A stretch of 64,000 nt of DNA, taken from NCBI RefSeq assembly GCF_036670015.1, contig NZ_CP137636.1, forward strand, positions 164,501 through 228,500, in the 5' to 3' direction. The notes below the pieces were generated by a model that ran no database searches, was not told where the DNA came from, and worked only from the letters and a program-made list of their open reading frames with translations. The position numbers and the translations under genes were made by a program. Below are positions 1 through 64,000 of the stretch, piece by piece. Every line of letters begins with the position of its first letter. Positions within the stretch are counted from its first letter, which is position 1. Origin of the DNA: Niallia sp. XMNu-256 (lineage in GTDB: Bacteria; Bacillota; Bacilli; Bacillales; Cytobacillaceae).

Positions 1-155
1 ATGGAATCCGTATCCAAGGTTGTAAGACGATATTAACAGGCGTTCGACCTGAAATAACCAATACAATTGTTGAGCTTGGAATCGATTTAAATGGAAAAGT
101 CGAAACAAAGGGAACGCTGCAACAGGCTTTAAATGATTTAAACGTACTTAGTTAA
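1..155 (+). CDS. RsbR/RsbS-type STAS-domain protein, C-terminal fragment
   Basis: The window opens inside a gene whose last 50 codons read in frame from base 3 and end at TAA 153-155. The visible part (GIRIQGCKTILTGVRPEI, then a TLQQAL stretch) resembles the end of the STAS domain of RsbR co-antagonist paralogues, which form the stressosome controlling the general stress sigma factor. The N-terminal part is outside the window, so which RsbR paralogue it is cannot be said. A terminator follows directly. Confidence 0.6.
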   Translation, partial: GIRIQGCKTILTGVRPEITNTIVELGIDLNGKVETKGTLQQALNDLNVLS

Positions 156-174
156 AATGAATGCTATGGAGCTA

Positions 175-208
175 AGACCCAGTCGCGAGGAACGGGGTCT
201 ATTTTTTT
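175..208 (+). terminator. Rho-independent terminator after the STAS gene
   Basis: Arms AGACCC (175-180) and GGGTCT (195-200) enclose a GC-rich loop and are followed by a run of seven T. Confidence 0.8.
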
Positions 209-307
209 GCAAACTGCCCCTCAGAAATTGGTAACAGAAGGCAAAGGTTTCAATGTATGACTTTTACTGAGAGTAAAAAACTATCTCGTAAAGAGGTGAA
301 GATTGAA

Positions 308-751
308 GTGAATGTCATTACGACCTTTATAGAAAAAAAACGCGAGAAACAGATGAAATATGAAAAGTCGGTTCTCCGTGAAATATCTGTTAAGACGTTA
401 AAAGAAAGAGTTCAACATTATTTTGGAGCTTCTCGTTTTACCCAAAGCATGATTATGCACAGTGGAATTGAAGAAGCCTGTTATGATGTTGCCATCGAGG
501 CCTTTTTATTAGGAGCGAATATGAGCCGCTTCGGTTATTATGGTGAAGAAGCTACAGATGTTAAATTACGTTGTCAACACGAGGAAAAACATCTTATCGA
601 TACCCTTTACAATTTTTTATTGTATTGGGGAGGTAGTCAAGAAGGTGTTTTGAGTGAATCTTTAAATTACCAGTGTGAGCAGTATGTTAACAGCTGGTGG
701 CTGGATGGCTTTCACAAAGGTGAAAGAAGAATTAAGCTAAAGCTACATTAA
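308..751 (+). CDS. ybaK: YbaK-family protein (DUF2521)
   Basis: Conserved Bacillus protein of unknown function that sits just upstream of cwlD, as in B. subtilis. The reading frame is open from ATG 257, but the family-like sequence starts near VITTFIEKKREKQMKYE. GTG 308 has a Shine-Dalgarno sequence (AGAGGTG, 292-298) at good spacing and gives 147 residues, so I prefer it. The protein is soluble, rich in aromatic residues in its C-terminal half (YVNSWWLDGFHKGERR), and has no signal peptide or membrane segment. Identification rests on sequence resemblance plus the conserved neighbourhood. Confidence 0.75.
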   Translation: MNVITTFIEKKREKQMKYEKSVLREISVKTLKERVQHYFGASRFTQSMIMHSGIEEACYDVAIEAFLLGANMSRFGYYGEEATDVKLRCQHEEKHLIDTLYNFLLYWGGSQEGVLSESLNYQCEQYVNSWWLDGFHKGERRIKLKLH

Positions 752-831
752 ATTCCATCTATGAGTTCTATCACTTCTCCTTGTCCCATATATTGTATTG
801 CAAGGACAAGCGGAGGGATTGATGGATAGAC

Positions 832-1551
832 ATGGGAAAAAAGTGGAAAGCCAGTATCTTTACGATCGGACTTATTGTCCTGTTTTTTATTTTACAATAT
901 GATTTCTTGGAAGACGATACATGGAAAGATTGGAATTTACCGTTATCGGGTAAAATTATTTTAATCGATCCAGGACATGGCGGACCTGATGGTGGTGCTG
1001 GGGATAAGGATGCCTTAGAGAAGGATATTGCATTGCATGTTTCACATAAGCTAAGGGAATATTTACAGGAGCAAGGTGCCCTTGTAATTATGACAAGAGA
1101 AGACGACACCGATTTAGCAGATGCAGATACGAAAGGATACAGTCGAAGGAAAGTACAGGATTTAAAAAAGCGACTGGATCTGATTAACAATCAAGATATC
1201 GACTTTTTTGTTAGTGTTCACTTGAACTCTATCCCTTCAGCTAAATGGAGTGGAGCGCAAACCTTTTATGCCCCACAATATGATGAAAATGAAAGAGCAG
1301 CAAAGTTTATCCAAGACGAGTTAATTAAAAATCTAGAAAATACGAACCGCAGGGCCAAACCCATTAATCATGTTTATATTTTAGATAATGCTAAAAAGCC
1401 AGGTGTTCTAGTAGAAGTTGGATTTTTATCAAATCCAACAGAAAAAGCGAACTTAAAAAAGGATCCATATCAAGAGAAAATCGCAGTCTCTATTTATAAT
1501 GGCATTATGCGCTATTATTCAAATGAAAAGGAATTAACTATACCTGATTAA
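832..1551 (+). CDS. cwlD: N-acetylmuramoyl-L-alanine amidase CwlD (spore cortex)
   Basis: Amidase_3-family enzyme that removes the peptide side chain from muramic acid. This is the first step of muramic-lactam formation in spore cortex and is needed for germination. There is one N-terminal membrane/signal segment (about 5-22). The zinc and catalytic residues are visible: His49 in IDPGHGG, Glu63 in ALEKDIAL, His130 in VSVHLNS and Glu195 in VLVEVGFLSN. Its 239 residues match the family. In B. subtilis the partner is the deacetylase PdaA with GerD/KbaA nearby; here salA, gerD, kbaA and pdaB follow in the same order. Confidence 0.95.
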   Translation: MGKKWKASIFTIGLIVLFFILQYDFLEDDTWKDWNLPLSGKIILIDPGHGGPDGGAGDKDALEKDIALHVSHKLREYLQEQGALVIMTREDDTDLADADTKGYSRRKVQDLKKRLDLINNQDIDFFVSVHLNSIPSAKWSGAQTFYAPQYDENERAAKFIQDELIKNLENTNRRAKPINHVYILDNAKKPGVLVEVGFLSNPTEKANLKKDPYQEKIAVSIYNGIMRYYSNEKELTIPD

Positions 1552-1674
1552 GGCGACCGTCCTTTCTCAGGTATTTTTGTATTTAATCCAGACTGTGATT
1601 CAAATTATAGAGATTTGTCGCCTCTATGTTATACTGATATGGAGGAAAATTCAAACAAAGGTGGGCATGAATGT

Positions 1675-2730
1675 ATGATTACTGAGGACAAAGTCAGAGA
1701 GAGTTTAAACTCAATGAAAGAACCCTTTTTGCAAGTAACTCTAGGTGAGTTAAATGCAATTGAAGAGATAAAAATTAAAAAAGAAAAGAATCACGTCAGC
1801 GTCAAGATCGCAATTACAAAAACAGGAACATCCGAACAAATGCAGCTTCAAACCCAAGTTGTAAATGCTTTAAAAGAAGCGGGTGCTAATACAGTAGGAA
1901 TTCGTTTTAGTGAACTGCCAGCTGAAACGGTAGGGAAATACCGTTCTACTGATAAAAAAGAAGAAAATCAAGGTTTATTATCTCCAGATAGTAAAACCAC
2001 TTTTATTGCCATTGCGAGTGGTAAAGGTGGAGTGGGTAAATCAACTGTTTCTGTAAACTTAGCCGTGGCATTAGCTAGACTAGGGAAAAAAGTAGGGCTT
2101 GTCGATGCGGATATTTATGGATTCAGTGTACCTGATATGATGGGCATTACCGCTCGTCCTACTGTTAAAGGAGAAAAGCTAATTCCAGTAGAACGTTTCG
2201 GTGTTAAAGTCATTTCAATGGGCTTTTTTGTAGAGGATAATGCACCGATTATTTGGCGCGGTCCGATGCTTGGAAAAGTATTGAACCAATTTTTCAATGA
2301 TGTCGAGTGGGGCGAGTTAGACTACTTATTATTAGATTTACCTCCTGGAACAGGGGATGTTGCCTTAGATATTCATAGTATGTTACCGACAACAAAAGAA
2401 ATCATTGTGACAACTCCACACCCGACAGCTGCTTTTGTTGCAGCAAGAGCTGGTGCGATGGCTTTAAGAACAGAGCATGAAATTCTAGGGGTTATCGAAA
2501 ACATGTCCTATTTTGAAAGCAAAGCTACAGGGGAAAAGGAATATGTATTTGGTCAAGGTGGCGGAGATAGGCTAGCTGATTCATTGGAAACAACTGTCCT
2601 AGGGCGACTCCCATTAGGGCAGCCAATTATTAGAGAAGAGGATTTCTCTCCTTCTGTATATCAAGAAGAACATCCAATAGGGAAAAAATATATGGAGATT
2701 GCTAATAAAGTAATCGATGCAATCCAATAA
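1675..2730 (+). CDS. salA: SalA/Mrp-family P-loop ATPase
   Basis: MinD/Mrp-type ATPase (351 residues). An N-terminal MIP18-like domain (about 1-90) precedes a P-loop domain with the deviant Walker A GKGGVGKST at 116-124 and a GDVALDIHS region further on. In B. subtilis, SalA (YbaL) represses scoC and so raises exoprotease expression; Mrp relatives can carry Fe-S clusters. ATG 1675 is chosen over the longer frame from 1615 because it has an AAGGTGGG ribosome site and matches the family N-terminus. It lies between cwlD and gerD as in B. subtilis. Confidence 0.88.
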   Translation: MITEDKVRESLNSMKEPFLQVTLGELNAIEEIKIKKEKNHVSVKIAITKTGTSEQMQLQTQVVNALKEAGANTVGIRFSELPAETVGKYRSTDKKEENQGLLSPDSKTTFIAIASGKGGVGKSTVSVNLAVALARLGKKVGLVDADIYGFSVPDMMGITARPTVKGEKLIPVERFGVKVISMGFFVEDNAPIIWRGPMLGKVLNQFFNDVEWGELDYLLLDLPPGTGDVALDIHSMLPTTKEIIVTTPHPTAAFVAARAGAMALRTEHEILGVIENMSYFESKATGEKEYVFGQGGGDRLADSLETTVLGRLPLGQPIIREEDFSPSVYQEEHPIGKKYMEIANKVIDAIQ

Positions 2731-2734
2731 TGAT

Positions 2735-2764
2735 AAAAGGCCATCCCAATGGGACAGGCCTTTT
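2735..2764. terminator. Bidirectional terminator between salA and gerD
   Basis: Arms AAAAGGCC (2735-2742) and GGCCTTTT (2757-2764) serve the converging salA and gerD genes. The gerD stop codon overlaps the right arm. Confidence 0.85.
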
Positions 2765-3338
2765 ATGCTTCTGCAGCTTTTTTTTCTTCGTCTGCCTTTT
2801 TTTCCGCGGCTTTTAAGAGTAATTCTTGGATTTTTGTTTGATAAAGCGGGCTTTCAATGGTTTCGCTGATGACTGTTTTTAGATGATCACGATACTCATT
2901 GCTTTTTAATATCGTTGTTAAATCCGGAATAAGTTCGGGATCTTTCATCACTTCAATTAATTTCGTTCGATATTCTGGATCATTCATTAAGGATTTTAAC
3001 AACTGTTCATGTTGTTGTTGCATACTTTGTGCCATTTTTTCGGCAAAAGCAGGATCCTCGAAATTCTTCTTCCAGAAATCCGCCCCTTTTTCACTTGTCA
3101 AGGTAGATTGTATGGTTTCGGTTACAATCGCCTGATCCATAATTAGTTGTTGTCTTAATTTTTCATCAGACATAACATCTTGAATGGCCTTCTTTCCCTC
3201 ATCTGTTTTTAGAATATCAACAACCATCTTTTTCGTTTCCTCATAATCTAATTCCCTTGAGACTTGGGCTTGACCTCCACAGCTAGTGGTTATAAATACA
3301 CTTAGAATAATAAGAGACAAAAGCAAGGCTCTCTTCAT
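2763..3338 (-). CDS. gerD: Spore germination lipoprotein GerD
   Basis: Germination lipoprotein of the spore inner membrane that clusters nutrient receptors into the germinosome. The signal peptide ends in a lipobox (TTSC, Cys20). The mature part is highly charged and helical, with repeated QxxI/L motifs and an Ala/Lys/Glu-rich tail. Its 191 residues fit the family. Orientation opposite to salA and kbaA is also the B. subtilis arrangement. It is probably expressed in the forespore, but I did not identify a promoter. Confidence 0.92.
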   Translation of the reverse strand: MKRALLLSLIILSVFITTSCGGQAQVSRELDYEETKKMVVDILKTDEGKKAIQDVMSDEKLRQQLIMDQAIVTETIQSTLTSEKGADFWKKNFEDPAFAEKMAQSMQQQHEQLLKSLMNDPEYRTKLIEVMKDPELIPDLTTILKSNEYRDHLKTVISETIESPLYQTKIQELLLKAAEKKADEEKKAAEA

Positions 3339-3485
3339 CTTAAAAACTCCTCTCAGAGTATTACCTACTCTTAGGATGAAGAAATGAACATAAAATTATT
3401 CGTCTTGAATCATATGCCTAGATTTTTCTAATTTTCGTTGATACAATTCAATAAACGGAACATTTTGATAATGGGGGATACAATT

Positions 3486-4115
3486 GTGACAAGTCGAAAT
3501 GTAGTAAAATTATTTTTTTCAACTCTTCTTATTGGAGGATTTGTAACGAGTGTAACAGGTTTTATTGTGCGTTGGGGGGAGTTTAGTCCTTATTTTAAGA
3601 ATATTGAGTTATTAAGTATCATCTCAACATTTTTTTGGTTATTTTGTTTCGGGTTCATTTTTAGTTTGGTTAGTCAAGTGGCCTTTTTTGCTTATTTAAC
3701 CGTTCACCGTTTTGGTTTATCCATTTTCCGATCGTTTTGGAATAGGGTTCAAGTTGTTCTAATTGTATTTGCTTTATTTGATTTAGTATATTTTCGTTAC
3801 CGGGCCTTTGCAGAAAATGGCGAGAGTTTGTTGCCATATTTGTATCCAGCCCTCTTAATCTTAGCCGTTGGGTTAGTAGCGGCTTATTATAAAGCAAAGC
3901 AAACGAACAAAAAGGCGTTTATTCCAGCCCTATTTTTTATGACAGTTGTGACAATTGTTGAATGGGTTCCCGTTTTACGAATTAACGATCAGAATTGGGT
4001 TTATTTAATGATCTTTCCACTGTTAGCCTGCAATATATACCAATTGTTGATTTTGCATAAATTGCATGAAAGTTCCATAAGAGAAAGAAGTGCAAAAGTT
4101 GAAAATCCGGCCTAA
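3486..4115 (+). CDS. kbaA: KinB-signalling pathway activation protein KbaA
   Basis: Integral membrane protein required for KinB-dependent entry into sporulation. About six hydrophobic segments are seen, the first right at the N-terminus (VVKLFFSTLLIGGF). GTG 3486 is preferred to ATG 3438 because GGGGG at 3473-3478 provides a ribosome site and the family begins near this position; this gives 209 residues. It is flanked by gerD and pdaB, both on the opposite strand, as in Bacillus. Confidence 0.85.
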   Translation: MTSRNVVKLFFSTLLIGGFVTSVTGFIVRWGEFSPYFKNIELLSIISTFFWLFCFGFIFSLVSQVAFFAYLTVHRFGLSIFRSFWNRVQVVLIVFALFDLVYFRYRAFAENGESLLPYLYPALLILAVGLVAAYYKAKQTNKKAFIPALFFMTVVTIVEWVPVLRINDQNWVYLMIFPLLACNIYQLLILHKLHESSIRERSAKVENPA

Positions 4116-4128
4116 ATGAGGCCGGATT
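4104..4128. terminator. Bidirectional terminator kbaA/pdaB
   Basis: Perfect 10-bp arms AATCCGGCCT and AGGCCGGATT flank a 5-nt loop that contains the end of the kbaA stop codon. It serves the converging kbaA and pdaB genes. Confidence 0.8.
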
Positions 4129-4142
4129 CTTGGATTCCTTTG

Positions 4143-4895
4143 TTATTTAATTTCCTCAGTTTTAGTACTTGCATTAGCAATCATTTCTGAAACAGTTACG
4201 AGCTTCAGACCTTTTCTTTTAATATCCTCTATAATTAGTGGGAGGGCTTTACTCGTTTGTGTAGCAGAATCTGAAGCATGCAGAAGTACAATATCTCCCT
4301 TTTTAGCCTGAGCAACATTGCTTCTAATCATGTCGGTGCCTGGATTTGTCCAGTCCTTTGAGTCAATGCTCCAATGAACTACCGTATAACCGTATCTTTC
4401 AGCAATAGATAACGTTTTTTGATCGAAATGCCCAGTTGGAGCCCTTAAAAGTTGAATATTTTTAATCCCTAATTTGTCAAAGACTGTTTTGGCTAGTGAA
4501 ATATCCCTTCTTACCTTTTCGTCTTCAAGCTCTGAATAATCCTTATACTCATACCCAAGCATTCCAATCTCATATCCCTCTTTAACCATTCGCTCTACAA
4601 GTTCAGGATGACGCTCAGCCCATGATCCAGATAAAAAGAAAGTAGCAGACTTAACATCATTTTCTTTTAAAATATCTAAGATTGGTTCTGCCTTTTCATC
4701 GCCCCATCCAATATTAAAGGTCAAAGCGATATCCTTCTCGCCTTTATAAACAGCTTTTGGGCCGTCCTTGGCTGAAAAAACAGGAACTTGTACGATATTT
4801 CCCAAATAAAAAAACCAGGCAGTAAAAAAAGAGGCAATTCCAATAATCAAAATCTGCTTAAGCGTTTTACCGTTTAATACATAAAAAAAGTTCAT
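4143..4895 (-). CDS. pdaB: PdaB-type polysaccharide deacetylase-like protein (spore)
   Basis: NodB-fold protein needed for spore stability in B. subtilis (YbaN/PdaB). There is one N-terminal membrane anchor (about 13-32), then a NodB domain beginning at IALTFNIGWGDEKAEP. The canonical TFDDG and HxxxH motifs are altered (FNIGWGDE; MLGYEYKDY), which is characteristic of PdaB and casts doubt on classical metal-dependent catalysis. The C-terminal IVLLHASDSATQT motif is intact. Length is 250 residues. The conserved neighbourhood supports the call. Confidence 0.92.
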   Translation of the reverse strand: MNFFYVLNGKTLKQILIIGIASFFTAWFFYLGNIVQVPVFSAKDGPKAVYKGEKDIALTFNIGWGDEKAEPILDILKENDVKSATFFLSGSWAERHPELVERMVKEGYEIGMLGYEYKDYSELEDEKVRRDISLAKTVFDKLGIKNIQLLRAPTGHFDQKTLSIAERYGYTVVHWSIDSKDWTNPGTDMIRSNVAQAKKGDIVLLHASDSATQTSKALPLIIEDIKRKGLKLVTVSEMIANASTKTEEIK

Positions 4896-5032
4896 TTTTA
4901 ATCACCTCGTCCACACTCTTCTTTCAATCCTATGAGTTATATCATGAAAAAATGAACTATTTTTTATAAAAAATATGGAAACTGTTTATACTACATTTAA
5001 CATATATATTTTTGCATCAAGGAGGAAAAGTT

Positions 5033-5293
5033 ATGTTGGCAATGCTTTTAAATGAAAAAGAAATTAAGGAAATGCAATATTTATTAAAAAGAGAAATGGA
5101 TGAAATTCTATATGACTTGAGAGATGAACGGATTGATATGTTCATAAAAACGGAAATGGAAGAACGGTATAAGCATTTATTTATGTTGTTTAAAAGAGTA
5201 GCACCACCTGTAGAATGTATGAAATATATACTTACCTACCAAAAGGGGAAGAGAAAGGAAAAAAACTATAGAAGGAATAAGAAAAGCAATTGA
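5033..5293 (+). CDS. Small conserved Bacillus protein of unknown function
   Basis: A strong ribosome site (AAGGAGG, 5019-5025) eight bases before ATG 5033 fixes the start, giving 86 residues. The protein is charged and helical (LNEKEIKEMQYLLKREMDE) with a basic tail, and has no membrane segment. Similar small proteins occur beside pdaB in other Bacillus as far as I recall, but no function is known to me. An inverted repeat follows it at 5353-5380. Confidence 0.7.
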   Translation: MLAMLLNEKEIKEMQYLLKREMDEILYDLRDERIDMFIKTEMEERYKHLFMLFKRVAPPVECMKYILTYQKGKRKEKNYRRNKKSN

Positions 5294-5352
5294 CACTAGA
5301 AGTATTATTTGATATATTAAAAACCATCGCTAATGAGAAATATCCTTGAAAA

Positions 5353-5388
5353 GACTTTATCTCTTAGATGTGATAAAGTCGCTTTTAT
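5353..5388 (+). terminator. Probable terminator before the tRNA block
   Basis: Perfect 9-bp arms GACTTTATC (5353-5361) and GATAAAGTC (5372-5380) are followed by GCTTTTATG. The T-run is short, so termination may be partial. Confidence 0.55.
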
Positions 5389-5418
5389 GATTCAAGAGAA
5401 TAACTTTAGAATTTCCTC

Positions 5419-5446
5419 TTGAAAAATAATAAAAAGACACTATAAT
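5419..5446 (+). promoter_or_regulatory. Sigma-A promoter for the tRNA cluster
   Basis: TTGAAA (5419-5424), a 16-nt spacer and a perfect TATAAT (5441-5446), about 75 bp before the first tRNA. Confidence 0.65.
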
Positions 5447-5521
5447 ATAAGATGTCTTTGAAAAAATAAGCTTTTGAATGAAATAGACTGCAGTACGAAT
5501 TTAGGAAGCTATAATAATTAT

Positions 5522-5596
5522 TCCGCAGTAGCTCAGTGGTAGAGCAATCGGCTGTTAACCGATCGGTCGTAGGTTCGAATCCTACCTGCGGAGCCA
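5522..5596 (+). tRNA. tRNA-Asn (GTT), CCA encoded
   Basis: Complete cloverleaf: acceptor TCCGCAG/CTGCGGA, D-arm GCTCAGTGGTAGAGC, anticodon loop CTGTTAA (GTT), T-loop GTTCGAATC, encoded CCA. Confidence 0.97.
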
Positions 5597-5617
5597 TTTA
5601 TATACTTTGGATTCCAT

Positions 5618-5690
5618 GCTTCCATAGCTCAGCAGGTAGAGCACTTCCATGGTAAGGAAGAGGTCGTCGGTTCGAATCCGACTGGAAGCT
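5618..5690 (+). tRNA. tRNA-Thr (GGT)
   Basis: Acceptor GCTTCCA/TGGAAGC. Anticodon stem CTTCC/GGAAG with loop ATGGTAA gives anticodon GGT. No CCA is encoded. Confidence 0.95.
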
Positions 5691-5717
5691 TACATAATAT
5701 GTGAACATATTAATAAC

Positions 5718-5792
5718 GGCCCGTTGGTCAAGCGGTTAAGACACCGCCCTTTCACGGCGGTAACACGGGTTCGAATCCCGTACGGGTCACCA
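5718..5792 (+). tRNA. tRNA-Glu (TTC), CCA encoded
   Basis: Acceptor GGCCCGT/ACGGGTC with a G-T pair, anticodon loop CTTTCAC (TTC), T-loop GGTTCGAATCC, encoded CCA. Confidence 0.97.
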
Positions 5793-5847
5793 TTTTTAAG
5801 TATGCGACGTCCTGTCGCAACGCATGCACTCGTACATCCTGTACGTT

Positions 5848-5923
5848 GGAGGATTAGCTCAGCTGGGAGAGCATCTGCCTTACAAGCAGAGGGTCGGCGG
5901 TTCGAGCCCGTCATCCTCCACCA
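5848..5923 (+). tRNA. tRNA-Val (TAC), CCA encoded
   Basis: Acceptor GGAGGAT/ATCCTCC, anticodon loop CTTACAA (TAC), T-arm GGTTCGAGCC, encoded CCA. Confidence 0.97.
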
Positions 5924-5926
5924 TAT

Positions 5927-5999
<73 letters not shown>

Positions 6000-6039
6000 T
6001 CCTTTCCGTTTTAATAAAACGGCTATTTTTTATTTTTTT

Positions 6040-6123
6040 GGAGGGGTAGCGAAGTGGCTAAACGCGGCGGACTGTAAATCCGCTCCCTTGGGTTCGGCGG
6101 TTCGAATCCGTCCCCCTCCACCA
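6040..6123 (+). tRNA. tRNA-Tyr (GTA), CCA encoded
   Basis: Class II tRNA with a long variable arm (84 nt). Acceptor GGAGGGG/CCCCTCC, anticodon loop CTGTAAA (GTA), encoded CCA. Confidence 0.97.
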
Positions 6124-6197
6124 TAATTAATTTGAAAACAAATGAATAATAAATGAAAAACGGGACATGATAATAACTGTCCTTTTTATTTTCTTAT

Positions 6198-6269
6198 TGG
6201 GCTATAGCCAAGCGGTAAGGCAACGGACTTTGACTCCGTCATTCGTAGGTTCGAATCCTGCTAGCCCAG
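6198..6269 (+). tRNA. tRNA-Gln (TTG)
   Basis: Acceptor TGGGCTA/TAGCCCA, anticodon loop CTTTGAC (TTG), T-arm GGTTCGAATCC. No CCA is encoded. Confidence 0.96.
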
Positions 6270-6324
6270 TTAACTTTTTAGAGCTATCATCTTTCAGTAC
6301 AAAGAGGAACGAAATATCATTTTC

Positions 6325-6397
6325 GAGCCATTAGCTCAGTTGGTAGAGCATCTGACTTTTAATCAGAGGGTCGCAGGTTCGAATCCTGCATGGCTCA
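6325..6397 (+). tRNA. tRNA-Lys (TTT)
   Basis: Acceptor GAGCCAT/ATGGCTC, anticodon loop CTTTTAA (TTT), T-arm AGGTTCGAATCCT. It is the last tRNA of the block, and a terminator follows 18 bp later. Confidence 0.96.
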
Positions 6398-6414
6398 TAT
6401 TTTATCGGATCATA

Positions 6415-6460
6415 AAATGCACAAGAGGTTTGATTACAAAATCTCTTGTGCATTTTTTAT
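6415..6460 (+). terminator. Terminator of the tRNA cluster
   Basis: 13-bp perfect arms AAATGCACAAGAG (6415-6427) and CTCTTGTGCATTT (6443-6455) are followed by T-rich sequence. Confidence 0.9.
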
Positions 6461-6749
6461 TTTTAAAAAGCGTAAACGAGTCCTAGTCTAACTAAAAGGA
6501 TCTCTGTCAGCCTTTTAAATTCTCGATCATCCCATCATTCCAGTTACAGGGGATTTCATATCCAATTAGCATATAAAACAATAAAACCTTCAATGCTTAG
6601 TCAATAATTCCCCGAAAATCATTCGTCAAGCATTGCACTAATAATTTTTTAATAACATATTATTAGCCCTTTCCCTGAATATGATTTTATAATATAAATG
6701 AATATTGTAATATTTATAAAAATAGATAGGTGCAAAGGGGAAGTTGATC

Positions 6750-7646
6750 TTGGAAAAACTCTCAATTATTGGCATGCCTATGGACCTTGGTCAAACACGA
6801 CGGGGAGTAGATATGGGGCCTAGTGCCATAAGATATGCAGGTGTTAATGAAAAGCTGAATCGATTATTTAAGGAGATCAAAGATTTAGGAGACATTCCAA
6901 TTGGTAGGCCTGAGGTAAAGATTGATCCGAATACCAATTTAAAAAATCTCCATCTTGTTGCTGAAAAAAATGAAATTTTAGCACAAAAGGTAGCGCAAGT
7001 AGTGGACGAGGGTTCTTTTCCTTTGATATTAGGTGGGGATCATAGTATTGCGATCGGTACTTTAGCAGGTCTAGCCAAACAATATAAAAATTTAGGGGTT
7101 ATTTGGTTTGATGCACATGGAGATTTAAATACAGTAGAAACTTCACCATCTGGAAACATCCATGGGATGCCGCTTGCTGTAAGTCTGGGCTTAGGGCATA
7201 ACCTTTTAACGAATATAGGTGGGGTAACTCCAAAGGTAAAACCGGAGAATATTGTCATTATTGGGGCGAGGTCACTAGATGAAGGCGAAAAATCGCTGAT
7301 TAAGGCTAAAGAGATAAAAGTGTTCACTATGCATGAAATTGATCGATTAGGCATGACAAAGGTAATGGAAGAGACGATCTCTTATTTAAAAGATAAAACG
7401 GATGGAGTTCATTTATCTTTTGATTTAGATGGGTTAGATCCAAGTGATGCACCAGGTGTAGGAACACCGGTTATCGGGGGGGTTAGTTACCGAGAAAGTC
7501 ATCTAGCCATGGAAATGTTGGCTGAAGCCCATCTTATTACATCAGCAGAATTTGTTGAAATCAATCCAATCCTCGATGATAAAAACAAAACGGCCATTAC
7601 CGCTGTGGCATTAATGGGTTCATTATTTGGTGAAAAACTATTATAA
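6750..7646 (+). CDS. rocF: Arginase
   Basis: Hydrolyses arginine to ornithine and urea in the cytoplasm (binuclear manganese enzyme). Metal ligands are visible in GGDHS, WFDAHGDLN and DLDGLDPSDAPG, and SPSGNIHGMP is the family loop. TTG 6750 is chosen because AAAGGGG (6734-6740) is nine bases upstream, whereas TTG 6744 is too close; this gives 298 residues. It is monocistronic, lying between the tRNA terminator and its own terminator. In Bacillus, rocF usually belongs to the arginine catabolic regulon; I saw no clear RocR/SigL promoter here. Confidence 0.95.
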   Translation: MEKLSIIGMPMDLGQTRRGVDMGPSAIRYAGVNEKLNRLFKEIKDLGDIPIGRPEVKIDPNTNLKNLHLVAEKNEILAQKVAQVVDEGSFPLILGGDHSIAIGTLAGLAKQYKNLGVIWFDAHGDLNTVETSPSGNIHGMPLAVSLGLGHNLLTNIGGVTPKVKPENIVIIGARSLDEGEKSLIKAKEIKVFTMHEIDRLGMTKVMEETISYLKDKTDGVHLSFDLDGLDPSDAPGVGTPVIGGVSYRESHLAMEMLAEAHLITSAEFVEINPILDDKNKTAITAVALMGSLFGEKLL

Positions 7647-7656
7647 TAAAAGGGAT

Positions 7657-7692
7657 GCGGTAACTTTTATCGATTAGTTACTGCTTATTTTT
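7657..7692 (+). terminator. rocF terminator
   Basis: GCGGTAACT (7657-7665) pairs with AGTTACTGC (7676-7684), with one G-T pair, and is followed by TTATTTTTTT. Confidence 0.8.
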
Positions 7693-7780
7693 TTGAATAA
7701 AACATTACCAAGGGAAACGAGATCCTAACATGAGGAAACAGAAGAGTCGTCTCTATGTTTTCTTCTAACAAATTATTTTG

Positions 7781-7807
7781 TGAAACCTTTTCGGGTATCA
7801 ATTCGTA
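7781..7807 (+). promoter_or_regulatory. SigW-type (ECF) autoregulatory promoter of sigW
   Basis: TGAAAC (7781-7786), 17 nt, then CGTA (7804-7807) matches the sigma-W consensus (TGAAAC, 16-17 nt, CGTA) and lies 34 bp before sigW. Autoregulation is known for B. subtilis sigW. Confidence 0.8.
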
Positions 7808-7840
7808 TATCGAGATAGCCGCTGAAGCGGAGGTTATAGA

Positions 7841-8404
7841 ATGGAAGCTCTCATTAAAAAGAGAATAAAACAAGTATTAAAAGGCGACCAGAATGCATTC
7901 GGGGAAATTGTTGAAATGTATAAAGATAAGGTCTATCAAATTTCTTATCGGATGCTTGGAAACCGGCATGAGGCTGAGGATATCGCACAAGAGGCCTTTC
8001 TTCGTGCATATGTGAATATACAAAGCTATAATACAGAATATAAATTTTCGACATGGCTTTATCGAATTACAACGAATCTATGTATTGACCGAATTCGAAA
8101 AAAGAAGCCAAGTTATTATTTAGATGCAGAAGTGTCAGGCACAGAAGGGTTAAACATGTATTCCCAAATTCCATCTACAACTCGATTACCTGAAGATGAT
8201 GTTGAAAGCCTTGAGCTACAAGATACCATTCAGAAGGAAATTATGAAACTTCCAGAAAAGTACCGCTCGGTGATTGTTTTAAAATATATTGAGGAATTAT
8301 CCTTAAAAGAGATTAGTGAAATATTGGATATGCCATTAGGAACCGTTAAAACCCGTATACATCGAGGAAGGGAAGCTCTTCGAAAAAGACTCCAACATAT
8401 GTGA
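7841..8404 (+). CDS. sigW: ECF RNA polymerase sigma factor SigW
   Basis: Extracytoplasmic-function sigma factor of the envelope-stress and antimicrobial-peptide regulon. It has 187 residues with region 2 (YRMLGNRHEAEDIAQEAFLR, STWLYRITTNLCIDRIRKKK) and region 4 (LPEKYRSVIVLKYIEELSL, then a helix-turn-helix with GTVKTRIHRGREALRKRL). It carries its own SigW-type promoter and is followed after 15 bp by the anti-sigma gene rsiW, as in B. subtilis. Confidence 0.95.
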   Translation: MEALIKKRIKQVLKGDQNAFGEIVEMYKDKVYQISYRMLGNRHEAEDIAQEAFLRAYVNIQSYNTEYKFSTWLYRITTNLCIDRIRKKKPSYYLDAEVSGTEGLNMYSQIPSTTRLPEDDVESLELQDTIQKEIMKLPEKYRSVIVLKYIEELSLKEISEILDMPLGTVKTRIHRGREALRKRLQHM

Positions 8405-8419
8405 TAGAAGGTGAAAAGA

Positions 8420-9064
8420 TTGAAGTGCCCAACTAAATTCATAACTTATATGCATGAGTATTTAGATGAGGAGATATCTGTAGAGCATGAACAGCAACTA
8501 AGGGAACATATTCATACCTGTCAAAATTGTTATGATCATTTTCATCAATTAAGAAAAACGATTGCTCTAGTCCAGAGTACATCACATATCGATGCCCCCC
8601 TTGGCTTTACGGATCAAGTTTTAGCCCATCTTCCTAAGGAACAGAAAAAGGTGAGTGTACAACGGTGGTTTATGAACCATCCACTATTAACCGCCGCCTC
8701 TCTCTTTATTATTTTAATGGCGGGCAGTTTAGCAACCGTCTGGAATGCGGATCAACAATTTTCCGTAACTAGACAGGAAAATCTCATTGTTCAAAACAAT
8801 ACAGTGATTGTTCCGGAAGGAGAAGTCGTTAAAGGTGATCTGGTTGTTCGCAATGGGGATCTGCAGATTGATGGGATGGTTGAAGGAGATGTTACCGTAA
8901 TTAACGGAGAACCATATATGGCATCTGCAGGAAAAGTAACTGGGGACATAAAAGAGATTAATGAAGTGTTCGAATGGATATGGTATCATGTCCAAAGGGT
9001 AAGTGAAGACATCATAAATATCTTTGAAGATAAAAACCAAAAGGCATTAGAATATCCGGCTTAA
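8420..9064 (+). CDS. rsiW: Anti-sigma-W factor RsiW
   Basis: Membrane-bound anti-sigma factor. The N-terminal zinc anti-sigma domain has the HxxxCxxC signature (HIHTCQNC, about 34-41). It is followed by one transmembrane helix (LLTAASLFIILMAGSLATVW) and an extracellular part with a hexapeptide-like stretch (VIVPEGEVVKGDLVV). Release normally needs PrsW and RasP proteolysis. I prefer TTG 8420, because the frame-compatible GTG 8411 lies inside the ribosome site AGAAGGTG (8406-8413). It gives 214 residues. Confidence 0.9.
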   Translation: MKCPTKFITYMHEYLDEEISVEHEQQLREHIHTCQNCYDHFHQLRKTIALVQSTSHIDAPLGFTDQVLAHLPKEQKKVSVQRWFMNHPLLTAASLFIILMAGSLATVWNADQQFSVTRQENLIVQNNTVIVPEGEVVKGDLVVRNGDLQIDGMVEGDVTVINGEPYMASAGKVTGDIKEINEVFEWIWYHVQRVSEDIINIFEDKNQKALEYPA

Positions 9065-9100
9065 ACAATCTCTGTTTCGTGCAGAGGTTGTTTTCTTCTT
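9064..9100 (+). terminator. Terminator of sigW-rsiW
   Basis: AACAATCTCTG pairs with CAGAGGTTGTT across a short loop, followed by a T/C-rich run. Confidence 0.75.
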
Positions 9101-9156
9101 TAGACTATTAAATTATTGTAAAAGCAGGTTTCAACAAGCAGCCTATAGGGCAATTA

Positions 9157-9165
9157 TGGTATAAT
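9157..9165 (+). promoter_or_regulatory. Extended -10 promoter for cdaA operon
   Basis: TGGTATAAT combines a TGn extension with a perfect -10 (TATAAT 9160-9165). The -35 region is poor. It lies 90 bp upstream of cdaA. Confidence 0.5.
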
Positions 9166-9254
9166 GGTGTGGTGACTATTTAGATGACTCTAAAGAAAAA
9201 TGTATTGGCTAAAACTTGTACCAACGTTTTATTAAACTAGATGGAGGAAGAACA

Positions 9255-10082
9255 ATGAGCTTATCAGATCTCCCATTGATGACTTATTTAGCGAATGCAG
9301 TTGATATTCTCCTCGTTTGGTACGTCATATATAAAGTTATTATGATTGTTAGAGGGACGAAGGCGGTTCAACTTTTAAAAGGAATATTTGTTATATTAAT
9401 TGTCCGTCTGATCAGTGAATATTTTCACTTTCAAACGTTGTTCTGGCTCACCGATCAAATCCTAATATGGGGATTTTTAGCGATTATAATTATATTTCAA
9501 CCCGAAATACGAAGGGCACTCGAACAGTTGGGCAGGGGAAAGTTTTTCGCAAGGAGTGGATTTCATGAAGAGGAACTTCAAGAGCATTTAGTTGAATCCA
9601 TTGTTAAGGCTGTAGATTATATGGCGAAAAGAAGAATAGGTGCCCTGATCTCAATTGAAAGAGAGACTGGAATGGGAGATTATATCGAGACAGGAATTGA
9701 AATGGATTCAAAGGTTTCATCCGAGCTTTTGATCAATACGTTTATTCCCAATACGCCATTACACGACGGAGCCGTAATTATCCAAAAAGATCGGATTGCA
9801 GCAGCGGCCTGTTACTTACCTTTATCAGAGAGCCAATTTATATCAAAAGAATTGGGTACGCGACATCGTGCTGCAATTGGTATTAGTGAAGTAACAGATA
9901 GCTTGACAGTGGTTGTTTCCGAGGAAACAGGCAATATCTCACTTACGAAAAATGGTAATTTACATAGAGATTTAAGTAAAGAAACATTTAGAGAGATGCT
10001 CTCAAATGAAATTCAAGTATCTTCAACGTTTAAATCAGTTTCTCCTGCTCGTTGGAATTGGAGGGGGAAAAGACATGGATAA
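9255..10082 (+). CDS. cdaA: Diadenylate cyclase CdaA
   Basis: Membrane-bound enzyme that condenses two ATP to c-di-AMP, an essential second messenger for potassium and cell-wall homeostasis. Three N-terminal transmembrane helices (about 10-85) precede the DisA_N catalytic domain with the signature motifs DGA (PLHDGAVII) and RHR (GTRHRAA). ATG 9255 follows GGAGGAAG and gives 275 residues, the family length. The gene overlaps cdaR by 8 bp and lies in the conserved cdaA-cdaR-glmM operon. Confidence 0.96.
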   Translation: MSLSDLPLMTYLANAVDILLVWYVIYKVIMIVRGTKAVQLLKGIFVILIVRLISEYFHFQTLFWLTDQILIWGFLAIIIIFQPEIRRALEQLGRGKFFARSGFHEEELQEHLVESIVKAVDYMAKRRIGALISIERETGMGDYIETGIEMDSKVSSELLINTFIPNTPLHDGAVIIQKDRIAAAACYLPLSESQFISKELGTRHRAAIGISEVTDSLTVVVSEETGNISLTKNGNLHRDLSKETFREMLSNEIQVSSTFKSVSPARWNWRGKRHG

Positions 10083-11397
10083 ATGGCTTGATCGACTAAC
10101 CGATAATCGAACATTTATGAAATTAGTTGCCTTGGTCTTAGCCTTTCTCTTATTTGGTTCGATCTACGATGAAAATAAGGGAACGAACGATGTAAATGTC
10201 CCCGGTGAGTCCGACGCAGCAATTCTTGATGGAATCCCAGTAAAAAGTTACTATGATACGGAGAATCTAGTGGTTACAGGTGTTCCAGAAACGGTTGAAA
10301 TTACGTTAGAAGGGCCGAAACCAAATGTTCGGGCAGCCAAAACACAGAAGGACTTTGAGGTATTTGTTGATTTAACAAAGGCAAAGGTTGGGAAACAGCG
10401 GGTGATGCTCCAAGTCAAAGATTTATCTCCAAGCATCACTCCTACCATTAGTCCTGCATACATTGAGGTAAATGTCCAGGAAAGAGAGACAAAAGAATTT
10501 AGTATTGAAGTTGAGTATAATCAGAAAATGATCGCTGATGGATATAAAGCGGGCGTGCCGGTAATTGATCCAAAAAAAGTAACTATTAGCGGTGGAAAAG
10601 ATGTCATGGAACAAATCGCTTATGTAAAAGCGATTGTCCCATTATCAGATGGTACGAATGGGACTATTAATAAAACAGCACCGATAACCGTTTTAGATAA
10701 AGATTTAAATAAATTAAATGTTGTTCTTGGGCGTGAATCGGTGAAAGTGACCATTCCTGTTGAAAAAATAAGTAAAACGGTCCCAATTGAAATTGTAGAA
10801 AAAGGCTCTCCGCCACAAGGGATTGTCATCGATTCGATTACTTTAGACAAAAAGGAAACAGTCATTTCAGGTAGTAAGGAAGCACTTAATCGAGTTGAAA
10901 ATGTTAGAGTGGAAGTGGATCTGAGCAAAATAAACGAGAGTACAGAGCTGACTCTTCCTGTGATCATTTCAGATGGGATTAAGGAAGTGGAACCCCAACA
11001 GGTAACGGCAACAATTGTCGTTAGTCAGGAAGTACAAGAAACGACAACACCTGAAGAAAAGGAAGAGGAACCAGAAGCAGAGCCAGAACCAGAGACAGAA
11101 CCAGAAACAAAGATTTTCTCGGGTATCCCGATTGAAGTAGAGGGCATACCTGATGAGTTTACAGCAACTATACAAGAACCTTCAAATGGAAAAACCAGTT
11201 TAACCGTGGTGGGTTCCAGTGCTGTTTTTAACAATATAAAACAGACAGATTTTCAAGTATTTGTGAATGTAGCAAATTTATCTCCTGGGGACCATGAAGT
11301 AGAATTAACAGTTGATGGTCCAGAAGAGGTTAGCTGGGAACTTAGCGATGAATCGGTAAGTATTTCGATTTCTGAAAAGGAAGCTTCCAGTACTTAA
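10075..11397 (+). CDS. cdaR: YbbR-domain regulator of CdaA (CdaR)
   Basis: Membrane-anchored regulator that binds CdaA and modulates c-di-AMP synthesis. A single N-terminal transmembrane helix (FMKLVALVLAFLLFGSIY) is followed by repeated YbbR domains (about four, each with VxVxGP/VPIEI-like strands). A Pro/Glu/Thr-rich linker (about 325-355) sits before the last domain. ATG 10075 follows GAGGGGG inside the end of cdaA and gives 440 residues. Confidence 0.92.
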   Translation: MDKWLDRLTDNRTFMKLVALVLAFLLFGSIYDENKGTNDVNVPGESDAAILDGIPVKSYYDTENLVVTGVPETVEITLEGPKPNVRAAKTQKDFEVFVDLTKAKVGKQRVMLQVKDLSPSITPTISPAYIEVNVQERETKEFSIEVEYNQKMIADGYKAGVPVIDPKKVTISGGKDVMEQIAYVKAIVPLSDGTNGTINKTAPITVLDKDLNKLNVVLGRESVKVTIPVEKISKTVPIEIVEKGSPPQGIVIDSITLDKKETVISGSKEALNRVENVRVEVDLSKINESTELTLPVIISDGIKEVEPQQVTATIVVSQEVQETTTPEEKEEEPEAEPEPETEPETKIFSGIPIEVEGIPDEFTATIQEPSNGKTSLTVVGSSAVFNNIKQTDFQVFVNVANLSPGDHEVELTVDGPEEVSWELSDESVSISISEKEASST

Positions 11398-11534
11398 AAG
11401 TTTAACGAAAAAAATAGGAAATAAATCAAACACAATAGTAAAATAGAAAATCAATTTTAAAAAAATGGTCGTAAGGTGGGTATAACCATCTAATCTATAG
11501 ACTAGGGAAATCCATGAAGGAGCGATAATGTATA

Positions 11535-12884
11535 ATGGGTAAATATTTCGGAACTGATGGTGTTCGAGGTGTAGCAAATAGTGAATTAACCCCGGAACTA
11601 GCTTTTAAACTGGGCCGTTTTGGTGGATATGTATTAACGAAGGATACAGAGCGTCCAAAAGTATTAATTGGACGGGATACACGTATCTCAGGACACATGT
11701 TAGAAGGAGCACTAGTGGCAGGACTTCTTTCTATTGGAGCTGAAGTTATGCGATTAGGTGTTATTTCAACACCTGGGGTTGCTTATTTAACAAAAGCAAC
11801 AGGTGCTCAAGCAGGTGTTATGATTTCGGCATCACATAACCCGGTTGCAGATAATGGAATTAAATTCTTTGGGCCGGATGGGTTCAAGTTATCAGATGAA
11901 CAGGAGTTGGAAATTGAGTCTTTGCTTGACCTAGAAAAGGATCAACTTCCACGGCCCGTTGGCGCTGAACTTGGACAAGTCAATGATTATTTTGAAGGCA
12001 GTCAAAAGTATTTACAACATTTAAAACAAACAGCTGATGAGGATTTTTCAAATATTCATGTTGCATTAGACTGTGCGCATGGGGCAACCTCATCTCTTGC
12101 TACCTATTTATTTGCGGATTTAGAAGCAGATTTATCAACAATGGGTGCATCACCAAATGGCTTAAATATTAATGATGGTGTTGGCTCCACACATCCCGAA
12201 GCGTTAGCTAAGTTTCTAAAGGAAAAAGGGGCCGATGTTGGTCTGGCCTTTGATGGGGATGGCGACCGATTAATTGCTATTGATGAAAATGGTGATATCG
12301 TCGATGGCGACCAAATTATGTATATTTGTGCAAAGTATATGAAAGAAAATGGGCTATTAAAACAAGGGACGGTTGTCTCTACTGTCATGAGTAATCTTGG
12401 TTACTATAAAGCGTTAGAAACACAAGGGATTGATAGTGTTCAGACAGCGGTAGGCGACCGCTATGTTGTTGAGGAAATGAAAAAGAATGGTTATAACCTC
12501 GGTGGAGAGCAGTCAGGACATATTATTTTCCTTGACCACAATACAACGGGTGATGGCCTTCTATCAGGTGTACAGCTCGTTAATATTATGAAGGTAACGA
12601 AGAAGCCTTTATCCGAGCTTGCTAGTGAAATGAAGAAATTCCCACAAAAACTAGTCAATATTCGTGTTAAAGATAAATATCATGTGACTGATAACGAAAG
12701 AGTAAGTGCGATCATTAAAGAAGTGGAGCAAGAAATGAATGGAGATGGACGAATTTTAGTCCGCCCGTCTGGAACAGAACCTTTAGTTCGTGTCATGGCA
12801 GAAGCTTCCACAGAGGAACTTTGTGAATCTTACGTAAACCGAATTGCTGATGTAGTTAAAGAAGAAATGGGATTAGAAGAATAA
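11535..12884 (+). CDS. glmM: Phosphoglucosamine mutase GlmM
   Basis: Interconverts glucosamine-6-phosphate and glucosamine-1-phosphate for peptidoglycan precursor synthesis. The phosphoserine loop ISASHNP has Ser100 as nucleophile; the magnesium loop DGDGDR and the C-terminal phosphate loop [12 protein letters not shown] are intact. Length is 449. Gene order cdaA-cdaR-glmM couples c-di-AMP to wall synthesis. The product of GlmS, encoded downstream, is the substrate of GlmM. Confidence 0.97.
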
Positions 12885-12895
12885 AAAATGAACCA

Positions 12896-12940
12896 ATATG
12901 CATGAAGGAACTTTCTGATTCCTTTATGCATATTTTATTT
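12896..12940 (+). terminator. glmM terminator
   Basis: ATATGCAT plus AAGGAA pairs with TTCCTT plus ATGCATAT with a single bulge, and is followed by TTTATTTT. Confidence 0.85.
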
Positions 12941-13021
12941 TGTGAGGCAATTTTTCTACTGATTCGTGTTCCTGTTATAACTGGCATGGTTAGGTGGAAA
13001 CTGACATACTTATCAGGCTTA

Positions 13022-13200
13022 ACGGGCAGTAAGAACCCTACCAAGACCTGAGTACAATTAAAGAAGGGTGGGGATTAACTGCCCGTAAAGCTCCGAAATA
13101 ATGAACACAGACTAAATACGTCTCCGGCAATGTCTGCGTGACCAGCAAGCCTGCTGCCTCAACTACTCACTGACTGATGGAGGTTTCATTTTATGGGAGA
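13022..13200 (+). ncRNA. HEARO/IS605-type structured RNA remnant (tentative)
   Basis: An imperfect long hairpin opens with ACGGGCAGT (13022) and closes with ACTGCCCGT (13078-13086). It is followed by GACTAAATAC and GTGACCAGCAAGCCTGCTG. From memory, these resemble conserved stretches of HEARO RNAs, which accompany IsrB/IscB-type genes of IS200/IS605 elements. No nuclease gene follows: downstream there is only a short, start-less open stretch (to about 13399) that I cannot identify. I read it as a decayed or stand-alone copy inserted between glmM and the glmS ribozyme. Assignment is from motif memory only. Confidence 0.35.
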
Positions 13201-13440
13201 GTTGTCTTTACCTTCACATTGACGGTGTTTTTAAACTATTGTATGATTATCATGTTTCTGCCTCAGTGGAAACCCATTTGATTCATTCAGCAGAGGTTTC
13301 TGATTTACTGCGAGATGAAGCTATGTCTCTGGTGGCTGTCTCGGATTTTATGATTTTTTCAAACGGTCTCGATAAAAATCTGGACGCAAACTTGGGGTAA
13401 CAATTTCACTTGAAAGGAGAAATAGTAAGCATTTTATTAA

Positions 13441-13612
13441 TAAAAGCGCCTGGACTATAATCGCGGATAAATGATTATAGTTGACGAGGAGGAGGTTTAT
13501 CGAAAGTTTCGGCGGATGCCTCCCGGTTGAAAAGAAGTACAGCCGCAAGTCTTTCTCTAAATCATTAAGGTAACTTAATGGACAAAAGGAAAGATATACT
13601 TCCTATATAAAA
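13441..13612 (+). ncRNA. glmS self-cleaving ribozyme/riboswitch
   Basis: Glucosamine-6-phosphate-activated ribozyme in the glmS leader. The core is recognisable: cleavage site A|GCGCC at 13445/13446, then a P2 hairpin with ACTATAATC pairing GATTATAGT. These are followed by GACGAGGAGGAGGTTTATCG, GTTTCGGCGG, and the 3' part with GCCGCAAGTC and the AAGGTAACTT hairpin. Binding of GlcN6P triggers cleavage and mRNA decay, so GlmS is feedback-repressed. The remaining 165 bp to glmS is leader. Confidence 0.93.
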
Positions 13613-13776
13613 ATTATTCTTTAAAAAATAAGAGATAAGGGGACAAGATTGTCCTCAAATCCCCTAATATTAGGCCTGTCAATTATACTTGTATCGACCG
13701 ATCGTTACTTTTTTGCCAGCCTTAGTAAATAAGGGTATAAAGCCTTCTTGTCCCCGCTATAGGGAGGAAAAGAAGT

Positions 13777-15579
13777 ATGTGTGGTATTGTTGGTTATATT
13801 GGAAATCAAGATGCGAAAGAAGTGTTATTAAAAGGTCTAGAAAAGCTTGAATATCGAGGCTATGATTCATCTGGTATTGCTATCATGAGCGAGAACGGTA
13901 TCCATGTTTTTAAAGAAAAAGGCCGGATTGCGGATTTAAGAGCTACTGTTGATAATGACCTCTTCGCGGCAACAGGAATTGGTCACACACGCTGGGCAAC
14001 CCACGGAGTGCCAAGTCAATCCAATGCCCATCCACACCAAAGTGTATCAGGCCGTTTTACACTTGTTCATAATGGTGTAATTGAAAACGATGAATTATTG
14101 AAACAGGAGTATTTAATGGATATCGCTTTAAAAAGTGATACAGATACAGAGGTCGTTGTTCAGTTCATTGAGGTAAATGTGAACAAAGGACTTTCGTTTG
14201 AAGACGCCTTTATTAAAACACTTAAAGAATTAAAAGGATCTTATGCGATTGCATTACTAGATGAACAAAACCCAGATGTCATTTATGTGGCGAAGAATAA
14301 AAGTCCATTATTAGTCGGGTTGGGCAAAGGATTTAATGTAGTTGCAAGTGATGCAATGGCTATGCTCCAAGTGACGGACCAATTTGTAGAACTCATGGAT
14401 CAGGAAATTGTGATTGTGAAAAAAGAAGATGTAACCATTAAAAACCTTCAAGGTGAAGTCATTGAACGTGCTCCATATACAGCGCAATTAGATGCAAGTG
14501 ATATTGAAAAAGGAACTTATCCACATTTTATGTTAAAGGAAATCGATGAACAGCCACTTGTGATTCGCAAGATTATCCAAGAGTACCAAAATGCGACAGG
14601 TCAACTTACAATTGATCCAGAAATCATCGAAGCGGTATCTGAAGCGGATCGCATCTATGTGATCGCAGCAGGTACTTCATATCATGCAGGCCTTGTTGGT
14701 AAACAATTTATCGAAAAACTAGCGAAGGTACCCGTGGAAGTTCATATTTCCAGTGAGTTTGGCTATAACATGCCATTATTATCAGCTAACCCACTGTTTA
14801 TTTTTATTTCACAAAGTGGGGAAACAGCTGACAGTCGTGCTGTTTTAGTGCAAGTGAAAAAGCTAGGTCATATAGCCTTAACGATTACGAATGTACCTGG
14901 ATCCACTCTATCAAGGGAAGCAGATTTTACATTATTGCTACATGCAGGGCCAGAAATCGCCGTGGCCTCTACAAAGGCTTATACAGCACAATTGGCCGTT
15001 TTAGCGATCCTTGCAGAGGTAACTGCTAAAAATAATGGTAAAGAAATTGGATTGGATCTTGTCCGAGAATTAGGGATTGCAGCCAATGCGATCGAAGTCC
15101 TCTGTGATTCAAAAGAAGAGATTGAAAAAGTGGCCTATGAATACGTGCAAATGACTCGTAATGCTTTCTTTATCGGCCGTGGCATTGACTACTATGTCTG
15201 CCTAGAAGGGGCCTTAAAGCTTAAAGAAATTTCCTATATTCAAGCAGAAGGGTTTGCTGGTGGAGAATTAAAACATGGTACTATCGCGCTAATTGAAGAG
15301 GGTACACCAGTTATAGCCTTAGCAACACAAGAAAGTGTGAATTTAATTATCCGTGGAAACGTCAAAGAGGTTGTCGCACGTGGAGCAAACCCATTAATTA
15401 TTTCAATGAAGGGTCTAGAAATGACTGACGATCGTTTGGTTATTCCAGAAGTACATGAATTATTAACTCCCCTTATCTCAGTAGTACCATTACAATTATT
15501 TGCTTATTATGCTGCGTTACACCGTGACTGCGACGTTGATAAACCAAGAAACTTGGCTAAATCAGTTACGGTAGAATAA
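13777..15579 (+). CDS. glmS: Glutamine-fructose-6-phosphate aminotransferase
   Basis: Makes glucosamine-6-phosphate from fructose-6-phosphate and glutamine, the first committed step of amino-sugar synthesis. The N-terminal glutaminase domain starts with the catalytic Cys (MCGIVGYIG, Cys2 after Met removal). Two SIS sugar-isomerase domains follow ([24 protein letters not shown]). The C-terminus [13 protein letters not shown] is the typical end. It has 600 residues, the normal length. Controlled by the ribozyme upstream. Confidence 0.98.
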
Positions 15580-15650
15580 TAATTTGGATGGAGATGTATA
15601 TGTGTCTAAAAATAATAATACCGCTACTTAAACAATAATACCGTTCCCTA

Positions 15651-15697
15651 AACGAGTGAAAATTGGAGGGCTTCCTCCTGTTTTCCTCGTTTTTTTG
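15651..15697 (+). terminator. glmS terminator
   Basis: AACGAG (15651-15656) and CTCGTT (15686-15691) enclose an inner GGAGG/CCTCC stem and are followed by seven T. Confidence 0.8.
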
Positions 15698-15961
15698 TGT
15701 TCAAAAGCAGAGAAAAAGGCAGGAGAAAGAGCATGAAAAAACCCCTCATTCTAATCCCTGCACCCTGTCTTTCAGAGAACCACTTATTTGCCTACAGAAA
15801 TAGGAAAAATCGGAGAAAGACAGGAGTGGCAAGGGTTTTGGAGAAGGGGGAGGAAACGGTCAGGGAAGAACCGAATATGACAACTACAATCGGACTTACC
15901 ACTTCTTTAGTGACAGGAATATCTAAAAATAACTATATTTTATTAGCTTTTAACCTTTTTC

Positions 15962-16713
15962 GTTGATACGTTGATAGTAGTACTCCTCCCACTATAAATA
16001 GCGATCCAAGAATCTTTGGATAGCAGTATCAACCCCATTATCATTGCTGCAAAAGGTTCAAAATTAGATAATATTGAAGCCTTTGAAGCATCAACATGTC
16101 TAATGTTGTTATTCCAAATCAGTGTAGCGATACCATGTACAACAACGGCAATTCCGATCAGAAACGTCCAATCAGACAACTCAGTGCTTATTCGTAACGG
16201 AGTGTCCAGTAGAAAGACAAAAGGGATTGACACAATAAAGCCTACTATATTCGAATATAGAGTAATTGTAAGTGGATCTATCCTTTGAGAGAGAAGCCTC
16301 GTCATAATAATCATAATGGCGAAGGTAATTATCGTTATTACCATCCACAATAAACCTTTATCAATATGAAAAGAAGAGGGCTTGCCTGTTGCAACAACAA
16401 AGTAAATACCTATGATTGCTATAATAGAGCCCGTCAGCGTACGAATTGTTATTTTCTTTTAAAAAAATAGCTGCTAAAAAGCCAGTTAAAATAGGGGTAG
16501 TTGCTAAGATTAATGCAGATGTTGTTGGATCAGCTGTTTACAATCCTACGAAAAAAGACCATTGGTTTATAAATACACCAATAACCCCTAAAAATAAAAC
16601 CTCCAGTAAATCTGATTTTTTCACACGTTTAAGTGTTTCTTCAATAAGGATAATCCAATAAAGAAAATTACAATAAACAATAGTCTGAGCATGGTTAGCA
16701 AAGTATATCCTTT
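15962..16713 (-). pseudogene. Degraded EamA/DMT-family transporter
   Basis: On the minus strand a chain of broken frames reads like a drug/metabolite transporter. The promoter-proximal part contains VFINQWSFFVGL, then a TAA, then TADPTTSALILATTPILTG, a typical EamA repeat. After further frame breaks near 16340-16450 the distal half continues in one frame (ITLYSNIVGFIVSIPFVFLL, ASILSNFEPFAAMIMG). Several stops and at least one frameshift make it non-functional. A full-length EamA paralogue is present at 47580-48518. Confidence 0.75.
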
Positions 16714-17164
16714 CAACATATTACCTTTCTTTTCTATAACAAAAAATACAACTAACCTAGTTTAACGTAGTAAGTGTCATATACAAATCGGACGTCATTC
16801 ACTCACTTTTTTATAAGCAAAACATATTTTTTATGGCTGATTTAAAATGGATTATTCTAGGGAGGGAAAAATCGATATAGCTTAAAGCTATAGTAAGGGA
16901 TAGATTTTAAGTGTTACCCTATGATAATTTTCTAATGCTATACTTACTTTAATTTAATTATTAAATAATTTATAAGTATTCGAATATAAAGTCTATTAAA
17001 TATAACTAACTAGGAGGACAAAGCTCTTTACTTCTGTACCCAGCTTTCATCCTAGGTGGGCAGTCCGGACATTACAAGCTGAAATGAAAATTGATGAATG
17101 AAACCACGATTTCGTTTCTGACAGCGAAAAAAGTGGAAATACTGAAAAAGGCGGTTGATTAAAC
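16714..17164. other. Intergenic region before the acyl-CoA synthetase
   Basis: About 450 bp, AT-rich in the first two thirds. The last 150 bp is less AT-rich and includes a 22-codon open stretch ending just before the synthetase start. No ribosome-site-supported gene, terminator or known riboswitch was recognised. Confidence 0.4.
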
Positions 17165-18868
17165 ATGACTAATGATGAGGTAATATATCCATACAAAGGA
17201 AATTATAATATAACAGCTGATCATTCATTAAGAGAGGATTTCACATGGGAAAAAGTTGAATCGAATTTTAGTTGGTATGTCACTGGAAAAGTGAATATGG
17301 CCTATGAATGTGTAGATCGCCATGTAGTGGAAGGATTTGGGGAGAAAGTTGCACTACATTATTTTGGGGAAAATGAAGAGTATACATTAACTTATCGCGA
17401 ATTAAAGGAGAAATCTGATCTCTGGGCTACTGTTTTAAAAAAGCAAGGGGTGAAAAAAGGGGACTTCGTCTTTATTTTTTTACCAAAGCATCCCGATTGT
17501 CATATCGCAATGCTTGCCGCAATTAAACTTGGTGCCGTTGTCGGACCGCTATTTGAAGCATTTATGGAAGACGCAGTGAAAGAGCGGATTGCTGATTGTG
17601 AGGGTACTTATTTAATTGCTTCACCGGAATTGGTGAAACGGGTGCCGCGTGCGGAATTACCGTCACTGAAAACGGTTTTGATAACAGCAGAACCAGAACA
17701 ATGTAATGGTGATGAGATTTCGTTATATGCGGAAGCACGAGCTATTGAAGTTGAAGAAGACATCATCGAGTGGGTGGATTTAGAACATGCGCTTAATATT
17801 CATTATACGAGTGGTTCGACAGGTCGCCCGAAAGGAATTATCCATGCGCATCGAGCAATGATCCAACAATACATTACAGGCAGATGGGTATTAGATTTGA
17901 AAGAAGAGGATGTGTATTGGTGCACCGCCCATCCTGGTTGGGTAACAGGAACGGTATACGGTGTTTTCGCCCCACTACTTAACCGGGCAACCATTATAAT
18001 TCACGGTGGTAGATTTAATGCCGATGAATGGTATTCTGTTTTGGAGAAATCTGGAGTCACAGTTTGGTATAGTGCGCCGACGGCCTTTAGAATGTTGATG
18101 GCGGAAGGGGATGGAAAGGCAGAGACTTATGATTTATCAAAGATCCGCCATGTGTTAAGCGTAGGAGAGCCGTTAAATCCGGAAGTGATCCGTTGGGGGA
18201 TCAAAACGTTGTCCAATCGTATCCATGATACGTGGTGGATGACGGAAACAGGGGCTCAACTCATTGTCAATCTGCCATCCGAGAAGATTATCCCAGGTTC
18301 GATGGGAAGACCATTTCCAGGAATTGAAGCGGCGATTCTAGGAGAAGATGGCGAAAGGCTAGCACCTGGTAAAGTTGGACATTTAGCTTTGAAAGCAAAT
18401 TGGCCTGCCATGATGCGAGAAGTGTGGAAAGACCCTGCTAAGTATTCGACGTACTTCCTGTTTGAGGGTTGGTATGTGTCTGGTGATTTAGCGACAATCG
18501 ATGATAACGGCTATATCTTCTTCCAAGGCCGGAGCGATGATATGATCAATTCTTCAGGTGAACGAATCGGTCCGTTTGAAGTGGAGAGTAAATTACTCGA
18601 ACATCCTGCTGTTGCAGAAGTGGGTGTCATTGGAAAGCCGGACACACTGAGAGGGGAAATCGTGAAGGCATTTATCGTCTTAAAGAACGACTATGAAGCA
18701 AGTGATGCGTTACTGCAAAAGCTCCGCCAATTTGTGCGAAGTGGACTTGCAGCTCATGCGGCGCCAAGAGAAATTGAGTTTCTTGAGGAGTTGCCCAAGA
18801 CGCCGATTAGCGGAAAAATTCTTCGACGTGAATTAAAGGCAAGGGAACTTCAAAAAGTCGGTGTTTAA
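17165..18868 (+). CDS. AcsA-type acyl-CoA (acetyl-CoA) synthetase
   Basis: AMP-forming acyl-CoA synthetase of the ANL superfamily, making an acyl-adenylate from the acid and ATP and then the CoA thioester. The P-loop motif YTSGSTGRPKGIIHAH, the A5-like TWWMTETG, the A8 hinge region YVSGDLATIDDNGY...GRSDDMINSSGERI and the C-terminal lysine motif TPISGKILRREL are present. Length 567 matches Bacillus AcsA. Substrate could be acetate or another short acid. It is bordered by decayed DNA on both sides and is more GC-rich than its surroundings, as is the monooxygenase gene downstream. Confidence 0.88.
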   Translation: MTNDEVIYPYKGNYNITADHSLREDFTWEKVESNFSWYVTGKVNMAYECVDRHVVEGFGEKVALHYFGENEEYTLTYRELKEKSDLWATVLKKQGVKKGDFVFIFLPKHPDCHIAMLAAIKLGAVVGPLFEAFMEDAVKERIADCEGTYLIASPELVKRVPRAELPSLKTVLITAEPEQCNGDEISLYAEARAIEVEEDIIEWVDLEHALNIHYTSGSTGRPKGIIHAHRAMIQQYITGRWVLDLKEEDVYWCTAHPGWVTGTVYGVFAPLLNRATIIIHGGRFNADEWYSVLEKSGVTVWYSAPTAFRMLMAEGDGKAETYDLSKIRHVLSVGEPLNPEVIRWGIKTLSNRIHDTWWMTETGAQLIVNLPSEKIIPGSMGRPFPGIEAAILGEDGERLAPGKVGHLALKANWPAMMREVWKDPAKYSTYFLFEGWYVSGDLATIDDNGYIFFQGRSDDMINSSGERIGPFEVESKLLEHPAVAEVGVIGKPDTLRGEIVKAFIVLKNDYEASDALLQKLRQFVRSGLAAHAAPREIEFLEELPKTPISGKILRRELKARELQKVGV

Positions 18869-19461
18869 TCTCCCTAATTGGGACAGATGAGTCCGAAGAT
18901 TTCTTGATAGAGTGAGAGAAAAAAGAGCTAGATATAGGAAATTTAAATGGACGTTCGAAAGTTTGGAAAATACAATTAGCAACAAAGACCAAAATGTGGG
19001 ATGGCAAATTAGGCCATGGAATGAAGAGAGGATAGGGGAAAGAGATAGTTTCATGAAGAAATAAAGAGTGCGAAGGACTTGCTAGAACTCAATATCATTT
19101 GCTTAAGCGAAATTGAAAAAAGAGTGTTCTATATATCCATTACTTGAACCGATTTGGACGGGAGTAGTAAGTAAATTTACGCAATATTATGACATATATA
19201 TAAATCATCTACACCGATATCGTGATGCAGCTATGCTTCTGACTCAACTTAAGATAGTTTAGGAACTTTCATTGCGCATCTGTATTGCAAAATCATTCAT
19301 AGATGGCAGAAGAAGAGTGGGATTTGAAAAGGCAGCGTGAACGGATTGATCTGGTTTGAAAAATGGAGCCGCTTTTGTCCGTCCAGAAGTTCAAGTAACG
19401 GAAGAGTTCAAAGAAGTTTAAGATCGCTGATAATCAGGAGAGACAACTGGGGGGAAATTTC
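18869..19461 (+). other. Decayed sequence between synthetase and monooxygenase
   Basis: About 590 bp with no intact gene. Short protein-like stretches occur in changing frames (for example FTQYYDIYINHLHRYRDA near 19175-19230 and NGAAFVRPEVQVTEEFKEV near 19364-19420), each ended by stops. This looks like one or more degraded genes of unknown identity. A GGGGGG stretch at 19450 supplies the ribosome site for the next gene. Confidence 0.4.
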
Positions 19462-20820
19462 ATGACAAAGAAAAGAATGTACTTAAATGCGTTTGAAATG
19501 AATTGTGCAGGGTTTCAATCCCATGCATTGTGGAGACATCCGGAGGACAATACGCCGGGGTATAAATCCATCGATTATTGGATCCATCTTGCGAAACTCT
19601 TGGAAAAAGGACGTTTCGATGCCGTATTCCTTGCGGATGTGCTCGGCGTTTATGATGTGTATCAAGGGTCAAGGGATCCTGCAATTGTGAATGGTGTCCA
19701 AGTGCCAGCAAACGATCCAGCTTTTGTTATACCTGTCATGGCGTCTGTTACAAAACATCTCGGTTTTGGACTGACGGCCTCCACAACACACGAGCATCCT
19801 TATACGTTCGCAAGAAAAATGTCGACGTTGGATCATTTAACGAATGGGAGAATTGGTTGGAATGTCGTCACATCTTACTTGAATAGCGCAGCGAAAAATA
19901 TCGGATTGGCGCAGCAAACAAGCCATGACGAGCGCTATGCAAGAGCTGAAGAATATATGGAAGTTGTCTATAAATTATGGGAAACAAGCTGGGAAGAAGA
20001 TGCCGTTGTTGTGAATAAGGAAAAAGGCATTTACACAGACCCTTCCAAAGTTCACGATATAGATCATGATGGAAAATACTTCAGCGTGCCGGGCAACCAC
20101 TTATGTGAGCCATCACCGCAACGGACCCCAGTCATTTTCCAAGCGGGCGCCTCTTCTAAGGGACGAAAATTCGCTGCGAATCATGCGGAGCTTGTTTTTA
20201 TTTCATCTACTTCAGCGGAGAAAACGAAAAATATAGTTGCTGCTTTCCGACAAGAGATCGTGCAATCCGGACGACCTGCGGATGATGTCAAAGTGATTGC
20301 AGCCATTACACCGATTACCGCGCCGACCACAGAAGAAGCGCAAGCGAAATATGAATATTACAAGCGATACATCAGCCGTGATGGAGCATTCGCGCTCGTT
20401 GGAGGATGGACGGGTGTCGATTTGTCAAAAGTGGATCCGGATGAAAAAGTTGAATACATTGAAAACGATGCAATGCGCTCCATTTTAAAAGGCTTTGCAG
20501 GCATGACGCCGAATGAAATTGCAGACGAAGTTGCATTGGGCGGTTTGGGTCCAGTCATTGTCGGTGATCCTTATCAAATTGCCGATGAGTTGGAATACTG
20601 GATGGACTATGCGGATGTCGATGGGTTTAACATCGTCTATTCCATCACACCTGGGTCCTTTGAAGATTTTGTGGAATTAGTCGTTCCCGTCTTACAGGAA
20701 CGTGGGTTGGTTCGCAAGGAATATGAAGAAGGCACCTTCCGCAAAAAACTATTTGGCAATGACCAATTGACTAAAAGCCATCCCGCAAAACAAGTCGGCC
20801 GCGCAATTGTTACATCATAA
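19462..20820 (+). CDS. NtaA/SnaA/DszA-family flavin-dependent monooxygenase
   Basis: Bacterial-luciferase-fold monooxygenase of the nitrilotriacetate monooxygenase component A family. It uses FMNH2 from a separate flavin reductase to oxidise aminocarboxylates, sulfur heterocycles or similar compounds. Family features include the N-terminal MYLNAFEMNCAGFQSHALWR, FDAVFLADVLGVYD, GRIGWNVVTSYLNSAAKN and TPVIFQAGASSKGRKFAA. Length 452 is normal. The real substrate cannot be inferred. No reductase gene is adjacent, but the decayed DNA upstream might once have held one. GC-rich codons (gcg, ccg, gtc) set it apart from neighbours. Confidence 0.88.
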   Translation: MTKKRMYLNAFEMNCAGFQSHALWRHPEDNTPGYKSIDYWIHLAKLLEKGRFDAVFLADVLGVYDVYQGSRDPAIVNGVQVPANDPAFVIPVMASVTKHLGFGLTASTTHEHPYTFARKMSTLDHLTNGRIGWNVVTSYLNSAAKNIGLAQQTSHDERYARAEEYMEVVYKLWETSWEEDAVVVNKEKGIYTDPSKVHDIDHDGKYFSVPGNHLCEPSPQRTPVIFQAGASSKGRKFAANHAELVFISSTSAEKTKNIVAAFRQEIVQSGRPADDVKVIAAITPITAPTTEEAQAKYEYYKRYISRDGAFALVGGWTGVDLSKVDPDEKVEYIENDAMRSILKGFAGMTPNEIADEVALGGLGPVIVGDPYQIADELEYWMDYADVDGFNIVYSITPGSFEDFVELVVPVLQERGLVRKEYEEGTFRKKLFGNDQLTKSHPAKQVGRAIVTS

Positions 20821-20829
20821 AAATAGAAA

Positions 20830-20864
20830 AGCCAACCGCTCATAATGAGTGGTTGGCTATTTTA
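20830..20864 (+). terminator. Terminator of the monooxygenase gene
   Basis: AGCCAACC/GGTTGGCT with inner CTCAT/ATGAG stem, followed by ATTTTA. Confidence 0.88.
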
Positions 20865-21304
20865 CACGGATATATTTGGGATGGGAAAAGCGCTATCCAT
20901 CAACAAAAGTCTAGTTGGGAATAGTCGGATTAGTTTCCATCCGTATGACTTATTTCAATTGCAAAAGCTCTGACTGACACATTTATTTTGGTCTCCATTT
21001 TTATTTTATAACAAATAATAAGTCTTCAGCTGATTTCCTCAATTTTGGCTAACATCCCATAATCGAAGTAATGGGAAAAGAGATTTTTAATGTATTCTTA
21101 AATCATTTAGTTTCCTGCTATGGATTTATGATTAAACCTAAAATTTGACGGCAAATAAATAAGTGCTCCGAAAACAACTATGAATAAATTACGATTATTT
21201 TCTGTATTATTGTTTGTGTTTGCTGGTTGAGGTAGTAACGCAAAATCCGCATCTTTCAAGGATACTGATGAATAGAAACAAGAGTTTTCTCGCTCTCTTT
21301 ATTT
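20865..21304. other. Intergenic stretch
   Basis: About 440 bp with no intact gene; it contains the lipoprotein remnant listed at 21180-21275. Otherwise nothing recognisable. Confidence 0.5.
21180..21275 (+). pseudogene. Short lipoprotein-signal remnant with UGA at the lipobox Cys
   Basis: From ATG 21180 a perfect lipoprotein signal is read (MNKLRLFSVLLFVFAG). Codon 17, where the invariant lipobox cysteine belongs, is TGA (21228-21230), followed by GSNAKSASFKDTDE and TAG. The simplest view is a dead lipoprotein gene (TGT/TGC to TGA plus truncation). No good ribosome site is seen. Selenocysteine decoding is conceivable in this genome but unsupported: only a weak 4-bp ATCC/GGAT hairpin follows. 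Confidence 0.35.
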
Positions 21305-21985
21305 CTATTTTTCATTGTATTTTTGGATATTGAATCCTTCTCTTTCTGTCCACTCGACAAAATACAACTCCTCGATAGGTCCATATCCTTCTTTCTTTAA
21401 ATTTTTTCTTAGCCAATCCTCATCCTTCCCGATCATACGAAGACCTTTTTCTTCTATTTCTCCTTCATCTACCAATAATACAGAAGGTGTCTCAGGGTCA
21501 ACCTTCACTTTTAGCTGTTGGGGTGTCACTGGCTCGAATTCTGGATATCTCATTACGCTAATATCTCCGCTTGTTTCTAAAAAAGCAAATTGTACTTCTT
21601 TAAATGAAAAAATTCCTTGCTGACGAAGTAGGGTACGTAACTGTTCGAGCTCAAGCTTTGATTTTTCAATAGCTTTTATATCTAGCTCGCCATCTTTAAT
21701 GATTGGATATGGATTTCCCATAACTAACACACGGATGCCTTCAAACTTCCGCATGATCCATTCAAATAAAAGGATAGCAAGCGCCCAAATGCCAAGGGCA
21801 AAAATAAGATGGCCAATCGTTACTTTATCATCATAAACAGATTCTTCTAAAATACCGCCAAGGATAAGAAGGTAAATAAAATCAAGCGGTGTTATCTGGG
21901 CCATTTCTTTTTTTCCCAAAGTACGTACGATCACCATAAGAGCAATTAAGCCGATGATAAGTTTGAGGGCAATTAATCCATACAT
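21305..21985 (-). CDS. DUF421 (YetF-type) membrane protein
   Basis: Bacillus YetF/YdfS/YkjA-type membrane protein of poorly known function. There are three N-terminal transmembrane helices (about 3-25, 35-55, 60-80) and a soluble C-terminal part made of the DUF421 repeats (RVLVMGNPYPIIKDGELD; LRTLLRQQGIFSFKEVQFAFLETSGDISV). The start at 21985 has AGGAGG six bases upstream, giving 226 residues; a longer frame begins at 22003. Monocistronic. Confidence 0.85.
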   Translation of the reverse strand: MYGLIALKLIIGLIALMVIVRTLGKKEMAQITPLDFIYLLILGGILEESVYDDKVTIGHLIFALGIWALAILLFEWIMRKFEGIRVLVMGNPYPIIKDGELDIKAIEKSKLELEQLRTLLRQQGIFSFKEVQFAFLETSGDISVMRYPEFEPVTPQQLKVKVDPETPSVLLVDEGEIEEKGLRMIGKDEDWLRKNLKKEGYGPIEELYFVEWTEREGFNIQKYNEK

Positions 21986-22521
21986 AAGTAGACCTCCTAA
22001 CAAATATCTACTAGCTTAATTCCCCTCTTTTAATACCCATAAACCTTATCAAATTTCTAAACTATCAGATATATAATCAAACATTAAGTTCCCGCATATA
22101 GCTTTCTCTTAGATGATACTGTTACTTTCTTCTTCCAATGCCAAAAAGTTGGGTTTTTGAATGGAATATGAATTGGGAAGAGCAGCACAAAGCTATGATA
22201 TTTATGTGGGATTAGTTCCGCTGAAAAAAACATTCGAATTCTAGGGTGAGACAATAATGATCCAGTCTATTTCTGTTGTTCAATTCATTAAATCCCTTGC
22301 AGCTTCTTAGAACTGGAGATAAATAACTTAGTATATTAGAAGTATGAAGTCGAACATTACTCATTTTCCATGTTATATGCTAGTATATTAGGAGGAAAAA
22401 TAGGATTGACCCATGTAAATGTTTTGTTGAATGCTGATAATCAATATCATTTACCGACACTTTAAGAAATTCCATTAGTGTGATAAATGGGTTGAATAAT
22501 TGAAACTAGGAGGATATGAAA
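21986..22521. other. Intergenic region between DUF421 gene and decarboxylase
   Basis: About 535 bp. Near 22389 an AGGAGG precedes a TTG that would start a 19-codon peptide (MTHVNVLLNADNQYHLPTL), which runs on in the same frame after the stop as EIPLV. This could be a leader peptide or a gene remnant. No promoter or riboswitch was recognised with confidence. Confidence 0.35.
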
Positions 22522-22932
22522 ATGGCAAAAGATCGTTATCAAAAAGGGATAGAGAAGATAAAGGAGCTTACATCATCAGGTGATGAAAATCCAACTGGCT
22601 TTATGGACATTGGAGAAGGATTTAAAGATATAGCACCTGATTTAAGTAAATATGTTGTTGAGTTTGCTTTTGGGGATATTTATTCACGTCCCGGATTGGA
22701 TAATAAGCAAAAAGTTATGACCACCATTACGGCCCTGGTAGCTCAAGGAAAACCTCAGATTGAGATGCATATTAAAACTGGACTTAGCGTTGGTTTAAAA
22801 CCAGAGGAAATTGTAGGATGTATTATTCACCTTATCCCCTACACAGGATTCCCAAGTGTACTTAATGCTTTAAAAGTTGCTCAAAAGGTGTTTGCAGAAC
22901 TAGGTGTATCAGTTACAACGTCTGATAATTAA
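22522..22932 (+). CDS. Carboxymuconolactone decarboxylase family protein
   Basis: Small all-helical CMD-family protein (136 residues). The domain is recognised by FAFGDIYSRPGLDNKQKVM, TALVAQGKPQIEMHI and AGLSxGLKPEEIVG-like segments. There is no CxxC pair, so it is not an AhpD-type peroxidase and is closer to PcaC-like members. ATG 22522 is eight bases after AGGAGG (22508); ATG 22516 would be too close. The physiological reaction is unknown. Monocistronic with its own terminator. Confidence 0.82.
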   Translation: MAKDRYQKGIEKIKELTSSGDENPTGFMDIGEGFKDIAPDLSKYVVEFAFGDIYSRPGLDNKQKVMTTITALVAQGKPQIEMHIKTGLSVGLKPEEIVGCIIHLIPYTGFPSVLNALKVAQKVFAELGVSVTTSDN

Positions 22933-23001
22933 TAAGTTCTTAATTAAGAAGTGAAGATAAGTTAGGGAAAACAAATAGTTGTTCACAAGATTCTTCAATT
23001 A

Positions 23002-23058
23002 AAAAATGGTTCTAATCACATGGATTTTTCCTGGTGATCGGAGCCATTTTTAATTTTT
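23002..23058 (+). terminator. Terminator of the CMD gene
   Basis: AAAATGGTTC pairs with GAGCCATTTT (one G-T), with an inner ATCAC/GTGAT stem, followed by TTAATTTTT. Confidence 0.8.
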
Positions 23059-23297
23059 GTTTTGAAAATCATCCTTACCTCTATTGGATTGATTCAAGAA
23101 CCTATGTACTGTCATCTTTTTCTGATGAAAAGTCTGTCTAATGTACAGAACAGAAAGTATTATATTCAATTTGTCATTGTATTTATAATGTAAATATACT
23201 TAAGAAAAGTATAGGGTAGTGATAATTAGTATGATCAGCTTAATAAAAGCTTTTGAAGATTTTATACAGAATAAAAAAATAAGGATATGCATTCTTA

Positions 23298-23338
23298 AAT
23301 AACCCAGAAGTAGCAGTATAAGCTACTCCTGGGTTATT
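23298..23338. terminator. Strong hairpin terminator, probably for the minus-strand operon
   Basis: AATAACCCAG plus AGTAGC pairs with GCTACT plus CTGGGTTATT almost perfectly. It lies 30 bp after the end of the YdhR-like gene on the minus strand. The rest of 22933-23367 holds no gene I can support. Confidence 0.75.
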
Positions 23339-23367
23339 ACTTTAAAATAAACTTTTAAAGAACGTGT

Positions 23368-23673
23368 TTACTTTACCGGCCCTTTTGTGATCTCAGTAAG
23401 TTTAGGATTAACGGCAAAGATCTTTGTGTTAATATCTTTTATTCCAAAACCACCTAATCGTTTTGAATGCATCTCGATATATTTTTCAGCAGCTTCCTTT
23501 GTCTCGAAAACATAAATTCCGCCAACTTCATTTGTTTCAGGGCTTTCTGTCCAGATTTTCCATATGAAGCCATCCTCTTCATTGATACTTTTCGCTAAGT
23601 CGGAAAAAGCGGCGGCCATTTCATCTCCGAATGGTCCGTTCATTTCAAAATCAACTTGTAATACATAAGCCAT
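23368..23673 (-). CDS. YdhR-family putative monooxygenase (dimeric alpha-beta barrel)
   Basis: 101-residue ferredoxin-like alpha-beta barrel protein. It begins MAYVLQVDFEMNGPFGDEM and contains EEDGFIWKIWTESPETNEVGGIYVFE, typical of YdhR/ABM monooxygenases. Substrate unknown. It is 17 bp downstream of the DsbA-like gene on the same strand, with AAAGGAGAA as ribosome site, so the two probably form an operon. Confidence 0.85.
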   Translation of the reverse strand: MAYVLQVDFEMNGPFGDEMAAAFSDLAKSINEEDGFIWKIWTESPETNEVGGIYVFETKEAAEKYIEMHSKRLGGFGIKDINTKIFAVNPKLTEITKGPVK

Positions 23674-23690
23674 AATAAATTCTCCTTTAT

Positions 23691-24617
23691 TTAATTAGTT
23701 GTTGTAATATAAAGCTCGCCTAAAACTTCCTTCACTTGATAACGATCAGGAGATAGTTCTTTTTCAAGAAAAGAGCGGACCTCTGATTGTTCGATATCAT
23801 ACATGACCTCGATTTCTTTTGAAAATAAAAGCCTTTCCTTTTCGAGCAAGCTAGAAAGGGCTGGTTGTTGTTTTGGTTGCGGTTTTTCCGCATTTAGAAC
23901 TTGTTTTAACCCGTCAACATAGTATTGGAGTGGGCGCCCGCCAACTATTTTTACTCCTTTGTTTTCTTCATTCATCATGATAATCGTAGGGAACCCTCTG
24001 GCCCCTAAGTTTCTAACTAAGGTAAAATCCTCATGTAATAGTTGTTGCCCGATCGGTTGTTGGGCTTCCTTAACAATAGCTTCTCCATTAAGGTCCATCT
24101 CATTTACAGTTTCAATTAGCACAGATGAATCAGAAATATTTTGATTAAAGGCGAAAAGCGCCTCTCTTACACGTCGTAAATATTGGAATGCTATCTCATC
24201 ATTATGATTTTTTTGAATCACCTTAAATACACGAGAGGGTGGATAAGAGGATTGAACCGGGTTATCGATCATTAATGACCCATCAATAGGCATCCTTGAA
24301 TATTCACCCACTTCTCTCCAGTGACCTGCAACGTCGGCTGGTTTATAAATACCATTTGCAGGGTCAATGGGTCCGTCATGCCATTTTTCCAGCAATCCAC
24401 CCATAACCGTCTGAACGTTAAAATAATCTCCATACTGCTCTATAAAACGGCGAAGAACAGGTTCAATGGCCCAACAGTGAGAACAGATGGGATCCGTTAC
24501 ATAATAAAGCGTAATTGATTTTTTCGGTTGATTAAAATCAAGGATCTCCATTTCCTCTTCACCAGCTACTCCGCATACACCTGTTTCTAAATCACAAATC
24601 ATATTGTTATTCTTCAT
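23691..24617 (-). CDS. DsbA-family / SpxH (YjbH)-like thioredoxin-fold protein
   Basis: Thioredoxin-fold protein of the FrnE/SpxH type (308 residues). The redox motif is CSHC (DPICSHCWAIEP, about Cys45-Cys48), with the conserved GGLL and a cis-proline loop GARGFPTIIMM. No signal peptide, so it is cytoplasmic. In B. subtilis SpxH (YjbH) is an adaptor delivering Spx to ClpXP; this protein has the same general layout but a different N-terminal stretch (ICDLETGVCGV), so it may be a paralogue with a redox role. Operon with the YdhR-like gene. Confidence 0.75.
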   Translation of the reverse strand: MKNNNMICDLETGVCGVAGEEEMEILDFNQPKKSITLYYVTDPICSHCWAIEPVLRRFIEQYGDYFNVQTVMGGLLEKWHDGPIDPANGIYKPADVAGHWREVGEYSRMPIDGSLMIDNPVQSSYPPSRVFKVIQKNHNDEIAFQYLRRVREALFAFNQNISDSSVLIETVNEMDLNGEAIVKEAQQPIGQQLLHEDFTLVRNLGARGFPTIIMMNEENKGVKIVGGRPLQYYVDGLKQVLNAEKPQPKQQPALSSLLEKERLLFSKEIEVMYDIEQSEVRSFLEKELSPDRYQVKEVLGELYITTTN

Positions 24618-24874
24618 TAAAATCCCCTCCTCAGTAAAATTTCCTTGGATAACAGCGAAAATGAAGTGAACTCTCGCAAATTGCTTCTATCCCTATCCCA
24701 CATTGGATAAATGAAACTTTCTTAATTAATTAACGACTTTTTTCAAAAGCTCAATATTTGCTTCCCAATTAAAGTTTAGGTCATAATTAAAATTAATTAC
24801 ACCAATAGTTCTGTTGATTTGTTGTTTATACAACACATTTAGGAAAATGTCTAAAAAGTAGGAGTGATAGCTGA

Positions 24875-25456
24875 ATGACACAATCAAAGAGTGATCCGCG
24901 GGTTATACGCACACGCAAATTAATTATGGATGCTTTCATTGAATTATCAGGGCAAAAGGAATTTAAGGACATTACGGTTAAAGATATCACAACAGAGGCA
25001 ATGATTAACCGTGCCACATTCTATTATCACTTTGAGGATATTTATGACTTGTTAGAAAAAGTATTATCTGAAGTATTGTTAGTCAATTTAAATTACAATA
25101 TTTACGAGAATGATGACTTAAATGAAGAAGCCTTTGTTCGTATTTTTAAAGCTGTCACAAATTTTCAAAAGTCATTGTCTACTCGTTGCCATAGGGGGTA
25201 TGAGGATACAATTGCTCGTATTATTAGGGAACAGCTTGAAATCATCTTTTATAAAATGCTGTTAAAACAAAATAAAACAGAAGAGGATCAAACGTTAAAA
25301 GTTACCGCTGTCATATTAAGTTGGGGAATTTACGGGGCATCAGTAGAATGGAGAAGAAATAGTAAGATCCCGCCAGAGGAATTTATTAAATCAGTAGTTC
25401 CGTATATCATTTCTGGGGTTGATCAAGGTAAAAAAATAGGTTGTAAAGGAATTTAA
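24875..25456 (+). CDS. TetR/AcrR-family transcriptional regulator
   Basis: 193 residues. The N-terminal TetR helix-turn-helix spans about 10-55 (TRKLIMDAFIELSGQKEFKDI; INRATFYYHFEDIYDLLEKV). The C-terminal ligand/dimer domain is of the TetR_C_7 kind. ATG 24875 follows AGGAGTGA. It is divergent from the SpxH-like/YdhR-like operon, which may be its target (inference from position only). Confidence 0.88.
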   Translation: MTQSKSDPRVIRTRKLIMDAFIELSGQKEFKDITVKDITTEAMINRATFYYHFEDIYDLLEKVLSEVLLVNLNYNIYENDDLNEEAFVRIFKAVTNFQKSLSTRCHRGYEDTIARIIREQLEIIFYKMLLKQNKTEEDQTLKVTAVILSWGIYGASVEWRRNSKIPPEEFIKSVVPYIISGVDQGKKIGCKGI

Positions 25457-25764
25457 GGATATTTAACTGGGCAATCTATGCAGGGCAGGGAATTTAAATG
25501 AAGATCAGATAGGAAAATTAATTATTGATTATCTAAAAGTGCGGTGTTTTCACTCTATGATTAGGGGCATTAGACTCTCTGCAATTACATTAAATAAAAA
25601 AAGCATCTAACCCTGTATAGGTTATATGCCCGATCTAAAGTGTTTGGAATAACTAAATTTCTTGCGGTTATAAAGGACAATCCGCATGTCGTAAAGACAT
25701 TTATATATTGATGTGTCCAAGAATAGTAGTATATCATTAGTTTTTTTATGGTTATTGAGAAGTA
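25457..25764. other. Intergenic region
   Basis: About 308 bp with no supported gene or known RNA. It contains only weak hairpins. Confidence 0.4.
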
Positions 25765-25992
25765 TCAATTGCAATCGTGGCTGTTAATCGCCTTTGATTC
25801 ACTACCTCTCTTACTTCTAAGCATATCCTTTAAGGTAGGGGGTTTACCTAATTGATCAGTTTTACGTCTTTTCTCAATTTTGTACCTTCCACATTGCATT
25901 TTTAAGCATTCACCTTTTACATTAGGGTCTTTTTTTCGGAACATTTCTAAGCAGTAACATTCTTCACTAGTTTCCACAGCTTCTCTACCCAC
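25765..25992 (-). CDS. Small Cys-containing protein of unknown function
   Basis: 75 residues from a GTG six bases after the stop of the upstream gene, so probably co-transcribed. Cysteines cluster in the first half (ECYCLEMFRKKDPNVKGECL, then MQCGRY), suggesting metal or Fe-S binding. The rest is basic (KIEKRRKTDQLGKPPTLKDM). I do not recognise a family. The ribosome site is weak, and a second GTG six codons in could be the start. Confidence 0.45.
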   Translation of the reverse strand: MGREAVETSEECYCLEMFRKKDPNVKGECLKMQCGRYKIEKRRKTDQLGKPPTLKDMLRSKRGSESKAINSHDCN

Positions 25993-25998
25993 TTAAAA

Positions 25999-26541
25999 TT
26001 ATTTTTTTAATAATTCTTCAAGTTTTTCTTTTATAAAATCTTTTATTTGTTTTCCACCGATTGTTGCACTTTCTTCATCTTCAAATGAAGGCAGCACTCT
26101 AAAGAAGTTTATGATAAGCATGTTTCCCTTTATTAAGTATTCGTCCATATGAAGTGGTGAGAATCTGACTTCAAGTTCTTCGTACTTTGAACTTCCTTCA
26201 GCATCTTTTATCACTTCAACCATATCATCGATATTTAGCTTTTTAAGCGGCTTTACCATCGTATCCGTATGGCTTAAATCTTCCATCATCCACATGTTAT
26301 TATTCCAAAAGCGAGCTTCTTTTTTTGTCTTTTGTGATAGTATTTCTCTATTCGTAATTGCACTTAAGACTTTGCGAACGGATTCAGCATTAAATTCATC
26401 ATCATATGAAGTTGTTAATCCTCGCATGGATGCTATTTCGTGAAGATATGATTCAGCAACTTTTTCCCTATCATTTGTAGCTTGCCAAAAATATAGCATC
26501 GATTCAATTTCTTCAAGATTTACTCTAATTCTTTGAATCAT
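25999..26541 (-). CDS. Unrecognised protein divergent from selA
   Basis: 180 residues from ATG 26541, which has GGAGGGG six bases upstream. The frame is open further to 26595 but without a ribosome site. The sequence is charged, soluble and mixed alpha/beta (IQRIRVNLEEIESMLYFWQ; LEVRFSPLHMDEYLIKGNML), with a Lys/Glu-rich C-terminus. No signal peptide or membrane segment and no motif I know. It is transcribed away from selA and followed by the small Cys-containing gene. Real coding is likely from the good start and AT3 codon bias. Confidence 0.65.
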   Translation of the reverse strand: MIQRIRVNLEEIESMLYFWQATNDREKVAESYLHEIASMRGLTTSYDDEFNAESVRKVLSAITNREILSQKTKKEARFWNNNMWMMEDLSHTDTMVKPLKKLNIDDMVEVIKDAEGSSKYEELEVRFSPLHMDEYLIKGNMLIINFFRVLPSFEDEESATIGGKQIKDFIKEKLEELLKK

Positions 26542-27006
26542 TTTTAACCCCTCCGGAAAACTTTTATTATCAATCATTAAAGAATTTGTAATCATAATAA
26601 ACTATTTTACAGAAATTTAAATGATCCTACTATTACATTTATCACTAGAATTCTAAATGTTGTCAAAATCATCATTTTAAATATATTTTCTAAGCTTATG
26701 ATATCTTCTATTTTTACCTTGTTGAAGGAGGGATTGTTAAACAGCCTGTCATCCAAAAAACTTATTAATTGCTGGTAAGATATTTAGCAAAGCGAGAGAG
26801 ACTTATATCACTTTTTTAGAAGACTATTTATGATATCGTTAGTATAAATTCATCACTATCCAAAGTGGAAGCGGGTGAGTAGTAAGTCTAGTAAATTTAA
26901 TTAAAGGAAACTGGATTGGAAATTAAAGTGGATAACCGTATACATCAGACTAAAATGTGGAAAATGATATAATAAATGATTAATGATCTTATTTGGAGGG
27001 AACGTT
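26542..27006. other. Divergent intergenic region upstream of selA
   Basis: About 465 bp, AT-rich. A perfect TATAAT (26968-26973) lies 33 bp before selA but has no good -35. No tRNA or riboswitch recognised. Part of it must hold the promoter of the unknown minus-strand gene. Confidence 0.4.
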
Positions 27007-28416
27007 ATGAGACAATTATTGAAATATTTGCCTCCCATTCATGAATTACAGAAACATGAAAAGTTTTCTATGTTAATAGATCAATATGGTATTGATCATA
27101 CAAACATGACGGCTATTTTGACAAATGAATTAAATGATATAAGACAAATGCTTTTACAAAATCAATGGTCTGGAATAGAACCTGGAAGTGAATTATTTAT
27201 TACTGATATTTTTAATCGATCGGAAAAGGTCATTCAACAGCAATTTCAGTACACATTAAAAAATGTAATTAATGCGACTGGAACGATTTTACATACAAAT
27301 TTAGGAAGAGCACGTTTAAGTGAACAGACGGTAGAGCATGTGGCAAAAGTTGCCTCTCAATACTCCAATTTAGAATATAAATTAGAAGAAGGGGAGCGTG
27401 GCTCTAGACATAGTCATGTGGAAGAACTAATTAAAAGGATTACCGGTGCAGAGGCGGCGATGGTCGTTAATAATAATGCTGCAGCAGTGTATTTCATCCT
27501 TCGTACGTTTGCATTAGACAAAGAGGTCATCGTTTCAAGAGGACAGTTAGTAGAAATAGGTGGCTCCTTTCGAATTTCATCTATTATGGAAGAAAGCGGA
27601 GCGAAACTTATTGAAGTAGGTACTACTAATAAAACACATCTTTATGATTATGAACGTGCGATAAATGAAGAAACACGAATGATTTTAAAAGTCCACACGA
27701 GTAATTTTAAAGTATTTGGATTTACTGAATCTGTTGAAACGGAAGAACTAGTAGACCTAACAAACCAACATGACGAGGTAATTTTTTATGAAGATTTAGG
27801 CAGTGGGGTTTTATATGATTTTCGTCAGCATGGGATTGGTGAAGAACCTGTTGTTGGTGAAGTTCTTCAGATGGGTGCCGATCTAGTTTCTTTTAGTGGC
27901 GATAAACTTTTAGGAGGGCCTCAGGCAGGAATCATTGCTGGTAACAAAGATCTAATTGATAAACTAAAAAAACACCAGCTAGCCCGTGTTTTAAGAGTAG
28001 ATAAAATGACTCTTGCTGCCTTAGAAGGAACATTAATGCATTATCTAAAAGGAAAAGATGAACTTAAGAAGGTTCCGGTTATTGGGGACTTGTTAAAAGG
28101 TAAAGAAGAATTGAAACTACGCTCAGAGAGATTTAAGGACAAGTTAAATAAGGTCTGTGACTCTTATGAGGTAAACATAATGGAGGGAACAAGTCAGGTT
28201 GGAGGCGGGACAATGCCTGAAGTATTATTACCTTCATTTGTAGTTGTATTGAAGCATAATGTTAGGTCCGCGGAAAATTTGGCAAAGACTTTAAGAGTGG
28301 ACTGTACTCCTGGCATCATTGTAAGGATCCAAAAGAATGAGATTCTATTGGATTTAAGAACCGTGAATATCGATGAAGAAGAAGTAATTATTGAGGCTTT
28401 AGCGTCTATAAAATAA
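27007..28416 (+). CDS. selA: L-seryl-tRNA(Sec) selenium transferase SelA
   Basis: PLP enzyme that converts seryl-tRNA(Sec) to selenocysteinyl-tRNA(Sec) using selenophosphate. Family motifs are seen: INATGTILHTNLGRARL, AAMVVNNNAAAVYFIL, VEIGGSFRI, and the PLP lysine in DLVSFSGDKLLGGPQAGI. ATG 27007 follows TTGGAGGG, giving 469 residues, the normal length. It is the only selenium-specific gene in the window: selB, which often follows selA, is absent here, as are selD and the Sec tRNA. It supports Sec decoding of the UGA codons in grdA, grdB and possibly cadA. Confidence 0.97.
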   Translation: MRQLLKYLPPIHELQKHEKFSMLIDQYGIDHTNMTAILTNELNDIRQMLLQNQWSGIEPGSELFITDIFNRSEKVIQQQFQYTLKNVINATGTILHTNLGRARLSEQTVEHVAKVASQYSNLEYKLEEGERGSRHSHVEELIKRITGAEAAMVVNNNAAAVYFILRTFALDKEVIVSRGQLVEIGGSFRISSIMEESGAKLIEVGTTNKTHLYDYERAINEETRMILKVHTSNFKVFGFTESVETEELVDLTNQHDEVIFYEDLGSGVLYDFRQHGIGEEPVVGEVLQMGADLVSFSGDKLLGGPQAGIIAGNKDLIDKLKKHQLARVLRVDKMTLAALEGTLMHYLKGKDELKKVPVIGDLLKGKEELKLRSERFKDKLNKVCDSYEVNIMEGTSQVGGGTMPEVLLPSFVVVLKHNVRSAENLAKTLRVDCTPGIIVRIQKNEILLDLRTVNIDEEEVIIEALASIK

Positions 28417-28468
28417 AGCTTTGTTTATAATGATTAAGATTTTATGCAAAATATTTACTAGAATCAAT

Positions 28469-28522
28469 GGGGAAGTGCTTGCCATGGTGCTTCCTAAGAA
28501 TTTCCCCTAAAACCATGGTCTT
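28469..28522 (+). other. Inverted-repeat element downstream of selA
   Basis: GGGGAA (28469) pairs with TTCCCC (28502-28507) and encloses GGAAG/CTTCC around the palindrome CCATGG. A second CCATGG follows at 28513, making an alternative CCATGGT/ACCATGG pairing. It may be the selA terminator or a structured RNA; no T-run follows. The remainder of 28417-28700 holds no gene. Confidence 0.4.
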
Positions 28523-28700
28523 CCGATGGCACATGTTTAAAATTGATATTTTAATATAATAATAGTGTAAATGTTATAAACAGAATGCTTCTTTTTTGAT
28601 TCTCTATTATGGAAATAAGGTTACCTTCAGATTTTCTTTATTATTTGAGCATATATTTTGATGACAATCAAATTATTTGATATTCTAAATGATTATATTT

Positions 28701-28741
28701 CAACGGAAACCGTTGACAGTTTATTTTGTGAACTATATAAT
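28701..28741 (+). promoter_or_regulatory. Consensus sigma-A promoter of grdX with overlapping dyad
   Basis: TTGACA (28713-28718), exactly 17 nt, TATAAT (28736-28741): a full consensus match. The dyad CAACGG-AAA-CCGTTG (28701-28715) overlaps the -35 and could be an operator. Transcription would start near 28748, leaving a leader of about 245 nt. Confidence 0.75.
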
Positions 28742-28778
28742 AAAGGCATAAATAGTTATATTAATATACTATTAAATT

Positions 28779-28828
28779 AGAAGGTGAAAGATTCTTCCTT
28801 CTAGATGGCCAGAAGAAAATTTTTTTCT
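28779..28828 (+). promoter_or_regulatory. Possible attenuator in the grdX leader
   Basis: Two mutually exclusive hairpins: AGAAGG (28779-28784) with CCTTCT (28797-28802), or CTTCT (28798-28802) with AGAAG (28811-28815). The latter is followed by AAAATTTTTTT, like a weak terminator. No known riboswitch class was recognised. Confidence 0.35.
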
Positions 28829-28834
28829 AATCAA

Positions 28835-28848
28835 TGAAAGCGCTTTTA
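28835..28848 (+). promoter_or_regulatory. cre-like site in grdX leader
   Basis: TGAAAGCGCTTTTA differs by one base from the CcpA cre consensus TGWNANCGNTNWCA. Located about 87 bp after the predicted start, a position typical of roadblock repression. Confidence 0.5.
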
Positions 28849-28994
28849 ATACTGTGCGATTTTTTATGAAATAAGGACCTGTTCTTATAAATATAGGCAG
28901 GAATTATTTTTGTGAAAAGTCATAAGGATTTTTTATCCTCGTAGCCTAATGAATTACGTGAGTATGGCCTTTACAAACATAAGGGGTGTATAAA

Positions 28995-29387
28995 ATGAGG
29001 GAAAAAGCAATTGTAATAACGAATAATGTACTTTCGAAAGAAGGTTTTGAAAAAACATCTGATGTAATATTTGTAGATGGTTCCTTAATGGATGTCATGA
29101 AAACAGCGAGAGATTTTGTCCACAAAGGCCATAAACTCTTAACGCATCCTCTTATGGGTAGTATTAAACCAAATGAAACACCCTATAAGACTATAGCTAT
29201 ATCCTTTAAAGCTGAAAATGGGGTTAATCTAGATTCCTTGAGTTTAATGGAAAACAGCATTGAAACCTCAGAAAAACTAATAGATAATAGACCTCCAAGA
29301 AACTGGTCAAAAGAAATTATTAACAGGGTTTATGAAGATTATAGAGTAATAGATTTTGATTTAATTCATAATGCCTTCAATATTTAA
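28995..29387 (+). CDS. grdX: GrdX, glycine reductase operon protein
   Basis: Small protein (130 residues) regularly found as the first gene of glycine reductase operons; function unknown. Recognised by AIVITNNVLSKEG, IFVDGSLMDVMKTARDFVHK and GHKLLTHPLMGSIKPNETPY. ATG 28995 has AAGGGGTG at 28981-28988; the frame is open nine bases earlier but that GTG is inside the ribosome site. Separated from trxB by 413 bp containing a duplicated promoter module, so it may form its own transcript. Confidence 0.85.
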   Translation: MREKAIVITNNVLSKEGFEKTSDVIFVDGSLMDVMKTARDFVHKGHKLLTHPLMGSIKPNETPYKTIAISFKAENGVNLDSLSLMENSIETSEKLIDNRPPRNWSKEIINRVYEDYRVIDFDLIHNAFNI

Positions 29388-29487
29388 GACTGCTTTAATA
29401 TGTTAAGCGGTTAACTAAGTGAAACTCCATTCTCATTGATTTTATGAGAGGAGAATAAGCTGTTCATTTACCATAAAGTTTTAATTG

Positions 29488-29573
29488 TGTAAACACTATC
29501 GGTGTTAATTAAAATAAATTATGAATCATTTGTGAAAATGTGAGCAAAATTGAGGAAAAAATGATAGAATCAA
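29488..29573 (+). repeat. Promoter/cre module, copy A
   Basis: 86-bp unit starting TGTAAACACTATCG and ending TGATAGAATCAA, repeated 158 bp downstream as copy B at roughly three-quarters identity. The start is a degenerate cre; the end holds an extended -10 (TGATAGAAT). A dyad AACAC-TATC-GGTGTT is present only in this copy. Confidence 0.7.
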
Positions 29574-29645
29574 ACTATATAAATTAAGTAGTCCTGCGTT
29601 AGTATGGTAAGGGGGTTCCTTCTCTTTATCATAAAGAACTAACAA

Positions 29646-29731
29646 TGTAAACGCTATCACCTGTAACTAAAATAAAATATGTATTATTTGTGAAATAGCG
29701 AACAATCGGGAGAAAATAATGATAGAATCAA
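29646..29731 (+). repeat. Promoter/cre module, copy B
   Basis: Second 86-bp unit, 69 bp before trxB. It begins with TGTAAACGCTATCA (29646-29659), a perfect match to the cre consensus TGWNANCGNTNWCA, and ends in the same extended -10 TGATAGAAT (29720-29728). The cre lies about 70 bp upstream of the -10, the side from which CcpA activates rather than blocks transcription (inference). Confidence 0.7.
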
Positions 29732-29800
29732 TTTGTAAAAAGTTAGCAAATTAAGAGTCACTTTCTATGTTCAAACTTAACTATACGAGGTGGTAATGAA

Positions 29801-30742
29801 ATGGTAAAGATTTACGACATAGTAATTATAGGTGGAGGCCCTGCAGGACTTTCAGCAGGACTATATGGCTCAAGAGCAAAATTAGATGTTCTTGTAATTG
29901 AAAAGGCAAAATTTGGTGGACAAACGACAACAACTGCTGAATTAGAAAATTACCCAGGATCTATTCCTGACTGTACAGGTCCAGCTCTTTCGAAAAGAAT
30001 GCATGAACAAGCAGAAGAGTTTGGAACAGAGTTTGTTAAAGATGAAGTCGTTTCTGTCGATTTCTCAGGAGATATAAAATTTATTAACGGTAAAGATGCT
30101 CAATATCAAGGAAGATCTGTCATCATCACAACAGGCGCAGAACCAAGACTTGCTGGTTTTGGAGAAGAAATGGAATTCAGAGCAAGAGGTGTTTCATATT
30201 GTGCAACATGTGACGCTGACTTCTTTGAAGGATTAGATGTAGCTGTTATTGGTGGCGGTGACTCAGCTATTGATGAAGCAATTTATCTAACGAAGTTCGC
30301 TGAAACAGTAACAGTTATTCATAGAAGAGATGCTTTAAGAGCTGCCAAGTCACTTCAAGAAAGAGCATTTAACAATCCAAAGATTAAATTCATTTGGGAC
30401 ACCGTTCCAGTAACCGCTTACGGTGATGAAATCCTTGAAGGTCTTGAAGTTAAGAATGTTAAAACTGGAGAGCTTTCAAAACTAGAAGTAAATGGTGTAT
30501 TCGTATTCGTTGGACTTGATCCAATAACAGAGGCTTTCAAAGGACAAGTAGAACTTGATGAAAGCGGTTATATTCCAACTGATGTAGAGATGAAAACGAA
30601 TGTACCGGGAGTTTTTGCAGCAGGAGACGTAAGGGTAACGCCTTTAAGACAAGTTATTACAGCGGCTGCAGATGGAGCAATTTCTGCAATATCCGCTGAA
30701 AAATATATCACTGAAAAAGAAGCAAATTTAGTTCAAGCATAA
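29801..30742 (+). CDS. trxB: Thioredoxin reductase of the glycine reductase operon
   Basis: FAD-dependent NADPH:thioredoxin oxidoreductase feeding electrons to TrxA and so to selenoprotein A. FAD-binding GGGPAGLSAG at 11-20, active-site CATC at 134-137, NADPH-binding VIGGGDSAIDEA, and the C-terminal FAD motif GVFAAGDVR. Length 313. ATG 29801 follows GAGGTGG. First gene of trxB-trxA-grdEABCD. Nearly all arginines are AGA, unlike the chromosomal genes outside the region. Confidence 0.95.
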   Translation: MVKIYDIVIIGGGPAGLSAGLYGSRAKLDVLVIEKAKFGGQTTTTAELENYPGSIPDCTGPALSKRMHEQAEEFGTEFVKDEVVSVDFSGDIKFINGKDAQYQGRSVIITTGAEPRLAGFGEEMEFRARGVSYCATCDADFFEGLDVAVIGGGDSAIDEAIYLTKFAETVTVIHRRDALRAAKSLQERAFNNPKIKFIWDTVPVTAYGDEILEGLEVKNVKTGELSKLEVNGVFVFVGLDPITEAFKGQVELDESGYIPTDVEMKTNVPGVFAAGDVRVTPLRQVITAAADGAISAISAEKYITEKEANLVQA

Positions 30743-30782
30743 CAAGTATAGTAAAAAAATTCCATAATCAGGAGGTAACATA

Positions 30783-31109
30783 ATGTTAGAGTTAAACAAA
30801 GAAAATTTCGAAGCAGAAGTTACTAATTACACTGAAAAGCCTGTATTCGTTGACTACTGGGGTGACAAGTGTACAACTTGTATAGAAATGATGCCAGATG
30901 TTCATAAATTGCAAGAAACTTATGGAGATAAAATTAAGTTTACTAGTTTAAATACAACTGGAAATAGAAGACTTGCAATTTCTCAAAAAGTACTTGGACT
31001 ACCAACAATGATTATGTATGTAAATGGAGAAAAGGCTGAGGTTCTAACTCCAGATAAAATTTCCTCAGTAGCTGATGTTGAAGAAATGATTAAGAAATTC
31101 TACGAGTAA
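30783..31109 (+). CDS. trxA: Thioredoxin with atypical CTTC active site
   Basis: Electron carrier for glycine reductase, 108 residues, thioredoxin fold. The active site is WGDKCTTCIEMMPD (Cys30, Cys33) instead of the standard WCGPC, and the cis-proline loop is LGLPTMIMYVNG. Such divergent thioredoxins are usual in grd operons and are thought to be specialised for selenoprotein A. Ribosome site AGGAGG; 40 bp after trxB. Confidence 0.93.
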   Translation: MLELNKENFEAEVTNYTEKPVFVDYWGDKCTTCIEMMPDVHKLQETYGDKIKFTSLNTTGNRRLAISQKVLGLPTMIMYVNGEKAEVLTPDKISSVADVEEMIKKFYE

Positions 31110-31130
31110 TTTATCAACAACTTATGGTTA

Positions 31131-31171
31131 TAACGGCATTGCCTTATATTAAGTTGTAACGGCATTGCCTT
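31131..31171 (+). repeat. Short tandem repeat in the trxA-grdE gap
   Basis: TAACGGCATTGCCTT occurs at 31131-31145 and again at 31157-31171 (26-bp period). Each unit contains a tiny GGC-ATT-GCC hairpin. Function unknown; possibly an RNA-processing or regulatory element. Confidence 0.5.
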
Positions 31172-31201
31172 TATATAAATACACCCTGGGAGGTGAAGGC
31201 T

Positions 31202-32488
31202 TTGCGCCTTGAATTAGGAAATATTTTTATTAAGGATGTACAATTTGGAGCCGAAACTAAGGTAGAAAACGGTGTCCTTTATGTAAACAAGCAAGAACTT
31301 CTAAATGAAGTTGGTGGGGACGAACACCTAGCTTCGATTGATGTTGATATCGTTCATCCTGGAGATGAAGTTAGAATCATCCCTGTTAAAGATGTGATTG
31401 AACCGAGAGTTAAAGTTGAAGGCAAGGGTGGAGTATTCCCTGGATTTATTTCAAACGTTGAGCAAGTAGGATCAGGGAGAACTCATGTATTAAAGGGATC
31501 TGCTGTTGTGACAACTGGTAAGATTGTTGGTTTCCAAGAAGGAATCGTAGACATGTCAGGAGAGGGAGCAAAATATACTCCATTCTCAAAGACTCATAAT
31601 GTGGTTATGATCTGCGAACCTGCTGAAGGAGTTCGTCAACACGAACATGAAGAAGCAGTAAGAATGGTTGGATTCAAGACAGCTGCTTACCTTGGAAAGG
31701 CTGGAGCAAACGTTGAACCAGACGAAGTAAAGTCTTACGAAACAAAACCGTTACTTCAGCAAGTTAATGAATATCCAGATCTACCAAAGGTCATTTATGT
31801 ATATATGCTTCAAACTCAAGGTCTTCTTCACGACACATATGTATATGGTGTAGATGCTAAGAAGATTATACCAACTTTTATTTACCCAACTGAAGCATTT
31901 GATGGAGCGATCGTTAGTGGAAACTGCGTTTCCGCTTGTGATAAGAACCCATCATATGTTCATATGAACCATCCAATTATAACGGATCTATACGAAAAAC
32001 ATGGTAAGGACTATAACTTCCTTGGAGTTGTCATTACTAATGAAAACGTATACCTTGCTGATAAAGAAAGATCATCAAATATGACAGCTAAGCTTGTTGA
32101 GTTCCTTGGAGCAGATGCAGTTATCATTTCAGAAGAAGGATTTGGTAATCCAGATGCTGACCTTGTCATGAACTGTAACAAGATTACTGACAAAGGAATC
32201 AAGACAGTTCTTTTAACAGATGAGTATGCTGGAAGAGATGGAGCATCTCAATCACTTGCTGACTCAACTCCAAAAGCTGATGCAATAGTTACTGGAGGAA
32301 ATGCAAACGAAATCATTGTACTTCCAGCAATGAAGAAGATTATTGGACACCCAGAAGTTGTCGATATGCTTTCTGGTGGATACGACGGATCATTAAGAGA
32401 AGACGGTTCAATAGAAGCTGAAATCCAAGTTATCACTGGTGCTACAAGTGAGGTTGGTTTCCACAATCTAACCGCTAAATCATTCTAA
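31202..32488 (+). CDS. grdE: Glycine reductase proprotein GrdE (substrate protein B subunits)
   Basis: Precursor of the two smaller subunits of substrate-specific protein B. It is cleaved autocatalytically before a Cys to create the pyruvoyl group that binds glycine as a Schiff base. The likely cleavage site is Asn241-Cys242 in SGNCVSACDK. TTG 31202 is chosen: GGGAGGTG (31188-31195) lies just upstream and the frame-compatible GTG 31193 sits inside it. The protein then begins MRLELGNIFIKDVQFG, like other GrdE. Length 428. Arginines mostly AGA. Confidence 0.95.
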   Translation: MRLELGNIFIKDVQFGAETKVENGVLYVNKQELLNEVGGDEHLASIDVDIVHPGDEVRIIPVKDVIEPRVKVEGKGGVFPGFISNVEQVGSGRTHVLKGSAVVTTGKIVGFQEGIVDMSGEGAKYTPFSKTHNVVMICEPAEGVRQHEHEEAVRMVGFKTAAYLGKAGANVEPDEVKSYETKPLLQQVNEYPDLPKVIYVYMLQTQGLLHDTYVYGVDAKKIIPTFIYPTEAFDGAIVSGNCVSACDKNPSYVHMNHPIITDLYEKHGKDYNFLGVVITNENVYLADKERSSNMTAKLVEFLGADAVIISEEGFGNPDADLVMNCNKITDKGIKTVLLTDEYAGRDGASQSLADSTPKADAIVTGGNANEIIVLPAMKKIIGHPEVVDMLSGGYDGSLREDGSIEAEIQVITGATSEVGFHNLTAKSF

Positions 32489-32525
32489 TCATATATAAAT
32501 AATAGAAATTTAGGAGGCTTTTATA

Positions 32526-33002
32526 ATGACGATATTAAAGGGTAAACATGTTATCGCTATTGGAGATAGAGATGGAATTCCAGGACCAGCTATCGAGGAT
32601 TGTGTTAAAAGTGCAGGAGGACAAATTGCATTTGCTTCAACAGAATGTTTCGTTTGAACAGCTGCAGGTGCAATGGATCTGGAGATCCAACAAAGAGTTA
32701 TTGATACAGTTGAAAAATTGGGTGCAGAAAATGTAGTTGTTGTACTTGGTGGAGCAGAGGCGGAAGCATCAGGACTTTCAGCAGAAACTGTAACAGCAGG
32801 TGACCCAACTTATGCAGGACCGTTAGCAAATGTTGAGCTCGGCCTTAAAGTGTACCATGTCATTGAAGATGATCTTAAGGCTGAATTTGATGAGGCTGTT
32901 TATGAGGAACAATGTGGAATGATGGAAATGGTTCTTGAGGTAGATGCCATAAAAGAAGAAGTAGGAAACATCAGAAAAGAATATACAAAGTTTAACGACT
33001 AG
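32526..33002 (+). CDS. grdA: Glycine reductase selenoprotein A (GrdA), Sec at UGA codon 44
   Basis: Small selenoprotein that receives the carboxymethyl group from protein B as a Se-carboxymethyl thioselenide. ATG 32526 follows AGGAGG. The in-frame TGA at 32655-32657 is codon 44 in [13 protein letters not shown], the family's Sec site, and the frame then stays open to 33002 (158 residues). A SECIS-like hairpin follows the UGA. An annotation that treats UGA as stop would show only the fragment from 32673. The recoding is standard for this family; only the mechanism components outside the window are unseen. Confidence 0.96.
32674..32689 (+). promoter_or_regulatory. Bacterial SECIS-like hairpin of grdA
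   Basis: Stem TGGATC/GATCCA (6 bp), loop TGGA, with the loop starting 22 nt after the UGA. The length, spacing and a G among the first two loop bases fit the bacterial SECIS consensus. Confidence 0.8.
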
Positions 33003-33026
33003 TCCACCAGGAGGAGGAAAGAACCA

Positions 33027-34334
33027 ATGTTACGTGTCGTACATTATATAAATCAGTTCTTCGGCCAAATTGGTGGTGAAGAAATGGCTCACATTGCTCC
33101 TGAGAAGAGAGAAGGTCTTGTTGGACCAGGAGCAGCATTAAATAAAGGTTTCAAAGGTGAAGCAGAAATCGTTGGAACCATCATTTGTGGTGACTCATAC
33201 TTTGCAGAAAACCAAGAATCAGCCGAACAAGAAATACTTGATATGGTTAAATCGTTTAACCCAGACATTTTTATTGCTGGACCTGCATTTAATGCAGGAA
33301 GATATGGAACAGCTTGCGGTGCTGTTGGTAAATTGGTGAAGGAACACCTTAACATTCCAGTCGTTTCAGGTATGTACATTGAAAATCCTGGTGCTGACAT
33401 GTTCAAAAAGGAAATTTATATCGTTTCTACAAAGAACAATGCAGCTGGTATTAGAGATGCAGCTCCAAAGATGGCTTCTCTCGCTTTAAAGCTTGCTAAA
33501 GGTGAAGAAGTAGGAGCACCAGAAGTAGAAGGATACATCGAAAGAGGTATTAGAAAGAACTACTTTGCAACTGAAAGAGGATCAAAGAGAGCTGTAGACC
33601 TTCTTGTTAAGAAGATAAAGGGCGAAGAGTTCGTAACAGAATTCAAAATGCCTGACTTCGATAGAGTAGACCCAGCAGCACCAGTTGTTGATATTACAAA
33701 GGCTAAAATTGCGATCGTTACATCAGGCGGGATCGTTCCAAAGGGTAACCCTGATCATATCGAAGCTTCTAACGCGCAAAAATTCGGTGAATATGATATC
33801 GAGGGCTTAATGGATCTTACTGGTGAAACCCACCAAACAGCTCACGGTGGTCATGACCCAGTATACGCGAACGAAGACCCAGATAGGGTCATTCCTGTTG
33901 ACGTATTAAGAGATATGGAGAAGGAAGGAAAGATCGGAAGTCTTCATAGATATTTTTACTCAACTACTGGTAACGGTACAGCTGTTCTTAGCTCTAAGAA
34001 GTATGGTCAAGAAATTGCTAAGAGATTAATCGCTGACGGAGTTCAAGCTGTTATTATGACTTCGACCTGAGGAACTTGTACAAGATGCGGTGCATCTATG
34101 TTAAAAGAAATCGAAAGAGCAGGACTTCCTATCGTTCACATGTGTACAATCGTTCCTATTTCAATGACAGTTGGAGCAAACAGAATTGTTCCTACAATAG
34201 CTATTCCACATCCGCTTGGAAACCCTAGTCTTTCACCGGAAGATGAAAAGGCATTAAGAAGAAAAATGACTGAAACAGCTCTTAAGGCTCTTCAAACTCC
34301 AGTAGAAGAACAAACTGTATTCGAAGTACAATAA
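33027..34334 (+). CDS. grdB: Glycine reductase selenoprotein B (GrdB), Sec at UGA codon 348
   Basis: Large selenoprotein subunit of glycine-specific protein B. It attacks the pyruvoyl-bound glycine and passes the carboxymethyl group to GrdA. ATG 33027 follows AGGAGGAGG; N-terminus MLRVVHYINQFFGQIGGEE is typical. The in-frame TGA at 34068-34070 is codon 348 in MTST-U-GTCTRCGASM, the known UxxC redox site, and the frame continues to 34334 (435 residues). Other motifs: GPAFNAGRYGTACG and GGIVPKGNPDHIE. A perfect SECIS-like hairpin follows. Confidence 0.96.
34083..34097 (+). promoter_or_regulatory. Bacterial SECIS-like hairpin of grdB
   Basis: Perfect stem AGATGC/GCATCT with loop GGT beginning 18 nt after the UGA; extendable by ACA/TGT across a bulged A. 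G is at the first loop position. Confidence 0.82.
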
Positions 34335-34353
34335 ATAGTTTAACCCAACAAAG

Positions 34354-34380
34354 AAGGGGGTGGAAAACTCCACCCCCTTT
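34354..34380 (+). terminator. Strong hairpin between grdB and grdC
   Basis: AAGGGGGTGGA (34354-34364) and TCCACCCCCTT (34369-34379) pair perfectly (11 bp) around a 4-nt loop, followed by TTTAATAAT. The operon clearly continues, so this is probably a leaky terminator or an mRNA stabiliser for the 3' end of grdAB. Confidence 0.7.
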
Positions 34381-34413
34381 AATAATGATAGAGAAGTTTA
34401 TGGAGGTGCAATT

Positions 34414-35946
34414 ATGTTTCCAGTAATTAAAGGAGCAAGTTATGTACTTGTTAACTCTCCTGATATGATCATTCACAACGGAACAACTCAAACACTAGAA
34501 AGAGAAACACACCCAGATTCAGAATATCTAAAGAAATTACCAGAACATATTCGATCATTTGAGGATAGTGTAGCTTACCCAGCTAACCAAGCTTACATAG
34601 GTGGTATTACTCCTCAAGAGCTTGCAGCAATGCCAAGACCATGGTTTGATAAGAAAATTGAAAACGCTTCAAGGTTTGGAAAATTTGGCGAAATCATGCC
34701 ACAAGACGAATTTTATGGTCTCTTAAAAGTATCAGATGCATTTGACCTTGTTTTAATTGAAAAGGGATTAATGGCTAGCATTAAGACCTCATTTGAAGAG
34801 CATCCGCTATTAAAAGACTTAACACCAAAGCTTGGTGAAGGCTATGAAATGGCTGACATTGAGAAGGCAGTGAATACCCAACATGCTGAGCCGCTTTATA
34901 TGAATAACGAGCTAGTGGGATGTGTGAAGAGAGCGCATGAACACGATAAAAACTTAACTTCACATATCATGACGGAAAACCTTGTTGTTAAAGCCTCAGG
35001 TATCCTAGCAGGATTACACTTAATCGATAAGTATGATGATATCAACCTAGAGGATATCGATTATATTATCGAGTGTTCAGAAGAAGCTTGTGGAGATATG
35101 AACCAAAGAGGTGGAGGTAACTTCGCAAAGGCAATCGGAGAAGTACTTGGATTAAAGAATGCTACCGGTTCAGATATTAGAAGTTTCTGTGCTGCCCCGT
35201 CACACGCACTTATTAGTGCTGCAGGTCTTGTAAAGTCTGGAATCTACAAGAATGTTCTTGTTGTAGCAGGGGGAGCTACTGCTAAACTTGCAATGAACGG
35301 GAAGGACCATGTAAAGAAAGATATGCCAATCATCGAAGACGTAATCGGTGGATTCGCTGTTCTTATTTCGGAAAATGATGGAGTTAGCCCAATTATACGA
35401 ACAGACGCTGTAGGAAGGCATACAGTAAGTGCTGGTGCATCACCACAGGCTGTTATGGACGCTCTTGTTGCTAAACCACTTGAGGCAGCGGGACTAACAT
35501 TTACAGATATTGATGTTTATTCTTCAGAAATGCAAAATCCTGAAGCAACAGAACCAGCAGGTGCTGGAGATGTTCCAACAGCCAACTATAAGATGATCGG
35601 GGCTCTTGCAGTTAAGAAAGGTCAATTAGAAAAGGCAAAACTCCCTGAATTCTTTAAGCAAGCTGGATACATTGGATTTGCGCCAACACAAGGACATATC
35701 CCTTCAGGTGTTCCTTCAATCGGGTTTGCAAGAGAACAAATTCTTGATGGATCAATCAATCGATTGATGGTTATCGGAAAAGGAAGCTTATTCCTTGGAA
35801 GAATGACAAACTTGTTTGATGGCTGTTCAATAATAGTTGAAAAGAATACTGGATTAGAAGAAGAGGCCGGTGCAGTTTCCAAAGAAGAAGTAAAGAGCAT
35901 GGTTGCAGAGGCTCTGAAGGATTTTGCTTCCTACCTGGTGAAGTAA
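34414..35946 (+). CDS. grdC: Glycine reductase protein C, large subunit GrdC
   Basis: With GrdD it forms protein C, which turns the carboxymethyl-selenoether of GrdA into an enzyme-bound acetyl thioester and releases acetyl phosphate. Thiolase/FabH-like fold: ECSEEACGDMNQRGGGNFAKA, FCAAPSHALISAAGLV and GFAPTQGHIPSGVPSIGFA. ATG 34414 (MFPVIKGASYVLVNS) follows TGGAGGTG, giving 510 residues; the frame is open to 34360 but without a start signal. AGA-rich arginine codons. Confidence 0.95.
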   Translation: MFPVIKGASYVLVNSPDMIIHNGTTQTLERETHPDSEYLKKLPEHIRSFEDSVAYPANQAYIGGITPQELAAMPRPWFDKKIENASRFGKFGEIMPQDEFYGLLKVSDAFDLVLIEKGLMASIKTSFEEHPLLKDLTPKLGEGYEMADIEKAVNTQHAEPLYMNNELVGCVKRAHEHDKNLTSHIMTENLVVKASGILAGLHLIDKYDDINLEDIDYIIECSEEACGDMNQRGGGNFAKAIGEVLGLKNATGSDIRSFCAAPSHALISAAGLVKSGIYKNVLVVAGGATAKLAMNGKDHVKKDMPIIEDVIGGFAVLISENDGVSPIIRTDAVGRHTVSAGASPQAVMDALVAKPLEAAGLTFTDIDVYSSEMQNPEATEPAGAGDVPTANYKMIGALAVKKGQLEKAKLPEFFKQAGYIGFAPTQGHIPSGVPSIGFAREQILDGSINRLMVIGKGSLFLGRMTNLFDGCSIIVEKNTGLEEEAGAVSKEEVKSMVAEALKDFASYLVK

Positions 35947-35957
35947 GGAGTGATAGC

Positions 35958-37124
35958 ATGTCAAATGACAACGTTAAAAATCTGATAGGTCAAGTGTTTA
36001 ATGAAATTGCGGATGCTATGGAGAGCGGAAGCTTTGGCAATAGAGTTAAAGTAGGTTTAACAACTCTGGGAAGTGAGCTTGGAGTTGAGGAGCTTGTAAA
36101 GGCTGCTGAAATGGCATCTAGAAAATATAGCGATTTTGAAGTGGTTTTAATTGGGCCTAAGGCTGATACGAAGCTTACTGTTTACGAAGTAGACTGTGAA
36201 GCCGATGCTCAAAAGAAAATGGAAGAGCTTCTTGATTCAAAAGAAATTCAAGGCTGCGTGACATTACATTATAACTTCCCAATTGGCGTTTCAACAGTTG
36301 GTAGAGTAGTCACTCCAGCAAAAGGCAAAGAGATGATCCTTGCTACAACTACCGGAACTTCCTCAACTCATAGAGTTGAAGGTATGGTAAAGAATGCTAT
36401 TTACGGGATCATTACTGCAAAGGCTTGTGGAATTGAAAATCCTACAGTTGGTATTCTAAATGTTGATGGAGCAAGACAGGTGGAAAGAGTGCTTAAAGAC
36501 CTTGTTTCAAAAGGATATGACATCAACTTTACTGAATCGGTTAGAGCAGACGGTGGAGCTATCATGAGAGGAAATGACCTTCTTACGGGAACACCTGATG
36601 TTATGATTACTGATTCGTTAACAGGAAATATTCTTATGAAAATGTTCTCTTCCTATAATACAGGCGGTAGCTATGAGGCTTCAGGCTATGGATATGGTCC
36701 AGGAGTTGGCGAAGGATATGGAAGACTCATCAATATTATCTCGAGAGCGTCTGGTGCTCCTGTTATTAGTGAAGCATTAAGATACTGTGCAACATGTGCT
36801 CAAAATAATATCATTGAAATTTCAAACAATGAATTCGCTAAGCTTGATAAGGCTGGTTTTAAGGATGTACTTTCAAAGCTTACCCAAGCAAGTGATAAGA
36901 AAGAAGCAAGTTCAGAAGAGGTGGTTGCTCCTCCGAAGAAGGTAGTAACACACGATATCGCTGGTATTGATATCCTGGAACTTGAAGATGCGGTACAAGA
37001 GCTGTGGAAAAAAGGTGTCTATGCAGAAGGTGGTATGGGATGTACGGGTCCGATCGTTCTTATATCTGATGATGAGGCGGACAGTGCTAAGGAAATATTA
37101 GCTGCAGCAGGTTTTATATCATAG
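35958..37124 (+). CDS. grdD: Glycine reductase protein C, small subunit GrdD
   Basis: Second subunit of protein C, carrying the acetyl group that is cleaved by phosphate to acetyl phosphate. PlsX-like fold with VKVGLTTLGSELGVEE, AIYGIITAKACGIENPTVG and YGYGPGVGEGYGRLI. Cys362 in GGMGCTGP near the C-terminus corresponds in position to the cysteine reported as acetyl carrier in the family (from memory). Length 388. Last gene of the operon; a terminator follows 7 bp later. Confidence 0.95.
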   Translation: MSNDNVKNLIGQVFNEIADAMESGSFGNRVKVGLTTLGSELGVEELVKAAEMASRKYSDFEVVLIGPKADTKLTVYEVDCEADAQKKMEELLDSKEIQGCVTLHYNFPIGVSTVGRVVTPAKGKEMILATTTGTSSTHRVEGMVKNAIYGIITAKACGIENPTVGILNVDGARQVERVLKDLVSKGYDINFTESVRADGGAIMRGNDLLTGTPDVMITDSLTGNILMKMFSSYNTGGSYEASGYGYGPGVGEGYGRLINIISRASGAPVISEALRYCATCAQNNIIEISNNEFAKLDKAGFKDVLSKLTQASDKKEASSEEVVAPPKKVVTHDIAGIDILELEDAVQELWKKGVYAEGGMGCTGPIVLISDDEADSAKEILAAAGFIS

Positions 37125-37131
37125 TTTTACT

Positions 37132-37163
37132 AAGGCTGGATTCCAATCGGGGTCCAGCTTTTT
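37132..37163 (+). terminator. grd operon terminator
   Basis: GCTGGA/TCCAGC stem extended by AAG/CTT (G bulged), followed by TTTTT. Confidence 0.85.
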
Positions 37164-37185
37164 ACGTATCTCACTATTTTATATC

Positions 37186-37251
37186 ATTCAAATAAAGACT
37201 TGAATGTTTGTAAATATACAGCATATACTTGATTCAAGTAAATACTTGAAT
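37186..37251 (+). promoter_or_regulatory. cad promoter with two CadC operators
   Basis: Two near-identical dyads, ATTCAAATAAAGACTTGAAT (37186-37205) and ATTCAAGTAAATACTTGAAT (37232-37251), match the known cad operator of plasmid pI258 in style. TTGAAT (37200-37205), 18 nt and TATACT (37224-37229) form the promoter. One operator covers the -35; the other starts just after the -10. Confidence 0.85.
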
Positions 37252-37267
37252 GAAATGAAGTGGGATA

Positions 37268-37657
37268 ATGAATAAAAAAGATAGCTGTGAGATTTACTGT
37301 TATGATGAAGAAAAGGTCAATCGAATTCAAAGGGATTTACGCACAGTAGATTTTTCTAGTGTTGCCCAAATGTTAAAGGCGATTGCGGATGAAAATCGAA
37401 CGAAAATTACTTATGCCTTATGTCAAGATGAGGAATTATGTGTGTGTGATATTGCAAATATCATAGGTGTTACTGTAGCGAATGCTTCCCATCATTTACG
37501 TACACTTCATAAACAAGGGATCGTGAAGTTTAGAAAAGAAGGGAAACTGGCATTTTATTCTTTAAATGATGAACATGTCAGACAAATCATGATGATTGCG
37601 CTGGCGCATAAGAAAGAGGTGAAAAATAATGTCAAATCAGCAAGCAAAACCAACTAA
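37268..37657 (+). CDS. cadC: CadC, ArsR-family metal-sensing repressor
   Basis: Winged-helix repressor of metal efflux that releases DNA on binding Cd(II), Pb(II) or Zn(II). The four metal-site cysteines Cys7, Cys11, Cys58 and Cys60 (SCEIYC; ELCVCDI) are at the same positions as in CadC of pI258. The recognition helix VANASHHLRTLHKQGIVKF is intact. Length 129. Two operators lie upstream. Its end overlaps the true cadA start by 29 bp, so the two genes are co-transcribed and probably translationally coupled. Confidence 0.93.
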   Translation: MNKKDSCEIYCYDEEKVNRIQRDLRTVDFSSVAQMLKAIADENRTKITYALCQDEELCVCDIANIIGVTVANASHHLRTLHKQGIVKFRKEGKLAFYSLNDEHVRQIMMIALAHKKEVKNNVKSASKTN

Positions 37658-39758
37658 AGACGAAATAAAAACATACCGAGTTCAAGGGTTTTCCTGAGCT
37701 GGCTGTGCAAAAACGTTCGAAACGAATGTAAAACGCCTGGATGGTGTTATAGATGCAAAGGTAAACTTTGGTGCTTCTAAAATTACGGTTATGGGCCATA
37801 CAACGATCGAAGCCCTTGAAAAAGCAGGTGCTTTTGAAAACCTAACATTACGAGGAGAAAATGAAGAAATGCTAAAGCCAGAACCGTTTTGGAAGCAGAA
37901 GGAAACCATCAAAGTTTATATTTCAGCCCTTTTACTTGTGGTTAGTTGGTTTTTAGGGGAGCAATATGGTGAAGAGCATTATCTTCAAATAATGGGTTAT
38001 GCAGCAACCATATTAATTGGTGGATACAGCCTTTTTATGAAAGGACTCAAAAATTTAAGTCGATTAAAGTTCGATATGAACACACTCATGACGATTGCTA
38101 TTATTGGTGCTGCCTTTATTGGTGAATGGGGTGAAGGGGCAACTGTTGTTATTTTATTTGCGATCAGTGAGGCCTTAGAGCGTTATTCAATGGATAAAGC
38201 TCGCCAATCGATTGAATCTTTAATGGAAATAGCTCCAAAAGAGGCATTGATTCGCCGTGGGAATATAGAAATGATGGTTCACGTGGATGAGATTGTCGTT
38301 GGCGATATTATGATCGTAAAGCCTGGTCAAAAGTTAGCAATGGATGGAATAGTTGTAAAGGGTACATCGACATTAAATCAGGCGGCCATTACCGGTGAGA
38401 GCATCCCTGTAACTAAAACAATTGCTGATGAGGTATTTGCTGGTACATTGAATGAAGAAGGTTTGTTGGAGGTAAAAGTAACAAAACAAGTTGAAGATAC
38501 GACATTATCGAAAATCATCCATCTTGTAGAAGAAGCTCAAGCAGAAAGAGCACCATCTCAAGCGTTTGTCGATAAATTTGCAAAATACTATACTCCAGCT
38601 ATTGTTGCTATTGCACTTCTAATTGCTGTTATTCCTCCATTACTTGGAGGGGATTGGAACGAATGGATTTATCAAGGTTTAGCTGTATTAGTAGTTGGTT
38701 GTCCTTGTGCCTTAGTTGTTTCTACACCTGTTGCGGTTGTTACAGCCATAGGCAATGCGGCAAAAAATGGCGTTTTAATTAAGGGTGGGGTCTATTTAGA
38801 GGAGGCAGGACACTTAAAAGCCATTGCTTTTGATAAAACAGGAACATTAACAAAAGGGATTCCTACTGTAACAGATATCATGACGTTTGTTGGGAATGAA
38901 AATGAGTGGATGAGCATAGCTGCAGCGATTGAAAAAGGATCACAACATCCACTTGCTTCAGCGATTATACGAAAAGCAGAGGAAAAAGGCTTAAAATTCA
39001 ATGATGTTACGGTTAGTGACTTCCGATCTATTACAGGTAAAGGCATTAAAGCAAAGGTCAATAACCAAATGTATTATGTCGGAAGCCTGAATCTTTTTAA
39101 GGAGTTATATGGCAGCATTGAAAATGACAAAGAACAAATGATTGTTGAAAGGCAGAACGAAGGAAAGTCTGTTATGATTTTGGGAACGGAAAAGGAAATT
39201 CTTTTGCTCATTGCTGTAGCTGATGAAACGAGGGAATCATCTAAAGCAGTAATTGGCAAGTTGAACAGTATGGGAATTCAAACTGTCATGCTGACAGGTG
39301 ATAACCGAAGGACTGCAATTGCCATTGGAAAAATAGTCGGGGTTTCTAATATTAAAGCTGACTTGCTTCCAGAAGGAAAGTTGAACTTCATTAAAAAACT
39401 TCGCGAAAACCATCAAAGTGTGGCGATGGTGGGGGATGGAGTGAACGATGCTCCAGCACTTGCGGCGTCAACAGTTGGTGTAGCGATGGGTGGTGCCGGA
39501 ACGGACACAGCATTAGAAACGGCTGATATTGCTTTAATGTCTGATGATTTAAGCAAGTTGCCATATACGATCAAATTAAGCCGTAAAGCCTTAACGATCA
39601 TTAAGCAAAATATCACTTTTTCTATTGCTATTAAACTAGTAGCATTGCTGTTGGTAATGCCTGGTTGGTTAACATTATGGATAGCGATATTTGCCGATAT
39701 GGGAGCAACATTACTTGTAACATTAAATAGTTTACGATTAATAAAAGTAAAAGAATAG
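37629..39758 (+). CDS. cadA: CadA-type Cd/Zn/Pb P-type ATPase with putative selenocysteine (UGA codon 23) in the HMA motif
   Basis: Heavy-metal efflux ATPase (P1B-2). Reading from ATG 37629, the single in-frame TGA at 37695-37697 (codon 23) stands where the first Cys of the HMA motif belongs: [19 protein letters not shown]. The frame continues to 39758, 709 residues, the family length. Six or more membrane helices; transport motif CPC (358-360), phosphorylated Asp402 in DKTGTLT, the HP motif in [18 protein letters not shown] and [11 protein letters not shown] are intact. If UGA were a stop, restart at ATG 37791 would give a 655-residue pump lacking the HMA domain. Host-like codons. Alternatives are a recent nonsense mutation or sequencing error; the Sec context makes recoding more attractive. 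Confidence 0.8.
37714..37724 (+). promoter_or_regulatory. Candidate SECIS hairpin of cadA
   Basis: Stem CGTT/AACG (4 bp) with loop CGA; the loop begins 20 nt after the UGA, between the spacings of grdB (18) and grdA (22), and has G at its second position. The stem is short, so this is suggestive only. Confidence 0.45.
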
Positions 39759-39879
39759 AAATAAGGGTTATCGCTAAAATTGAATATATGGAGACGGACA
39801 GTTTACTGTGCTTCGGGTTTAGCAATGATTTGAATCTCTTTTTACTTAGTAAGGTATCATTTGGGGACAATTTTTTGTA

Positions 39880-39922
39880 AAGACTTCTGCTGGTATAATA
39901 TACTGTCAGGAGTCTTTTTTTT
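39880..39922 (+). terminator. Terminator/attenuator upstream of the fluoride channel genes
   Basis: AGACTTCTG pairs with CAGGAGTCT (G-T tolerated), with inner GGTATA/TATACT-like pairing, followed by eight T. It lies just before the channel start, where fluoride riboswitches end in other Bacillus. I could not find the fluoride aptamer core upstream, so it may simply terminate cadCA. Confidence 0.65.
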
Positions 39923-39945
39923 GGGGAAACGGAGGGAATGTAATA

Positions 39946-40320
39946 GTGACTTATATATGGGTTGGTATAGCTGGATTTTTGGGAGCCACTTTAAGGTATC
40001 TAGTTGGGGTAGTTTTGTTTGAAGAAGGTACTGTATTTCCGTTGGCCACGTTAATTGTCAACTTATTAGGGAGCTTTTTGTTGGCTTGGCTAACAACTGT
40101 GGCTTTTATGAAATTTCCAATTCCCTCCCACTTCAAAACTGCCATAGGAACAGGCTTTGTTGGCTCATTCACGACTTTTTCAACATTTAGTGTGGAAACG
40201 GTAAAGTTATTTCAGGAAAACCATCTACTTTTAGGAATTATATATGTATTTGTTAGTTTGTTTGGAGGATTAGCAATGTGTCACTTAGGGTTTATAAAGA
40301 ATAGAGGAAGAAATTTATGA
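39946..40320 (+). CDS. crcB: Fluoride channel CrcB/FluC, subunit 1
   Basis: Small fluoride-exporting channel protein (124 residues, four hydrophobic helices). Family motifs GGxxGAxxRY-like (GFLGATLRYLVG), NLLGSFLLAW and the fluoride-path segment GFVGSFTTFSTFSVE are present. GTG 39946 follows GGAGGGAATG. Its end overlaps the second crcB by 4 bp (ATGA), as in species that make the channel from two paralogues. Confidence 0.93.
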   Translation: MTYIWVGIAGFLGATLRYLVGVVLFEEGTVFPLATLIVNLLGSFLLAWLTTVAFMKFPIPSHFKTAIGTGFVGSFTTFSTFSVETVKLFQENHLLLGIIYVFVSLFGGLAMCHLGFIKNRGRNL

Positions 40321-40679
40321 CTTTAGGCAATTTGCTGTTAGTGGGAGTTGGTGGGTTTTTCGGAGCAATCACGCGTTTTTCGGTGAGTCAATTTATCAAT
40401 AATAGATTTACTTTCAATATACCTATGGCAACTTTAATAATAAATTTATTAGGTTCTTTTCTTCTCGGATTAATCTTTGGATTGGGTTTAAGTCAACCCC
40501 TTTTATGGCTGTTCGGTACTGGCTATCTGGGAGCATTTACGACATTTTCAACATTCAAATTAGAGGGAGTACAGCTTCACTTAAACAATAGAAAAAAGGA
40601 ATTCTATATATATAACGGCATTACTTATTGTGGTGGCATTACCTTGGCTTATTTAGGTTTTATGATGGGCCAATTTTAG
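40317..40679 (+). CDS. crcB: Fluoride channel CrcB/FluC, subunit 2
   Basis: Second FluC subunit, 120 residues. GFFGAITRFSVSQF, NLLGSFLLGLIFG and GYLGAFTTFSTFKLE correspond to the motifs in subunit 1. Translation is coupled through the ATGA overlap. Protects the cytoplasm from weak-acid accumulation of fluoride. The ion-pore Asn and Phe residues are conserved. Confidence 0.93.
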   Translation: MTLGNLLLVGVGGFFGAITRFSVSQFINNRFTFNIPMATLIINLLGSFLLGLIFGLGLSQPLLWLFGTGYLGAFTTFSTFKLEGVQLHLNNRKKEFYIYNGITYCGGITLAYLGFMMGQF

Positions 40680-40892
40680 TATGGGTGATGATTGGGTAAT
40701 CATAGATCAAATGAGAAACAGAAAACTTTACTTGATGATTTATATATCCTAAACTTATAGAATAACTATCTAATAATTTTAACTTGATGCAAACTTTTGA
40801 ATATAATTTTGTTTTAATGAGAATTGTCACAGGATTGAATGTTAATTCTAAAAAATGTTTTACCTAAAGACGGACTGAAAGGGTGTTAACCA

Positions 40893-41885
40893 ATGAAATT
40901 AAGTATATTAGACCAAGCTCCTATCACAAAGGGGAATACGGATGCAGATGCTCTAAAAAAAGCAGCAGAATTGGCTATTTTGGGAGATGAGTTAGGTTAT
41001 CATCGAATGTGGATGGCTGAACACCATGGAGGCAGACATTATGCAAGTTCAGCTCCTGAAGTGACGACAGCTCATTTGGCAGCAAAAACGGAGAGAATTC
41101 GTGTCGGAACAGGGGGAGTGATGTTAATGCATTATTCCCCATTGAAACTCGCAGAAGTGTTTAAAACGTTAAGCGCCTTATCACCAGGTCGTATTGATTT
41201 TGGTATTGGTCGAGCTCCTGGAGGAGATAACAATGCGATTTATGCTTTATCGCAAGGTCGGCCACCGATGTTAGACAATTTATATGAAAAGTTTGATACA
41301 ACCCTACAGTTGATCAACGACGAAGTCCCTGAAGATGGTTGGTACAGTAATGCCATTGCAACTCCGTCACAGGTCGTTCTGCCAGAAGCTTGGCTATTAG
41401 GATCGACGGGCAATAGCGCGGTTCAAGCTGGAAAAAGAGGGGTAGGGTACTCGTTCGCTCAATTTTTCAATGGTGAATTGAGCAAAGAGATTTTAGATGC
41501 ATATAGAAGCAACTTCCAACCTTCAGCATTTATGGAGAAGCCACAAATTAATGTTTCTTATATGGTAACAACAGCCGAAACAAAAGAAGAAGCGGAATTT
41601 GAGGCAAGACCACAAGAAATTTGGCGTTTGTTGTTTAGAAGAGGCCAGATCACTTCAGTTATGACTCCTGAAGAAGCCCATGAATATCCATTGACAGAGA
41701 TGGAACGTATGCTTATTCAAGAAAATCGTAAAATTCATTTAGTAGGCGATGCAAAGGAAATTGCCGCGAAGTTACAAGAAGAACAGGAACGCTATGGATT
41801 TGATGAAGCCGTGATTTGTAGTATTCCTCATTCACAAGAAAAACGCCTGAATGTATACCGACTATTAGCTAGGGAACTATTATAG
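40893..41885 (+). CDS. LLM-class flavin-dependent oxidoreductase
   Basis: Luciferase-like monooxygenase of the YddN/MsnO8 type (330 residues). It opens with LSILDQAPITKGNTDADAL, followed by GYHRMWMAEHHGGRHYASSAPEV and RIDFGIGRAPGGDNNAIYAL. FMN-dependent; substrate unknown. It is not in an obvious operon; 213 bp of leaderless AT-rich DNA lie upstream with no recognised element. Confidence 0.88.
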   Translation: MKLSILDQAPITKGNTDADALKKAAELAILGDELGYHRMWMAEHHGGRHYASSAPEVTTAHLAAKTERIRVGTGGVMLMHYSPLKLAEVFKTLSALSPGRIDFGIGRAPGGDNNAIYALSQGRPPMLDNLYEKFDTTLQLINDEVPEDGWYSNAIATPSQVVLPEAWLLGSTGNSAVQAGKRGVGYSFAQFFNGELSKEILDAYRSNFQPSAFMEKPQINVSYMVTTAETKEEAEFEARPQEIWRLLFRRGQITSVMTPEEAHEYPLTEMERMLIQENRKIHLVGDAKEIAAKLQEEQERYGFDEAVICSIPHSQEKRLNVYRLLARELL

Positions 41886-41988
41886 CTTAACCTTATAATT
41901 TCAAAAAATTCCTATGACAAAAAAGAAAGACTCGTTCTCTCTATGAAATCGAGTCTTTTTCCTTATAATATGTAAGATTATCTCATGT

Positions 41989-42705
41989 TCAGGATTTCTT
42001 TGCTACAATGACCAGTGCAGGTGAGTCGATGGAGTGAGCCTCTCCTTTAAAGTTTCCGTGTACATTAACCACTCCAAAGCCAGCTACTTTAAGCAATGAA
42101 ATGAGTTGTTGAGATATAATTGGAAATAATGGCATGGTGTTTTCAATCGTCTTCTCATTAACCGTTAATCTTGTACTAAAAAGAATATGCTCATCCTTCT
42201 TTTCATAATGCCTCGTAAAAGTGAAGTCTTCTTTTTCAATCACTGGAAATGAGAAATCGTGTTTAGTTAATACCCGATCATAATTCACTTGCTGAATTAT
42301 CAGGACCCCATTCTGTCCCAATTTTAAATAACATTTCTTTAAAAAGATTTCAATCTCTCTAGTATTCGATAAATGGGGAAGTGTGTTTCCGAGGCAGAGG
42401 ATTCCATCAAAGCTCCCTTGAATTTCATCAATTTCCTCCATCGATTTGGTAAAGACGGATAAATCTATTCCCCTAGAACTAGCCTTATCTTGAATGGATT
42501 GTGCCATCGTTTCTTCTGGCTCTGATGCAGTAACTTTTATGCCTTTCTCTGCAAGAGCAATAGCCATATTGCCCGTGCCAGCACCTATATCCAGGATCGT
42601 GCTTCCCTCAGGAAGGTGTTGAGATATAAACGAGAAGGCAGTTTGATTTAAAGGGAAAATTTGATCATAATATGCTGTTAAGTCATTATAAAAAGACAAG
42701 GTCAT
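41989..42705 (-). CDS. Class I SAM-dependent methyltransferase
   Basis: 238 residues with the SAM-binding glycine loop ILDIGAGTGNMAIALAEKG, acidic motif VTASEPEE and GSFDGILCLGNTLPHL. Target unknown. The ribosome site GGAGCAA precedes the start. It converges with the oxidoreductase gene. Confidence 0.85.
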   Translation of the reverse strand: MTLSFYNDLTAYYDQIFPLNQTAFSFISQHLPEGSTILDIGAGTGNMAIALAEKGIKVTASEPEETMAQSIQDKASSRGIDLSVFTKSMEEIDEIQGSFDGILCLGNTLPHLSNTREIEIFLKKCYLKLGQNGVLIIQQVNYDRVLTKHDFSFPVIEKEDFTFTRHYEKKDEHILFSTRLTVNEKTIENTMPLFPIISQQLISLLKVAGFGVVNVHGNFKGEAHSIDSPALVIVAKKS

Positions 42706-42953
42706 TGCTCCTTTTCTGAACGTTACAGTTTATCACTTTATTTTAGTATACTCAGCGCTTCGTATTCCTAGCAACTACAAAGAGAGAATGGTTTCTCATA
42801 GATAAAATAGGCCATTAGAAATGACTTACTGACGTAATATTGTTAGAATAGTAAGTAACTAATAAAATAAATCGGACCTTTCTTATTTTATCCTAGAAAA
42901 CTAAAAGCAACTAACTAGGATTCTATTAATAAGGCACCGTTAAAGGAGGAATT

Positions 42954-45770
42954 ATGGACTTTAAAGTTTATACTAACCGTAAGAAAGTAACAAAGATACC
43001 AAGGGCATCAAAGTTACCGAAGCTACCGAAATTTAACGGTTGGACTGGGGGCATTATTGGGACTCTATTGATTCTTTTTATTATCGGGATTAGTACCTTC
43101 CAGTGGATTACTGAATATATCTGGATGGACTCTCTTGAATTTGGCAGCGTATTCACTACGATTCTGAGCAGTAAACTTATGCTAGGCGTAGCTGGTTTTG
43201 TTGTCTATGGATTTGTAACATGGCTAACCTTATTTTGGATACGTAGAAGCTACTTAAGTCACTTTGACCAACAGCAACTACCGGCCTTTCTCTATGAGAG
43301 AAAAGCAATTGTGAATGTGGGACTTCTCGCCATTGCCCTTTTCGTAGGACTGATGGGAAGTACCATTGCTCAAGGTGTGGGCTGGGAACCACTTTTAAAG
43401 ATTCAAAATTACGAGGCATTTGGGGAAAGTGACCCCATATTCAATCTAGACATTTCCTTCTACATGTTTGTTCTCCCATTTTTAGAAATAATAATTAATA
43501 TTTTACTAGGTTTAGGTTTCTTCGTGCTCGTGGTTGTAGCAGCTGCGTATTCTGTTTTTCACATGTACCGAATGAACCGTTCGGCACAAATCCATCTTGG
43601 ATTAACGATTGCTGTTATCGGGATTTTGCTGGCATGTTCGCATTTACTAACACCTTATCAGGCACTATTGACAAATCAAGTCAATGTTCTTCAAACGAGT
43701 GTAGTCCATGGAATAAGTTATACAGACCGTATAATTAATATCCCTGTTTCTTATATTCTAGCGGCAGTAGCAGTGATTGGATCAATTTGGGTTATTCTTA
43801 CATTGAGAAAAGGCAATATTAAATTGACTTTGTATCCGATTATTGCTTATTTTGCGGTTATTATTCTTGGACAAGGCGTTTCAGCTGTTGTTCAAAACTA
43901 TGTTGTAGAGCCAAATGAGTTTCAACGTGAAAAAACTTATTTGGAGCATAATTTGAATTTTACTAGAAAAGCTTATGACCTTGAAGATATTAAAATAACC
44001 GAGCACCCAGGTAATCAAGATTCTCTAAGTCCAGAGATGATTAAAAATAATGAACTAACAATTAATAATGTGCGAATTAATGACGCACGTCCGTTGCTTG
44101 ATATTTATAATCAATTACAGACGTTCCGGACATATTATCAATTTAATGATATTGATGTCGATCGATATGAAATTGATGGTGAATACGAGCAAGTATTTAT
44201 TGGTGCAAGAGAGTTGAATACGGTGGACTTGCCTGACCAAGCCCAAACATGGGTTAACCGGACTTTGAGGTATACGCATGGATACGGAATTGCAATGAGC
44301 CAAGTAAATGAGGTTACTTCACAAGGTCAACCTCAATATATTGTAAAAAATCTTCCGCCAGAAGGTGCAGTTAACGTGGAACGTCCACAAATTTATTTTG
44401 GTGAATTGGATTATCCAAACGTGATCGTAAATACATCCGTCGATGAATTTGACTATCCATCAGGTGAACAGAATGTGACTAATCGTTACGAGTCAGATAA
44501 AGGAATTCAGCTGAATGGATGGAATCGTTTGTTATTTGCGATCAATGAAGGCTCATTCCGAATGTTCGTGTCTGATCAACTTTCTAGTGAGAGTCAGTTG
44601 CTTGATACACGGAATATAGTCGATCGTGTTAATCGAATCGCTCCATTTTTCGAATATGATGAGGATCCATATATCGTTGTACGGGATGATGGGTCACTTG
44701 TGTGGATCATTGATGCCTATCTTGTTGAACAAGGTTACCCTTATGCGGAAAATTACGAAGGCAACAAAAACTATATTAAAAATGCAGCAAAGGTTATGAT
44801 TGATGCTTATACTGGAGAGGTTAATTTCTTTGTTGCTGAACCAGATGACCCATTGCTTAAAACGTATCAAAACATGTTTCCGAAACTTTTTACAACAGAC
44901 GTTCCAGAAGATGTGCAGAACCATTTTCGTTATCCAGAAAGATTATTTTCGATTCAAGCAAATAAATATGGTACGTATCATATGACGAATCTAGAAATCT
45001 TTTATAATCGAGAAGATCGCTGGGAATTTCCAACAGAGCATTATTTCAACGAAGATATTGAAATGGCACCTTATTATGTAACCATGAAACTTCCAGAATA
45101 TGAGCAAGAAGAATTCATTTTAATGATGCCATATACTCCTAGAAATCGACAGAATATGGTCGGTTGGATGGGCGTTCGTAATGATGGCGAACAATATGGA
45201 GAAAAGTTTGTCTATCGTTTCCCGAAACAGGAAAATGTCTATGGTCCGCAGCAAATTGAAAATCGGATCAATCAGGACAGTGTCATTTCTCAAGAGTTAA
45301 ACCTATGGTCACAAGGGGGATCTCAAGTCATCCGAGGTAACCTGCTATCGATTCCAATTGAGGATACGATGCTCTATGTTGAACCAATCTATATTGAATC
45401 TGCCAACGAAACATCGCTGCCAGAGGTCAAACAGGTTGTCGTTGCTTATCAAGATCATATTGTCATGGAGGCAACGTTTGACAAAGCATTGAATCGAATC
45501 CTTGAACTGGCTAACGGTGGAACGGATGCCGGTGCTTTACAACCTGAAGGGCCAACACCGGAAGATATTGAAGGTGAACAAGAACCATCCAATGAAGCGG
45601 CAGAGGAAGGAACACCTTCTCCAGGAGCGCCATTAAATTCAGATCAATTAATACAGGAATTCTCTGAGTTATTCGGTAATTATCAGGATGCCCTTTCAAA
45701 TGGTGATTGGCAAAAAGCCGGAGACATTATGACTGAAATTGAAACACGACTAGAACAAGCAAATCAATAA
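42954..45770 (+). CDS. UPF0182 family large membrane protein
   Basis: 938-residue protein of the UPF0182 (COG1615) family, function unknown. About seven transmembrane helices fill residues 28-330, followed by a large extracellular domain (VERPQIYFGELDYPNVIVNT; PQQIENRINQDSVISQELNLWSQGGS written here only in part). The C-terminal tail is Pro/Glu-rich followed by a helical DALSNGDWQKAGDIMTEIE motif. ATG 42954 follows AAAGGAGG. Monocistronic with a terminator. Confidence 0.9.
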   Translation: MDFKVYTNRKKVTKIPRASKLPKLPKFNGWTGGIIGTLLILFIIGISTFQWITEYIWMDSLEFGSVFTTILSSKLMLGVAGFVVYGFVTWLTLFWIRRSYLSHFDQQQLPAFLYERKAIVNVGLLAIALFVGLMGSTIAQGVGWEPLLKIQNYEAFGESDPIFNLDISFYMFVLPFLEIIINILLGLGFFVLVVVAAAYSVFHMYRMNRSAQIHLGLTIAVIGILLACSHLLTPYQALLTNQVNVLQTSVVHGISYTDRIINIPVSYILAAVAVIGSIWVILTLRKGNIKLTLYPIIAYFAVIILGQGVSAVVQNYVVEPNEFQREKTYLEHNLNFTRKAYDLEDIKITEHPGNQDSLSPEMIKNNELTINNVRINDARPLLDIYNQLQTFRTYYQFNDIDVDRYEIDGEYEQVFIGARELNTVDLPDQAQTWVNRTLRYTHGYGIAMSQVNEVTSQGQPQYIVKNLPPEGAVNVERPQIYFGELDYPNVIVNTSVDEFDYPSGEQNVTNRYESDKGIQLNGWNRLLFAINEGSFRMFVSDQLSSESQLLDTRNIVDRVNRIAPFFEYDEDPYIVVRDDGSLVWIIDAYLVEQGYPYAENYEGNKNYIKNAAKVMIDAYTGEVNFFVAEPDDPLLKTYQNMFPKLFTTDVPEDVQNHFRYPERLFSIQANKYGTYHMTNLEIFYNREDRWEFPTEHYFNEDIEMAPYYVTMKLPEYEQEEFILMMPYTPRNRQNMVGWMGVRNDGEQYGEKFVYRFPKQENVYGPQQIENRINQDSVISQELNLWSQGGSQVIRGNLLSIPIEDTMLYVEPIYIESANETSLPEVKQVVVAYQDHIVMEATFDKALNRILELANGGTDAGALQPEGPTPEDIEGEQEPSNEAAEEGTPSPGAPLNSDQLIQEFSELFGNYQDALSNGDWQKAGDIMTEIETRLEQANQ

Positions 45771-45778
45771 AAGTATAA

Positions 45779-45827
45779 AGGTGCTAGGTATCATCCTTTT
45801 TGGATGCTTCCTGGCACTTTTTTTATA
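45779..45827 (+). terminator. Terminator of the UPF0182 gene
   Basis: AGGTGCTAGG / CCTGGCACTT with an inner CATCC/GGATG stem, followed by seven T. It shares the 13-bp start AAGGTGCTAGGTA with the terminator at 46287. From here to 46092 no gene was found. Confidence 0.85.
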
Positions 45828-46092
45828 AGGTCATCCCTGTCTACTGCCAATAAGTAAAATAATTTTCATTCGAATATTCCTCCAAAATACTCTTGTACTA
45901 TCTAATCTACTTTCAAAGGATTAAGAGAAAATGAGAAAATCATCAGAAATGAAGAAGATATTGAAAAACTATTATTAGAGAGATAGGAAATTAGCACGAA
46001 TAAGCTTTGTATTAAAAATTAAATAATAGAAAAGACTAAAAGGTACAGATACCAGTCATCTTAGATGTACAGAATAACAAGGAGCTGTTAAA

Positions 46093-46284
46093 ATGGGAGC
46101 CATTGAACGGAATGGATATCGTTTCGAACCAGAGTACAGTGTTATTGAACAGAATGGAGCTGTACATGTTTATAAAAATGGAGAGTTTCAAGAGGAAATA
46201 CAGTTTTCCTTTTCAGGAAAAAGTCCCGAGCTCAACCAAATACAAGAATTGGTTGACCAATACTGTGACGAAAAGGGGATATAA
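46093..46284 (+). CDS. Small conserved protein (DUF5370-like)
   Basis: 63 residues from ATG 46093 with AAGGAG at 46079. The sequence (GAIERNGYRFEPEYSVIEQN...VDQYCDEKGI) resembles the small Bacillus DUF5370 proteins, as far as I recall. The start-proximal frame is preferred to the overlapping frame from 46103, which lacks a ribosome site. Function unknown. Confidence 0.7.
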   Translation: MGAIERNGYRFEPEYSVIEQNGAVHVYKNGEFQEEIQFSFSGKSPELNQIQELVDQYCDEKGI

Positions 46285-46286
46285 TT

Positions 46287-46333
46287 AAGGTGCTAGGTAA
46301 TCCAGAAATGGATAATGCCTAGCACCTTTTTGG
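46287..46333 (+). terminator. Terminator of the small gene
   Basis: AAGGTGCTAGG/CCTAGCACCTT perfect 11-bp stem with inner ATCC/GGAT, followed by TTT. Confidence 0.88.
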
Positions 46334-46360
46334 GGTTATAAAATTAATTTATAAAAGGCA

Positions 46361-46408
46361 TTGACTTTATTTAATAAACATAGTACGATTATCTCGAATT
46401 AAAGATAA
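46361..46408 (+). promoter_or_regulatory. mhqD promoter with MhqR-type operator
   Basis: TTGACT (46361-46366), 17 nt, TACGAT (46384-46389). Overlapping its 3' end is TTATCTCGAATTAAAGATAA (46389-46408), which fits the MhqR box (tATCTcgaAtTCgAGATa) in left arm and spacing. Quinone/azo stress derepression is expected. Confidence 0.75.
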
Positions 46409-46492
46409 CTAATGTAAATATATTTTAATTAAATGCAAATATGTTTTTAATTTTACCTCCTAGTGAGGTTCAGTTTTGAAAGGAGAATAATA

Positions 46493-47095
46493 ATGAAACA
46501 TATTTTTCAAAAGGGTAAAAATCCTGAAAAGCCAACTTTACTATTGTTACATGGTACAGGGGGGAATGAATTAGACTTGTTACCACTTGCCGGAATGATT
46601 GATGCAGAAGCAAACGTGTTAAGTGTTCGCGGCAATGTGTTGGAAAATGGAATGCCCCGCTTTTTCCGTCGATTAGCAGAAGGGGTATTTGATGAAGAGG
46701 ATCTCGTTTTTCGAACAAATGAATTAAATCAATTTTTAGATGAAGCGGCTGAAAAGTATGGATTTGATCAAGGAAATGTTATTGCAATTGGTTACTCAAA
46801 TGGGGCCAACATTGCCGCAAGTCTGTTATTTCATTATCGGGATGCATTAAAGGCAGCGATTCTTCATCACCCAATGGTTCCAAGAAGAGGAATTGAACTT
46901 CCTGATTTAACAGGAAAGTCTGTGTTCATTGCTGCCGGAACGAATGATCCAATCTGTTCACCTGAGGAATCGACTGAGTTACAAGCCTTATTAGAGCAGG
47001 CGAATGCAAAGGTAGAACTTCATTGGGAGAACCGAGGTCATCAATTGACTGGAGAAGAAGTGAAAGCCGCGGGGCAATGGTATCAACAATTATAA
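46493..47095 (+). CDS. mhqD: MhqD-type carboxylesterase/hydrolase
   Basis: Alpha/beta hydrolase of the phospholipase/carboxylesterase family, 200 residues, induced by methylhydroquinone and other electrophiles in B. subtilis. Oxyanion LLHGTGG, nucleophile elbow GYSNGAN, acid AAGTNDP and catalytic His in ENRGHQLT are present. RGNVLENGMPRFFRRLAEGVFDEEDL is nearly identical to MhqD. ATG 46493 follows AAAGGAG. mhqP follows 40 bp later. Confidence 0.92.
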   Translation: MKHIFQKGKNPEKPTLLLLHGTGGNELDLLPLAGMIDAEANVLSVRGNVLENGMPRFFRRLAEGVFDEEDLVFRTNELNQFLDEAAEKYGFDQGNVIAIGYSNGANIAASLLFHYRDALKAAILHHPMVPRRGIELPDLTGKSVFIAAGTNDPICSPEESTELQALLEQANAKVELHWENRGHQLTGEEVKAAGQWYQQL

Positions 47096-47134
47096 AATGA
47101 TAATATAGACTATTTAAAGAGGAGAAGGATTGTT

Positions 47135-47554
47135 ATGAAACACGAAATTGGAGCACTTATTTTACGAGTCGTACTGGGGATTACGTTCTTTATTCATGGT
47201 TTTGTTAAATTTCAAGGTGGAATTGAGAATCAAGCCGCATGGTTTAGCAGCATTGGGTTGCCGGGATTTTTAGCTTATGTGGTAGCAATTATTGAATTAG
47301 TAGGTGGATTTGCATTAATTATTGGCTTTGCAACGAAAATTGTATCTATTCTAATTGGAGTCATTATGATTGGAGCAACTGTAACAGTAAAGCTTCCGTT
47401 AGGTTTCTTAGGAAATGGCCAAATGGCTGGTTATGAATTAGATGTCATTTTATTAGCGATGGCTGTATACCTTGCTATTAATGGAAGTAAATTATGGTCA
47501 CTAGGTCACTTAATTTCTCAAAAGGACTCAAAAAATACAACGATAGCTGCATAA
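47135..47554 (+). CDS. mhqP: MhqP-type DoxX family membrane protein
   Basis: 139 residues, four transmembrane helices, DoxX fold. It closely resembles B. subtilis MhqP/YfiD (ALILRVVLGITFFIHGFVKF; LEVGxxxxIGFATKI-like). The family member in B. subtilis belongs to the MhqR regulon of quinone resistance; co-transcription with mhqD under the MhqR-type box fits. Confidence 0.85.
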   Translation: MKHEIGALILRVVLGITFFIHGFVKFQGGIENQAAWFSSIGLPGFLAYVVAIIELVGGFALIIGFATKIVSILIGVIMIGATVTVKLPLGFLGNGQMAGYELDVILLAMAVYLAINGSKLWSLGHLISQKDSKNTTIAA

Positions 47555-47562
47555 TAAATTGC

Positions 47563-47602
47563 AAAAAAACCCCTCAGAATTAACTGATTTTGAGGGGTTT
47601 TT
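47563..47602. terminator. Bidirectional terminator mhqP/EamA
   Basis: AAAAAACCCCTCA and TGAGGGGTTTTTT, 13-bp perfect arms. The end of the minus-strand EamA gene lies inside the structure. Confidence 0.92.
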
Positions 47603-48518
47603 TAGCTTGCTTTGCCTTAGCGGAAGAAGTTTTTTTATTGTAAGCGAGTAATACGATCATCCCAATAATACAGGCCGTACCCACCCATTGAAAAACTCCG
47701 AAAGGCTCTTTTAACCAGAAGACCGTTATTAAAACAGCTGCTAACGGTTCTATTGTGCCTAGAAGGCTGGTTTCTTTAGGGGAGAGACTTTGTAGACTTT
47801 TAATATAAAACCAAAAAGCAAGCATTGTACCGAAAAGGATGACAAATATTAAGTATAGATAGGCTTCTGTTGTTAAGGCTGTGAAGTCTATTTGCCAAGG
47901 AGGGTGGATAAAGCTTAATGATAAGCCCCCAATGATCATTGCCCATCCGACAATAACAAGAGAATCATATTGGGAAAGGAGTGGTCCGGCATATAAGGTA
48001 TAGAAGGCCAAAGCAATACCTGATAATATTCCCCAAACAATGGCTGGTGTAGGCACAGATAACCCGGAAATAGAACCATTCGTTAATAGGAGGAAACAAC
48101 CACCTAAAGCGAGTGAAACAGTTAATAAATCCTTTTGTGTCAATACAGCCTGTTTACGTAAATGCAAATAAATAATGATCATGACGGGTGCTAAATATTG
48201 TAATAGAGTTGCCACAGCGGCATTCCCATGGTTAATGGATGCCATGTAGGTATACTGAACCGCAAGCATGCCCAGTAATCCAAGAATAACGAGTCTAACG
48301 GCTGTTTTTTTCTTTTTCCATACGCTAAAAACCTGTAAACGGTCCTTCCGTAAAAATTGAATGGTCAATAGTAAAAAACCAGCGATGAGCAATCGGGTCG
48401 TTACTAGCCAATTAACGTCGATTCCATATTGTTGAAACAGCTTCTGTGAGGCAGTTCCACCAACTCCCCAAAATAGTGCCCCAGTGATAACAAGCAACAT
48501 TCCCTTGCGTCTATTCAT
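47580..48518 (-). CDS. EamA/DMT-family transporter
   Basis: 312 residues with ten predicted transmembrane helices and two EamA repeats ([51 protein letters not shown]), ending in a basic tail. Probable metabolite exporter, similar in layout to Bacillus RhaT/YdfC-like proteins; substrate unknown. ATG 48518 is preceded by AGGTGGAGA. Confidence 0.88.
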
Positions 48519-48887
48519 TTTTCATTCTCCACCTAAAAATATAAAAATAGGATAATTATAGTTATATGATAATTGGATATGACTTGGTAGTATACCGAAA
48601 TTGAATGAAAAAGTATAAGGATATTAAGGTGGGAATGTGCAAAAGAGGGATTTCACTAGATTAACACTTCTTCTATTTAGGGAATAGTTTCGTTTAACTA
48701 TTCTCTAAAAGATGTGAATGACCTTCTAATATCTAAGAGTTTAATAGAATACGAATAAGTACACCCAAACGAATAGGACAGAGTCAGAAGTTGGCAGAGG
48801 TTTAAAACTGGGTAAGAATTGTGAAAGGATGTAGTCGGATGGAGAGGTGAAAAACTGTATAACGAGTTCACACCTCATTCGACAAAG
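48519..48887. other. Intergenic region
   Basis: About 370 bp, AT-rich. It should contain the promoter of the minus-strand EamA gene and the end of the two-component operon, but no clear terminator, promoter or RNA was recognised. Confidence 0.35.
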
Positions 48888-49529
48888 CTATTCCACCAAA
48901 CCTTGTTGAAAGGCATAACTGGTTAACTGCACTCGGTTATCTAAATGAAGCTTACTTAATATATTCTTTAGGTGACTTTTAACCGTATGTTCCGAAATAA
49001 ATAGGGTCTCTGAAATTTCCCTATTTGATAATCCCTTAGCCACTAATTGCAGAACCTCTAATTCCCGTAGAGACAAAGGTGTTTTTTCTTTCACGATTGG
49101 TTTACTATGGGGGAATTCCTTTAAGATTTGAAAGGCTATTTCCTTAGACATTGGGACTTCATCTAGGGCAAAGGCTTTTAAATGCTCATACCATGCTTCT
49201 GATTGGAGATTTTTTAGTAAATATCCTTGAGCCCCTTTTTTTAGTGCATCAAATAAATCCGTAATATCATCGGATACAGTAATCATTACAATTTTTACTG
49301 AGGGGAATTGAAGCTTAATTCTTTTAGTTGCCTCTAGCCCATCCATAACCGGCATTTGAATATCCATCAGAATGATATCTGGCATTAACTCTTCAGTCAG
49401 TTGAATGGCTTCTTCTCCATTCTTCGCTTCTCCAATAATAAGGAAGTCATCATACTCCTCTAAGATTTCCCGAATTGCTTCTCTTGCATGAGAGTGATCG
49501 TCTACAATTAATATACGAAAAGGCTGCAC
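48888..49529 (-). CDS. NarL/LuxR-type response regulator
   Basis: 213 residues. Receiver domain (1-120) has acidic pair DDHSH, phospho-Asp in DIILMDIQMPVMDG and the switch Lys in KKGAQGYLLKN. The C-terminal LuxR helix-turn-helix is LSLRELEVLQLVAKGLSNRE...HTVKSHLKNILSKL. The GTG start directly follows the stop of the kinase gene, so the two are translated as a coupled pair. Confidence 0.93.
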   Translation of the reverse strand: MQPFRILIVDDHSHAREAIREILEEYDDFLIIGEAKNGEEAIQLTEELMPDIILMDIQMPVMDGLEATKRIKLQFPSVKIVMITVSDDITDLFDALKKGAQGYLLKNLQSEAWYEHLKAFALDEVPMSKEIAFQILKEFPHSKPIVKEKTPLSLRELEVLQLVAKGLSNREISETLFISEHTVKSHLKNILSKLHLDNRVQLTSYAFQQGLVE

Positions 49530-50357
49530 TTATTTTCCCTCCTTTTTTAAGGTAATGATGGTTTCACTTTCAATCCTCTTCATAGAAAAATCCCAATTCA
49601 TATCTTTTGCTCTGTCTTTAATGATTTGTAATCCATATCCCTTGCTAGATGTAAGTGTTTCATCGGTGAAGCCTACTCCCCGATCAATAACTTTACAAAT
49701 CCAACCATGATTGATTTCCTTTGCTTCAATCCAAATTTGATTTGTATTGGCATGCTTTATGACGTTCACAATGGCCTCTTTTATACAGGAGAATAACTCA
49801 ACTTTCTCTTTAGGTGACAATAAATCCTCATTAATGTCCCAATTTAAATCAACATCTATTAAATGTTGATTTTTAAGTTCTGTTACATATTGATAGATGG
49901 TTTCCGTCCAACTGAAAGGACTTTCAACAGGTATGTATTTTAAGTTTGTAATTGCTTGACGAGTATCCTCGTGAATATGTTGTAAGGTTTGTTTAATTTT
50001 TTGAAAATCAGAATCATGTTGGAGTCCATTTTTTCGACTAAATTTATTTACTTTTACAGATAATAGAAAAAGAGATTGGGCAATTCCGTCATGAAGTTCC
50101 CTTGCTAATTTTTCTCGCTCAATAAGTGCAGCTTTTTTCTCCTTTTCCAACCGAAGTTCTTCTGCCATTCTTTCTAAAATAGTAAATAAACGTCGTACAA
50201 ATACGAGTGTAATGATAAAAACAAATAATGGAGAGAGGTAATTCCCCAATTCCATAGAGATAAAAGACAGAAGAAATTCATGACGTAAATATTCCCATAA
50301 GGCAATGGTAATCGTTGGGGTTATTAAAATTAGCCATTTAATCTGTTTATAGTTCAA
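49530..50357 (-). CDS. HisKA_3-type sensor histidine kinase
   Basis: 275 residues from TTG 50357 (AAGGGTGG upstream). Two N-terminal membrane helices with almost no extracellular loop (intramembrane-sensing layout), a coiled-coil linker, HisKA_3 phospho-acceptor RELHDGIAQSLFLLS, and an HATPase domain with N-box KEAIVNVIKHAN and G-boxes DRGVGF and GYGLQIIKDR. Stimulus unknown. It resembles the YhcY/LiaS/DesK group. copC-copD diverge upstream, but regulation of them by this system is only a guess. Confidence 0.88.
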   Translation of the reverse strand: MNYKQIKWLILITPTITIALWEYLRHEFLLSFISMELGNYLSPLFVFIITLVFVRRLFTILERMAEELRLEKEKKAALIEREKLARELHDGIAQSLFLLSVKVNKFSRKNGLQHDSDFQKIKQTLQHIHEDTRQAITNLKYIPVESPFSWTETIYQYVTELKNQHLIDVDLNWDINEDLLSPKEKVELFSCIKEAIVNVIKHANTNQIWIEAKEINHGWICKVIDRGVGFTDETLTSSKGYGLQIIKDRAKDMNWDFSMKRIESETIITLKKEGK

Positions 50358-50601
50358 GCTTCCACCCTTTTCTTTATACTGCAATATGTCTATATTTTAA
50401 CATCTATTCAATGATTATTAATAATTATGCTTTAAAATCACTCTTTCGGGGTATTATGTAATATTTCCGCTGTATATATAATGTTATATAGAAATACCAT
50501 AATTTTATTCAGGAATTTTTTGTACAAAGCTTGCGATAGGTGTAGTTTTCCTTCCACTTTAATAAGTGGAGCATTAAATCTAAGCTGATTAAGTTTTTCC
50601 A

Positions 50602-50624
50602 CCGATCGATGAATCGGATTTTTT
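50602..50624 (+). terminator. Small terminator-like hairpin in the copC leader
   Basis: CCGAT/ATCGG stem with 6-nt loop, followed by TTTTTT, 40 bp before copC. A second hairpin TCCACTT/AAGTGGA lies at about 50551-50569. Could be an attenuator; nothing else was recognised in 50358-50665. Confidence 0.45.
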
Positions 50625-50665
50625 AAACCTTAGACAACTATAAAATAATAGGGGGAGGAATTAGT

Positions 50666-51247
50666 TTGAAACGTATATTTATAATGATAACGGCATTCTT
50701 ATTAGCCATTTGTATTTCAACGAGTGCACTAGCCCACTCGCATTTAGGCGCATCAAATCCAGCGGATGGAGACGTTGTTACTGAACCATTAAATGAAATT
50801 AGGCTTGAATTCGACGCTAACATTGAGCAAGGCAGCTACATAGAGGTTACAACAACAGAGGGGCAAGAAGTTGAAATTCAGGAAGAGATTATAGAAGGGG
50901 ACACTTTGACTGCTCCACTTCCTAAACCACTTTCAGATGGCGAATATCAAGTGAATTGGAATATCATTAGTGCGGACGGTCACCCTTTAGAAGGTGAATT
51001 CTCTTTTACAGTAGACGCTGAAATTCCTGAATCTGCGGAGGAGGAAACGATAGAGCCATCAGAAACAACGGAAGCGAATGGGGGGGAGGAATCCACCGAA
51101 TCAGCTCAGGAACTAACAGAAAATGAGACGTCAACCATTTCAGCTGATGCGGAAGAACAAGAGACATCCAAATTAACAATGATTCTAATTGTTCTAGTTC
51201 TTGTCATTGTAATTGGCGGTTTCCTCTTGCTTAGAAAAAGGAAATAG
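50666..51247 (+). CDS. CopC-domain copper-binding protein (YobA-like)
   Basis: 193 residues. A signal peptide is cleaved after ALA, exposing His24 as mature N-terminus (HSHLGASNPADGD), the CopC copper site. The CopC beta-barrel ends near VNWNIISADGHPLEGEFSF with a conserved DGH. Then come an acidic Glu/Thr/Ser-rich linker and a C-terminal membrane anchor plus RKRK. TTG 50666 follows GGGGGAGGA. Immediately upstream of copD (3 bp), so together they would take up or handle copper at the membrane. Confidence 0.88.
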   Translation: MKRIFIMITAFLLAICISTSALAHSHLGASNPADGDVVTEPLNEIRLEFDANIEQGSYIEVTTTEGQEVEIQEEIIEGDTLTAPLPKPLSDGEYQVNWNIISADGHPLEGEFSFTVDAEIPESAEEETIEPSETTEANGGEESTESAQELTENETSTISADAEEQETSKLTMILIVLVLVIVIGGFLLLRKRK

Positions 51248-51250
51248 GGT

Positions 51251-52342
51251 ATGGATCTATTAATTATTATTAGTCAAACGCTTCTATATTTATGCTTTTC
51301 GGTATTAGCAGGGAGCTTTGCTCTACTGCTTGTACCAAAGGAATATCGTCCAGATCTTAATATACCAAAACGATTATTACTTATTAGTGCAGTTACCCTG
51401 CCTGTCTTTGCGTTTTTCCCTGTACTTGATATCGCCTTGTTTATTTCTCCTCGTTTAGGTTTAGTGGAAGCTCTAAAAATGGTTTTAACAACCTATACAG
51501 CTGGTACCTTATGGAATTTTACCTTGCTTGGTTCTGTTTTGTTAGTCCTATTAATTACCTTGGTGAGACCTATTGAAAAGAGAAGCTTTGCCCTTTTAGG
51601 GATGATGCTCACATTCGGGTTAATGTTAACAGTTGCTTGGTCAAGCCATGCGGCCTCTATGGATCCAACTATAGGGATTGTCAGTGATTTTGTGCATTTA
51701 GCTGCTGTCAGTATTTGGGTGGGGATCTTACTTATCGTTGGTTGGTGTTCACGGAATCATGAAAATTGGTTTAAATTTTTAAGTTGGTTTTCAGTGGTAG
51801 CAATTTGCTGTCTAGTTGCCACAGCCCTTAGTGGTTTTCTCTTAATGGATGTATTGGTGGATGATTATACAGATTCTTGGATGGTATCTTACGGACAAGG
51901 ATTATTTATTAAACATTTATTCTTGCTTCCGGTTATCTTTTACGCTTTGGTGAATGGGTTTGTTGTGAAATATAAACTCTCAAAAAATCCTACATTTAAT
52001 CCGATTCCTTGGATTCGTGTAGAGGGTTTTATTTTATTTGTCATTTTCTTGATAACCGCTATTTTTACACAACAATCTCCAGCCCATGGTCATTATTTAA
52101 CAAGTGAGGCAGTGTCACCTATATTCCGTTTATTCCACAGTGACATGATTGATCCAGGAAGCACAATCGGCTTTGCTTTGAATGCCAATACAGCATCCTT
52201 CTTAGTGCTATCTATTTTATTCTTAGCGTTAATGGGATTATCGTTTTTCAAAAGGGCGTCGATTTACGTATCTTTTCTGTTTAGTTGTTTATTTGTTTTA
52301 AGTATCTATCTCATGTTCATGATGACTGTAGTGGTTCGATAA
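51251..52342 (+). CDS. CopD-family copper import membrane protein
   Basis: 363 residues, eight to nine transmembrane helices, CopD domain with AWSSHAASMD and SDFVHLAAVSIWVG carrying the conserved histidines. Likely imports copper delivered by CopC, or has an equivalent role as in B. subtilis YcnJ/YobA systems. Start ATG 51251 lies 3 bp after copC; a terminator follows. Confidence 0.88.
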   Translation: MDLLIIISQTLLYLCFSVLAGSFALLLVPKEYRPDLNIPKRLLLISAVTLPVFAFFPVLDIALFISPRLGLVEALKMVLTTYTAGTLWNFTLLGSVLLVLLITLVRPIEKRSFALLGMMLTFGLMLTVAWSSHAASMDPTIGIVSDFVHLAAVSIWVGILLIVGWCSRNHENWFKFLSWFSVVAICCLVATALSGFLLMDVLVDDYTDSWMVSYGQGLFIKHLFLLPVIFYALVNGFVVKYKLSKNPTFNPIPWIRVEGFILFVIFLITAIFTQQSPAHGHYLTSEAVSPIFRLFHSDMIDPGSTIGFALNANTASFLVLSILFLALMGLSFFKRASIYVSFLFSCLFVLSIYLMFMMTVVVR

Positions 52343-52368
52343 TAGACCTATAAAAAACTACGATGATT

Positions 52369-52407
52369 AAAATCCATTTTGATAACTTTTCAAAATGGAT
52401 TTTTTTG
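52369..52407 (+). terminator. Terminator of copC-copD
   Basis: AAAATCCATTTTG / CAAAATGGATTTT arms (13 bp) followed by TTT. Confidence 0.88.
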
Positions 52408-52448
52408 CATGTTGAGAATAATGAATGGACCATTCATTATTCTTGACA

Positions 52449-52480
52449 GATGAAACACCAGATAACCCCGGTGTTTCATC
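52449..52480. repeat. Hairpin downstream of nat
   Basis: GATGAAACACC/GGTGTTTCATC, perfect 11-bp arms with a 10-nt loop, just after the minus-strand nat stop. No T-run on either strand; probably helps end the nat transcript. Confidence 0.55.
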
Positions 52481-52494
52481 ACTCTATCCAGAAA

Positions 52495-53253
52495 TTATAA
52501 CTCCAATTGAAAGTAATGCCGAACTGCTTCCTTAATCTCATGTTCCTTTAACTCTTGCTTCGTTTTTTCACTACCTTCCACAATGGTCAGGCTATTTCCT
52601 GATAAGGTAATGCGACCAACTTCTGTTACTCGCGACAAGAAATACATCTTATTGAACTTTGATTGGGGAGAGGTTTCAGTAAGTAGACTGATTGGGCGGA
52701 TCTTATCTAAATTCCATTGGTTTGAAGGAGTGTCAAAGCGATAGATTGTTTTCCAATCAGCACCTGTCCTTTTTTGTAAATAAAAAAGCGGTTGGGTTTT
52801 ATCTTTTTTAACTCGGTAATCCCCATCACGATCAATCGCTTCTTCTCCACTGAGTGGAACAGGAAGTCTCGGGCAGTTTCCTCCAAATCCAACGTCTACC
52901 AAATATTCCTTGTTTTCTAGCGTAACGATGATGAACATATGACCATTTTCAAGTGCCCACTGGCCATTACCCGCATATACAGTACCTGCCATTAAATAGG
53001 CATTAAAACCAATCTCTTTTAACAGATGATAAAATGCTCCGTTTAACTCATAACAAACGCCACCACGTTGATCCATTATGAGCTTTTGATAAAGAGAATC
53101 TTTATTTAAGGAAAGGGGTTTTTCCTTCATAATATCCAAATTCTCAAAAGGAACGTTTAGAACATGCTGCTTTTGAAGATAAGCTAGATATTTGAGAGTT
53201 AACTCTTCTTTCTTTACCGCTTGAATACGCTCTAAATATTTTTTTATATTCAT
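52495..53253 (-). CDS. nat: Arylamine N-acetyltransferase
   Basis: Transfers acetyl from acetyl-CoA to arylamines or hydrazines. Catalytic triad visible: Cys67 in QRGGVCYELN, His in ENGHMFIIV and Asp in YLVDVGFGGN. ATG 53253 has AGGTGA five bases upstream; the GTG at 53262 is within that site. Length 252. Downstream of the SMR pair on the same strand, 48 bp apart, so possibly read from the guanidine-controlled promoter too. Confidence 0.92.
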   Translation of the reverse strand: MNIKKYLERIQAVKKEELTLKYLAYLQKQHVLNVPFENLDIMKEKPLSLNKDSLYQKLIMDQRGGVCYELNGAFYHLLKEIGFNAYLMAGTVYAGNGQWALENGHMFIIVTLENKEYLVDVGFGGNCPRLPVPLSGEEAIDRDGDYRVKKDKTQPLFYLQKRTGADWKTIYRFDTPSNQWNLDKIRPISLLTETSPQSKFNKMYFLSRVTEVGRITLSGNSLTIVEGSEKTKQELKEHEIKEAVRHYFQLEL

Positions 53254-53301
53254 ATTGATCACCTGCTTAAATATAATGTACGGATAGACAAGGGGCTGTA
53301 T

Positions 53302-53616
53302 CTATGAAACTAGTTTTAGCCCGATCGCAGAGCTTAATACCATTGCGATAAAGACCAGTCTCTTCCAGTCCTTGGATTCCCCGTAAAAAAACATTCCGAC
53401 TAAGGCGCCGCCAACCACACCGATTCCTGTCCATATCGCATAGGCTGTACCCATTGGTAAAAATTGCATGGAGTAACTTAATAAAGATAGACTTAACCCA
53501 AAACCAATAATTAATAAAAGTACAGTCTGCCAATTTTTCGTTTTTGACAATTGATTAATCATTGCTACACCAAATGTCTCCAATAAACCTGCTAAAATAA
53601 GCGCAAACCAAGCCAT
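53302..53616 (-). CDS. SMR-family guanidinium exporter subunit (YkkD/Gdx-like)
   Basis: 104 residues, four transmembrane helices. The essential Glu is in AGLLETFG (about Glu13); GTAYAIWTGIGVVGGALVG is the dimer/substrate helix of the Gdx/SugE group. Starts at the stop of the partner gene (TAATG overlap). With the partner and a guanidine-I riboswitch upstream, guanidinium/H+ antiport is the best assignment rather than general drug efflux. Confidence 0.9.
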   Translation of the reverse strand: MAWFALILAGLLETFGVAMINQLSKTKNWQTVLLLIIGFGLSLSLLSYSMQFLPMGTAYAIWTGIGVVGGALVGMFFYGESKDWKRLVFIAMVLSSAIGLKLVS

Positions 53617-53957
53617 TAGGATGCCTCTCCTTTCTCAGCGTTTTCATCTGTAACTAACTTCAAACCAATCACTCCTATTAGTAACACTAGGATTAAGAGT
53701 ATTTTTTCCCATCTAAAAGGTTCACCAAAGAAGAGAATTTCTGAGATAACTGTACCTGCTGTTCCTAACCCTACGAAAATAGCATAAACGGTACCGGCCG
53801 GGAGGACTTGGGCCGCTGTTATCATTAAATAGTTGCTCACGATGATACAAATAATCGTTCCAGTCCAAGTCCAAAAATCATATGAATGAGATAATCCAAT
53901 TACCCAGAAAATCTCCAAAAAAGCTGCAACAAATACTTTTATCCAATGTCGATTCAT
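53616..53957 (-). CDS. SMR-family guanidinium exporter subunit (YkkC-like)
   Basis: 113 residues from ATG 53957 (GGAGGTG upstream), four transmembrane helices. The conserved Glu is in [34 protein letters not shown] matches the SMR signature. First of two small SMR genes under the riboswitch; the pair resembles ykkCD, whose products form a heterodimer. Confidence 0.9.
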
Positions 53958-54152
53958 TGATAGACACCTCCAAATATTCAAATTTGCCTTGGCGAATTTG
54001 CGCCCAGATTTTCTCGAGATATCCTGAAAAATCTATCCGCCGTAGGCTTTAACTTAACTCAGCATTATAAACTCCTACTAAATTTCGCAAAGGTGGATTC
54101 AAATTATTCATAGACAGGACTTCTGCTGGGTTAAATTAATGATAACAAAAAC

Positions 54153-54204
54153 AAAAAAGCCCTGGGTGAAAACTGTTTAATCAGTTTCTCCCGGGCTTTT
54201 ATCC
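54153..54204 (-). terminator. Expression platform (terminator) of the guanidine riboswitch
   Basis: Read on the minus strand, AAAAGCCCGGG plus GAAACTG pairs with CAGTTTTC plus CCCAGGGCTTTT, followed by a T-run. The left arm is the conserved 3' end of the aptamer, so ligand binding would prevent terminator folding. Confidence 0.9.
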
Positions 54205-54285
54205 CTCCGTGACACAGCCATGCACTGTGGGTTTTCTCTCGGACCAGACCAACCATTCGTTGCGGAACCCTAGAAAACGCTAAAA
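54184..54285 (-). promoter_or_regulatory. Guanidine-I (ykkC) riboswitch
   Basis: On the minus strand the class signature is read in order: CTAGGGTTCCG, CTGGTCCGAGAG, an ACAGTGC/GCTGTG-type variable stem, CACGGAGGGATAAAAG and GCCCGGGAGA. Binding of guanidinium turns on the two SMR genes that begin about 225 bp further on. The remaining bases of 53958-54472 hold no other recognised element besides the next gene's terminator. Confidence 0.95.
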
Positions 54286-54411
54286 AATGTAATTAACTTT
54301 TATTATATACCGTTTGAGTACTTTTACAAGGTTAATGAACTGGAAAATAAATAAATGCTTTGTGAGCTAGTATGTTAAATCTAAAATAAGAATAAATCTA
54401 CCTCGAATGTT

Positions 54412-54455
54412 GAAAAAGCCCAACGCCTTGTTTTTTTAGGTGGTTGGGCTTCTTC
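54412..54455 (-). terminator. Terminator of the GH3 gene
   Basis: On the minus strand AGCCCAAC/GTTGGGCT stem extended by GA/TC, followed by TTTTC. Confidence 0.8.
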
Positions 54456-54472
54456 TTTATAGAATAATTGGA

Positions 54473-56233
54473 TTAGATTCGTGTATCAACAAATCCGCAG
54501 AATGGATCTGCTGGGCTTTCGCCTTTAAATTCAGAACGTCCCATTAATTTTTCAACAAGCACTTCTAAGTTCGCTTTTCTGCTGTCATACGCATTGATGT
54601 ACGTTTTCACTTGAGGTACATCTGGGAGATGATATGGGTATTGAACAGAAACGAAGATTGTCGGAACTTCATGAACATAGAAAGGAATATCTGGTGTTCC
54701 TTTACTTGCTGGCCATACGATTCGTTGAACCGTTCCTGGGTTAACGTTGGCAAGGTTGATGATAAGATCATAACTACCAGTTAACTCATGGATCGGTCTC
54801 TTTTGAGCATAGACATTTGCAATGGCTGCCGCTCTTTCATCTTCTGGAAGTTTCATGATTCTTTCTTCTGTTGATTCCCAGATCGTCACTTCAAATCCTT
54901 GTTCTTCTAATAATTCTTTCATAATATCGACAACTTTTTCTTTACCACCGAGCATTGCGCCGAATCCGCCTTGCACACCTTTTACATCAACTAATAAAAC
55001 ACGTTTATATTTCTCAGGAGTGACAGGCCAAATATCTTGTTTGTCTTTTACTAAAGTGATGGCATGGTCAGCAACTTGTTTGAAAAGTGCTTTGTTTTCA
55101 GGAAGGCCAATTTTTGCTAGTGCTTCTTCTTTAGGTAGTAAAATTTCTGTTTTTGACTTTTTGTGAAGACCAAGCATTGCTTTTAGACCTAAAATACGTT
55201 CTAATGCTTCTTGCAAACGTTCTTCAGTGATAATTCCTTCTTTATAACCATCCATCATATAACCGAAATCTTCATCTGGATCATTAAAGAATAAGAATAG
55301 GTCACAACCTGCTGCAATCGATGTAGGAAGGACTTTGCTTCGCTTCATTGCACCTGTTAAACCAACCATATGGCTGGCGTCTGTAACGACAACGCCGTTA
55401 AAGCCTAATTTTCCGCGTAATAGATCTGTAGTGATTTCTTTAGAAAGGGTAGCTGGCATTAGATCTTCGTCTTTTATACCTGGATTAAAATGTCTTTCAT
55501 ATGCAGGTAAATGAATATGTCCAGCCATGATTGAAGGGAGGCCGGCATCAATTAAGCCTTTGTAAACTTTACCAAATGTTTTATCCCATTCTTCTGTTGA
55601 ATAGCTGTTAACACTAAAGGATAAATGTTGGTCACGCTCATCAACACCATCACCAGGCCAGTGCTTTGCGGCAGGGGCAATTCCGCTTTCTTGGATTCCC
55701 TTCATATACGCTAAGCTCATTTCTAAAACTAAATCTGGATCAGCACCGAATGAACGGCTTGAGATAATAGGGTTACGCCAGTTGTAATTAATGTCAACGA
55801 TCGGGGCAAAGCTCCAATTACAGCCAATCGCAGATGCCTCAACACCAGAAACACGGCCCATTTCATAAGCCCATTTCGGATCATTGGTTGCACCAATTTT
55901 TACTTCAACACCAACTTCTGTGCCATCTGTACAAGCTCCATTACCGCCAGCTTCTGTATTAGCTGCAATAAGTAAAGGAATTTTACTTTTTTCTTGAAGA
56001 ATTTTATTTTGATCATATACTTCTTCGGCTGTACCAGGATTGTAACGAACCGCACCAATATGGTATTTATTGACCGTTTCCGTTAAGTATTCTTCTGTAC
56101 GACTTGATCCCATATTAACGAATAACTGCCCAATTTTTTCCTCAATCGTCATTGTATTAATCGTATCTTGTACCCACTTTATATCTTCATCAGTAAGATT
56201 GAATGGTTTTGCTTTTAAATCAACTTTAGTCAT
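54473..56233 (-). CDS. Glycoside hydrolase family 3 protein
   Basis: 586 residues from ATG 56233 (AAGGAGAG upstream; the frame is open to 56293). The GH3 N-terminal barrel shows IGQLFVNMG, AANTEAGG, AAKHWPGDGVDERDQHLS (general KH and D/H motif of NagZ-type enzymes) and VVTDASHMVGL with the nucleophile Asp. A C-terminal GH3_C-like domain follows. No signal peptide, so cytoplasmic. A beta-N-acetylhexosaminidase or a beta-glycosidase; substrate not resolvable. Confidence 0.88.
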   Translation of the reverse strand: MTKVDLKAKPFNLTDEDIKWVQDTINTMTIEEKIGQLFVNMGSSRTEEYLTETVNKYHIGAVRYNPGTAEEVYDQNKILQEKSKIPLLIAANTEAGGNGACTDGTEVGVEVKIGATNDPKWAYEMGRVSGVEASAIGCNWSFAPIVDINYNWRNPIISSRSFGADPDLVLEMSLAYMKGIQESGIAPAAKHWPGDGVDERDQHLSFSVNSYSTEEWDKTFGKVYKGLIDAGLPSIMAGHIHLPAYERHFNPGIKDEDLMPATLSKEITTDLLRGKLGFNGVVVTDASHMVGLTGAMKRSKVLPTSIAAGCDLFLFFNDPDEDFGYMMDGYKEGIITEERLQEALERILGLKAMLGLHKKSKTEILLPKEEALAKIGLPENKALFKQVADHAITLVKDKQDIWPVTPEKYKRVLLVDVKGVQGGFGAMLGGKEKVVDIMKELLEEQGFEVTIWESTEERIMKLPEDERAAAIANVYAQKRPIHELTGSYDLIINLANVNPGTVQRIVWPASKGTPDIPFYVHEVPTIFVSVQYPYHLPDVPQVKTYINAYDSRKANLEVLVEKLMGRSEFKGESPADPFCGFVDTRI

Positions 56234-56419
56234 ATGTACTCTCCTTTTTAATGAGATAAAAACTCTTATAATGATAGGTTTTCCTATAAACAATGCGTTA
56301 TTCGCAAAAGCTGCTAGAGTAGTTATAATTAACTAACTCTTGTATACTAGTATATCACAATTTGAAAAGGATATCATTTATCAGCTTAAATGTTAAAATA
56401 AAAGTCACAATTTGAAATA

Positions 56420-56460
56420 AAAAAAGCAAGTAGAGAGCGTGTTCTCTCCACTTGCTTTAT
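56420..56460 (-). terminator. opuA operon terminator
   Basis: AAAGCAAGT/ACTTGCTTT with inner GAGAG/CTCTC; read on the minus strand it ends in TTTTTTT. Confidence 0.88.
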
Positions 56461-56464
56461 CTAA

Positions 56465-57361
56465 TTATTCGATTCCTTCTGTCCACTCAGCTACACGATC
56501 TTGGTTAGCTTCAATCCATGCAGCCGCTGCATCTTCTGGGTTTTCTCCATTTTGAACAGCAAGCATGATTTCTTCCATCTCTTCTGGTGACCAGTAAAAG
56601 TTATCAAGAATTTGGTAAGCTTCAGGCATGTCTTCTTCTAAGCCTTGACGTACCATTGTATGAATCGATTCCGCTTCACCAAATGTTCCCTTTGGATCTT
56701 CTAAATATTTTAATTCATATTGTTGGAATTTCCAGTGTGGAGTCCATCCTGTTACAACAATGTCCTCTTCATTTTTATAGGCTTGACCTAAAGTTGTTGC
56801 CATGGCACCACTTGAGGATGTCTGCACTTTCCACCCCTCAAGGTTTGGATATTCTTCTACTGCTCGTTCAGAGGCTGCAACAACCCCAGCACCAGGTTCA
56901 ATTCCTGTAATTGTTTTATCCGCATGGTCAGCTAGATCCTCAATGGAATTAACATCTTCCATATAGGTTGGAACGACAAGTCCAATTGCTGCACCTTCTA
57001 AGTTTGGACCAAGGTCAATTACTTGATCCCCATACTCTTCATATTGAGAAACGTGAGTTCCTGGTAACCAAGCTGATACCATTGCATCTGCTTCACCCTT
57101 TGAGACAGCTTCCCACATAATAGCATTATCAAGTGGAGTTAATTTAACATCATAACCCATATCTTCTAATACATGTCCGATCACATGTGTTGCTGCAACT
57201 TCTGAATCCCACTCTACATAGGCTAATTCAACTTCTTGACCGTTACCAACAGAATCAGCTTTTTCTGAATTACTTTCCTCAGAAGATGAACAACCTGCGA
57301 TGAATAATGATAATGACAGGCCTGCTGCCATACTTAGACGTTTCCAATTCCATTTAATCAT
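56465..57361 (-). CDS. opuAC: Glycine betaine ABC transporter, substrate-binding lipoprotein
   Basis: 298 residues. Lipoprotein signal with lipobox IAGC (Cys24). OpuAC/ProX-type binding domain: ELAYVEWDSEVAATHVIGHVL, DAMVSAWLPGTH and VVTGWTPHWKFQQYELKYL, with the Trp residues that cage the trimethylammonium group. Last gene of opuAA-opuAB-opuAC on the minus strand. Takes up glycine betaine or proline betaine for osmoprotection. Confidence 0.93.
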   Translation of the reverse strand: MIKWNWKRLSMAAGLSLSLFIAGCSSSEESNSEKADSVGNGQEVELAYVEWDSEVAATHVIGHVLEDMGYDVKLTPLDNAIMWEAVSKGEADAMVSAWLPGTHVSQYEEYGDQVIDLGPNLEGAAIGLVVPTYMEDVNSIEDLADHADKTITGIEPGAGVVAASERAVEEYPNLEGWKVQTSSSGAMATTLGQAYKNEEDIVVTGWTPHWKFQQYELKYLEDPKGTFGEAESIHTMVRQGLEEDMPEAYQILDNFYWSPEEMEEIMLAVQNGENPEDAAAAWIEANQDRVAEWTEGIE

Positions 57362-57423
57362 AAATTTACATTCCCCTTTTCATAATAATGTGAACTGTCT
57401 CTTCATCTAGAAAAGATAGTAAC

Positions 57424-58281
57424 TTAGGATTTTTTTCGATTAATGTTTTGGGTTAAGCGGTCAATAATAATCGCTAAAATAACAATCCCAAGACCAGCGA
57501 CAAATCCTGTTCCGACTTGAGCTCGTTGTAGGGAAGAAAGAACTTCTCTCCCAAGACCTGGAGCACCAATCATTGAGGCGATAACAACCATGGACAGGGC
57601 CAACATGACAGTTTGGTTAATGCCCGCCATAATTGTTGATTTAGCCATTGGAAGTTCAACTTTGAACAACTTTTGCACGCCTGTACTACCAAATGCATCT
57701 GACGCTTCCACCAATTCATTTGGAACTTGTCGAATTCCTAAATTGGTAAAACGAACGGTTGGCGGTGTAGCGAAAATTAAAGAAGCGAATACACCTGGTA
57801 CCATCCCAATTCCAAAGAATGCTACAGCTGGAATTAAATAAACAAAGGCTGGCATGGTCTGCATAAAGTCTAGAATCGGTTTAATAATTGCATTGGCTGT
57901 ATTGCTTTTCGACATTAAAATTCCGATTGGCACTCCAATAATGATCGACAAGATACTAGCAATCAACACAAGAGTTACCGTATTCATTAAATTTTCCCAG
58001 TGTCCTTGGTTATAAATTAACCACAATCCAACAATTGAGAAAGCAGCCAATCCAAATTTTTTCCCAGATACAAAAAATGCTAATAAGGCCACAAGTAGGA
58101 TGAAAATAATAGGTGGAATGGCTAGCAATACGTCTTCTGCCATAAATTCCATAAAGTTACCAAAATGTTTATTGATTGGATCAAATATAAAGGCAAAGGT
58201 TTCGGTTAACCAATCGGTTACCTTTTCCGTCGCTTTAGCAATTTGAATTTTGGGTATAAATTCTAATAATCCATTAAGCAT
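57424..58281 (-). CDS. opuAB: Glycine betaine ABC transporter permease
   Basis: 285 residues, about six to seven transmembrane helices, BPD_transp_1 domain with the EAA loop [23 protein letters not shown]. The start overlaps the end of opuAA by 8 bp, so the two are translationally coupled. Forms the membrane channel of the OpuA importer. Confidence 0.94.
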
Positions 58282-59473
58282 GACTTAGATTCACCTCACT
58301 CTCACCAGCAAGGGCCCCAATAACCGTCCCCCGAACAATGATTCCAGCTAATTTTCCATCTTCAACAACAGCTACCGGAATAGGGGAGCCATAAATAATC
58401 GAGAAGATATCATGGATTGTTGTGTCTTTTTCAACTGTTGGTACATCCGTTTTAATAATCGTTTTTAAATCTGTTACTCCATTGTTTCTTGCATCTAACG
58501 CATCATCAGCTGTAACATAACCCATTAGTTTTCGCTGATTATCGAGAACAAAAATGGAAGAAATTCCTTCTTCACGCATTCTTTCCAAGGCAACCCTTGG
58601 TCCGTGTCTTTCGATATTGATGGCTTCAGGACGTTTCATAATATGATGGGCGGTCAATACTTTTGAACGATCGACATCTTCAACAAATCGCTCAACATAA
58701 GAATTTGCTGGATTGACAAGGATTTCTTCAGGTGTACCGATTTGAACGATCACCCCGTCCCTCATAATTGCAATCCGATCGCCAAGACGTAATGCTTCAT
58801 CTAAATCATGGGTAATGAAAAGAATCGTTTTTTGCATAGTTGATTGTAATTCGAGGAGTTGATCTTGCATGTCTTTACGAATCAGCGGATCTAATGCAGA
58901 GAATGCTTCGTCCATCAAAAGTACCTTCGGGTCATTGGCAAGGGCACGTGCAAGTCCTACACGCTGTTGCATTCCACCAGATAGTTGTCCAGGTTTTTGG
59001 TGAAGGTAATGACCTAAACCAACTAATTCTAGAGCTTCTGTCGCTCGTTTTTCCCGTTCCTCTTTTGGTACGTTTTGAACCTCTAATCCATATTCTGCAT
59101 TTTGTAGAATGGTACGATGTGGAAATAAGGCAAACTGCTGAAATACCATACTTAGTTTTTCTCTTCTCACCTTACGAAGGGAAGCTTTATCAAGTTTTGC
59201 TAAATCCTCATCATCAATAAAAATATTTCCTATTGATGGTTCTATAAGTCTATTAACTAATCGGATTAATGTCGACTTCCCACTTCCTGAAAGCCCCATA
59301 ATGACAAAAATTTCTCCTTCCTCAACGGAAAATGAGGCCTTGTTGACACCGACTGTACAGCCAGTTTCTTTTAGGATGGTTTCTTTAGACTTTCCTTCCT
59401 CTAAAAGTTTCATCGCTTGCTTGGTATTCTTACCAAAAATCTTTGTTAGGTCTTTCACTTGTATAATGGGCAA
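58274..59473 (-). CDS. opuAA: Glycine betaine ABC transporter ATPase with CBS domains
   Basis: About 399 residues. Walker [10 protein letters not shown], signature LSGGMQQR, Walker [14 protein letters not shown] and H-loop ITHDLDEAL, followed by two CBS domains (from [13 protein letters not shown] to the C-terminus) that sense ionic strength or c-di-AMP in OpuA/OpuC relatives. TTG 59473 is preferred because GAGGTG is six bases upstream; ATG 59479 directly abuts that site and cannot be excluded. Confidence 0.93.
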
Positions 59474-59576
59474 AATCATCACCTCTTCATAAGATTATAG
59501 ATTATTAATCTATTTTTAACGTAATCTATCGTTTTATCTCCATCTAGATACCCAGGTAGAAATGACTTACTTGATT

Positions 59577-59605
59577 ACTATACATGATTAAAAAAACTTT
59601 TTCAA
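59577..59605 (-). promoter_or_regulatory. Sigma-A promoter of the opuA operon
   Basis: On the minus strand TTGAAA, 17 nt, TATAGT, about 100 bp upstream of opuAA. The rest of 59474-59869 is AT-rich and contains no gene. Confidence 0.65.
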
Positions 59606-59869
59606 ACTGCATATACCGTTCGTAATTTACGTACAGTTTATTCTGTATAAAAAATAATCAGAAATCCTTCACTTTTCGCCAAAATCCTCGTAAATCCTTA
59701 GAAATATTATTGTGCAAACATTTAACTACTATGAAAAATGATCTGTTTAAATGGTATTTTGATATTTTTATTTTTTAGAACTTGGAAAAAGGGCAATAAA
59801 AAAAGAGAACCGATTTCGTTAAGGACAGATATAACCTGACCTATTAACGTTCAATTCCCTTGATACATG

Positions 59870-60418
59870 CTATTCATTTTTTGGAACAAATTGAAAAATT
59901 TCCCCCGATTCAATGACCTTAATAAAATTCATTAGCCATTCGTAATAGCTTTTTGCATAATAAAGCTTTTCTAAATCAAGATTAATTTTATGAATTAATG
60001 ATTCATCATCTGTTTCCTGCAATAGTTGTTTTAATTTTTCGATCGCCTCGTCAGCTTCTTCCATATTTGTCTCTGTTTGGTTTCTCCAGCGAATGCCAAA
60101 CAAAGAGGTGAAAGCTTTATACCAATCCTCTTCGGTTTGATATAAATCTTTACGCACGCCTTTTTTGTGAACGGACTCTACCATCTTCATATCGGATAAT
60201 GCACGAACACCAGTAGACATACTAGTTTTGCTCATTGACAATGCTTCGCGCATATCATCAAGCGTCATGGCGTGATCTGAAAAATATAAAACCCCATAGA
60301 GCCTTCCGACTGATGGGTTAATCCCGTACAAATTCATATTTCTAGCAATGGTTTGTATAAAAGTTTCAACAATATACTCATGCTTTTCCCAGTTCAATGA
60401 ATCCTTTTCTTCTGACAA
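59870..60418 (-). CDS. GbsR-family transcriptional regulator
   Basis: 182 residues. MarR-like winged helix (MTLDDMREALSMSKTSMSTGVRAL) followed by a helical C-terminal dimer/ligand part, as in GbsR/OpcR choline sensors. TTG 60418 has GGAGGG seven bases upstream; the frame is open to 60433. It lies immediately upstream of opuA on the same strand, so it probably represses opuA and/or responds to choline or glycine betaine (inference from position and family). Confidence 0.88.
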   Translation of the reverse strand: MSEEKDSLNWEKHEYIVETFIQTIARNMNLYGINPSVGRLYGVLYFSDHAMTLDDMREALSMSKTSMSTGVRALSDMKMVESVHKKGVRKDLYQTEEDWYKAFTSLFGIRWRNQTETNMEEADEAIEKLKQLLQETDDESLIHKINLDLEKLYYAKSYYEWLMNFIKVIESGEIFQFVPKNE

Positions 60419-60569
60419 TAGATGTCCCTCCATCTACATATAATCTGAAAATAGTTTAACACACTTGTCAAGTTATGCGAAAATGGTAAGAAATTGATTG
60501 GGATAGGGAAATGCGTCTAAAAATGATCTAGAGGCAAAGCGTTAGCTTAGATTTAAGAAAAAAATAGCT

Positions 60570-61400
60570 TTAAAATTGATAATATTGAAGCAGTAAATAA
60601 GCGAACCATTTGCAGTTCGGGTGGTTCCTGATGTTTTCAATTAATCCTTTTACAATCGCAGGAGGATAGGTATGATTTTCTAAATTATTCTTTAATAAAA
60701 TCAATGACTCTTTTTCGATGGACTCCTCTAATTCATTAACTTTCTGCTCGATAAGGTCAAGAAGGTAATCTTTTGTTATTTTTCCATTATTTGGCTGAAG
60801 TAAAAGTCGCATCTCTTCAGTCATAAAAGGAATACGTGAATGCTTGGCAAGAAGGGTTGTTTTTTCCACAAGTGATTGACACAACAAATGTAAATCGACT
60901 GGTACGTTATAATACAAAAATAGCTCAGAGTAAAGGTTTAAAAACCCTTTAATACAGTACATTAAATCAAACTTACACTCAGTTACCTTTTCACCGTATA
61001 TTCGGTGGATCATTGTCATGATAATCTTTTCGATCCTCTCATTATAAGACCGAAACTTTGTTAATACTTCTTCGTTTATGGATTTCATTTGTTCATTAAT
61101 AAAAATTCTTGCAAAATCTAAATGCTGTTGAAAAAAGCGGTAAGAAGTGTAATAAAAATCAAAGAGGATATCTTGTTCATTTTGTGAACGGTTGACTATA
61201 TAGTCAATATCAGAAATAATTTGGATCATAAATTGATCGATGAGTGTCTCTATCAATTCATCCTTTGACTTGAACGATAAGTAAAAGGCCCCTTTAGAAA
61301 TGCCGCAATAATCCGTTATTTGTTGAATGGAAGTAGCCCCAAAACCCTGCTTGGCAAATAGTTCTGTTGCTTTTTCCATAATTAATTGTTTCTTAGTCAT
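60570..61400 (-). CDS. TetR-family regulator, likely repressor of the RND pump
   Basis: 276 residues, longer than most TetR proteins. The N-terminal HTH is IMEKATELFAKQGFGATSI...ISKGAFYLSFKSKDELIETL; a long all-helical C-terminal domain follows, as in YerO-type regulators. Divergent from the RND pump gene, with a TetR-like dyad in the shared region. Confidence 0.9.
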   Translation of the reverse strand: MTKKQLIMEKATELFAKQGFGATSIQQITDYCGISKGAFYLSFKSKDELIETLIDQFMIQIISDIDYIVNRSQNEQDILFDFYYTSYRFFQQHLDFARIFINEQMKSINEEVLTKFRSYNERIEKIIMTMIHRIYGEKVTECKFDLMYCIKGFLNLYSELFLYYNVPVDLHLLCQSLVEKTTLLAKHSRIPFMTEEMRLLLQPNNGKITKDYLLDLIEQKVNELEESIEKESLILLKNNLENHTYPPAIVKGLIENIRNHPNCKWFAYLLLQYYQF

Positions 61401-61427
61401 CTATACATTCTCTCCTAGTATCATTCG

Positions 61428-61456
61428 TTGACAAATGACTGGCTAGTCATTATTAT
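61428..61456 (+). promoter_or_regulatory. RND pump promoter with dyad operator in the spacer
   Basis: TTGACA (61428-61433), 17 nt, TATTAT (61451-61456). The dyad AATGACT-GGCT-AGTCATT (61434-61451) fills the spacer exactly, an ideal place for TetR-type repression. Confidence 0.8.
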
Positions 61457-61494
61457 AAAAAAGTGAGTCAAAAGAGTCAATAAGGGTAGGTGTA

Positions 61495-64000
61495 ATGGTG
61501 AGAGGTTTAGTTGATTTTGTTTTGAAGAACAAATTAGCCGTTTGGTTGCTTACGATTATTATAACCGTTTCTGGGATTTATTCTGGTACTAGGATGAAAA
61601 TGGAAACGATACCTGATATTTCAATTCCATATTTAATGATTATGGACGTGTATCCAGGGGCAACACCAGAAAAGGTAATGGAAGATGTGTCTATACCAAT
61701 TGAGAAGGCGGTTGAAGGGCTTGAGGATGTAAAAGCCGTGTACTCGAATTCATACTCGAATATGTCAAATATTCAAGTAGAGTATGAATATGGCACAGAT
61801 ATGGACGAGGCAAAACGGGCATTGCAGTCTGCGTTAGAAGTAGTCGAACTGCCTGAAATAGCACAAGAACCAGTAATTACTGCACTTAGCATGAATATGA
61901 TGCCAGTAGTGGCCTTAAGTGTAAGTAGTGGTACCGAGGACATTGTTGAATTAACCTCGACAGTTGAAGAGGTTCTTTTGCCAAAAATTGAAAAGTTAGA
62001 TGGTGTCGGAAATGCTACGATTACTGGACAGCATATTGAAGAGGTAGAACTTCAATACAACCAAGAAAAGTTAGAAGAGCTTGGCTTAACAGAGCAAGAT
62101 GTGAAGGATATGATCCAAGCGAGTAACTTAGGTGTGTCACTAGGATTATATGAGTTTGAAGAAGGGGAGCAAGCTATAAGAGTTGACGGGAAGTTCATGA
62201 CTGAAGAAGAATTACAAGAAATGCTCATTCCAGTCACACCAAGCGAAACAAATCCTGCTCCATTTGTTAAATTAAGTGATATTGCCGCAATTGAATTAGT
62301 CGGTAAAGTAGAATCTGTCGCAAGAACAAATGGCGAAGATGCCATAGCGATTCAAATAGTGAAAGAACAACAAGCCAACACAGTAGATGTCGTAAATGAT
62401 GTTAAAGAATTAGTTGCAGATGAAGAAGAAAGAATTGAAGGCTTAAAAGTCGATATTTCTCTTGATCAAGGAGAACCGATCGAAGAAGCTGTGTTTACTA
62501 TGGTAGAAAAGGCCGTATTTGGTGGTTTAATCGCTGTATTGATCATTCTTTTATTCCTTCGTGATTTTAAATCAACGATTATTTCAATAATTTCCATCCC
62601 GGTATCAATCTTTATGGCATTCTTACTTTTAAATTGGCTGGATATTACGTTAAATATTATGACATTAGGTGCAGTCACAGTAGCGATTGGACGGGTGATT
62701 GATGACTCGATTGTTGTTGTTGAAAATATTTATCGAAGACTCCATTTAAAGGGAGAAAAATTATCGGGTCGTGCATTAATCCGTGAAGCGACCATTGAAA
62801 TGTTTAAACCCATTTTATCCTCTACATTAGTAACAGTAGCTGTATTTGCTCCATTAATTTTTGTAGGTGGGATGGTCGGCGAATTGTTCAAGCCGTTTGC
62901 ATTAACAATGACATTTTCATTAGGTGCATCTCTATTAGTTGCAATTACAATTGTACCGGCTTTATCACATACTTTATTTAAGAAAAAGCTATACAGTGAA
63001 AAGACTGAAATTAAGCATAAGGAAGCTGGGAAACTAGCAAACTCGTATAAGAAAGTCTTGAAATGGTCATTAAACCATAAAGTGATTACCTCATTGATTT
63101 CGGTCATTTTATTAGGCGGAAGCATTGCGTTAATGCCATTAATTGGTTTTAGTTTCTTAGGTTCTGAAGAAGAAAAGGTTATGTATTTAACCTATACTCC
63201 TGCAGCTGGGGAGCTTGAAGAAGAAACATTGAAGAATATCTCTATAGTTGAAGAAGAATTGCTTAAACGAGATGATATTGAAATTCTTCAATTATCGGTT
63301 ACAGACAGCAGTGATCCGATGGCTGCCATGATGGGTGGAGGAGCAAACGGTGCACTCATGTACCTGATTTTTGATGATGAATTGGAAAACTTCCCAGAAG
63401 TACGCAATGAAATAGAAGAGTATGTCTTTAATATGGAACAATCTGGGGAATGGAAAAACCAAGACTTTGCTTCTATGGGCTTTGCTTCAAATGAGGTAAG
63501 TTACACATTTTACAGTGAAAATTTAGTTAGATTAAATGAAGCTGTGAAAATGGTTGAAGAAGTTATGAATGAAAATAATCGCTTAGAAGATGTATCATCA
63601 ACCGCAAAGGATGCTTTTGTAGAATATACCTTTAAAGTGGATCAAGAAGAATTACTGCAATATGGTTTAACAGCAGGCCAAATTGTCATGATGCTAGCTC
63701 CAGATCATTCAAAAGATGTATTAACTACCATTGAAAAAGACGGCGAATCTTTAGATGTTATAGTGAAGAAAGAGCAAGCTGCTGGAGAACAGCCTAAATC
63801 AATTGATGAAATGCTGGAAAAGCAAATACCAACTGCATTAGGAACAATGATGCCGTTAAAAGAGCTTGTAACCGTTGAAGAAGGGACAACATTAAATACA
63901 TTATCTCGGAGTGCTGGAGAGTATTATGCAACCGTTTCAGGAAAAATTTTAGACAAGGATATTTCAAAAGCGACAGCAGAAGTGGATGCAGCGATAGAGG
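61495..64000 (+). CDS. RND-family efflux transporter (SwrC/YerP-like), 5' part
   Basis: Starts at ATG 61495 after GGGTAGG and stays open to the window end (835 codons; normal length is a little over 1000). The first transmembrane helix (LAVWLLTIIITVSGIYSG) is followed by the pore domain and helices 2-6 with the proton-relay motif in TLGAVTVAIGRVIDDSIVVVEN. A second periplasmic loop has begun, with a Met/Gly-rich stretch AAMMGGGANG. Likely a proton-driven exporter of lipopeptides, detergents or similar compounds. Truncated only by the window edge. Confidence 0.93.
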   Translation, partial: MVRGLVDFVLKNKLAVWLLTIIITVSGIYSGTRMKMETIPDISIPYLMIMDVYPGATPEKVMEDVSIPIEKAVEGLEDVKAVYSNSYSNMSNIQVEYEYGTDMDEAKRALQSALEVVELPEIAQEPVITALSMNMMPVVALSVSSGTEDIVELTSTVEEVLLPKIEKLDGVGNATITGQHIEEVELQYNQEKLEELGLTEQDVKDMIQASNLGVSLGLYEFEEGEQAIRVDGKFMTEEELQEMLIPVTPSETNPAPFVKLSDIAAIELVGKVESVARTNGEDAIAIQIVKEQQANTVDVVNDVKELVADEEERIEGLKVDISLDQGEPIEEAVFTMVEKAVFGGLIAVLIILLFLRDFKSTIISIISIPVSIFMAFLLLNWLDITLNIMTLGAVTVAIGRVIDDSIVVVENIYRRLHLKGEKLSGRALIREATIEMFKPILSSTLVTVAVFAPLIFVGGMVGELFKPFALTMTFSLGASLLVAITIVPALSHTLFKKKLYSEKTEIKHKEAGKLANSYKKVLKWSLNHKVITSLISVILLGGSIALMPLIGFSFLGSEEEKVMYLTYTPAAGELEEETLKNISIVEEELLKRDDIEILQLSVTDSSDPMAAMMGGGANGALMYLIFDDELENFPEVRNEIEEYVFNMEQSGEWKNQDFASMGFASNEVSYTFYSENLVRLNEAVKMVEEVMNENNRLEDVSSTAKDAFVEYTFKVDQEELLQYGLTAGQIVMMLAPDHSKDVLTTIEKDGESLDVIVKKEQAAGEQPKSIDEMLEKQIPTALGTMMPLKELVTVEEGTTLNTLSRSAGEYYATVSGKILDKDISKATAEVDAAIE

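Follow-up and report, generated by a model that had tools for sequence, protein, structure and literature searches.

The cadA gene of Niallia sp. XMNu-256 carries an in-frame UGA at the codon for the first cysteine of its HMA metal-binding domain, and comparative analysis indicates that the gene very probably encodes a selenoprotein form of CadA, a P1B-type ATPase predicted to export Cd, Zn or Pb. It was found in a stretch of 64,000 nucleotides (the window, i.e. the whole of the DNA that was analyzed), where the UGA is followed by an RNA structure that is SECIS-like, as judged by its position and its conservation among homologs. The selenocysteine (Sec) reading rests on the presence of the Sec machinery, the association of UGA-type genes with SelB, the Cys found at the same codon in relatives, the compensated hairpins downstream of the UGA, and selection on both sides of it, all of which supports the interpretation offered in an earlier sequence-only reading of the window. 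While decoding as Sec is well supported, for the role of the selenium we infer that the selenolate of U23 is probably a metal ligand, the chief rival being a redox role.

The source genome comprises 4.36 Mb in 4 contigs, and in the window selA is followed by a glycine reductase operon, with cadC-cadA after it (Table 1). Starting at ATG 37629, the cadA frame is interrupted by a single TGA, at codon 23, and then remains open to 39758. The motif at the TGA is GFS-U-AGC, the UGA taking the place of the first Cys in the CxxC of the HMA domain. Both the open reading frames and the translation agree with the sequence-only reading in this respect; the overlap of cadC with the start of cadA that it described amounts to 29 nt, and the in-frame TGA codons of grdA and grdB as well as the upstream selA were all located. 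With the TGA read as U, CadA scored 615.8 bits against TIGR01525 (cut-off 346.25) and 522.4 bits against TIGR01512 (cut-off 313.5), and Pfam domains for HMA, E1-E2 ATPase and hydrolase were identified. The ATPase models thus pass their cut-offs regardless of the HMA domain having UxxC and not CxxC. By eye, the translation contains CPC, DKTGT, TGES, HP and GDGVNDAP, which we take to be functional motifs of P1B heavy-metal ATPases, and the ELCVCD of CadC is presumably a metal-site motif. The UGA-containing motif has one match in the window and none in 100 shuffles. After cadA, at 39946-40679, there are two adjoining short ORFs that by eye resemble crcB-type fluoride exporters.

Table 1. Coordinates of the cadCA locus, its RNA hairpins and the genes used for comparison in the window.
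Feature	Position	Strand	Description	Model match
selA	26983..28416	+	selenocysteine synthase	TIGR00474 at G000:C1:191522-192904 (own genome), 559 bits, over cut-off
UGA of grdA	32655..32657	+	glycine reductase selenoprotein A, internal comparison	
UGA of grdB	34068..34070	+	glycine reductase selenoprotein B, internal comparison	
cadC	37268..37657	+	ArsR/SmtB-family metal-sensing repressor, 129 aa, first of the pair	NF033788 and PF01022 over cut-off
cadA	37629..39758	+	P1B-type heavy-metal ATPase, 709 aa with one UGA read as U	
HMA metal-binding domain of cadA	37671..37823	+	residues 15-65, holds U23-A-G-C26	Pfam PF00403
In-frame UGA of cadA	37695..37697	+	codon 23, predicted selenocysteine codon	
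Stem-loop 1	37713..37729	+	conserved 4-bp core 37715-37718 / 37724-37727, loop GAAAC; probable SelB-binding hairpin of the SECIS	
Stem-loop 2	37733..37747	+	5 bp, loop TGGAT	

A genome devoid of selB, selD and selC was the case that the sequence-only reading had itself held against a Sec codon. Here, SelB, SelD and tRNA-Sec are all present, together with SelA. The selD gene (L099, G000:C1:2181479-2182399, outside the window) has an in-frame TGA of its own, in the motif TKAG-U-GCK, and is a further selenoprotein gene. By employing a strict sequence pattern, we found the UGA form of cadA in 73 out of 397 Bacillales genomes, distributed over 37 of 136 genera, and the reversed pattern used as a control gave no match; given the strictness of the pattern, 73 is a lower bound. 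SelB was over its cut-off in 71 of these 73 genomes, compared with 108 of the 324 others (Fisher p 2.4e-26, a test that ignores kinship). With SelB present in a total of 179 of the 397 genomes, the Sec trait is evidently common in Bacillales. In the set of 61 nearest genomes, 15 were without SelB at the threshold used, and among the eight of these where codon 23 was read it was UGA in none. The two SelB-negative genomes with the UGA form are of different kinds. One, a fragmented assembly (G235), has tRNA-Sec and SelA over cut-off. In the other (G202), none of SelB, SelA and tRNA-Sec reaches its cut-off, and the UGA of its cadA would consequently stop translation. The matching contig (NZ_SNUY01000100.1, 8.7 kb, labelled Halalkalibacterium halodurans DSM 497) holds a UGA-type cadCA at 3344-5491 (L130) that is otherwise intact, and which is either a recent arrival or part of a contaminant contig. 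In 14 well-known control genomes, the models for SelB, SelD, SelA and tRNA-Sec were over cut-off in 2, 2, 1 and 5 genomes, respectively, which makes tRNA-Sec alone the weaker evidence.

The genome without Sec machinery is one of the points that would favor decoding of the UGA as Trp or Cys by a near-cognate tRNA, with the hairpins serving as a readthrough stimulator. Leaky decoding of UGA as Trp does occur in Bacillus, and the inserted residue is not identifiable from comparative data. Nevertheless, we regard this explanation as very improbable, in view of the uneven distribution of SelB, of the alternative to UGA at codon 23 being Cys in the loci read, and of the resemblance in hairpin distance and early loop G to grdA and grdB of the same genome. 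Selenocysteine is thus the preferred identity of residue 23.

The sequence-only reading had directed attention to codon 23 in close relatives, and both of the states it named, Cys and UGA, occur there. Codon 23 was read at 60 loci (one of them a repeat), which cover 53 of the 61 nearest genomes; it is UGA in 32 genomes and Cys (TGT or TGC) in 23, two genomes having both forms. The second Cys, at codon 26, is TGT or TGC at all 60 loci. Scanning named genomes with the pattern yielded at least 120 stretches. Among the matches listed, 118 give a CadA with the TGA, and two have no CadA match, namely L103 (labelled Nitrospirae) and L168, where the match lies at the end of the stretch. The carriers of the UGA form among the matches listed belong to e.g. 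Neobacillus, Mesobacillus, Cytobacillus, Peribacillus, Robertmurraya, Rossellomorea, Alteribacillus and Virgibacillus, and further include Bacillus methanolicus PB1, the plasmid pBO1 and three MAGs labelled Desulfoscipio. On pBO1, a RefSeq CDS crosses the UGA in frame, i.e. annotators there already treat it as coding. The UGA-type cadA genes on two contigs labelled as Desulfoscipio geothermicus MAGs (L145 and L219) have no ATG, GTG or TTG between the upstream stop and the UGA. A CadC homolog precedes 126 of 145 UGA genes, and likewise 20 of 21 domains of the Cys type. Bacillus sp. J33 (L213, 1071-6295) has tandem cadC-cadA pairs, one with Cys and the other with UGA at the HMA site. A lone stop in an open frame has the look of a fresh nonsense mutation, but a pseudogene or a sequencing error can practically be discounted as the source of a codon that recurs in 73 of 397 genomes and in 118 of the 120 named-genome stretches listed, in a gene that is moreover under purifying selection.

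That selection was estimated on both sides of the UGA, with a pN/pS of 0.12 before it (codons 13-22) and of 0.16 after it (codons 41-66). Such low values imply that both sides are translated. Over 516 UGA pairs, pS amounted to 0.094 in codons 29-40, which hold the stems, as against 0.611 upstream of the UGA and 0.556 downstream. The corresponding values for the Cys pairs, which number only 11, were 0.495, 0.247 and 0.421. The next stop lies within the available DNA for 84 of 156 UGA genes, and 83 of these 84 are open for 669-695 codons past the UGA. The sole UGA-type cadA of the 84 that is cut short (L230) ends 479 codons after the UGA.

If the UGA were a real stop, the product would be a CadA of 655 residues, lacking the HMA domain and initiated at ATG 37791, and without read-through the sole long table-11 ORF listed at cadA does begin there. 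However, no ATG occurs in codons 24-82 of 132 of the 156 UGA genes (counting ATG only, not GTG or TTG), meaning that the internal start giving the 655-aa ORF is not conserved. The short form, which the sequence-only reading had considered as the outcome that would speak against it, is accordingly not what the relatives have in common. By eye, AGAGGTG stands ahead of 37629, while no Shine-Dalgarno sequence was seen ahead of 37791. A real stop also conflicts with the purifying selection on codons 13-22 and 41-66, and it leaves the association with SelB and the hairpins unexplained. Altogether, we find termination at the UGA very improbable indeed, and the full-length selenoprotein the reading to be preferred.

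Regarding the RNA, the sequence-only reading had described one hairpin with a G in its loop, placed as in grdA and grdB. This hairpin is present, and its placement was reproduced, with the loop at 24-28 nt from the U of the UGA in cadA stem 1, at about 25-28 in grdA (where the fold started one base inside the TGA) and at 21-23 in grdB, but the conserved hairpins number two and not one. Counted from the same U, stem 1 joins positions 20-23 to 29-32 and stem 2 joins 39-42 to 48-51. GrdA and GrdB, presumably redox enzyme subunits, are thus like cadA in having a UGA and then a small hairpin with an early loop G at a near-equal distance, whereas in the stretches folded they have one hairpin each at that place, as opposed to two in cadA. 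Taken one by one, none of the hairpins of cadA, grdA and grdB in the window is strongly exceptional, as shuffles folded equally well in 7 of 200 cases for cadA (z -2.1), 55 of 200 for grdA and 11 of 200 for grdB; the cadA pair is only modestly stable. The cadA site stands out from chance through comparison, namely by the absence of its motif from shuffled sequence and by the recurrence of the UGA form in 73 Bacillales genomes.

For comparison of the hairpins among homologs, 217 matches were divided into 184 UGA genes of sufficient length and 23 Cys-type domains (E < 1e-20), the other 10 being unused. After 28 genes identical over the first 99 nt were set aside, 156 distinct UGA genes were left. 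Stem 1 was formed in 98.1% of these, stem 2 in 97.4% and both in 95.5%. In a null model that kept the protein and redrew synonymous codons according to usage (200 draws), the corresponding means were 48%, 25.5% and 12.4%, and the maxima 58.3%, 36.5% and 18.6%, respectively. An origin of the hairpins in protein conservation alone was rejected on these grounds. In the Cys-type domains (n=23, from 20 genes), stem 1 was formed in 39.1%, which is not above the null (mean 31.5%, maximum 47.8%). Stem 2 was formed in 0 of 23 (null 0), an absence that is uninformative since the amino acids of these domains already exclude it.

Compensation was also evident from the pairs themselves. In 62 UGA genes at most 90% alike, 97.1% of 558 cells were paired and 17 had changed on both sides, and none of 500 shuffles reached as high in these two respects. 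Column make-up alone was rejected as the cause of the pairing, given that partners slid by 1-3 columns were paired in 33-53%, although slid versions generally score below a structure that was itself inferred from the sequences being tested. Of the four conserved pairs of stem 1, two are invariant; in the two that vary, both partners are third codon positions. Covariation in stem 2 connects the second position of a His/Arg codon with the third position of a Gly codon, the codon pairs being CAC+GGT (135), CGC+GGC (9), CGC+GGT (4) and CTC+GGA (1). The covariation terms from RNAalifold were weak because most columns barely vary, and the synonymous-codon null and the pair counts were used instead. 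An extension of stem 1 by pairs 18-34 and 19-33 was tried and rejected, as it was formed in 39.7% against 39.4% in the null.

One stem is missing as drawn in seven of the 156 genes, i.e. stem 1 in L204, L223 and L249, and stem 2 in L048, L058, L059 and L200. The latter four are distant UGA-type cadA genes with a different and longer hairpin, whose arms are GCUC/GAGC and which lies nearer the UGA, at offsets of about 14 to 29 nt counted from its U, as if their SECIS had been replaced. Another four genes outside the class of the window (L275, L276, L278 and L279) have the UGA at the same codon and a longer hairpin with a loop offset of 24-28. Since the grdA and grdB hairpins lie at a near-equal distance, and the loop offset is the same in these four, stem 1 is a better candidate than stem 2 for the SelB site.

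The distribution of the two forms was analyzed in a quick tree with 117 U and 23 C rows (140 in all), from which the HMA columns around the trait were left out and 30 of 147 U rows more than 90% alike were dropped. The 23 C rows come from 20 genes, as three genes contribute two HMA domains each. At least 11 changes between the forms are needed, five of which are forced by well-supported branches, compared with a shuffled mean of 21.7. Each form is thus clustered, and neither is a single clade; some long branches meet in this tree, many of its forks are open, and the direction of change is not readable from it. The body of the window's CadA is nearest to four Cys-type genes (86-88% identical), whereas its HMA domain is only 68-71% identical to those four and up to 88% identical to U-type domains. 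After the window's own, the 21 nearest HMA domains are all U-type. The gene thereby appears mosaic-like, which would be explained either by recombination that exchanged the HMA domain or by rapid divergence of this domain once the Cys line had lost Sec. Full-length identity to the best plasmid homologs of CadA is about 85%, and codon 23 is TGT in the three that were read, from Bacillus licheniformis, Exiguobacterium acetylicum and Rossellomorea marisflavi (one identical gene). The forms also differ in a short motif: 138 of the 156 Sec forms have HLDG or RLDG, while 13 of the 23 domains of the Cys type have xLPG or xIPG.

As to what the selenium does, the closest single-domain solved relative of the CadA HMA is 2aj0/2aj1 (E 2.5e-19), a CadA HMA with CxxC in which, we assume, both Cys bind Cd. 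CxxC is likewise found in the other closest solved structures, which are HMA domains from metal ATPases and chaperones. The best-known sites of Sec are redox active centers, and in selenoproteins with a thioredoxin fold, UxxC acts as a redox motif. It is therefore conceivable, if clearly the less probable option, that CadA is a selenoprotein in which U23 and C26 constitute a redox switch (forming a selenenyl-sulfide) or take part in metal hand-over, rather than being a standing ligand pair. Many prokaryotic Sec families are redox proteins according to reviews (among PMC13188914, PMC9312934 and PMC2398784), yet one review in the same set suggests that some such Sec residues may serve as metal ligands. 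The match of the domain to HMA, its solved relatives from metal transport and the location of cadA after a metal-sensor-type gene all speak against a redox switch and in favor of U23 as a probable metal ligand.

A Sec-containing heavy-metal ATPase family is already found on published selenoprotein lists (PMC13188914, PMC9312934 and PMC2398784, available text). In the portions available, an ocean survey among these has one Sec sequence for the family, while Table 3 of Peng 2016 (PMC5029168) gives 32 selenoproteins in 25 organisms, from 5,207 genomes. This kind of selenoprotein is hence already known. The listed family (exemplar ABB15669.1), compared by description only, has UxxC and a TIGR01525 match over cut-off in common with CadA of the window. 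The available text of the lists names no Bacillales member and describes neither a cadCA operon nor a two-hairpin element. Our literature searches found no paper on Sec-containing CadA in Bacillales, though the supplementary tables of Peng 2016 may contain such species. Nor did they find any account of how widely the UGA form occurs in Bacillales, of its two hairpins, of the exchange between Sec and Cys, or of isoforms in tandem. Among other known systems, Cys-type CadA with CadC from Gram-positive plasmids and chromosomes has the same operon order and domains, but Cys where CadA of the window has U23. Judging from their names and from the available text of a review, the metal-binding (seleno)protein NF041115 (UxxU) and the mercuric transport selenoproteins resemble CadA in having Sec at a metal site. 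NF041115 is nonetheless a model of 74 positions and not of an ATPase, and the HMA of the window scores 21.9 bits against it, far below the cut-off of 95.

In the mechanism we propose, CadC would repress the operon until a soft metal binds, and SelB, bound to the hairpin or hairpins, would bring Sec-tRNA to the UGA. U23 and C26 would then hold Cd, Pb or Zn by one selenolate and one thiolate, with the selenolate favoring soft ions, and the HMA domain would either hand the metal over to the CPC site in the membrane or regulate turnover. In a Sec-poor cell, synthesis would stop after 22 residues, and making the pump would thus need selenium as well as metal. The wider picture, with Sec as a metal ligand in selenium-gated efflux, Sec-CadA and Cys-CadA as alternative isoforms for different selenium supply or different soft metals, and a double-hairpin SECIS that has shaped the HMA sequence, is a tentative one, which we consider possible rather than probable.

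The 156 natural variants provide an unusually clear view of a bacterial SECIS inside a coding sequence. A CadA whose start is called past the UGA would be deprived of its metal-binding domain. The carriers belong to a common and cultivable group in which one pump exists naturally with Sec and with Cys, the two interleaved in the tree and sometimes found in one genome, and this makes it directly testable why a cell should bear the cost of Sec for a metal ligand. Lastly, the metal tolerance of UGA-type strains may depend on their selenium supply.
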